From Antedon mediterranea (lineage: Eukaryota > Echinodermata > Crinoidea > Comatulida > Antedonidae): a DNA stretch of 64,000 bases. The notes below the pieces were generated by a model. It had not been told where the DNA came from. It searched no databases and worked only from the letters and a program-made list of their open reading frames with translations. The position numbers were made by a program, and so were the translations under genes. Shown here piece by piece: positions 1-64,000 of the stretch (its first letter is position 1; every line of letters begins with the position of its first letter). The stretch lies in assembly GCF_964355755.1 (NCBI RefSeq), contig NC_092678.1, positions 5,242,922 to 5,306,921 of the forward strand. The letters are read 5' to 3'.

Positions 1-68
1 TTAATAACACGTATGAACCTTAGGAGTCATCATTTTCATACAAAATTGAATATAAAAATATTATAATC

Positions 69-236
69 TAAGCTTGATTCACACTTAATTGGACGCAACG
101 CAAGACGTAACCTACTGAGAGTTATTTGACCAATCACAAGCGATGAATCATCCGAACTGTCGCTTGTGATTGGTCAACTCACTTACGTTGCGCCTACGTC
201 GGTGCGTTATGTCCAATTGAGTGGAATTAAAGCTTT
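69..236. mobile_element. MITE, family 1 (AAGCTTG ends, 'ATTGGTCAA' core)
   Basis: The ends are inverted: AAGCTTGATTCACAC at the left, and the complement of GTGGAATTAAAGCTT at the right. The interior is a palindrome around GACCAATCACAAGCGA / TCGCTTGTGATTGGTC. No coding sequence is present, so this looks like a non-autonomous DNA transposon. Related copies occur at 2470-2585, 12786-13010 and 40023-40173. Confidence 0.65.
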
Positions 237-869
237 TGATATATTTAGAAACGAAATCCGATGAGAATGAAAAAAGCAAACATAGCAGACAGTATGCATC
301 GAAGAAACTTTTTGTCTTTTGCACATACGTTAACAAAATATAATGACGTCCCAAAGTCGCTTTCACAGAACTTTGATTTGATTTATTTCGTTCAACACAA
401 GTCAAATGACATAAAATGGAACAGTAAAAAACGAAACCAATTGAGCCAAAGAAAGTTATTTATTGAAATGTTACGTTACAGTTAATGTACCGATTGTGAT
501 GACGTAATTAGATTGTCCACGCATGGAGATTGATCGTGTGTTCAAACTATTACATTCCTTATCACATTTTTATATCTAAAAACTACTAGAAAAATAAACA
601 AAATATCTGTTGTTGCGTCACACATGTTACTTCATATAGCAGCATAAAGGGCTGCTCTTGTATTCACGGCCGTCGTTTCTAATATCTGTCTAAAAAAACA
701 AGTGCCTTTACCAGTTCTGTAAATTAAATATATACAGTATAATATATACATAATTAGGCTACTATTGTCAATTTTTTCTAATTTTATATTTATTTTTGTT
801 ATTATTACAGTTTGTTTTGATTGGAGCCTACTTACTTTGACACATGACCTTTCACCTTTGACCTATCGT
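237..869. other. Gene-free stretch 3' of gene A
   Basis: AT-rich sequence without a supported gene. On the minus strand an AATAAA signal (plus-strand 789-794) lies about 76 bp past the gene A stop codon and is the likely polyadenylation signal. The short plus-strand open frame at 261-485 has no recognisable domain. Confidence 0.4.
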
Positions 870-2773
870 TTATTTGAGTTTGCTTAAAAGTCGTCGCAAC
901 AAATCCAATTCGCGCGTCTGCGATGATGCTAGAAAATAAACAAAACAATATAACAGAGACAACAACTTAAAGTTACGGTTGAAAGACGTTGTTCTGATAA
1001 AGCACACTACTACTTACTATCATCGCATTTGTTTCCAGTGTAGCCATCTTTACAGGAGCAAAACCAATAATTGTTTTTTTCTGTACATTCACCATTCCCA
1101 CTGCATGAGTTCGTCTCGTATTCACAACGTCCTTTATAATCACGTTTTTCCAATTCTAGCGTAAACATATTTTTTAAAGACGTAAATGTATGATTAAAAT
1201 GATTGTTTTTATGTTTTTTATTAATTAAAAAGAACAATCTTGCATAGGCCTACATTTGCGCTCAAACAAGTTTTGATCTTAATTAAAATTATTTCTTTCT
1301 TTATTTATTTCCATTCACAAAAACATAAACATAAATAATAATTACAAAACAAAAGAATCTTTAAAAAAAAAATAGTCTTACCGTTGCAGTTGTTTCCAGT
1401 GTAGCCATCGTTACAGGAGCAAAACCAATAATTGTTTTTTTCTGTACACTCCCCATTCCCACTGCATGAGTTCGTCTCGTATTCACAACGTCCTTTATAA
1501 TCACGTTTTTCCAATTCTAGCGTAAATTAAAAAAATTTAAACAAATATTCTTTTAGAGACGTAAATGTATGATTAAAATGATTGTTTTATGTTTTTTATT
1601 GATTAAAAAGAACAATCTTGCATAGGCCTACATTTGCGCTCAAACAAGTTTTGATCTTAATTATAATTATTTCTTTCTTTATTTATTTCCATTCACAAAA
1701 ACATAAACATAAATAATAATTACAAAACAAAAGAATCTTTTAAAAAAAAATAGTCTTACCGTTGCAGTTGTTTCCAGTGTAGCCATCGTTACAGGAGCAA
1801 AACCAATAATTGTTTTTTTCTGTACACTCCCCATTCCCACTGCATGAGTTCGTCTCGTATTCACAACGTCCTTTATAATCACGTTTTTCCAATTCTAGCG
1901 TAAATAAAAAAAATTTAAACAAATATTCTTTTAGAGACGTAAATGTATGATTAAAATGATTGTTTTATGTTTTTTATTGATTAAAAAGAACAATCTTGCA
2001 TAGGCCTACATTTGCGCTCAAACAAGTTTTGATCTTAATTATAATTATTTCTTTCTTTATTTATTTCCATTCACAAAAACATAAACATAAATAATCATTA
2101 CAAAACAAAAGAATGTTTAAAAAAAAAAATAGTCTTACCGTTGCAGTTGTTTCCAGTGTAGCCATCGTTACAGGAGCAAAACCAATAATTGTTTTTTTCT
2201 GTACACTCCCCATTCCCACTACATGAGTTCGTTTCGTATTCACAACGTCCTTTATAATCACGCGCTTCCAAACCTGTGGATCAAAATTGCTGTGATAACT
2301 AGCATACAAGCAACAAATCAGACATCTGTTTGTTTTCTAATTTCCGAATTGTTAGATTGAGTATATCGGTTAATCTATTTTTACCATAATGTTTGAGTCC
2401 ATTTAAATTTGAATAAAGTTTTAGAAAGTTAGTTAATTTTACACGACTCGTGTAGCCCTCTTAAATCAAGTGGTAAGCGAACTGCAAATGATGTGACGAA
2501 TCACAACGCGACGGATCATAATTCTGTCGCTTGTGATTTGGCCACTTTCTTGTATTCCATCCAAGTGGGAATCAAACTTTAAGAATGCTTTAAGCTGCAT
2601 TAACACTTATCTTGTTGCATTTCGCACGGAACATAATTTAAAACAAAACGGGTTCGTGAAGCGGAGTGTGAGCACAAGAAGTGACGGTTCGTTTTTATTT
2701 TTAGTTTTAACTTACTAAATAATCCGGCAAATGCAGCAGAAACAAAAGTAAAGATGACGATTAAACGAATCAT
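870..2773 (-). CDS. Gene A: secreted precursor with four tandem EGF domains
   Basis: I joined six exons on the minus strand: 2716-2773, 2139-2273, 1760-1894, 1382-1516, 1018-1155 and 870-928. Every intron is GT-AG and phase 1, giving 219 residues. Residues 1-19 are a signal peptide (MIRLIVIFTFVSAAFAGLF). Residues 20-200 are four EGF modules with the six-cysteine pattern (GRC, NSC, GEC, FC, SC, NC). The second to fourth modules start with E-LEKR-DYKGRC, so a Lys-Arg site (residues 68-69, 113-114, 158-159) precedes each; the first has LEAR instead. The last exon encodes a basic, Leu-rich tail (RELDLLRRLLSKLK) and a TAA stop. If the donor at 1018 is not used, the fourth EGF exon reads to a stop at 1010-1012 (ending KCDDSK). 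I prefer splicing because GTAAGT and the phase match the other exons. Function is unknown; a secreted, possibly processed EGF-peptide precursor is an inference. Confidence 0.8.
1018..2273 (-). repeat. Tandem duplication of a ~378-bp exon-intron unit (4 copies)
   Basis: Exon starts at 2273, 1894, 1516 and 1155 are 379, 378 and 361 bp apart, and the introns between them match almost base for base. Exons 1760-1894 and 1382-1516 appear identical at the nucleotide level. The fifth exon differs at its end (NKCDD in place of NNCNE). Each unit is symmetric (phase 1 to 1), so gain or loss of a unit keeps the frame. Confidence 0.9.
2470..2585. mobile_element. Degenerate MITE, family 1
   Basis: Contains GTCGCTTGTGATTTGG and a right end CCAAGTGGGAATCAAAC, similar to the family-1 MITEs at 69-236 and 12786-13010. 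The left arm is diverged. It lies in the first coding intron of gene A. Confidence 0.5.
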
Positions 2774-3530
2774 GTCGAGAAGGATGCGTTGAAAACGAAA
2801 TCTGCAATTATGAAATATTTATAAAACAAATATATTGATTTTAATTGTTTGCATTGTTATGACATATAACAATGTAGTGTATCCAACTTATAGGTACATT
2901 TAATGCCCCCCCCCCCCCATGTTTAATGTCTAGGCCAATGTTTCCAACAGGAGGAGGCCTCTAAATATTCTTTTAATGTCAGTTTCTATCAATGCGTTCG
3001 GCTCATTGCATACCCGTTTTGTATAAAATACGTTTTCCGTTCATTATGATTTAGATTAAACTTATAGAAATATTTTTGTAAAAGAAATACTGTATATATA
3101 TTCTGTTGATACAAATAAATGCTACGTAGTACCGCGAATAATAATAATAAAATATTAAATAATTTTGTATATTATTTAGAATAACTTGAAGATACCGTCT
3201 TTAAGTTATCCTAAATAATAAAATGAATGATTTTAAAATAGTTCAGAAAGTACAACATAGTTTCTCTCAAGATAAATAATGCTGATATTTTAAAGTATTT
3301 GAGTACAAAATCTTACCTGTATTAGATGATGGTAAAGAGCATGTATTGTATGTAGCTTCTTCAGTCAAATGATGTCCAGTACTGGCCGTAGGCCTACTGA
3401 GCGTCTTAAATCCGGTCTTAAAGAAGCTCAAATTGTAACACTTACTTAAAGTCTTAAGCTCACCCATTTTAATGCTAATGTTATTCCCGTATTTGTATTG
3501 TTTACCAGTGAAGTACTATTCGTTATATAG
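2774..3530 (-). promoter_or_regulatory. Gene A 5' region: TATA box, non-coding exon, uORF
   Basis: On the minus strand a TATATAA box lies at 3523-3529. A strong donor (ACAG/gtaag, exon end 3317) and an acceptor (ttgcag, exon start 2801) suggest a 5' non-coding exon of about 3317-3495 spliced to 2801. An upstream ORF starting at 3467 runs about 60 codons across this junction and stops at a TGA that overlaps the gene A ATG (ATGA). No transcript evidence is available. Confidence 0.4.
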
Positions 3531-3649
3531 TAGATTAGTAGCATCAGAGTATTTACTTATTAAAGGCACAAAAGAAGGTCGATTGTTTTTATCTTATTTT
3601 CATTTTGTGCGACCTCGTTGAGATTTTGTCTTTTGAAATTGAATTCAAG

Positions 3650-3660
3650 TATAAAAGGGG
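3650..3660 (+). promoter_or_regulatory. Plus-strand TATA box beside satellite array
   Basis: A textbook TATAAAAGGGG lies about 30 bp before the first 44-bp satellite monomer (3682) and about 120 bp from the divergent gene A TATA box. A start site around 3680-3685 would put the array at the 5' end of a transcript. Confidence 0.35.
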
Positions 3661-3681
3661 AATGTCGAACAACAAGTTTGA

Positions 3682-6600
3682 GCATTTCATGTAATAAGGT
3701 CCCATTCATACATGATTTAGCGAGGACATTTCATGTAATAAGGTCCTAATTCATACATGATTTAGCGAGGACATTTCATGTAATAAGGTCCTATTCATAT
3801 ATGATTTGACGAGGACATTTCATGTAATAAGGTCCCATTCATACATGATTTAGCGAGGGCATTTCATGTAATAAGGTCCCATTCATATATGATTTGACGA
3901 GGACATTTCATGTAATAAGGTCCCATTCATACATGATTTAGCGAGGGCATTTCATGTAATAAGGTCCTATTCATACATGATTTAGCGAGGGCATTTCATG
4001 TAATAAGGTCCCATTTATACATGATTTAGCGAGGACATTTCATGTAATAAGGTCCTATTCATACATGATTTAGCGAGGACATTTCATGTAATAAGGTCCT
4101 ATTCATACATGATTTAGCGAGGACATTTCGTGTAATAAGGTCCCATTCATACATGATTTAGCGAGGGCATTTCATGTAATAAGGTCCCATTCATATATGA
4201 TTTGACGAGGACATTTCATGTAATAAGGTCCCATTCATACATGATTTAGCGAGGGCATTTCATGTAATAAGGTCCTATTCATACATGATTTAGCGAGGAC
4301 ATTTCATGTAATAAGGTCCCATTCATACATGATTTATCGAGGGCATTTCGTGTAATAAGGTCCCATTCATACATGATTTAGCGAGGACATTTCATGTAAT
4401 AAGGTCCTATTCATACATGATTTAGCGAGGACATTTCATGTAATAAGGTCCCATTCATACATGATTTATCGAGGGCATTTCGTGTAATAAGGTCCCATTC
4501 ATACATGATTTGGCGAGGACATTTCATGTAATAAGGTCCTATTCATATATGATTTAGCGAGGACATTTCATGTAATAAGGTCCCATTCATACATGATTTA
4601 GCGAGGGCATTTCATGTAATAAGGTCCCATTCATACATGATTTAGCGAGGGCATTTCATGTAATAAGGTCCTATTCATACATGATTTAGCGAGGACATTT
4701 CATGTAATAAGGTCCTATTCATACATGATTTAGCGAGGGCATTTCGTGTAATAAGGTCCCATTCATACATGATTTGGCAAGAGCATATCATGTAAAAAGC
4801 TCCCATTCATACATGATTTAGGGAAGGCATTTCATGTAATATAGGTCCTATTCATACATGATTTAGCGAGGACATTTCATGTAATAAGGTCCCATTCATA
4901 CATGATTTAGCGAGGACATTTCATGTAATAAGGTCCTATTCATACATGATTTAGCGAGGGCATTTCGTGTAATAAGGTCCCATTCATACATGATTTGGCA
5001 AGAGCATATTATGTAAAAAGCTCCCATTCATACATGATTTAGCGAGGGCATTTCATGTAATAAGGTCCTATTCATACATGATTTAGCGAGGACATTTCAT
5101 GTAATAAGGTCCTATTCATACATGATTTAGCGAGGACATTTCATGTAATAAGGTCCCATTCATACATGATTTTGCGAGGACATTTCATGTAATAAGGTCC
5201 TATTCATACATGATTTGGTGAGAGCATTTCATGTAATAAGGTCCCATTCATACATGATTTAGCGAGGGCATTTCATGTAAAAAGGTCCCATTCATACATG
5301 ATTTAGCGAGGACATTTCATGTAATAAGGTCCTATTCATATATGATTTAGCGAGGGCATTTCATGTAATAAGGTCCTATTCATACATGATTTAGCGAGGG
5401 CATTTCATGTAATAAGGTCCTATTCATACATGATTTGGCGAGAGCATTTCATGTAATAAGGTCCCATTCATACATGATTTAGCGAGGGCATTTCATGTAA
5501 TAAGGTCCTATTCATACATGATTTAGCGAGGACATTTCATGTAATAAGGTCCTAATTCATACATGATTTAGCGAGGGCATTTCATGTAATAAGGTCCCAT
5601 TCATACATGATTTAGCGAGGACATTTCATGTAATAAGGTCCTATTCATACATGATTTGGCGAGAGCATTTCATGTAATAAGGTCCCATTCATACATGATT
5701 TAGCGAGGGCATTTCATGTAATAAGGTCCTATTCATACATGATTTAGCGAGGGCATTTCATGTAATAAGGTCCCATTCATACATGATTTAGCGAGGACAT
5801 TTCATGTAATAAGGTCCTATTCATACATGATTTAGCGAGGACATTTCATGTAATAAGGTCCCATTCATACATGATTTAGCGAGGACATTTCGTGTAATAA
5901 GGTCCCATTCATACATGATTTGGCGAGAGCATTTCATGTAATAAGGTCCTATTCATACACGATTTGGCGAGAGCATTTCATGTAATAAGGTCCCATTCAT
6001 ACATGATTTAGCGAGGGCATTTCATGTAATAAGGTCCTATTCATACATGATTTAGCGAGGACATTTCATGTAATAAGGTCCCATTCATACATGATTTAGC
6101 GAGGGCATTTCATGTAATAAGGTCCTATTCATACATGATTTAGCGAGGGCATTTCATGTAATAAGGTCCTATTCATACATGATTTAGCGAGGGCATTTCA
6201 TGTAATAAGGTCCCATTCATACATGATTTAGCGAGGGCATTTCATGTAATAAGGTCCCATTCATACATGATTTAGCGAGGGCATTTCATGTAATAAGGTC
6301 CCATTCATACATGATTTAGCGAGGGCATTTCATGTAATAAGGTCCCATTCATACATGATTTAGCGAGGGCATTTCATGTAATAAGGTCCCATTCATACAT
6401 GATTTAGCGAGGACATTTCATGTAATAAGGTCCCAATCATACATGATTTAGCGAGGGCATTTCATGTAATAAGGTCCCATTCATACATGATTTAGCGAGG
6501 GCATTTCATGTAATAAGGTCCCATTCATACATGATTTGGCGAGAGCATTTCATGTAATAAGGTCCCATTCATACATGATTTGGCGAGAGCATTTCATGTA

Positions 6601-8985
6601 ATAAGGTCCCATTCATACATGATTTAGCGAGGACATTTCATGTAATAAGGTCCTATTCATACATGATTTGGCGAGAGCATTTCATGTAATAAGGTCCCAT
6701 TCATACATGATTTAGCGAGGGCATTTCATGTAATAAGGTCCTATTCATACATGATTTAGCGAGGACATTTCATGTAATAAGGTCCTAATTCATACATGAT
6801 TTAGCGAGGGCATTTCATGTAATAAGGTCCCATTCATACATGATTTAGCGAGGGCATTTCATGTAATAAGGTCCTATTCATACATGATTTAGCGAGGGCA
6901 TTTCATGTAATAAGGTCCCATTCATACATGATTTAGCGAGGACATTTCATGTAATAAGGTCCTATTCATACATGATTTAGCGAGGACATTTCATGTAATA
7001 AGGTCCCATTCATACATGATTTAGCGAGGACATTTCGTGTAATAAGGTCCCATTCATACATGATTTGGCGAGAGCATTTCATGTAATAAGGTCCTATTCA
7101 TACACGATTTGGCGAGAGCATTTCATGTAATAAGGTCCCATTCATACATGATTTAGCGAGGGCATTTCATGTAATAAGGTCCTATTCATACATGATTTAG
7201 CGAGGACATTTCATGTAATAAGGTCCCATTCATACATGATTTAGCGAGGGCATTTCATGTAATAAGGTCCTATTCATACATGATTTAGCGAGGGCATTTC
7301 ATGTAATAAGGTCCTATTCATACATGATTTAGCGAGGGCATTTCATGTAATAAGGTCCCATTCATACATGATTTAGCGAGGGCATTTCATGTAATAAGGT
7401 CCCATTCATACATGATTTAGCGAGGGCATTTCATGTAATAAGGTCCCATTCATACATGATTTAGCGAGGGCATTTCATGTAATAAGGTCCCATTCATACA
7501 TGATTTAACGAGGGCATTTCATGTAATAAGGTCCTATTCATACATGATTTAGCGAGGACATTTCATGTAATAAGGTCCCATTCATACATGATTTAGCGAG
7601 GGCATTTCATGTAATAAGGTCCCATTCATACATGATTTAGCGAGGGCATTTCATGTAATAAGGTCCCATTCATACATGATTTGGCGAGAGCATTTCATGT
7701 AATAAGGTCCCATTCATACATGATTTGGCGAGAGCATTTCATGTAATAAGGTCCCATTCATATATGATTTAGCGAGGACATTTCATGTAATAAGGTCCTA
7801 TTCATATATGATTTAGCGAGGGCATTTCATGTAATAAGGTCCCATTCATACATGATTTAGCGAGGGCATTTCATGTAATAAGGTCCTATTCATATATGAT
7901 TTAGCGAGGGCATTTCATGTAATAAGGTCCCATTCATACATGATTTAGCGAGGGCATTTCATGTAATAAGGTCCCATTCATACATGATTTAGCGAGGGCA
8001 TTTCATGTAATAAGGTCCCATTCATACATGATTTAGCGAGGGCATTTCATGTAATAAGGTCCCATTCATACATGATTTAGCGAGGGCATTTCATGTAATA
8101 AGGTCCCATTCATACATGATTTGGCGAGAGCATTTCATGTAATAAGGTCCCATTCATACATGATTTGGCGAGAGCATTTCATGTAATAAGGTCCCATTCA
8201 TATATGATTAAGCGAGGACATTTCATGTAATAAGGTCCCATTCATACATGATTTAGCGAGGGCATTTCATGTAATAAGGTCCCATTCATACATGATTTAG
8301 CGAGGACATTTCATGTAATATAGGTCCTATTCATATATGATTTAGCGAGGGCATTTCATGTAATAAGGTCCTATTCATATATGATTTAGCGAGGGCATTT
8401 CATGTAATAAGGTCCCATTCATACATGATTTAGCGAGGGCATTTCATGTAATAAGGTCCCATTCATACATGATTTGGCGAGGGCATTTCATGTAATAAGG
8501 TCCCATTCATACATGATTTAGGGAAGGCATTTCATGTAATAAGGTCCCATTCATACATGATTTGGCGAGAGCATTTCATGTAATAAGGTCCCATTCATAC
8601 ATGATTTAGCGAGGGCATTTCATGTAATAAGGTCCTATTCATACATGATTTAGCGAGGACATTTCGTGTAATAAGGTCCTATTCATACATGATTTAGCAA
8701 GAGCATATCATGTAAAAAGCTCCCATTCATACATGATTTAGCGAGGGCATTTCATGTAATAAGGTCCTATTCATACATGATTTAGCGAGGACATTTCATG
8801 TAATAAGGTCCCATTCATACATGATTTAGCGAGGACATTTCATGTAATAAGGTCCCATTCATACATGATTTGGCGAGAGCATTTCATGTAATAAGGTCCT
8901 ATTCATACATGATTTAGCGAGGACATTTCATGTAATAAGGTCCCATTCATACATGATTTGGCGAGGGCATTTCGTGTAATAAGGC
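3682..8985. repeat. 44-bp satellite array, about 120 copies
   Basis: The monomer begins GCATTTCATGTAATAAGG and ends TTTAGCGAGG; the period is exactly 44 bp. Each copy holds a 7-bp inverted repeat, TCATGTA...TACATGA, 15 nt apart. Variants (C/T in GGTCCY, AGCG versus GGCG, GAGGRC versus GAGAGC) recur in blocks, showing higher-order repeats. For example a rare TACACGA variant occurs at 5956 and 7101, 1145 bp or 26 monomers apart. There is no long open frame because 44 is not a multiple of three. Confidence 0.97.
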
Positions 8986-8996
8986 CCTTCTGTATT

Positions 8997-9165
8997 AATA
9001 TGATTTTTGATGAAAATAATATTTCACACTTCCATTCAAATGATTTCATGATTATTGACGATACGACGATACCATTGCTCATACTAATCATAACGTCATT
9101 TGATTGGACGTATGACATTTTATATTTATCAATGGCAGCATAAATATGGATATCCTATAGTTTTT
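8997..9165. mobile_element. MITE, family 3 (TTTGATGAAAATAATATTTC)
   Basis: A near-palindrome: TTTGATGAAAATAATATTTC at the left and TCATTTGATTGGACGTATGA at the right. A second copy is at 10853-11056. It has no coding capacity. The 44-bp array ends directly against it. Confidence 0.5.
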
Positions 9166-9939
9166 TAGAATAAAACACCTTTCTAATTTTCTTTTTTTTT
9201 AAATGCACGTTTATCCACTTATCGTTGATCGTTATCGTACTCCTAACGACCAAAACAACAAAAAAATCATTTTCTGAAGCACACATATTCAGGATTGTAT
9301 TAAAACGATAAACTTATTATTTATATATGTATTATATCTTGATCTGGCCAGCTGCAAAACTGATTCCTCTGCGTTAATTTGGTTGCTGTTTAGATATTAG
9401 TTAGGATATGATTGTTTACCATGGCTTCTCGTGTGTGCAATGTTTGCAAAGGCGCTATAAACGTGTTTAGTATTAGGAGCTATAGACGTGTTTAGTATTA
9501 TATAATTACATAAAAAACTAAAAAAACACAAACAAGGACACATTTTGATTACCAATATTTTAATGATTACAACTTAACATCCACCAATGAAAATAATGAT
9601 TTATTTATTCTTTATTTAAGCAGTTACTATAAATTAGAGCTTATTACATAACAGTTTGTACGCATTGTGTGCTAGCTGCGACAGTTGACTATGCTATGTT
9701 GTTTGCCGTTTGTAAACATATGTATTTCTCAATTATAATTATTATGGCATGATAATATTTATACTGTATGATAAAGAACATTCATTAGCATTATAGAGCT
9801 CGTATTTTATAACTCCCTTTATATTAGGGCTATTTTGTATTATATTGACTACGCTACTTGTAATGGTAATGATGAGGCAACGCTATGGCCATATGCTGTA
9901 AAAAAAAATAAAAAAGAAAATTATGAAGGAAAACAAGCA
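9166..9939. other. Gene-free AT-rich stretch
   Basis: I see no splice-supported exon, RNA gene or clear repeat here. It contains only a short direct repeat around GACGTGTTTAGTATTA at 9464-9500. Confidence 0.4.
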
Positions 9940-10206
9940 GGTCTTAGACTCTGTCTACACTATCAAACTAGTTGACAAAAAAAAGTGTGATGGGCCCAAA
10001 TATGGTAGTGATATGCCCAAATATGGTAATAATATGCCCAAATATGGTAGTGATGTACCAAAATATGGTAATGACATGCCCAGATATGGTAGTGATATGC
10101 CTATGGTAGTAATAATGATCACATCTCCATATGTCATCGTCTCCATATATGGGCACATCACATGTGTTTGTCACATAAAGTTTGATAGTGTAGACAAAGC
10201 TTTAGA
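9940..10206. mobile_element. MITE, family 2 (CTCTGTCTACACTATCAAAC ends) with internal 21-bp repeats
   Basis: The left end CTCTGTCTACACTATCAAAC and right end GTTTGATAGTGTAGACAAAG are inverted. The interior carries about five copies of a 21-bp unit (CCAAATATGGTAGTGATATG). The 114-residue open frame here is the element itself, not a gene. Relatives lie at 37385-37481 (partial), 50510-50668 and 62264-62402. Confidence 0.75.
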
Positions 10207-10265
10207 GGGATGTGTGTGTATTTCATATAACCGTAATCTAATGTTTCATCCTAGAACTATTATAT

Positions 10266-10846
10266 AGAACTTATAACACAAGAATCTCCTGTTCTTCAAT
10301 TTGCATTCAAAACACAGTATCGGAAGTACAGGGTTAAAAGGTCAAACTGGGCGACGCCATTTCACAGCATGGAGCAGCGCCCCCTCCAAACTAGGAAGTC
10401 AATTACTCTACCCCCTAGAGTATTAGCAGAACCCCTCTATGATTTTGACTTTCTAATTTGATGCGGGCGCCCTACTCCTCAGTCAATTACTCTATCCCCC
10501 CTAGAGCATTAGCAGAACCCCTCTATGATTTTGACTTTCTAATTTGATGCGGGCGCCCTACTCCTCAGTCAATTACTCTACCCCCTAGAGTATTAGCAGA
10601 ACCCCTCTATGATTTTGACTTTCTAATTTGATGCGGGCGCCCTACTCCTCAGTCAATTACTCTATCCCCCCCCCCCCCCTAGAGCATTAGCAGATCCCCT
10701 CTATGATTTTGACTTTCTAATTTGATGCGGGCGCCCTACTCCATGGCTCACAATGGCGCCACCCATAGCTCTATTCTATCCCACAATGCCTTTCGAAATT
10801 GTTACGCGCATCGGACGAACAGGAGATTCTTGTGTTATAAGTTCTT
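10266..10846. mobile_element. Terminal-inverted-repeat element with four 84-bp internal repeats
   Basis: A ~29-bp inverted repeat (GAACTTATAACACAAGAATC at the left, its complement at the right) bounds about 580 bp. The flanks share CTATTATATAG, a possible target duplication. Inside, at 10396-10742, an ~84-bp unit with CTAGAG(T/C)ATTAGCAGA and GATGCGGGCGCCCTAC is repeated four times. The fourth copy carries a run of 11 or more C. No protein is encoded. Confidence 0.7.
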
Positions 10847-10852
10847 TGCTAT

Positions 10853-11056
10853 TATATAGGATTATCATCTATGCTGCCTTTGATGAAAATAATATTTCCA
10901 CACGTCCAATCAAATGACGTCATTATTAGTAAGAGCAATAATATCGTGACAATACACGAACGAATTTATTGTTTTTGTTGATCATCATTTGATTAGATTA
11001 AGAAAAATTGTATTTATCAAATACAGCATAAATGATTATCCTATAGGCCTAGTTCT
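10853..11056. mobile_element. MITE, family 3, second copy
   Basis: Shares TTTGATGAAAATAATATTTC, the adjoining CCAATCAAATGACGTCATTA and the terminal GCATAAATNATTATCCTATAG with the copy at 8997-9165. It lies about 140 bp past the gene B stop codon. Confidence 0.5.
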
Positions 11057-11198
11057 AGAACGAAAACTGTTCTAATTTCTTTGGTTTTATGAAAATGTAT
11101 GTTTATATATGTATCGTCGATCGTTATCGCCCTAGTGTGAATGGGCCTTAAACCTTGTTTGGCAATATAATAATTACCTTTTTAGATTATAATTTCTT

Positions 11199-14100
11199 TT
11201 AGTAGTTTTCTTCTTCCAAAAGTTCCCTTAACTTCTGTACCAACCCTCCTATAAAGAGACAAAGTAATCATTAGCCTGCCTACTAAAGCTGTTGAAATAC
11301 ATTATCAGCCGATCAGCACGATGACTGCGATTGTCATGATTTTTTGTTTTGTTTTTTTATGGGGCGGGTGAGTGTACGAGCCACACGTTATGTTATACGT
11401 TTGTGCTCGTTGGGTTGCATTATTGGTTTCAGGGGATGAACCCAAATAAACACAAGTGTGCCATGATAGCCACACTAGCCTCATTATTAATGCAACCTTT
11501 TTGAAAACAAAATAAATATAGCAATAATAATAAAAATAATTATAATAATATCAAATGATTATGAGGATTTAGATTTAAAAAAAATAGAAATTGCGATCCA
11601 CTCGAAAATACATACCATAGCTTTTCTTGGCTTCATTAAATACTACCCTCTTTTCTACAAAAGGAAACACACAAAAAATTAATTACACAGTGATGTGGTC
11701 ATATTAATGAGCTATAATGTTGGTTAGTTATTGATATTTATGGGCAACAGTGCTTTAGGAAGAACAAGCCACGTGTTATTAATTTATTTTCAACTGTGAA
11801 ACTTTTTAAAAATTATTTTAGTGATTTACACAAAAATAACAAATAACTAAATAATTATTAATATTTATAATTAAATTTATACGTTCATAACTCAACAATG
11901 TAATTAGTGTTATTTACTATTTAAAATTTTAACAATAAAGAGATATGTAACAACATTTAAAATGTAACCGTTTAGATTGAAGTAGAAATAATAAATAAGA
12001 AGAGTCAAAGTAATCATTAGCCTGCCTACTAAAGCTGTTCAAATACATTATCAGCCGATTTTCACGATGACTGCGATTGTAATGATTTTTTTTTATGTGG
12101 CGCGGTTGAGTGTACGAGCCACACGTTATGTTATACGTTTGTGCTCGTTGGGTTGCATTATTGGTTTCAGGCGATAAACCCAAATAAACACAAGTGTGCC
12201 ATGATAGCCACACTAGCCTCATTATTAATGCAACCTTTTTGAAAACAAAATAAATATTTTAACCTAATAGTAGAAATAATAATAAATATAATTATAATAA
12301 TATCAAATGATTATGAGGATTTAGATTTTAAAAAAAATAGAAATTGCGATCCACTCGAAAATACATACCATTGCCTTTCTTGGCTTCATTAAATACTACC
12401 CTCTTTTCTACAAAAGGAAACACACACAAAATTAATTACACAGTGATGTGGTCATATTAATGAGCTATAATGTTGGTTAGTTATTGATATTTATGGGCAA
12501 CAGTGCTTTAGGAAGAACAAGCCACGTGTTATTAATTTATTTTCAACTGTGAAACTTTTTAAAAATTATTTTAGCGATTTACACAAAAAATAACAAATAA
12601 CTAAATAATTATTAATATTTATAATTAAATTTATATGTTCATAACTCAACAATGTAATTAGTGTTATTTACTATTTTAAATGTTAACAATAAAGAGATAT
12701 GTAACAACATTTAAAATGTAACAGAAGCGAATCCAGGATTTTAAAATAGTTTAGATTGAAGTAGAAATAATGAATAAGAAGAGACGAAGTAATCATTAGC
12801 GAATACGTCATCGCTTGTGATTGGTCAATTCACTTGCGTTGCGTTACGTCCTTGTGTTGCCGCGCTAGTGGGAACCACGCTTAACCAATGACAAGCGAAG
12901 TTATAGACAGTTAGCAATCACAAGCGAATAAGCCATCGCTTGTGATTGGTCAATTCACTTGCGTTGCGTTACGTCCTTGCGTTGCGTCGCTAGTGGGAAC
13001 CACGCTTTAAGCTGCTCAAATACATTATCAGCCGATTTTCACGATGACTGCGATTGTAATGATTTTTTGTTTTGTTTTTTATTTGGCGCGGTTTAGTGTA
13101 TGAGTCACACGTTATGTTATACGTTTGTGCTCGTTGGATTGCATTATTGGTTTCAGGCGATAAACCCAAATAAACATGATAGCCACACTAGCCTCATTAT
13201 TAATGCAACCTTTTTGAAAACAAAATAAATATTTTAACCTAATAGTAGAAATAATAATAAAAATAATTATAATAATATAAAATGATTATGAGGATTTAGA
13301 TTTTAAAAAAAAATAGAAATTGCGATCCACTCGAAAATACATACCATTGCCTTTCTTGGCTTCCTCAAATACTACCCCCTGATTCTTTTCTACAAAAGAA
13401 AACACACAAAAAACATTAATTAATGACACAGCGATGTGGCTATCAATGAGCTATATGTTGGCTAGTTATTGATATCTATGGGCTGCCAACAGTGAGCTAT
13501 ATGTTGGCTAGTTATTGGTATCTATGGGCGGCCAACAGTGCTTTAGGAAGAATGAGCCACGTGTTATTCATTTATTTTCAACTCTGAAACGTTTTTTTTA
13601 AATTATTTTAGTGATTTACACACAAAAATAACAAATAACTAAATAATTATTAATATATATAATTAACTTTATACGTTCATGACTCAACAGTGTAATTAGT
13701 ATTATTATTATTTTACATTATGACAATAAAGAGAGATATGTAACAACATTTAAAATCAAAATGTAATGCGAAAAACAGGGGCGAATCCAGGATTTTTAAA
13801 TAGTTTTAGAGTGAAGTAAAAGTAATAATAAATAAGGTGGTTAAGATTTGATTGATGGGTTAGTGAAATTTCCTGATTCATGTTGATCATGTAGATAAAG
13901 CTGTACTTACTCGCAGTCTGTGTATTACAAGTTGGTCCCGTGTAACCATTAGTACATTGACATAGCCAGATATTTCTCAAAAGGCTGAAGACCTCACAGT
14001 CGCCGTTGCCATTGCAACTGTCGTAAAAAGTCATACAATCGACTTTTTGGGGGAAAAAATAACTTAGTAGCAATAAGGATTAATATAATATAATAATGAT

Positions 14101-15560
14101 AACATTTTGTTCTCTGTAGTCGTTACAAAAAAGAAACAAAGAAAATGATGAAATAAAGTTTTAGGCTGAGCCAGTTATGTGGGACATGATACACTGAACA
14201 CAAAGAGTGGCAAACTCAACGAGCGCACACACAGATATTGTTAACAACTTATTAAAATAAAGTTAATTGCGATACATACTATAGTTTAGGCTGGCCTTCT
14301 TAGACAGTGTTTCTTTTTTGCCCTGGGTTTCTTCTATCTGTCTTTCTTCCTCTAAAAAAAAAACAATTGATCACAAAACGACGTACCATAGATTAGAATG
14401 CGTTCATTTATTTTCAATAAGGTTTATCGCAAATACTAGCGTACGTGGCTGATGTTGATTTGGCACTCGTAGCGACGTTTGCTCCCACCCTTCCTCAGCC
14501 ATGACGTCCCTCGCGAAATCAAGCTATTTGCGATAAACCTTATGCAATAGGCATACATTTACACAAGAAATAATATATGTACGTATCTAAGAACAAGTAT
14601 TAGCAATTTTCTATGACATTTAATAAAATCATTTAACCAAAAGTACTGTAAATACATTTTTTACACTAGTTTTGTTTATTTAGAAACAGTGACAAGATAG
14701 GATCGATCGCAATTTCATAGAGTACTTCATCACAAAGAGGCGTTCAAATCCGCCACTGGAATCGAAAGAAAAAAGATGAAAACACGCGAAAAGAAAAGAA
14801 AAATATATGCAACAATAACCTAGTAGGCCTACATTTGAACACCTTGTGCGATACAATTTTTAATTAATAATAACCTAGAATTAACTGCAGATGAAAACAG
14901 AAAAATACTTATAAAATACCTTCGAATTCCAGTAGTTCTTTTAGCTCTCTTACGTCCTCTATAATAAAAAAAAAGCAAAAAGAACAAACAATTACTAGAA
15001 AATGAGCGGAACATGTCAAAATACAGAGCGACAGAGGGCGTGCTATTTAAAATTTCATCTCATATTGAAACATTTTTAGATATTTTAATATTAAATAAGC
15101 TTTTGTAAATTCACCCATATATCAATTGTCCTTAACATGTTCTGTAAGTATATACAGTACATATTAACGCCCACAAGTTCAGGACGATAACTAATTGTTT
15201 GAAGCATCGTGCAAATAACGCAAGATAGGCATTCAATACCGCACTTGACATGTTATTTTGGCAAGTAAATAACCACAGTATTTAATCAACCCCACGTGGG
15301 GAATACAAATCTACTGGATGATTTAAGTTGGGTGATGGATCTTTAAATAATAAATACTGTAAATATATGGTGTTTGGGAGGGGAAAGTGGGGGAGGGGGA
15401 GCGGTTGAACCTAGCCCCCGGCGTACATTATTCGATACAGCTTCGATGTTACGTCGTCCAGCAATTAAAAAAGACCGTAATAATTAATAAGTAAATACTC
15501 ACCAAATAGACTTGCAAACGCTATTGACATGAGGGTTGCAAATATCAGTGCTCGATACAT
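11199..15560 (-). CDS. Gene B: secreted EGF protein with three dibasic-flanked VVF(N/E)EA repeats
   Basis: Eight coding exons were joined: 15503-15560, 14920-14958, 14280-14351, 13911-14042, 13345-13389, 12369-12407, 11616-11654 and 11199-11248. All introns are GT-AG and phase 1, giving 157 residues. Residues 1-19 are a signal peptide (MYRALIFATLMSIAFASLF). Residues 20-56 are charged and probably helical (DVRELKELLEFE). Residues 57-100 form one EGF domain with six cysteines. Residues 101-141 come from three mini-exons: KKNQGVVFEEAKKGN, EKRVVFNEAKKGN and EKRVVFNEAKKSY. The last exon encodes GLVQKLRELLEEENY and TAA. The KR/KK sites around each VVFxEA core resemble a multi-copy peptide precursor, but that processing is inferred. 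First-exon length, phases, EGF exon and helical tail make it a paralogue of gene A. I do not recognise a named family. Confidence 0.8.
11263..13840. repeat. Three ~0.75-1.05-kb tandem units, each carrying one gene B mini-exon
   Basis: Units at about 11263-12005, 12009-12783 and 12786-13840 start at AGTAATCATTAG and end near GTTTAGATTGAAGTAG. Each contains the phrase ATTATCAGCCGAT, the stretch ACACGTTATGTTATACG and one 39-45-nt exon. The third unit is enlarged by family-1 MITE sequence (12786-13010). The duplication multiplied the exon without disturbing the frame. Confidence 0.9.
12786..13010. mobile_element. MITE family 1, two tandem copies
   Basis: Two head-to-tail copies of the segment from CATCGCTTGTGATTGGTCAA to CTAGTGGGAACCACGCTT, in the gene B intron between exons 5 and 6. 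They split the third of the three duplicated units. Confidence 0.65.
14415..14545. mobile_element. Short inverted-repeat element in gene B intron
   Basis: ATAAGGTTTATCGCAAATA at the left and TATTTGCGATAAACCTTAT at the right are perfect inverted arms around about 85 bp of GC-richer sequence. It is a MITE or foldback with no coding frame. Confidence 0.65.
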
Positions 15561-15947
15561 GGTAATTGAGTTCAGGGCTTTCTGTCAAAATAAGTCCAGG
15601 TATAAATATTTTAAAGTTTCAATAAACATTTATTTAAGATGGTCATTACAAACAATATATAACAAACAATGACAAATTATACACATTTTATTTGGACACC
15701 AGCAATCTAAATGCGATAATCTATATTATCTTTTCGACGATTCAGAGTAATTTAGAAATAGTTTGGCATATTGTAGGCATACAGAAGCTGGCAGCAATCA
15801 CCCCCATAGTGGGATATACCACCACATTGAGGCATGAGATGGGTGTGTACCTAGGCTGCATAACTTACCTTATTCTTGAGTTGTAGTAATATGTAACTAA
15901 CTTCCTTCTAACTGGCAACTAATACGCTACCTACTGTTTATATACAC
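15561..15947 (-). promoter_or_regulatory. Gene B promoter and 5' non-coding exon
   Basis: On the minus strand TATATAAA lies within 15934-15947. About 30 bp downstream a non-coding exon (about 15912 to 15869) ends at a consensus donor (AAG/gtaag). The acceptor (gacag) places the next exon start at 15581, 21 bp before the ATG. This layout mirrors that of gene A. Confidence 0.5.
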
Positions 15948-17758
15948 AAGAACGTGTCACGCACCGTGGGCTGGGTTTCAAACTTAATGACTTCTTTTTT
16001 GTCCGTTAATCCTTCTTTGTTCAGTTTAATAATATAAAATATTTCTTATATTGTTTGAAGGTTTGTATGGTGAGAATAATAAATACTGTATATCGAACAA
16101 AAAAGCATTCCGTACACACCGTATGCCTAATGGCTGTTTTGCTAAGTATCGCTATTTTTTACTATTATTCAATGTCAGTGGCACATTGTATCGATATAAA
16201 AGGCCAAAAAAACATAAGACAGCGTGTCTCCTGCGATTTTGTCTTTTTATTCAACTACTATTAATACTATATTATATATAACAAATTAGGTAACGAACGC
16301 AGCACCAATGCAGCTCATTCACAGCTCACTGGATGTCAACCCATATTTAATTATGTATTTTCATTTTGCGTTATGATCGTATCGTGTCGCCAAGAACAAA
16401 CAGCCGAAATTCTTAGATCTTAGAATAATTTCATGAAATGTTTGTTTGCTTGTTTGTTTTTTAATGAATAGTATAAACACGTCATACTTGATCTGAAAAA
16501 CACCATTTAGTAGAAAAAGAAAACGGTTGATAGTGAATGCAATTGACAATGATAATGACGATGGTTTTGATTCATCACGTGATATTAGTTTGTTCCTCCC
16601 CTCCCCGGATTGAAATAAATAATCAGAGTTGCGTAAACATTCAGAATACAATATACCCCTATTCGGAAGACACCCCTATTTTGGAGACACCCATATTTTT
16701 GGGAAATACTCCTATTCAGGGCAATTAGAGAACGAGAACGAGATACACTTTTTTAGTCCCAAAAGTGTCCAGGGTTTTCAGTAAAAACATTTGACTTGGA
16801 TGCGTGGATGGTTGTTAGTGAGGTGACGCATCCACAATTTAATATAGTTTATTATTTAATACATCACGACCGGCCAAATAATGGTTGTCGTCCATCCGCA
16901 CTCTCACGCCTATTTACACATTTAAATGTATTCAATACTTTAAGAAGAAGAGTAGTGTTTAACGTAACAACATAATAAATAGGCCTATGGCGTATTTCAT
17001 ACCGCACGTGGATATTCAAGAATCCCGCGTCGGGTACTCATTGATGCGCACGTGACAATGACAACAAAATATGGATGGAATGGAATATTATTGAACAAGT
17101 ACGTCTTCTACAACATACTTGTGAACTTAATAATTGATTGATTGATTGAAATATATATTTATACTGGGTAAGGTAAGACATTGTTGTTTACAACAGTGAT
17201 CATATATTTATTATTTTATATTTATGAAAGCCTAGTAGTGAGCTAGGCCTATACAATGACTTTTAAGGCACAAAGCTCAAACTACGAGACCCCTGCTATG
17301 AATACAGCCGATGCCTTTGTTATGAACTCATTATCTATACTTAATATACGCTGAACAGGCTCTACTTTGTAAATTCATTTAAAATATCATTTGGTAAAAC
17401 TTGGAATGAGTATTATTGACATTCCTTTTCACAATAAAAGTACTATTTGTTTTGTCAAACAAATAAATTGATAAATAAAAATACTAACGAGAACCAGCAT
17501 GATAATTAAGACATTGCCATGGGATTGTCATATTAGGGACCTCTTCACCTCCCCTCGCTCTTGGAAAAATTATTGGACACATAAGTTAAATGTAATTCAT
17601 TCATTCATTAGTGGAAATCATCATTTCCTTTTATTGTCATTTGCATATACAGTAAAACAGAATGTATGCATAGAAATTGTGTTTGCTCTGAGACACAAAA
17701 AAACAGATATAAATAACAAAACAACCAAACATCACATCACTCTCGTACGGTTTCCCAA
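15948..17758. other. Gene-free stretch upstream of gene B
   Basis: AT-rich DNA with no supported exon. Overlapping open frames at 16051-16281 have no family resemblance. Around 16660-16735 a short GACACCC(C/A)TATTTTGG-like motif is repeated. The rest is undistinguished. Confidence 0.35.
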
Positions 17759-17944
17759 CTAGTATTCAGTGCCCATAATGGCAGCTGGATAGAAGCTGTT
17801 GCGAAATCTATTAGTACGAGAAGTGATGGACCGGTATCGTCTACCGCTACGTAACATCACAAATACGTTATGGGTAGTAATGGATAACATAGGCCTACAA
17901 AATGGCCGTTCGTTAAAGACACTGTCGTTTATTATAAAACACAC
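17759..17944 (-). pseudogene. Possible non-LTR retrotransposon C-terminal fragment
   Basis: The translated minus strand contains RSGRRYRSITSRTNRFRNSF followed by YPAAI. This resembles the R-T-x-R-x-x-x-S-F-x-P-x-A end of many LINE reverse-transcriptase proteins. Only this short tail is visible and no RT catalytic motif is nearby, so it would be a dead fragment. The call rests on recollection of that motif. Confidence 0.3.
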
Positions 17945-18590
17945 TCAAACATAGCAAACAAATATGCCGCACATTTAAAATAGTTGCATATATTAGCGAA
18001 GGATCCAATGAAATCGTTAACAATTAAATGTGACGTGCACATGTACGTCATTCACCGATGTAGCGGAACGGGTTTTGCAGTGCAGTAAGTAACAGGACAT
18101 CATTTTGTACATTTAGATAAATTATAATAATCTAAATAGTCCACTTTTTAAATTTTAATAGTTTATATTCACTCCCTGCAACGAATTAAGAATATATTGG
18201 AGTCTCTAATCACCTCTATTACTAATACACTACTAGTAGTAGGCCTATTGTTTGTTTTTGAATTCACTCTGTTTGGTCTCCCGTCTTCGTCGGCGGTTAT
18301 CGTTAACATGTCCGGCCTAACCCAATACAATTCCAGTTATTTGCTATCTTATTATAAAGTCGTATAACAAATAAAATAATGGAAAATGTAGACGCCATTT
18401 TGGCCACCATTTAATCCAAGAGGTGAATAATTATCAATTTCCGGTAATCGTACCAAAATAGGGAGAATTACTTTTTCTACTTTATTAGGCCTACTTTTTT
18501 ATTTAAATCCATTATTTTGATGATTAATTAATTCCTAAGCCACAGTTACACATGTACGGTACACTAACAATAAATATTCTTTTTAAGGGT
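17945..18590. other. Gene-free stretch
   Basis: I see no gene, RNA or clear repeat here apart from one 'taggcctat' tract of the kind found throughout the window. Confidence 0.35.
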
Positions 18591-21080
18591 AATCAATGTA
18601 TTTTTGTCTTTTCAGAGATTGAAGATATTTTTTTTTCTTTAGTAAATTTAGACTTTGTAACTTAAAAAAAACCAGAAAATATAAACGCAGCGTGACTTGA
18701 ATGGCTTCCGTACCCTTTTAGAGTTTCCAATCATTTAGTTAACGTTACCATAACCTACAAAGTAATAGCCGGCCTAACTTTCATCAATCATCACGTCATC
18801 TAATACAGTAATGTTGGTTTGTTTTTCAGGTTCAGCAGAAGAGGTGCACCGCGCGCGTTCATTCTTTTTATTCACATTTTTACATAATATTAATTATTAA
18901 CTATAACTCAGAGGGGTACGGAAGCCATCAATATAAATAGATGATCATTTTTTAGCGTAAATTAAAAAAATATTAACCTGCTACATTGAATGATTATATT
19001 ATTCTTATTTGTGTCTACGCCATCGTAATACTGTACAGCATAAACGATACAGAGACTAAAACACGATAATGTCGAGATAAGGTATTTATGTTTTTTTTCG
19101 ATTTTACGTGATTTTCTTTTAATACCTTTCGATAAATAACTATTATAAAAACGCATTTATAAATTTAGTATTTCGTTACCTTACTTGCAGGTCTATTTAT
19201 TAGTCGCGTGCAACGCGACTCTACAGCTCACTATGTCGGTCGGTCGGTAAACACTAACTTAAGCACGCGACTGCAGCCATGTGTATGACCCTGTTTTAAT
19301 AGCTGGTACCGTTTAAAATAAACATATCTGGACCATACAAATATAATTTTTATTAAATGACGAAATTCTACGTAGGCCTAAATCTATTTGATGATGCAAA
19401 TAAAATAAAATTCTCGTTCGTAATTTCCAACACAAACCAGTTATCATAATTTGCAACTAACAATATTGTTTTTCAGGTTAATCAAATGTATTTTTATCTT
19501 TTCAGAGATTGGAGTTTTTCAGTTTTTTTATACCTTTAAATAAATAACTTTGTATTGGTTACCTTACTTGTAGACCTATTTATTTAATAACTGGTATCCG
19601 TTTAAAAGAAACACTCATTTTGATTGTACCATAAATATTATTTCCGTTTACGTAGGCCTAAATCCATTTGATGATGGTAAAAATAAAATCAATTTTATTC
19701 CATAATTTCCAACCCAACCCAGTTAATATCATAATGTGCAATTAACAATATTTATTCTTTTTCAGGTTAATCAAATGTATTTTTATCTTTTCAGAGATTG
19801 AAGTATTGCTTTCAAAGATTTTCTTTTTTTTTCTCTTTCAATAAATAACTTATAAAAACGCTATTATAAATTTACAATTCTCATTTAGTATTGGTTTTAC
19901 CTTACTTGTAGACCTATTTATTTTAATAATCGAAAACCGTTTAAAGAAACGTAACTGAACCCATTTTGATTGTACCATAACAAATATTATTTCCATTTAC
20001 GTAGATATTCTACGTAGGCCTAAATCTATTTGATGATGGTGCAAATAAAATTAATTCTATTCCATAATTTCCAACACAACAATTATTTTTATCTTTTCAG
20101 ATATTGGAGTTTTTCTATTTTTTTTTTTTTTATTTATTTTTTTTTCTTTCAATGAATAACTTATAAACACGCAATTATAAATTGTCATCTATTATTGGTT
20201 ACCTTACTTGTAGGCCTATTTGTTTTAATAAACGGTAACGTTTAAAAGAAACATAACTGGACCCATTTTGATTGTAACATATTAAAATATTATTTCCATT
20301 TACGTAGAAATGAATTATATGTCGTAATTTCCAATCCCAACCAGTTCCAATAAATGTGCAACTAACAATATTTATTCTTTTTCAGGTTAATCAAATGTAT
20401 TTTTATCTTTTCAGAGATTGGAGTTTTTCTATTTTTCTTTTTATATTCTTAAATAAATAACTTAGTATCGGTTACCTTACTTGTAGGCCTATTTATTTTG
20501 ATAATCGGTAACCGTTTAAAAGAAACATAACTGGACCCATTTTGTATTGTACCAGCTATATATTATTTCCATTTACGTAGCCCTAAATCTATTTGATGAT
20601 GGTGCAAATAAGATTAATTATATTTCATAATTTCCAACACTAACCAGTTATCATAATTTGCAACTAAGAATATTTGTTTTCAGTTTAATCAAATGTATTT
20701 TTATCTTTTCCGAGATTGGAGTTTTTCTATATTGTTTTGGAGATTTTCTTTTTATATTTGTCAATAAATAACTTAGTACTGGTTACCTTAGTTGTAGGCC
20801 TATTTATTTTAATAATTGGTAACCATTTAAAAGAAGCACCCATTTTATTCGTACCATAAACATTTTTTCCATGTGACGTAAACCTAAATCCATTTGATAA
20901 TAATAATAATGTATTTTTATGTTTTCAGACTTTTGGAGTTTTTCTATTTTTATCTTTCAATAATACCTTATAAAAACGTTATTATAAATTTACATTTAGG
21001 AGTATTTGTTACCTTATTTTAATAATCGGTAACCGTTTAAAAGAATCAAATGTATTTTTTTATTTTTTCAGAGATTGGAG
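18590..21080. repeat. ~300-bp tandem repeat, about eight degenerate copies
   Basis: The phrase TATTTTTATCTTTTCAGAGA recurs near 18604 (variant), 19493, 19787, 20090, 20400, 20702, 20925 and 21055. Between occurrences the units share GGTTACCTTACTTGTAGGCC, ATCGGTAACCGTTTAAAAGA and TTTCCATTTACGTAG. Each unit thus carries a pyrimidine-rich, 3'-splice-site-like TTTTCAG on the plus strand, but no downstream open exon. Confidence 0.85.
19199..19277. mobile_element. Short 'TAGTCGCGTG' element
   Basis: Begins TAGTCGCGTG and ends GCACGCGACTGCAGCC, with GTCGGTCGGTCGGTAAACAC inside. It is an internally deleted relative of the ~690-bp element at 46709-47400 and is inserted in the 300-bp repeat array. Confidence 0.55.
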
Positions 21081-21980
21081 ATATTTTTTGTACAAATAGA
21101 ATTTAACGTTTTCACGTAAATACATTATATCATAGGTAGGTATGTCGTATTAAACATTTAATATCCTGCAAAATATGGTATCAAACTAAGACAATATAAA
21201 ATGACTGTAATAATCTTTGTTTTGTTTCGATTGGTAAGTGTGCCCAAGACCAACAATTACAAATCTCTGCATTCTAATATTATTTTGTACAGATTACAGA
21301 TCAGAATACGTATAACTATCTAGAGTATGCCAATACTATATATTTGTTTATATGCCTATTTCTAACCTCAACAGTGACGGAAGCCTCTTACTAAATAAAA
21401 TTTAAAATTTTTTCTAGATTGAGTAATGAACGTAGTGTATCCCATCGTTGTATAAAAACTGTATCAAATACATCACGTAAATGTCCAATAATGTAGAGTC
21501 TATTTTTATAATAACAATTTTGCTTTTAATGTTTTTGTGACCACAAAGGAAATGTAGAAATTAGGCATATAATTGCTGTATTTTAAAATATTTTGTAGAT
21601 TGGGAACGCGCGACAAGAACCGAACAACGCGCAACATGAACCGGACAACACGTGACAAAAACCGCACGACAAGAATCGCACAACACACGACAAGAGAACC
21701 GGACAAAATACGAGACAGCATTGACGGTCAACGAGGCAGACGATGACAAATATATTGTGTTCTAATTTTGCAATTATGATGAAATAAAAATGTATCTTAT
21801 TTGAATCGAAGTAAACACTTTAAAATGTCCATAATTCATCAATACAACTACACTAACTTTCTTAACCATTTTTCTTCATTTTTTCTAATTCACTAATTCG
21901 TTTGTACATCTTGTTGTTGTTGACTTTCATGTAATGGTATCGCTCTTTTATTTTACATCCCTCTCTCCATATTATATACC
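21081..21980. other. Gene-free stretch with a short CGACAAGAACCG repeat
   Basis: At 21605-21715 a degenerate (A)CAAGAACCGnACAAC motif recurs about six times. Open frames across it on the minus strand are products of the repeat. Nothing else is supported. Confidence 0.4.
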
Positions 21981-21999
21981 CCTTTTTTAGCTAGTGGGT

Positions 22000-22245
22000 A
22001 AGGTATGTAAGTAGGTCAGATATGGAAATAAGTCCTATGTATGCAAGTTTAAGTAGATCATGTATGTAAGTCCTATGTAAGTCCTATGTAAGTAAGTTTA
22101 GGTATGCAAGTCCTATGTAAGTAAGTCCAGGTATGTAAGTTGGTCATATAAGTATGTCCAGGTATGTAAGTAGGTCATATAAGTAAGTCCAGGTATGTAA
22201 GTAGGTCATGTATGTAAGTCCTATGTAAGTAAGTCCAGGTAAAGT
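22000..22245. repeat. Minisatellite 'GTAAGTCC(A/T)' type
   Basis: Degenerate repeats of the words AAGTAAGTCCAGGTATGTA and AGTAGGTCATGTATGTAAGT. Not coding. Confidence 0.75.
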
Positions 22246-24650
22246 AGGAGATATACCATTACATGTCTGTTCATTTTAAACTTGTGTGTTACCAGCTAAT
22301 ATTTTACTATCATTTCACTTTATATCTTCTTCATATTAACAGCTCTGTAATATTGATAACTATTATAATATCTATTAATCAGGAAAACTAAAACCATAAA
22401 TATATTTATACTTGTTGATTGATATTATTATGAATAAATATAATCCAATATCATTATGAATACTTTATGCCTATTGCTGTTTTTATTTATTAATACATTT
22501 AAAATTGATTCTAAAATTATTTATTATATATATATATATATGATGAAGGGCTAGTGTTGCCCGAAAGCTCTGCTAACTTTTCTGGCTGTTTACTTTATCG
22601 TTTTGATTTAGCTTTTCGCTTTTTATTTTTGTATCTCCATTGAGATCCAGCCACTGATACCCACAGCATTGTCATTTTTTTCAGTAATTTGCCTTTGGAT
22701 TTATATATATATATATATATATATATTTTTTCCATATATTTATAATTGAGATTAAATTGTTTACAATGTTGACTGCAGTGTTTGCTCAAAAATTAATATA
22801 TAAAATCAACGTTGTAAAATCACAATATTATTATCGTTATTTAATATTTGTAACTTATTTAATAAAAATATCCAGTGTGAATGACTGGTAAAAGTTGTCC
22901 ATTTGTTTAGAACCCAAATGATTTCATATTATAAATAAAGAACCTATTTTAAAAAGTGAACTTGCTTATAGATTTGAAAATTGATTGATCATTCAGACAA
23001 CCTGTTAGTGGCGGTAATTATCGCTGTTGGTTTCGATTGAATAAAATAAAATAAAATAAAAATAAAAATGACCTACATAATTATTGTAAGGTCGGTTTGT
23101 TTCATTGTATGTACCTGTAAAATAGAGATATTAAATTTATTACTACAAGCATAGAGATATTATAGTAAATTATAGTTCACTATAATATCTCTATTCTACA
23201 AGTAATTCCAGAAACTAAAAAGCAGTAAATTAAAATATAAGATCCCGTTTAGTATACGCACAAAAATGATCCATAAAATATCCCAAAATAACGACAAAAA
23301 GGAAGAAAAGCAGAGCACTTTGAAGCTCGCCGATACAGTATTCAACTTCAAAAAGTATCCTATCTTACCAAAACAAGAAGGAAAAACATGTTGCTTAAGA
23401 CTTTAAAAAATATCGTTAATTGGTTGTGGCAGATCCAAAAATGACTGGGGTAAGAATGTTCAGCGCTCAGACGTTTCACAACATTAGGCGCTATATAAAT
23501 CCTGGATATTATTATTATTATTACGAGCAGATGATAAGATAAATGGTCTGTTGCCATAGAAGATTAAACTACAATATAAAAGAAAATAATAATACATTCT
23601 AATAACTCGTTCATAAACGCTTGCTAACATAATTCTAAACATCTTCTAGAAAATCTTGAGCAGTATTCTCCATTGATGTGTTTTAAATGCTATAAGAATT
23701 AAATTGTGCAGACAAGTTTTTATATTTTGTTTCATCATTAAAATAATTTTAATCAATGCATCAATGCGTACAATGAAAACATTTGGTGCTGAACGAATTT
23801 CGTCAACAGTTCAGCCGCCTGGAACAGGGCAGGAACCGAAAACTCAATAAGTATCTTTGTCATTTTTTTCTTTAAGCTTTACCATATTATACTCAATCAA
23901 ATAATATATTTTTGGTCAACACGGTGGCTTAAAATTGCAAAATATTACTGTATATATTCGACCAATATTCACATATAAATTAATTAACATCAAGATATAT
24001 TATAATCATAAATTAAAAGTTCAGAAGCATGTTTTGTCTTCACACTGAGTCATTCTAATCAAATTTACAGATTATTTTGTTGGAGTTTAAGTGTTAAATT
24101 TATGTCTAAATGATGTGATCTTCAACTATAATTTTGTCATTCTTCAGTAGTTGATCACAATTAAATATTATCATATTAAGACATTCGTATTTAGTAAGTT
24201 AAATATCACTGGTTACGATGCTTTATTATTATGTTTATTTCAAAAGTGAAAATAAATATTATCGCTCTCGTGCCTTCTGTGTAATATAATCAATTCCAGT
24301 AAAATTAAATTCTGAATGTATAATTTATTTATACAAGTCTACTAACCAGTTATATTTTAAAAAAAATGTTTGATAAATATTAAATATGTCCAAATTTTAT
24401 TCTTATTTTTTCTGTGGGTTACCATTTACATGGCGATTTAAATCTATGTACTTTTCCGAAGCCTGTCCGATTATATTCCGCGTGCTTCAACCACCAACAA
24501 GTCCAAGTCCGTCTCGTCAGGTACCAGCACAGCTCTCAAACCACCAACCACTAACTACAGCAAACCTACGTACGTCTGACTCTCCGAGCCACATAACAAC
24601 TTACTGGAAGTATAAGTTAATTTGTACCCAATAAACATAAGCATCAATCG
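22246..24650. other. Gene-free AT-rich stretch
   Basis: Holds (TA)n microsatellites at 22523-22540 and 22700-22727 and a perfect-looking hairpin around 23147-23195 (ATAGAGATATTATAGT / ACTATAATATCTCTAT). A CCAAGTCCGTCTCG(T/C)CAG segment at 24500-24640 reappears at 29450-29575. No exon is supported. Confidence 0.4.
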
Positions 24651-24654
24651 TTAC

Positions 24655-24870
24655 TGAACTTTGTTTGACGAATTTTTCCTTCCATAATACTGAATCAATA
24701 CTTTGTTTGACGAATGTTGCCTTCCATAATACTGAATCAATACTTTTTTTTGGACGAATTGTGCATTCCATAATACTGAATCAATACTTTGTTTGACGTA
24801 TTTTTCCTTCCATAATACTGAATCAATACCTTATTTGACAAATTGTGCCTTTCATAATACTAAATCAAAA
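24655..24870. repeat. ~42-bp tandem repeat, five copies
   Basis: The unit is CTTTGTTTGACGAATT... ending CATAATACTGAATCAATA, repeated five times with point changes. Confidence 0.8.
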
Positions 24871-24879
24871 CTATTTGGA

Positions 24880-26280
24880 AAATTTCAAGTTTGTAAAAAA
24901 AAAATCTTTTAAAAATGTTTCAAAGAATATAGTGTTAGAATTAAGTATAACTTAAATTAAATATGATGTTGTACTTCTTGCATCTTGAAATGAAATGCAA
25001 GAAGCATCATTTCTTTTATTTGTCTCCCGATACAAAATGAAAAAAAACCCAATACATATTTTGTTATTTATAAGTTACAAATAACATCGAAAATAAAATA
25101 ATGTTTTGCAGAGATAATTTACTGTTTTTACCGAATGTTTAGAAGAAAATTAATGTTGTAGCGATGATAAAATAAGATCTTTTGTTTGTTTTACATTTGT
25201 GTGTTTATTTTCTATATACTTCATTATTTAAAGAGGTAATTGTAATGTCACCTAATCGACCGGCCGACCGACCGACAAGGGGCACAATGCTGGAATTGAA
25301 GCGATATCACATTAATATTAGACCGGTAATATTAAATGATGATTGTAATGGTATTGTATTTCTGTATCAGCACATGCATATTCAAGATTACCGCGTCACG
25401 TATAGGAATAGCTCATTTAAATATCAATGCATCACTGCACACAATAACAACAAACATGGAATAATATTGGCTCTGCACGTCGTCGACATCAGAAATTTAA
25501 AGAAGTTTGCTAGCGTAAAATCTCAGGACGTGAAACAATGATTTTTTAAAGGTAAGCAATAGTTTTAAACAATATAGATTTAGATGTTATTAATGAAAGC
25601 CCGGTAGTTGGCTAGGCCTAGCATCGAGTCAAACTAGCCTTAACTCCTCCCAATATAAAGCACGTGGTGATATAGCTTAGTATTACTACAAAACACATGT
25701 TTAATATTGGGGTAACAAATAGGTATAGGTTCATCTTGATCTCTGTATAGTATTCAAGTCATTTTTCTTTTAGATGATACAAGTAAAACAAATTGGTCTT
25801 ACTACGGATTTATTTGCAGATTCAATATTTGTTTAATTAGAGTAACATCTTCTTTAGCAATCTGTTTTTATTTAAGTTTTTTGAGTAGATTTAATGTGTG
25901 TATTTCAATTAAACCGATAATTGTTTATTTAATCAAAACCAATAGCCTTGTAAATCAATCAAATTTTTAAGTTTCGTATTTTCATAATGTTAAATGGTTT
26001 TTAATTGGTACAGTTAACTTATTCGGTACAGGTAAATAGGCAGCACGTATCGGCAGCTTAAGTTGTACGGGTCACCTAAGAAAAACTATTATTATTATCA
26101 TTATTGTTTGGTCACATTGAGGCTAGCATTGTGAATTACGTGTAAATAGGGCCCTTTTATTATTTCGTACACTAAGTGATACCACCTTTATATGATACGG
26201 GTAACTTTATTAATACTGGCGTTATATATAGGTAGCTTAATTAATTGGTAAACGTTGTAATACAACTTCATTAGTATAGC
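24880..26280. other. Gene-free stretch
   Basis: The 119-residue plus-strand frame at 25182-25541 has no recognisable domain and no flanking splice logic, so I leave it unannotated. The remainder is AT-rich. Confidence 0.35.
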
Positions 26281-26299
26281 TTATTATTATTTGATATAG

Positions 26300-27720
26300 G
26301 AGCTTAATTGGTACGGATAGTAGCTTTAACTTTATTAGTAGAGGAGTTTTGGTACAGGTACCTTCATTGGGTACAAGCAACTTTATTAGTACAGAGCTTT
26401 GGTACAGGTACCTTAATTGGGTACAAGCAACTTTATTAGTACAGTATCCTAATTGAGTTCAGGCAACTTTATTAGTAGAGGAGTTTTGGTACAGGTACCT
26501 TAATTGGGTACAAGCAACTTCATTAGTACAGGATCTTAATTGAGTTCAGGCAACTTTATTAGTACAGGAGTTTTGGTACAGGTACCTTAATTGGGTACAA
26601 GCAACTTTATTAGTACAGGATCCTAATTGAGTTCAGGCAACTTTATTAGTAGAGGAGTTTTGGTACAGGTACCTTAATTGGGTACAAGCAACTTTATTAG
26701 TACAGGATCCTAATTGAGTTCAGGCAACTTTATTAGTAGAGGAGTTTTGGTACAGGTACCTTAATTGGGTACAAGCAACTTTATTAGTACAGGATCCTAA
26801 TTGAGTTCAGGCAACTTTATTAGTACAGGAGTTTTGGTACAGGTACCTTCATTGGGTACAAGCAACTTTATTAGTACAGAGCTTTGGTACAGGTACCTTA
26901 ATTGGGAACAAGCAACTTTATTAGTACAGGATCCTAACTGAGTTCAGGCAACTTTATTACTACAGGAGCTTTGGTACAGGTACCTTCATTGGGTACAAGC
27001 AACTTTTTTAGTACAGGATCTTAATTGAGTAAAGGCAACTTTGTTAGTACAGGATCTTAATTGAGTAAAGGCAACTTTATTAGTACAGGAGCTTTGGTAC
27101 AGGTACCTTCATTGGGTACAAGCAACGTTATTAGTATAGGAGCTTTGGTACAGGTACCTTTGATGGGTACAAGCAACTTTATTAGTACAAGGGCTTAGTG
27201 TACAGGTACCTTCGTTGGGTACAAGCAACTTTATTAGTACAGGATCTTTGGTACAGGTACCTTCGTTGGGTACAAGCAACTTTATTAGTACAGGAGCTTT
27301 GGTACAGGTAGCTTCGTTGAGTATAAGCAACTTTATTAGTACAGGATCTTAATTGAATACAAGCAACTTTATTAGTACAGGAGCTTTGATACAGGTACCT
27401 TCGTTGGGTACAAGCAATTTTATTAGTACAGGAGCTTTGGTACAGGTAGCTTCGTTGAGTACAAGCAACTTTATTAGTACAGAGCTTTGGTACAGGTACC
27501 TTAATTGGAAACAAGCAGCTTTATTAGTACAGGATCCTAACTGAGTTTAGGCAACTTTATTAGTACAGGAGCTTTGGTACAGGTACCTTCGTTGGGTACA
27601 AGCAACTTTATTAGTACAGGAGCTTTGGTACAGGTACCTTCATTGGGTACAAGCAACTTTATTAGTATAGGATCCTAATTGAGTTCAGGCAACTTTATTA
27701 GAGGGGCTTCGTTAGTACAA
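26300..27720. repeat. 51-bp/33-bp interleaved minisatellite
   Basis: Units read GGTACAGGTACCTTCGTTGG then GTACAAGCAACTTTATTAGTA (51 bp). They alternate with a shorter form, GATCCTAATTGAGTTCAGGC. Because 51 is a multiple of three the array leaves long but meaningless open frames on both strands. Weaker related sequence continues to about 28080. Confidence 0.9.
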
Positions 27721-28600
27721 GCAACTAATTACGATATTATCATTATTGTTTTGTGACATTGTGGCTAGCTGTGTCTGAGAATGTAAATATGACTCTAATA
27801 ATAATTCGTACACGAATTTATACAGGTTTATAGGGTACACGCAACTTTACAAGTACGGACGTATCGCTTACTTTAGTTGTAAGAGCAACTTAACTATTAT
27901 TAATATCATTATTGTTTTGTGGCATTGTGGCTCTAGCTGTGTCTTAGAATGTAAATAGGGCCTTATTAATAATTCGTACACGCATTTATAGGCCTACAGG
28001 AACTTTATTAGTAGCCTACAGGTTTATAGGGTAGGGCCTATACGGAACTTTATTAGTACAGGTGCTTACTTTAGTTGCAAGAGCAACTTAAATATTATTA
28101 TTAATATCATTATTGTTTTGTAAATTAATAATATTAATAATTCGTTCACGTATACGTGACTTTATACCTTATTCAGCTTAATTTACAAATAGGTCAGGCA
28201 ACTAAGTTATTATCTGTTTTGTCGCGACAATGTGCCCCTATTATATAGGGTGCAGGTTACAATTAAGCACTAGTAATTACAAAAACTGACTATTTGTTTG
28301 GTCATATTGTGGCTTATCTTTTCCTATGATTGCATGTAAATTTATTTCTAATTTGTACTTTATTTTTAGGACTTGTTAAAGAAGATATATTTTAAGTACA
28401 CATTTTCAAATATATTTAAATGTTAACGTAAGCTATTATACTAACTAATTTAACATTTAACATATAACATTTCTCTTTCCCCCTTCCATTTGAAATTGAC
28501 ATTTAATAATAATAATAAATTGACAAATTGACATACATATATTTAATACTTTTTGATTTAAATTGAAAATTAAATACAAATTAATGTCGAAATGTTAGTC
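27721..28600. other. Gene-free stretch with decayed minisatellite
   Basis: Degenerate copies of the neighbouring repeat (CAACTTTATTAGTA, GGTTTATAGGGTA) and of TATTGTTTTGTGRCATTGTGG up to about 28330. Plain AT-rich DNA follows. Confidence 0.4.
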
Positions 28601-28644
28601 TAAATCGTTGTCTTTGCCTGATTAATCAAAACTTTTGAAAATAT

Positions 28645-28905
28645 GTCAGGCTAAACCGCCCATTTTCTGTGTTTTACCATTTATATGTCGTTCCAAACCG
28701 TGAATAATCCGTGTTTTACCATTTTCTCATTTTAAAAACATGTCAGTCCAGACCGCCAAATTTCCGTGTTTTACCATTTACATGTCGGTCCAAACCGTAA
28801 ATTTTCCATGTTTTACCATCTCTTTTTTGTAAAACATGGAATATTGGCGGTTTGGACCGACATAAAATGGTAAAACACGGAAAACTTGCGGTTTGGACCG
28901 ACTTT
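28645..28905. repeat. Tandem then inverted GGTCCAAACCG repeats
   Basis: Three or four direct copies of CGTGTTTTACCATTTACATG with GTCGGTCCAAACCG are followed, after CTCTTTTTTG, by two inverted copies (GCGGTTTGGACCGACATAAA). A transcript could fold into a hairpin of roughly 90 bp. Confidence 0.8.
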
Positions 28906-28975
28906 TTTAAAAATTTCTGATTTTTGACCGAAGGTTTAAGACTTCGAAAATTTTTTTTGTTCTTTCAGGTTGATT

Positions 28976-29043
28976 TTTGGCTTAACGCGCTAAACTACCG
29001 CCTATGGATCTAGAGATCGCGGGATCGATTCCCGCAATGGGCA
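28976..29043 (+). other. tRNA-like sequence (Pol III A/B boxes)
   Basis: A TGGCTTAACGCGCTAA A-box-like segment is followed by a perfect T-arm, GCGGG-ATCGATT-CCCGC, with B box GGATCGATTCC. An A-rich tail follows. It has no convincing anticodon arm, so it is a tRNA-derived element rather than a tRNA gene. Confidence 0.45.
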
Positions 29044-29099
29044 AAAAAAAAAAAAAGAAAAAAAAAATTTTTAATTAATAAAATTATATTCTCCTCATC

Positions 29100-29420
29100 T
29101 TCTCCCATTTCTCCTCCACTCTCTTCCACTCTCTTCCACTCTCTTCCACCACTATCCGTTTCCCTGTCCGTTTCCCTGTCCGTTTCCCTGTCCGTTTCCC
29201 TGTCCGTTTCCCTGTCCGTTTCCCTGTCCGTTTCCCTGTCCGTTTCGATGTGTCTCCGATGCCTGTCCGTATCCGATTGCCTGTCCTTATCCGTTTCCCT
29301 GTCCGTTTTCGATGCCTGTCCGTATCCGATTGCCTGTCCTTATCCGTTTCCCTGTCCGTTTTCGATTGCCTGTCCGTTTTCGATTGCCTGTCCGTATCGA
29401 TTGCCTGTCCGAATCAATTC
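29100..29420. repeat. 12-bp minisatellite CCTGTCCGTTTC
   Basis: About eight perfect 12-bp units lie at 29155-29250, followed by variants with TATCCGTTTC and GATTGCCTGTCCG. The open frames of about 100 residues here are produced by this repeat. Confidence 0.9.
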
Positions 29421-29647
29421 CAACCATCTCCAAGTGCATCTCCAGGTCCCTCTCCAAGTCCGTCTCCAAGTCCGTCTCGCCCAGCACAGCTCTCGAACCA
29501 CCGACCACGTCAGCCATACGTCTGTCCCTCTGAGCTACCTAGGAACTTACTGAAAGTGTAAGGTAATTTGTACGCCATAAACTTATATAAGCATCAATCG
29601 AAAGACGAAGGGTTCTTATTTTTTTTTTTTTAAAGTTAATATGTTCA

Positions 29648-29722
29648 CGTGTGTAGCGCAGCGGTTAGTGCTACAGTATAGTGATTGGAGGGTCACTGGT
29701 TCGAGTCCCAGTGATGCCACAC
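29648..29722 (+). other. tRNA-like sequence
   Basis: TAGCGCAGCGGTTAGTGCTA (A box, D-arm-like) and GGTTCGAGTCC (B box) are correctly spaced. The T-stem CACTGG/CCAGTG closes an 8-nt loop, so it is not a standard tRNA. It is probably a SINE head. Confidence 0.45.
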
Positions 29723-29767
29723 TATCTACTTTTATTGTTTGCAAATTTAATTCAATTTATATAAAAA

Positions 29768-29860
29768 AAATGAACTCGGTGGTATTTGAACTCTCGCCAA
29801 AGCACACATGTTCAGATCCAATCACACTAGTACTCACCAACGAGCTACTTGAGGATGTGA
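29768..29860 (-). other. tRNA-like sequence
   Basis: On the minus strand GTAGCTCGTTGGTGAGTAC is followed by the B-box-like AGTTCAAATACC and then ACCGAGTTC. It lies only about 50 bp from the plus-strand tRNA-like unit. Confidence 0.4.
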
Positions 29861-29949
29861 TGCCCAACTAGATTCTAAAATACTTTATATTTTGTACATT
29901 TTAATTAATACAAAGGTTCTTAATTTTTTTTTTTTAAAGTTTATATGTT

Positions 29950-30022
29950 AACTTGCGTGGCACAACGGATAGTGCCTTAGTCTAACGACTAAAGGGTTGC
30001 TGGTTCAACCCCCAGTATTTTT
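29950..30022 (+). other. tRNA-like sequence
   Basis: GCGTGGCACAACGGATAGTG (A box), a TTAGT...ACTAA anticodon-stem-like hairpin and GGTTCAACCCC (B box) are present in order. The anticodon loop is six nt, so I do not call a functional tRNA. Confidence 0.45.
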
Positions 30023-30049
30023 ATATTTTTAATTGAATTCAATTCAATA

Positions 30050-32870
30050 TAATAAAAATGTACCTGGTTTGGATTCGAACCCTTTCTAAACCGGCAACGT
30101 TTTAGATCATCCAAGTGCAGTGGTCTTAACCACCTGAGCCACTTTGAATTTCGATGGATCGCCGCAAATTCTAAGATACTTTATACATTGTAATTGACTC
30201 AATTTATATATAAATTTAAATGTACCGGGTTGGATTCGAACCCCTTCTAAACTGGCAAAGGTTTAGATCCAAGTGCAGTGGTCTTAACCACCTGAGCCAC
30301 TTTGGATTTCGATGGATCGCCGCAAATTCTAAGATACTTTATACATTGTAATTGACTCAATTTATATATAATTTTAAATGTACCTTGTTGGATTCGAACC
30401 CCTTCTAAACGGGCAAAGGTTTAGATCCAAGTGCAGTGGTCTTAACCGCCTGAGCCACTTGGGATTTCGATGGATCGCCGCAAATTTTAAGATACTTTAT
30501 ACATTGTAATTGACTCAATTTAAATATAAATTTAAATGTACCAGGTTGGATTCGGACCCCTTCTAAACGGGCAAAAGTTTAGATCCAAGTGCAGTGGTCT
30601 TAACCACCTGAGCCACTTTGGATTTCGATGGATCGCCGCAAATTCTAAGATACTTTATACATTGTAATTGACTCAATTCAATATAATAAAAATGTACCTG
30701 GTTGGATTCGAACCCTTTCTAAACCGGCAATGGTTTAGATCCAAGTGCAGCGGCCTTAACCACCTGAGCCACTTGGGATTTCGATGGATCGCCGCAAAAT
30801 TCTAAGATGCTTTATACATGGTAATTGACTCAATTTATATATAAATTTAAATGTACCTGGTTGGATTCGAACCCCTTGTAAACTGGAAAAGGTTTAGATC
30901 CTAGTGCAGTGGTCTTAACCACCTGAGCCACTTGGGATTTCGATGGATCGCCGCAAATTCTAAGATACTTTATACATTGTAATTGACTCAATTTAAATAT
31001 AAATTTAAATATACCGGGTTGGATTCGAACCCCTTCTAAACGGGCAAAGGTTTAGATCCAAGTGCAGTGGTCTTAACCACCTGAGCCACTTTGGATTTCG
31101 ATGGATCGCCGCAAATTCTAAGATACTTTATAGGCCTACATTGTAATTGACTCAATTTATATATAAATTTTAATGTACCTGGTTGGATTCGAACCCCTTC
31201 TAAACGGGCAAAGGTTTAGATCCAAGTGCAGTGGTCTTAACCGCCTGAGCCACTTGGGATTTCGATGGATCGCCGCAAATTTTAAGATACTTTATACATT
31301 GTAATTGACTCAATTTAAATATAAATTTAAATGTACCAGGTTGGATTCGGACCCCTTCTAAACGGGCAAAAGTTTAGATCCAAGTGCAGTGGTCTTAACC
31401 ACCTGAGCCACTTTGGATTTCGATGGATCGCCGCAAATTCTAAGATACTTTATACATTGTAATTGACTCAATTCAATATAATAAAAATGTACCTGGTTGG
31501 ATTCGAACCCTTTCTAAACCGGCAATGGGTTAGATCCAAGTGCAGCGGCCTTAACCACCTGAGCCACTTGGGATTTCGATGGATCGCCGCAAAATTCTAA
31601 GATACTTTATACATGGTAATTGACTCAATTTATATATAAATTTAAATGTACCTGGTTGGATTCGAACCCCTTGTAAACTGGAAAAGGTTTAGATCCTAGT
31701 GCAGTGGTCTTAACCACCTGAGCCACTTGGGATTTCGATGGATCGCCGCAAATTCTAAGATACTTTATACATTGTAATTGACTCAATTTAAATATAAATT
31801 TAAATATACCGGGTTGGATTCGAACCCCTTCTAAACGGGCAAAGGTTTAGATCCAAGTGCAGTGGTCTTAACCACCTGAGCCACTTGGGATTTTGATGGA
31901 TCGCCGCAAATTCTAAGATACTTTATACATTGTAATTGACTCAATTTATATATAAATTTAAATGTACCTGGTTGGATTCGAACCCCTTCTAAACGGGCAA
32001 AGGCTTAGATCCAAGTGCAGTGTTCTTAACCACCTGAGCCACTTGGGATTTCGATGGATCGCCGAAAATTCTAAGATACTTTATACATTGTAATTGACTC
32101 AATTTATATATAAATTTAAATGTACCGGGTTGGATTCGAACCCCTTCTAAACGGGCAAAGGTTTAGATCCAAGTGCAGTGGTCTTAACCACCTGAGCCAC
32201 TTGGGATTTTGATGGATCGCCGCAAATTCTAAGATATTTTATACATTGTAATTGACTCAATTTATATATAAATTTAAATGTACCTGGTTGGATTCGAACC
32301 CCTTCTAAACGGGCAAAGGCTTAGATCCAAGTGCAGTGTTCTTAACCACCTGAGCCGCTTGGGATTTCGATGGATCGCCGAAAATTCTAAGATACTTTAT
32401 ACATTGTAGTTGACTCAATTTATAAATACATTTAAATGTACCGGGTTGGATTCGAACCCCTTCTAAACGGGCAAAGGTTTAGATCCAAGTGCAGTGGTCT
32501 TAACCACCTGAGCCACTTGGGATTTTGATGGATCGCCGCAAATTCTAAGATACTTTATACATTGTAATTGACTCAATTCAATATAATAAAAATGTATCTG
32601 GTTGGATTCGAACCCTTTCTAAACCGGCAAAGGTTTAGATCCAAGTGCAGTGGTCTTAACCACCTGAGCCACTTGGGATTTCGATGGATCGCCGCAAATT
32701 CTAAGATACTTTATACATTGTAATTGACTCAATTCATATATAAATTTATACAATTATATTGGTACCTGGTTGGATTCGAACCTCTTCTAAACGGTCAAAG
32801 GTTTAGATCCAAGTGCAGTGGTCTTAACCACCTGAGCCACCTGGGATTTCGATGGATCGCCGCCAATTCT
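30050..32870 (-). repeat. Tandem array of 18 tRNA-derived units, ~158 bp each
   Basis: Read on the minus strand each unit has a TGGCTCAGGTGGTTAAGA A box (as in Leu/Ser tRNAs). A long variable-arm-like hairpin, TCTAAAC-ctttgcc-GTTTAGA, follows, and then the B box GGGTTCGAATCC. About 75 bp of AT-rich spacer with CCATCGAAATCC separates the units. I count 18 B boxes (30072 to 32770). Two units have a GGTCCGAATCC change. A 5-unit block is itself duplicated (variant AATGG(T/G)TTAGATCC near 30740 and 31530). The anticodon stem is too weak for real tRNAs. Confidence 0.85.
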
Positions 32871-32929
32871 AAGATACTTTATACCACAATGTAATTGACT
32901 CAATTTATATACAAATTTAAATGTACTGG

Positions 32930-33940
32930 GTTGGTCCAATATCAGGTAGCTCACGTCCAATATCAGGTAGCGCACGTCCAATATCAGGTAGCTCACGTCC
33001 AATATCAGGTAGCCCACGTCCAATATCAGGTAGTTCACGTCCAATATCAGGTAGCTCACGTCCAATATCAGGTAGCTCACGTCCAATATCAGTAGCTCAC
33101 GTCCAATATCAGGTAGCGCACGTCCAATATCAGGTAGCTCACGTCCAATATCAGGTAGCTCACGTCCGTCCAATATCAGGTAGCTCACGTCCAATATCAG
33201 GTAGCTCACGTCCAATATCAGGTAGCGCACGTCCAATATCAGGTAGCGCACGTCCAATATCAGGTAGCGCACGTCCAATATCAGGTAGCGCACGTCCAAT
33301 ATCAGGTAGCTCACGTCCAATATCAGGTAGCTCACGTCCAATATCAGGTAGCTCAAGTCCAATATCAGGTAGCGCACGTCCAATATCAGGTAGCGCACGT
33401 CCAATATCAGGTAGCGCACGTCCAATATCAGGTAGCGCACGTCCAATATCAGGTAGCTCACGTCCAATATCAGATAGCGCACGTCCAATATCAGGTAGCG
33501 CACGTCCAATAATATCAGGTAGCGCACGTCCAATATCAGGTAGCTCACGTCCAATATCAGGTAGCTCACGTCCAATATCAGGTAGCGCACGTCCAATATC
33601 AGGTAGCTCACGTCCAATATCAGGTAGCGCACGTCCAATATCAGGTAGCGCACGTCCAATATCAGGTAGCTCACGTCCAATATCAGGTAGCTCACGTCCA
33701 ATATCAGGTAGCGCACGTCCAATATCAGGTAGCGCACGTCCAATATCAGGTAGCTCACGTCCAATATCAGTAGCTCACGTCCAATATCAGGTAGCGCACG
33801 TCCAATATCAGGTAGCTCACGTCCAATATCAGGTAGTGCACGTCCAATATCAGGTAGCGCACGTCCAATATCAGGTAGCTCACGTCCAATATCAGGTAGT
33901 GCACGTCCAATATCAGGTAGCGCACGTCCAATATCAGGTA
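32930..33940. repeat. 21-bp minisatellite, about 48 copies
   Basis: The unit is CAATATCAGGTAGCTCACGTC, with T/G alternating in AGC(T/G)CACG. The period is a multiple of three and free of stops in several frames, so ~400-residue heptad-repeat frames appear on both strands. They carry no non-repeat sequence of biological character. Confidence 0.95.
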
Positions 33941-33959
33941 TTTTATTTATATTATTTAT

Positions 33960-34550
33960 TACCTCCGCCAAGGAGGTTATGTTTTCACCTGTATGTTTGT
34001 GTGTGGGTGGGTGTGTGTGTGTGTGTCTGTGAACAGCCTGGAGGCCACAGTTTTTATCCGATTATCGCCAAATTTGGCCACAATGATCTATGCCCCAAAA
34101 GCTCGGACGAGTACGAATTTGAGGGGAAAAGGTCATAGGTCAAGGTCACAACTAACAAAAAACTATATTACTGCCTAGAAACCACAGTTTTTATCCGATT
34201 CTCACCAAACTTAGCCACATATCAATGACTCATCATATAATTGTGGTTAAATTTTGAAGGGTAAGGGTCAAAGATCAAGGTCCACAAAAAAAAAAAGAAA
34301 TAAAAAAATAATTAAAAAGAAAAACCTCAGCAGGGCTTGAACCAGCGATCTCAACTGTGAGAGGCTAGATACATAACCATTACACCAAACTCTCATCCAC
34401 AACTTTGTAGTGTGCAGTTAGCCTATTTACACTTAGAAATAATTTTAAAAAAAATTAAAAAATATATATATATTTTCCGGGGACATTTTATGTAGGGGAA
34501 TTTTACCGTAGGCGGAGGGTTGTACTCTCGGAGTACCCTCTAGTTATATT
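33960..34550. mobile_element. Dispersed 'ACCTCCGCCAAGGAGG' repeat with tRNA-like segment
   Basis: Starts ACCTCCGCCAAGGAGGTTAT and ends GGCGGAGG...CTCGGAGTACCCTCTAGT, the bounds of an interspersed repeat I have seen in several marine animals. Inside, a direct repeat CCACAGTTTTTATCCGATT occurs twice. A minus-strand tRNA-like region lies at about 34325-34398 (TTGGTGTAATGGTTATGT A box, GGTTCAAGCCC B box). Confidence 0.6.
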
Positions 34551-35312
34551 TATATTTCGGTGTTTTTAAAAAAAAAAGGCCAAATTTCGACCGTATTTGT
34601 TGACTCACTGGTCACTATGTTATTAGATGATGTACAATATATCCTCATATTTAGCAATATTATTGCATAACAATTTTCAAAGATTGGTATTTGGGCCATT
34701 CTTTGAAAAAGTCCCTGTACAGGGATTTTTGTTAAAAAAGAATATTAAAAAATGAAATGGGAATACACTTAAAACACTGCAATTAGTCAAATAATATACA
34801 TAAAGCTTTTTGTAATTATGGTTTAATTAGAATTATATCAATATTTAATAAAATAAGCTAAATTCTTTAACTGATTGATTACAAGTGGTCAAGTATAAAG
34901 CACCAGTTTAGTGTGAAAAGAGTACCAAGATTTCTCTCAATCATACATTATTTTTTAAAAACAAACAACATAATTACAATAAGTACTTTAAAAAATGGGG
35001 TTATTTGTTGTAGTCAATTAAAAAGTATGGCATAGCATGTAACATAACATTTATGTTTGTTGCCATCTACAGTAAAAGTGAATAATTAAAACAGTACATT
35101 TATATCGCAATAATTACCATTCTCCATAGTGTTATAAACTAATACTACTAGTTAGAAGTCTAAAATATGTTGTTCAGTTGACTAATAACACAGTTTCTCC
35201 TAATTCTTTTATTAAGAACATTCTGTTGGGTAAAAGTATGTGTTTCTGCGGCGCGGTACTCATTTCATTCACGATATCTTTAATCCTAGATTGGATGACT
35301 GTAGCGTACGTC
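34551..35312. other. Muskelin 3' flank
   Basis: No gene is visible. A minus-strand AATAAA (plus-strand 35208-35213) about 100 bp past the muskelin stop codon is the likely polyadenylation signal. Confidence 0.45.
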
Positions 35313-54639
<19,327 letters not shown>

Positions 54640-55835
54640 ACGGACGATATTGTTGTGGTTGAACGCAAATTTAAACACAAACACTTTGTTTTACAAAGTT
54701 CGTTGAGCTAGGCCCACAACATCAACTCTGAAGCGCAATCAACTGTCAATTCTGGCGGTCGTGGCCGTGGTCGATTTTACTGATGTGAAGAGAATATTCA
54801 ATAAGACTGGCCTAGGAAAACATCTACATTACCCTTAGTTTATTTATGTTATAAATAATTTTTCGGTAATCAACACTGTAAATTAATTGTTATTATTCAG
54901 CACAGAGACTTTGCAACGAAAAAAAAAATGAATTTATGTGGTTTTTACCAAATAAAATACCGTAACCTACGCACACACATCAATCAAAATTAAACTCCAG
55001 TCTAGCGCCACCACACGTATGACACGCAAGAATCGTAAAAAAGTTCTTGTGTTTAGATGGTAACATTTTTCTATATACTAAATTTTTTTCACGCTGCTGC
55101 TCTAGCCCGCTACGTCCCATTAGGACTACTCAATCAGAAGCTAAAGCAAGCAGCAGTTATAGTTCTAAGGACAGACAGTTTTGTGAAAATGGAAACTCCA
55201 CTATGATTTATTGATTCCAGCTGCTACAGTAGACCCAAAAAACGGCTGGGAAAGAGTCTATTAGGACATGTCATGCTAAAATTACAAATCCCTATATTCA
55301 GTCAGTGTCAGATATTCATTGAATTATTATCGAAACAGTCCATTAAAGTTTGTGTTTGTAATAGGATACTTCACAATTGAAATATCTAGGGTGATGAAGT
55401 GACCCCCAGATTTGACCTTAGCAATAAAATTAACTAAAGTGACAGAAATTGAGTATTCACTTCTGTAACAAAAAAGTAATATTTATTCACATAAAAAATG
55501 AAAAGAAACCCAAAAACCATTGTCTGACAGACAATTTAAGTATTTGTTGCTTTAAATTACATTTTTTCAGGTAAAATAACTATCTATTATGTGACAATAA
55601 AATGACACATTCAAAAACATTTGAAATAAAAAATATTTTTCAATAAGCGAGCAGCGTTTTTTGTAAGAAATATTTCTTGTCGATTCTGGTTGTTGATAAT
55701 ACAGTACTTGTTAATTGGTGCTAAAGTTTATATTTCTATCTTGTGTCAATGATTTTGGGGATCTCCGATTTTGGAATAAAACTAAAGAAAAAACAAACAA
55801 CAAATTGCTTTCTAAAACTGAGAACAAATTTATTT
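54640..55835. other. Muskelin promoter side and intergenic DNA
   Basis: Bases 54640-54800 should hold the muskelin promoter. It has no TATA box and is slightly richer in G+C (GGCGGTCGTGGCCGTGG), as usual for a housekeeping gene. The rest is AT-rich without a gene. I see no canonical signal that fixes the 3' end of the Ly6-type gene. Confidence 0.4.
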
Positions 55836-56964
55836 TTATAAAATACATTTACGAATAACTGCAAGAAGCAAACAAACTAAAAGAGGAAATTTCAGGTTAC
55901 CGAAATGAGCATCAGAAGCGCCATTACATAAGTCTGTTTCACACGTACAAGCAAAAATTTCTTCGTACTCTGAACAGCCATTAGGAGTATCAAGAGCATA
56001 GCCACACCCACGTCCTGTCATTCCTCCAAAACGAGCTTTCTATAGACAAAGAAAAGTTTTGAACATTAACGTTGAACCAGAGGTGGTGCATCGATAATAC
56101 AAAAAAAATGTTATACATTTCGGATAAAGGCCGAATGTTTTACATACAATTTTCTAAGTAAAGTAGTTTATATCAGCTGCTGCTATACGAAAGTTGGAAA
56201 AGCTCTCGAAAAAATCCATTAAAACAGTAAAAAGCATTATTGATTAATAATTTTCCTGAAGATAAATTAATGTTAAAGTTCGAAATATAGAATAATGGCT
56301 TGCCTCAAACTCACCATTTTTTCGTAGTTTATTATCATTATTAATATTAACAGTAATTATAATAAATATACAATAAATGAACGTTGATAAACATTTTCTT
56401 AGTTCTCTTTTCTTTTAGTTTTTTGTGGGAGAGCATTTTTTTATTTTGTATGGGCAAAACCAGATACTTACAGAGCATACTCGGCCATCTTCACACGTCA
56501 TCAGTGGTTTACCAGTAGGATCAAAATTGCTACTACCACAACCTGTGTAACTAAAGCTGTCACAGGAATAACATACAATGCCATTGGCTAAAAACACAAA
56601 ACGTACGGAATTAATATGTTTTTGTGTGAATATTAATAAGTAACTTTAGTACTACTACTAGTAGGCCTAGGCCTAGGTCTATATTTTTGTTTTACTTCAT
56701 TATTGTAATATTTTATTTTAAACAACAATATAGGCTAGATAGTGAATATTATTAGTAGTAGTATTATTAGTTAGGCCTACATAATAAACACATAGGCCTA
56801 GGCCTATTTAATTTATTGTAAAGGTATTTAAAATGAATATTCTGATTAATAATCATAACATTATTATATATATATATATACCCTGATGCATTACCTCTTC
56901 GAGATAACATCAATATTAACGATGAGATCAGCAAAAGTAAAACAATCGGTTTTGTATTCATCAT
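55836..56964 (-). CDS. Ly6/uPAR-type GPI-anchored surface protein
   Basis: Three coding exons (56895-56964, 56472-56587, 55836-56039) give 129 residues. Residues 1 to about 26 are a signal peptide (MMNTKPIVLLLLISSLILML). The mature part starts NGIVCYSCDSFSYTGC and ends the three-finger domain with ACTCETDLCNG, the CN-terminated Ly6 signature. Cysteines follow the LU-domain order. A small spacer (ASDAHFGN) and a hydrophobic tail (FPLLVCLLLAVI) fit a GPI-attachment signal. The exon plan (signal; first half; second half plus tail) is that of Ly6 genes. A non-coding exon ending at 57424 (AAC/gtaag) and an acceptor just before the ATG (ttttag) suggest a 5' intron. I cannot assign an orthologue or ligand. 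Confidence 0.8.
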
Positions 56965-57423
56965 CAAAAAATCCTAAAATTATTATTATTTATATTTTAA
57001 TTTGAGTACCTATATTGGTATTGTTCTGTATACACGTACAGTAATTTAAATAATGTCGTTATTAGTCGAGCCCCCGGCCGAGCCTAAGCTAACTTGACTC
57101 AGTTTATATATAAAGAAAACTATCAAACCAGAATACATAAAACGAAAAATGAGTCGTCGTTTGATTGTGTACGTATTACATGTTATGCACTTTTTAGGGG
57201 ACACCCCCACCACCAACAAAGCGCACCCACTGTGACTTCACCCCCAACCCGCGCGCGCCGGCGGCAGCAGGGTGTGCGAGAAGCTTTCTAGATGTCGGAA
57301 GAAGATAGGCTTATATGGCATGGGCTACACCAAAAAAAGTGGTTACCTAGTAGGTGCAATTGAACATAATTAATAAATATAAAGATCTTGTCAATTCATA
57401 TTGTCAATAAATAGTGTACTTAC

Positions 57424-57500
57424 GTTATACCACTGAAATAAATAAAACAGTTTTCAGCTCGCTCTGATCGACTCTCTGCTGGTGGTTTCCTTGCAATTGA
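57424..57500 (-). promoter_or_regulatory. Putative 5' non-coding exon of the Ly6-type gene
   Basis: The minus strand has a consensus donor (AAC/gtaagt) with exon end at 57424. Just upstream, 57480-57570 is CpG-rich (GTACGTCGTGCGTACGTTAC) with palindromic segments and could be the core promoter. No TATA box is seen. Confidence 0.35.
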
Positions 57501-57559
57501 ATGCGCATCGTACGTCGTGCGTACGTTACGCGCGAGACACGCAAAATATTATACGTACG

Positions 57560-58460
57560 CGTTACCACCACAAAACACACAGGCGCGGCCCTGGGTGGTG
57601 GATAACCGGAAATAACCAGGCCAGCTGCTAACCACACCTTTGTTTTTACAAACAAACATTTCCAATATGAAGAACGTATTTCACAAACAGAAATGTTTTT
57701 TTTCTACATAAACGAACACATTTGTGAACCAAAAAGTCTTTGTTACACCGTGACGCGCCATACTCGATTTAAAAAAAAAATCAGCCAACACAAATACTGT
57801 ATAGACAATTTCGAATTATAATACAAAAACGACATTTATTTTTCAAGTAGAGATAAATATGTCAATATTAACATTCAATATTTGAAAATAAATATATGTT
57901 TACTCAAAAGAAACTTCGAAAGGCTTAGTCTTTATCGTTTAGAATTCAGTTTATAAAACACCTATTTATTGTCAACTAAACTAAATTCAATATTTCAATT
58001 AAATTAAAAGATATTCTGTAGTATATTAAATTAAAATGTATGTATAACAATAAAACATATTCCTTTCGTGCCGGTTTGAACACCATACAAATCGTATTCT
58101 AGTTTTGTTAGGCACTGTGAATGTTATCACCTCCATTTTATTTCAGATTAAAACCATCTTATTTTGTTCTTAAATTATTCTTTTATTATATAATATCTAC
58201 CATATATAGAATAAATAAGGTTTCTCTGTTTTTTTTTAATTATTTGGCGTCTCCTATTTCAGGGTTTACCATTAAATACTACTGAATTAGATAAATAATA
58301 AAATATTAAAACACATTGATGCAAAATATATGAAGTACTGTTATTTGACATTTTGAAATGAGATGTCATTGATAAAACCTTTACTTTCGCATACCAATCA
58401 TTGATAGATATAGAATTCACCTAAAAACTCTTTGTGCAATCTTGGTTACATTATGCAAGT
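57560..58460. other. Intergenic AT-rich DNA
   Basis: No gene, RNA or repeat is recognisable between the Ly6-type promoter region and the 23-bp minisatellite. Confidence 0.4.
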
Positions 58461-58479
58461 TCTAATGACTTAAAAACTA

Positions 58480-59795
58480 GTTAGGTACCACTTGGTATGC
58501 AAGTTAGTTACCACCTGGTACGCAAGTTAGATACCACCTGGTATACAAGTTAGTTACCACTTTGTACTTAAGTTCGCTACCATCTGGTACTTAAATTTGC
58601 TACCACCTGGTACTTAAGTTAGCTACCACATGGTACGCAAGTTAGTTACCATCTGGTATCTTTAATTAGATACCACCTGGTACTCAAGTTAGCTACCACC
58701 TGGTACGCAAGTTAGCTACATCTGGTACGCAAGTTAGCTACCATCTGGTACGCAAGTTAGCTACCACCTGGTATGCACGTTAGATACCATCTGGTACTCA
58801 AGTTAGGTACCACCTGGTACTCGAGTTCGCTACCATCTGGTACGCAAGTTAGCTACCACCTGGTACGCAAGTTAGCTACCACCTGGTACGCAAGTTAGTT
58901 ACCATCTGGTATCTTTAATTAGATACCACCTGGTACTCAAGTTAGCTATCACCTGGTACGCAAGTTAGCTACATCTGGTACGCAAGTTAGCTACCATCTG
59001 GTACGCAAGTTAGCTACCACCTGGTATGCACGTTAGATACCATCTGGTACTCAAGTTAGGTACCACCTGGTACTCGAGTTCGCTACCATCTGGTACACAA
59101 GTTAGCTACCACCTAGTACGCAAGTTAGCTACCACCTGGTACGCAAGTTAGCTACCATCTGGTACGCAAGTTAGCTACCACCTGGTATGCACGTTAGATA
59201 CCATCTGGTACTCAAGTTAGGTACCACCTGGTACTCGAGTTCGCTACCATCTGGTACACAAGTTAGCTACCACCTAGTACGCAAGTTAGCTACCACCTGG
59301 TACGCAAGTTAGCTACCACCTGGTACGCAATAGCTACCAACTAGTACGCAAGTTAGCTACCACCTGGTACGCAAGTTAGCTACCACCTGGTATGCAAGTT
59401 AGATACCATCTGGTACTCAAGTTAGGTACCACCTGGTACTCGAGTTCGCTACCACCTGGTACGCAAGTTAGCTACCACCTGGTACTCAAGTTAGCTACCA
59501 TCTGGTACTCGAGTTAGGTACCACCTGGTACTCGAGTTCGCTACCACCTGGTACGCAAGTTAGTTACCATCTGGTACTCAAGTTAGGTACCGCCTGGTAC
59601 TCGTGTTCGCTACCACCTGGTATGCAAGTTAGATACCATCTGGTACTCAAGTTAGGTACCACCTGGTACTCGTGTTCGCTACCACCTGGTATGCAAGTTA
59701 GATACCATCTGGTACTCAAGTTAGGTACCACCTGGTACTCGAGTTCGCTACCATCTGGTACTCAAGTTAGCTACCACCTGGTATGTCAGTTCCAA
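58480..59795. repeat. 23-bp minisatellite, about 57 copies, at the HDAC6 3' end
   Basis: The unit is GTTAGCTACCACCTGGTACG plus CAA, with variants (ACC/ATC, GCAA/TCAA/TCGA) arranged in repeated blocks of about 230 bp. The first unit on the minus strand contains the HDAC6 stop codon, so the array forms the start of the 3' UTR. Confidence 0.95.
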
Positions 59796-62700
59796 ACTTA
59801 CTTATGTGTGCAGCTCGCTTCATTGGGATTATAATCTAAAAATGTAAAAAATAAGAAATAATTGTTAAAATGATTCTAATTACTCTACATAGTTATTGAA
59901 TTTATTTATTTTTATACTGGATGACCTCTTCAGTCAACGACTGGTCTTTCAGAGGGCCCAATTATGATCAGTGGCTAACCCCCTACTCGTTTCGAAAGAT
60001 GTAATAGGGTCTTTAAAGTGCACACAAGCCAGATGTGTACACTGGACCTATGGTTTATAGTCCATATCCGAAAAGCCTTGTTCTACCACCAGAACCATGA
60101 AGCGAGTGAGCCTCGAACCTTGACGATGTTATGCCTACGTAATTATGGTTCCACTTTCTTAACCGCTCAGCCACTGTTTTTGGGAGAATAGAGTGTAACT
60201 TACCCCATTATGTACATAAGAATCGCATTCATAACACCAGACTGAAAGATCTGCATAACTTAGAACTAAGCAGTGGCCACTCACAACACCATGTTTTACC
60301 ATGTGAGACTCAACATATCGTCCACAAAGAACCTAAGAAAAGACAATACAAGATTGTTGCCTGGAATTATAGAAGGGCTTTCGAAAGAATCAGGATTAGA
60401 CTGAGCAATAGTTAATACAATAGAAAGCAGGCCTGAACAACAGTACAAGAGCTGTCTCTTATCGTATAGATAGTATAGCATAACAGTGTGTTAAGGGTAC
60501 ACACATCTTCATATTAAAATATTATGCAAAAGTCTTCATACCATGTAACAGTGCAGACACACCCAATTTTCTTTGCTATCTCCACATTCAAAACATGGTT
60601 CATCAGCGTGAAGCCCGCCTTCGGGCAAAGCAGTAACACCTTCTAGATGTGGACACCATGTTAGTGGCACTACTGCGTACATCTGCATCTGCAATATGAA
60701 ATACATAAACATTTAGAGATCCTCTACTAAAGGATTAAATGTTCTACTAACAGATCTACAGCAAACTAATTTGTACATTCTGGCTTTTGAAATCTAATTT
60801 TGTTAAAACTCACATTTTCTCCAAGAATGTCCGTCATGGCTCCAATGGTTCCAGGCTGCTGAGCAACACCACCTACAGCTCCAATGGCATCTTCCGATAC
60901 CTTTACATTGTCATTCGGTTGCGTCTTGTGAAAGACATTGCCAGAACCTCGACCTTTGACCGCTTCAGGAGACTGTATATCCGAAGAACAAGAGTGGAAA
61001 CTTTCATCAGGACACGCGCTGTTGGATGAGATTGACATCTCAGATGTAGACTGGATGAGGTCATCCACAGAGGTACTGCTGGCTGCAGATGCTCTGGTGG
61101 ATGGCTTGGCGGTAGCATCACCATTGCCTCCACTCTCTGATTGGCTGGGAAAAAAAAATGTATATACACAACCAAATTCATGGAGGATTGGAGTTTCTAA
61201 TTCAATATTGTAGTACAATTACAGTACGAAATCCGAAGTATAGTCATTATCTCGGAACCATTCTATAGTCACCACCAGGTAGGCTTACTTCACCAAGGCT
61301 TCTATGAATGGATGACGAGTTGGGAGCAGGAACGCTAGTAGACCAAACCCAGTACCATTTTGATTAATATTATGCAGGAAATACCTCATGACACAACCAA
61401 ATTCACAAGTGGAATTTCTTATTCAATACTGCAGTACAATTACAGTACGTTACATTACTGCTATAAATCTAAGTTACTGCAGTAACCAATCCAATAACAA
61501 AACATGAATATTTACCTGTCTTTTGTGACTACTGGCAGTGGTCCTGAAAAAAAATGCATTGTTTAAAATTAAAGAACAATTCGATTAAAAGATAAAGAAT
61601 GTTTCTACAAATTTACTTGAACAAACTTTCCTTATTAAAACCTCTATTTTCATAGTTGTTCATTGATCATTTAGGAATCCAGCAAGTTAACAATCTACAG
61701 CAACAAAAGTGCTGTTTAAACAAGAGTAAGAGAAGACTTACTTATAAACTGAAGACATTTCCAATAAGGCTTATGGCACTGAATAGTGCTGTGTATGGAC
61801 GCAACAGCTTGCATGTTGGCTGGCTTGGCAGAAGTGAGTACAGGGGTAGGATCACCTAACAATGTTTGGGTACATTGTGCCATTGATTTGGAAATTGATG
61901 ATAAGTTGTAACCACCCTAAGAAATAAATAAAAATGTATTTCAACTAAAACTTTTTTAGTTTAATGTCCTTTACCCTGTGTAAGTAACAAAGCTCGTTTT
62001 ATGGCAATCATACAGTATCAGAGCCGTCCCCTTGAAAGCTTCACTACCCCTCATTTTTTTAAAATATTAGATTTTCCAAAACCTTCAATTTTCAGTAATA
62101 CAATTGATAGCAAACATATTGTACCTCTAATACAACGATAACATGTCCATTGGCTAAGCTGCTTAGCATGTGAGTCATTTGGCCATAACATTCAGGGTTC
62201 ACAAGATATCCACCCTAAGCGGAAAATATATTGAAAAAAATGAGAAATATTAGTACATATTTGAAGCTCTGTCTACACTTTTAAACTTTATGTGACAAAA
62301 AATGTGAAGTGACCATATGTGGACATTGTGATATCACTACCATATTTGGGCACATCATATTTTGTTGTCTCATAAGTTTGATAGTGTAGACAGAGCTTTA
62401 GAAACATTCTGGCTTGTTTATAAAAGGGCAAAATGTACAACATTGATTGAGGACATTGTCACAAACTGAACAGTTTATATTAAACAATCCCCAGAACTTT
62501 ATTTTCACACTTACCAATGGATCTCCCAAGGCAGCATCAAAGCCTGCAGATACAAAGACCAAGTCAGGAGCATACTAGAAAAGGAGGAAATACACACAGA
62601 TAAACAGTGGTCTTATAGTATAATACTTGTCCTGTAAGCAAGTGATCAGGGGACCGAATCCAACAGTTATTCGTTAGTTACCGAGTTGTTTGATATCATT

Positions 62701-63354
62701 AATATGTATAAAAAATGAGCAACGCTTTTCCAGAATCATTTTTTTGTGTTATTACACGTTATACACACAAGTTGACCTTTGAAATTTCAAAATGTGTGCT
62801 ACACTTTGTTCTGGTAGTATACGAAGCACTGGATGGGGTTCACATGTATTTTTCTAGGCATGAACAGCTTACCTCATAGGCTACAGGCATGATGATTTTC
62901 TGAAAGGCTGCTAAATACTCAGCATCTCCCATTTTAGCCTAAAAAATATTGATACAAAAAATGTAACTACGTTTAAATTATATCCTGGAATTCAATAAGC
63001 ACCAACCCGCAATAATTGGGGGCTTTTCAATTTGTGATGACCTATGGCCTATCTAGGTCAGGTTAAATGATGCCGCAGCTCGTCACCTGGACTTTGTCGA
63101 GGTGGGGAGCGAAGAAACACAATGCAAATTGAAAGCTTTCCGAATATTAAAGTCTTACCCAATTCCAAGCAATGTTAATGTTAAACCCAGCTCCTTTATC
63201 TAGTCCAACTTTATCAGGCTCAGCTCTACTGGAAGCTGGAAAGAACGCTCCTTCATCATAACGATGCAGAGAAATATACAACACACTCGGGTCCTTGTCA
63301 AACATGTTTTGAGTACCGTTACCATGGTGAATGTCCCAATCAACAATTAACACC
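59767..63354 (-). CDS. HDAC6: Histone deacetylase 6, C-terminal part (partial; 5' end outside window)
   Basis: Ten exons join in frame to about 430 residues: 63159-63354, 62873-62938, 62515-62574, 62125-62214, 61742-61916, 61516-61543, 60814-61144, 60542-60688, 60204-60332 and 59767-59835. The first five are the second deacetylase domain: [12 protein letters not shown] (zinc-ligand Asp and His), [11 protein letters not shown] (third ligand Asp), and LEGGYN (catalytic Tyr). A Ser-rich linker of about 120 residues follows, shorter than in human and without its tetradecapeptide repeats. Then comes the ZnF-UBP domain ([43 protein letters not shown]), keeping the residues that grip the ubiquitin C-terminus. 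The end [10 protein letters not shown] matches the human KFGEDMP tail. HDAC6 deacetylates tubulin and other cytoplasmic proteins and links ubiquitinated aggregates to dynein. HDAC10 is excluded by the ZnF-UBP. Confidence 0.95.
59945..60176 (-). mobile_element. tRNA-derived SINE in HDAC6 intron
   Basis: On the minus strand it begins GTGGCTGAGCGGTTAAGAAA (A box of a Leu/Ser-type tRNA) and has the B box GGTTCGAGGCTC. The body follows (CATGGTTCTGGTGGTAGAAC, TAAAGACCCTATTACATC), and it ends near a TATAAAAATAAATAAATTC tail. It lies in the last HDAC6 intron. Confidence 0.7.
62264..62402. mobile_element. MITE, family 2, in HDAC6 intron
   Basis: GAAGCTCTGTCTACACTTTT at the left and TTTGATAGTGTAGACAGAGC at the right are inverted. 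It is the most compact family copy (about 139 bp), without tandem internal units. Confidence 0.8.
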
Positions 63355-63519
63355 CTTTAAAATATATAAAATACAATGAAAGGATGAAAAAAAAAATGAA
63401 TACGTGAGGTAAATAAGTGAAATGAGAAGATTGAGGAAGAAACTGCAAAATGTAAAGAGCAATAGCCTGTCACAGACATATTAATGTACTGTTTTTAGCC
63501 GGTCACCTTCAGCAGACTA

Positions 63520-64000
63520 GGTTCTTTTTTCAGCCGTTTGTTTGTATCTTTCTTTGATTCATTTTTTCTTTGTATCTTTTTTCTTTGTTTTTATCTTTCC
63601 TTTTTTCTGTTATTGTTTTTATCTTTCCTTCTTTCTATCTTTCCTTCTTTCTTTCTTTGTATTTTTCTTTCTTTGTTTTTATCTTTCCTTCTTTCTATCT
63701 TGCCTTCTTTCTTTCTTCGTATCTTTCTTTTTTTGTTTTATCTTTCCTTCTTTCTTTTTTTGTTTTTATCTTTCCTTCTTTCTATCTTTCCTTCTTTCTT
63801 TTTTCGTATCTTTCTTTTTTTGTTTTATCTTTCCTTCTTTCTTTCTTTGTTTTTATCTTTCCTTCTTTCTTTGTTTTTATCTTTCCTTCTTTCTTTTTTT
63901 GTTTTTATCTTTCTTTCTTTCTTTTTATCCTTCCTTCTTTGTATCTTTCTTTCTTTGTTTTATTTTTCCTTCTTTCTTTCTTTGTTTTTATCTTTCCTTC
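63520..64000. repeat. Pyrimidine-rich (CTTT)n microsatellite
   Basis: Imperfect CTTTCTTTCTTTG and TTTTTATCTTTCCTTCTTTC repeats run to the window edge inside an HDAC6 intron. On the gene (minus) strand it is purine-rich. Confidence 0.9.

Follow-up and report, generated by a model that had tools for sequence, protein, structure and literature searches.

A putative secreted precursor with an EGF-like module and tandemly duplicated, dibasic-flanked mini-exons beside an EGF polyprotein gene in the crinoid Antedon mediterranea

Does a gene that places a run of tiny, dibasic-flanked repeat exons behind an EGF-like module encode a peptide hormone, or does the repetition reflect local duplication of DNA? 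The question is raised by gene B, which lies on the minus strand of a 64-kb stretch of the Antedon mediterranea genome (this whole stretch is referred to here as the window). Rebuilt from its splice signals, gene B has eight coding exons (15560-11199) that encode 157 residues, separated by seven GT-AG introns of 237-937 nt, every one of which is in phase 1. The exons are read from DNA, and the predicted splicing is probably that of the gene. A possible TATA box (TATATAAA, 15937-15944) lies upstream of a probable non-coding first exon (15869-15915, 5' end approximate) with a GTAAGT donor (15868-15863), and an AATAAA at 10965-10970 may act as polyadenylation signal, all on the minus strand; these elements round out gene B as a plausible gene. 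Coding exon 1 (58 nt, 15503-15560) encodes a signal-peptide-like MYRALIFATLMSIAFA-SLF, with a hydrophobic start and, by eye, a cleavage-like AFA/SLF site, features common to the neighboring gene A. Coding exon 2 (14920-14958; DVRELKELLEFE) is leucine-rich and acidic and looks helix-like by eye. The acidic/basic coding exon 3 (14280-14351) places KK44-45 and KK50-51 ahead of the EGF-like module, which is encoded by coding exon 4 (13911-14042) and has a cysteine spacing of 6-5-11-1-8. Three mini-exons and a final coding exon (11199-11248; GLVQKLRELLEEENY and stop) complete the frame.

Apart from exon 4, the coding exons measure 39-72 nt and account for 342 of the 474 nt of coding length. Together with the uniform intron phase, this could point to a variable protein of micro-exon type, in which symmetric cassette mini-exons would be skipped or included; but EGF exons are ordinarily of phase 1-1, and symmetry alone is thus expected. 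We consider such a protein very unlikely, although seven of the eight coding exons, at no more than 72 nt, fall inside the 3-81 nt span that PMC10526429 reports for exons of schistosome micro-exon genes (MEGs).

An earlier note had described the three mini-exons as 45, 39 and 39 nt long, each encoding a VVF(N/E)EA unit followed by KK, with KR before the last two units and a KK four residues upstream of the first. The rebuilt gene reproduces this description exactly, coordinates included. Mini-exon 1 (13345-13389; KKNQGVVFEEAKKGNE) reads KKNQG-VVFEEA-KK-GNE, with K102 four residues ahead of V106, mini-exon 2 (12369-12407; EKRVVFNEAKKGNE) reads KR-VVFNEA-KK-GNE, and mini-exon 3 (11616-11654; EKRVVFNEAKKSYG) reads KR-VVFNEA-KK-SYG. 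We scanned both strands of the 64 kb for all acceptor-donor pairs 30-60 nt apart that enclose an open phase 1-1 exon, with the limitation that the splice matrix was a human-type consensus. At the mini-exons' own scores, a threshold chosen post hoc and applied to exons that are not independent of one another, three candidates were returned from both strands, exactly the three mini-exons; with any symmetric phase allowed, there were five. Thresholds of 3 and 2 bits again left these three alone, those of 2 and 1 bits gave seven candidates, and a threshold of zero gave 55. Among 400 Markov sequences that modelled the intron region concerned, not one held an exon candidate of equal quality. The three mini-exons are probably exons.

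At 13 residues the mini-exons are too short for a protein search, and their absence elsewhere was judged by a DNA pattern search. With up to two mismatches, the VVFNEAKK pattern occurs at 17 places in the 354-Mb genome (reversed control, 40). Its only two exact occurrences are both in gene B, the VVFEEA exon matches with two mismatches, and the remaining 14 places are background.

The repetition is the product of one young duplication series and not of three independent conserved units. Self-comparison and alignment place the three mini-exons in a tandem genomic duplication on the minus strand (11254-13806, extent approximate), with start-to-start distances of about 740-755 bp between copies 2 and 3 and of 975-1040 bp between copies 1 and 2. 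Each mini-exon was aligned together with the 370 nt upstream of it and the 350 nt downstream, and gap columns were excluded. Differences in exon and flank positions, respectively, number 2/39 and 20/679 for copies 2 and 3 (Fisher P 0.34), 2/39 and 47/649 for copies 1 and 2 (P 1.0), and 4/39 and 55/642 for copies 1 and 3 (P 0.77). The compared flanks, which are intron, are hence 91-97% alike, and across the three aligned copies the mini-exons are no less diverged than their flanking introns. Three codons differ between the copies, and the encoded residue is changed in all three. Only copies 2 and 3 carry KR, copy 1 being distinguished by a 6-nt indel whose six extra nucleotides yield the KKNQG reading. 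Because the copies are young and exon divergence is not below intron divergence, the recurrence of VVF(N/E)EA and of KK/KR is no sign of selection.

Tandem repeats abound in the window (38 rows with a score of at least 100), which makes a tandem duplication locally unsurprising. This abundance, and the fact that the duplicated segment is mostly intron, would also suit the proposal that the second and third mini-exons, or the entire set, are dormant exons that were carried along with the duplicated intron and are not used; all three, however, keep their frame and splice signals, in a window that offers no other candidates of equal quality, and we hold this proposal to be extremely improbable. 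Two copies of a high-copy repeat (12788-13007, no strand assigned) lie in the intron that separates mini-exon 1 from mini-exon 2, and the 30-nt core of this repeat has 4477 genome matches at up to three mismatches, with none for the reversed control. By eye, the repeat is MITE-like, and it may have aided the duplication.

We term the module in coding exon 4 EGF-like on account of its cysteine spacing and of sub-threshold profile matches. Its best Pfam match is EGF_Teneurin (E 8.4e-5), with 23.0 bits against a cut-off of 24.3, and it falls just below the cut-off of every Pfam EGF profile. NCBIfam, a prokaryote library that carries little weight here, gave no match. Among sequences of solved structures the best match was heregulin-alpha, a weak one (E 0.096). 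AlphaFold modelled the lone EGF exon with a pLDDT of 70.6 and a pTM of 0.39, the other four models lying near 45, and a Foldseek search with this poor model returned no match at E <= 0.001. An EGF fold is neither supported nor refuted by the model and the empty Foldseek search.

Gene A (2773-870) is found on the same strand, has phase-1 introns and encodes 219 residues. Its coding exon 1 (58 nt, 2716-2773) is signal-peptide-like (MIRLIVIFTFVSAAFA-GLF) and is followed by four near-identical EGF modules, the first after EAR (2139-2273, 135 nt) and the others after EKR (1760-1894, 135 nt; 1382-1516, 135 nt; 1018-1155, 138 nt). The final exon (870-928) encodes TRELDLLRRLLSKLK, also read as TSSQTRELDLLRRLLSKLK, and the stop. 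Three of the four module copies lie within a 378-bp tandem array. One gene A module passes the Pfam EGF_2 threshold (22.6 versus 22.1). Among solved structures gene A fares better than gene B, with 38 sequences matching at E <= 0.1 and Notch EGF repeats reaching an E of 4.1e-7. Genes A and B have in common the 58-nt signal exon, in which 9 of 19 residues are identical, and a leucine-rich, charged last exon, and BLASTP relates B to A with an E of 8e-12 that is carried mainly by the EGF part. The two genes are paralogous in layout, and since the signal exon, the last exon and BLASTP agree, we regard them as tandem paralogues that differ in how their middle exons were amplified. Comparisons of exon and intron divergence among the gene A modules gave small Fisher values in five of six pairs, which we discarded because the upstream flank of module 1 and the downstream flank of module 4 lie outside the duplication. 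For modules 2 and 3, the properly duplicated pair, exon and flank divergence gave a Fisher value of 0.58. Between the two genes lies a satellite with a 44-bp unit in about 120 copies (window 3682-8984).

At E <= 1, a whole-genome search with gene B returned 13 matches, of which six fall within genes A and B. Four of the seven others were inspected, and only a gene on contig C11 (E 0.48) resembles the layout. The gene A module gave at least 11 matches at E <= 0.01 with 150 of 317 candidates scored, five of them within A and B; five of the remaining six were inspected, and four of these belong to genes with several ordinary EGF exons. The 5 kb to the left of the window contained no relative. At 1695585-1695782, the C11 gene is a small, secreted-looking, single-EGF gene in which NLLQVLRELL stands directly ahead of the module, and there is no dibasic pair between this helix-like LRELL stretch and the EGF-like module. 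With the C11 protein as query, gene B ranks second (E 0.017), amid generic EGF matches at similar scores. The match is weak, and the C11 gene may be a third relative of A and B. At the far end of the window, a 150-residue open frame of non-repetitive composition (60766-61218, minus strand) may represent an exon from a gene unrelated to these.

We then considered whether the dibasic sites speak for processing. The 141 residues of gene B that follow the signal include 16 Lys and 6 Arg and contain eight dibasic pairs, compared with 3.3 expected by shuffling (P 0.005), a value we reject as evidence because the mini-exon copies are not independent. With one mini-exon kept, there are four pairs versus 1.8 expected (P 0.09), and the dibasic count of gene A is likewise not significant (P 0.40). 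These numbers would be in keeping with an uncut structural or matrix protein that is secreted, holds its EGF-like module between leucine-rich charged stretches, uses the mini-exons as neutral linker and owes its basic pairs to a lysine-rich composition; the related-looking C11 gene, which lacks a dibasic pair at the corresponding place, would agree with this. EKR, however, is repeated both at the module boundaries of gene A and at a mini-exon boundary of gene B, and an uncut protein seems to us improbable. It is the position of the dibasic sites in gene B, rather than their number, that is suggestive. KR is usually cut in preference to KK, and KR at P2-P1 with Glu at P3 makes a prohormone-convertase rather than a furin site. 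In genes A and B alike, Glu occupies P3 of the KR sites, which would fit a prohormone convertase and not furin. Were KR cut but KK left intact, the predicted products would be NQGVVFEEAKKGNE, VVFNEAKKGNE and VVFNEAKKSYGGLVQKLRELLEEENY, and not VVFNEA. Release of free VVFNEA appears less likely because it would need cleavage at KK in addition to KR. The predicted peptides of gene B end in Ala or Glu and lack an amidation Gly.

The earlier note had seen in gene B the layout of a hormone precursor. Its architectural part stands, namely a precursor of secreted type in which repeated, dibasic-flanked mini-exons follow an EGF-like module. Its hormone part is not borne out because the copies are young, KR is found in copies 2 and 3 only, the collapsed dibasic count gives a P of 0.09 and there is no amidation Gly. 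A multi-copy bioactive peptide, with VVFNEA or VVFNEAKKGNE as the hormone and mini-exons amplified for dose, could still be argued from the signal-like N-terminus, from KR ahead of two copies and KK behind all three, and from the adjoining gene A, which amplified a KR-bounded unit too; moreover, a repeated-peptide precursor of conventional type elsewhere in the genome shows that this animal has such genes. Set against these points are exon divergence equal to that of the introns, codon differences that all change the residue, a first copy that lacks KR and the absence of VVFNEA from the open-access literature searched. We judge a hormone of this kind unlikely, if worth serious weighing.

We favor, with a probability of roughly 0.55, the reading that gene B encodes a secreted precursor paralogous to that of gene A, in which the EGF-like peptide is the main active product and the repeats serve as spacer or minor peptide. 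On this reading, gene B would be transcribed and spliced as predicted, and the products of both genes would enter the secretory route by their signal peptides. The gene A polyprotein would be cut at the EKR ahead of modules 2-4 into EGF-like peptides. The gene B precursor would be cut likewise by a prohormone-convertase-like enzyme, mainly at KR and perhaps at KK, to release an EGF-like peptide bounded by KK51 and KK101, or a longer form that retains its neighbors. The mini-exons would give rise to KR-bounded, 11-residue pieces of the VVFNEAKKGNE type, except that the third copy would remain attached to the LVQKLRELLEEENY stretch at the C-terminus. The rise to three mini-exons is explained by a recent tandem duplication, unequal in kind, of the genomic segment, and since every intron is in phase 1, an added or skipped mini-exon keeps the frame. 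A broader proposal treats the A-B pair as one exon-amplification cassette locus descended from a single secreted EGF gene, in which A multiplies KR-bounded EGF modules and B a KR-bounded unit of 13 residues, so that one precursor would release a growth-factor-like peptide together with several copies of a new peptide, and copy number could change by tandem duplication and by exon skipping in frame; this we find distinctly unlikely.

Provided that its mini-exons are both translated and cut, gene B would represent a young case of a repeated-peptide precursor arising exon by exon in an EGF gene, with the duplication history of the mini-exons still readable in the introns. If nothing is cut, gene B is an ordinary intragenic tandem duplication. 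Gene A suggests that crinoids, which are sister to all other living echinoderms, possess EGF polyproteins laid out like the precursors of sea-urchin exogastrula-inducing peptides (EGIP).

The conventional repeated-peptide precursor came to light with the A. mediterranea PCNP4 peptide, GLFPTGGMDPLGASYFT-NH2, flanked by KR and GKR, which matches the genome at 22 of 22 residues, as expected of a feather star close to Antedon. A second peptide from PMC9793003 had no match in the genome, and a COX2 search likewise returned none. On contig C3 (158156-159235, minus strand), PCNP4 is followed by 15 more matches of a 20-residue repeat, mostly AFPGSGGMDTLGNGYFTGKR, and peptide and repeats lie within one open frame of 463 residues. 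The repeats are reminiscent of starfish SMP / pedal peptide-orcokinin type peptides. In the available text of PMC9793003, AmedPCNP4 is described with a single peptide, and the SMP / pedal peptide-orcokinin type was not found in A. mediterranea.

We compared genes A and B with known systems of similar layout. Echinoderm repeated-peptide precursors, such as those of the SALMFamides and the predicted crinoid PCNP1-20 of PMC9793003, have an N-terminal signal and short, dibasic-bounded repeats, an outward layout that the signal-like N-terminus and mini-exons of gene B resemble, whereas gene B includes an EGF-like module and lacks an amidation Gly. Neither EGF nor epidermal growth appears as a term in the main text of PMC9793003, and VVFNEA is not among the peptides spelled out in the text of its section on PCNP2-20, where several are described without sequence. 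No paper in the open-access literature searched combined the terms EGF domain, neuropeptide precursor and dibasic. Schistosome MEGs resemble gene B, in layout only, as secreted-type proteins from short symmetric exons, but they belong to another phylum, and gene B has an EGF-like module and exons derived by duplication. The 6-5-11-1-8 cysteine spacing of gene B is near the pattern of ErbB/EGFR ligands such as neuregulin and EGF. The ErbB ligand consensus places an Arg directly before the sixth Cys; this Arg is missing from gene B, where Thr is found (GPTC), and from gene A, where Asn or Lys is found (GNNC/GNKC). The EGIP precursor, according to cDNA work in Anthocidaris crassispina, reportedly consists of several EGF modules with dibasic sites. 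Gene A likewise has several EGF modules in a secreted-type precursor, with EKR before three of the four. To say, as the earlier note did, that no described family has this arrangement was therefore too strong, since the gene next to B is an EGF polyprotein with KR between its modules that resembles EGIP as reported. Gene B differs from EGIP in having a single EGF-like module, with KK on either side, and in repeating a non-EGF unit of 13 residues. The sea-urchin EGIP gene encodes small, EGF-related, probably secreted peptides whose role is unknown, according to the available part of PMC9231221, and egip is used as a marker for the presumptive ciliary band (PMC3009687, available part). The likeness is one of layout: gene A fits the EGIP arrangement, and gene B stands beside it as a variant.
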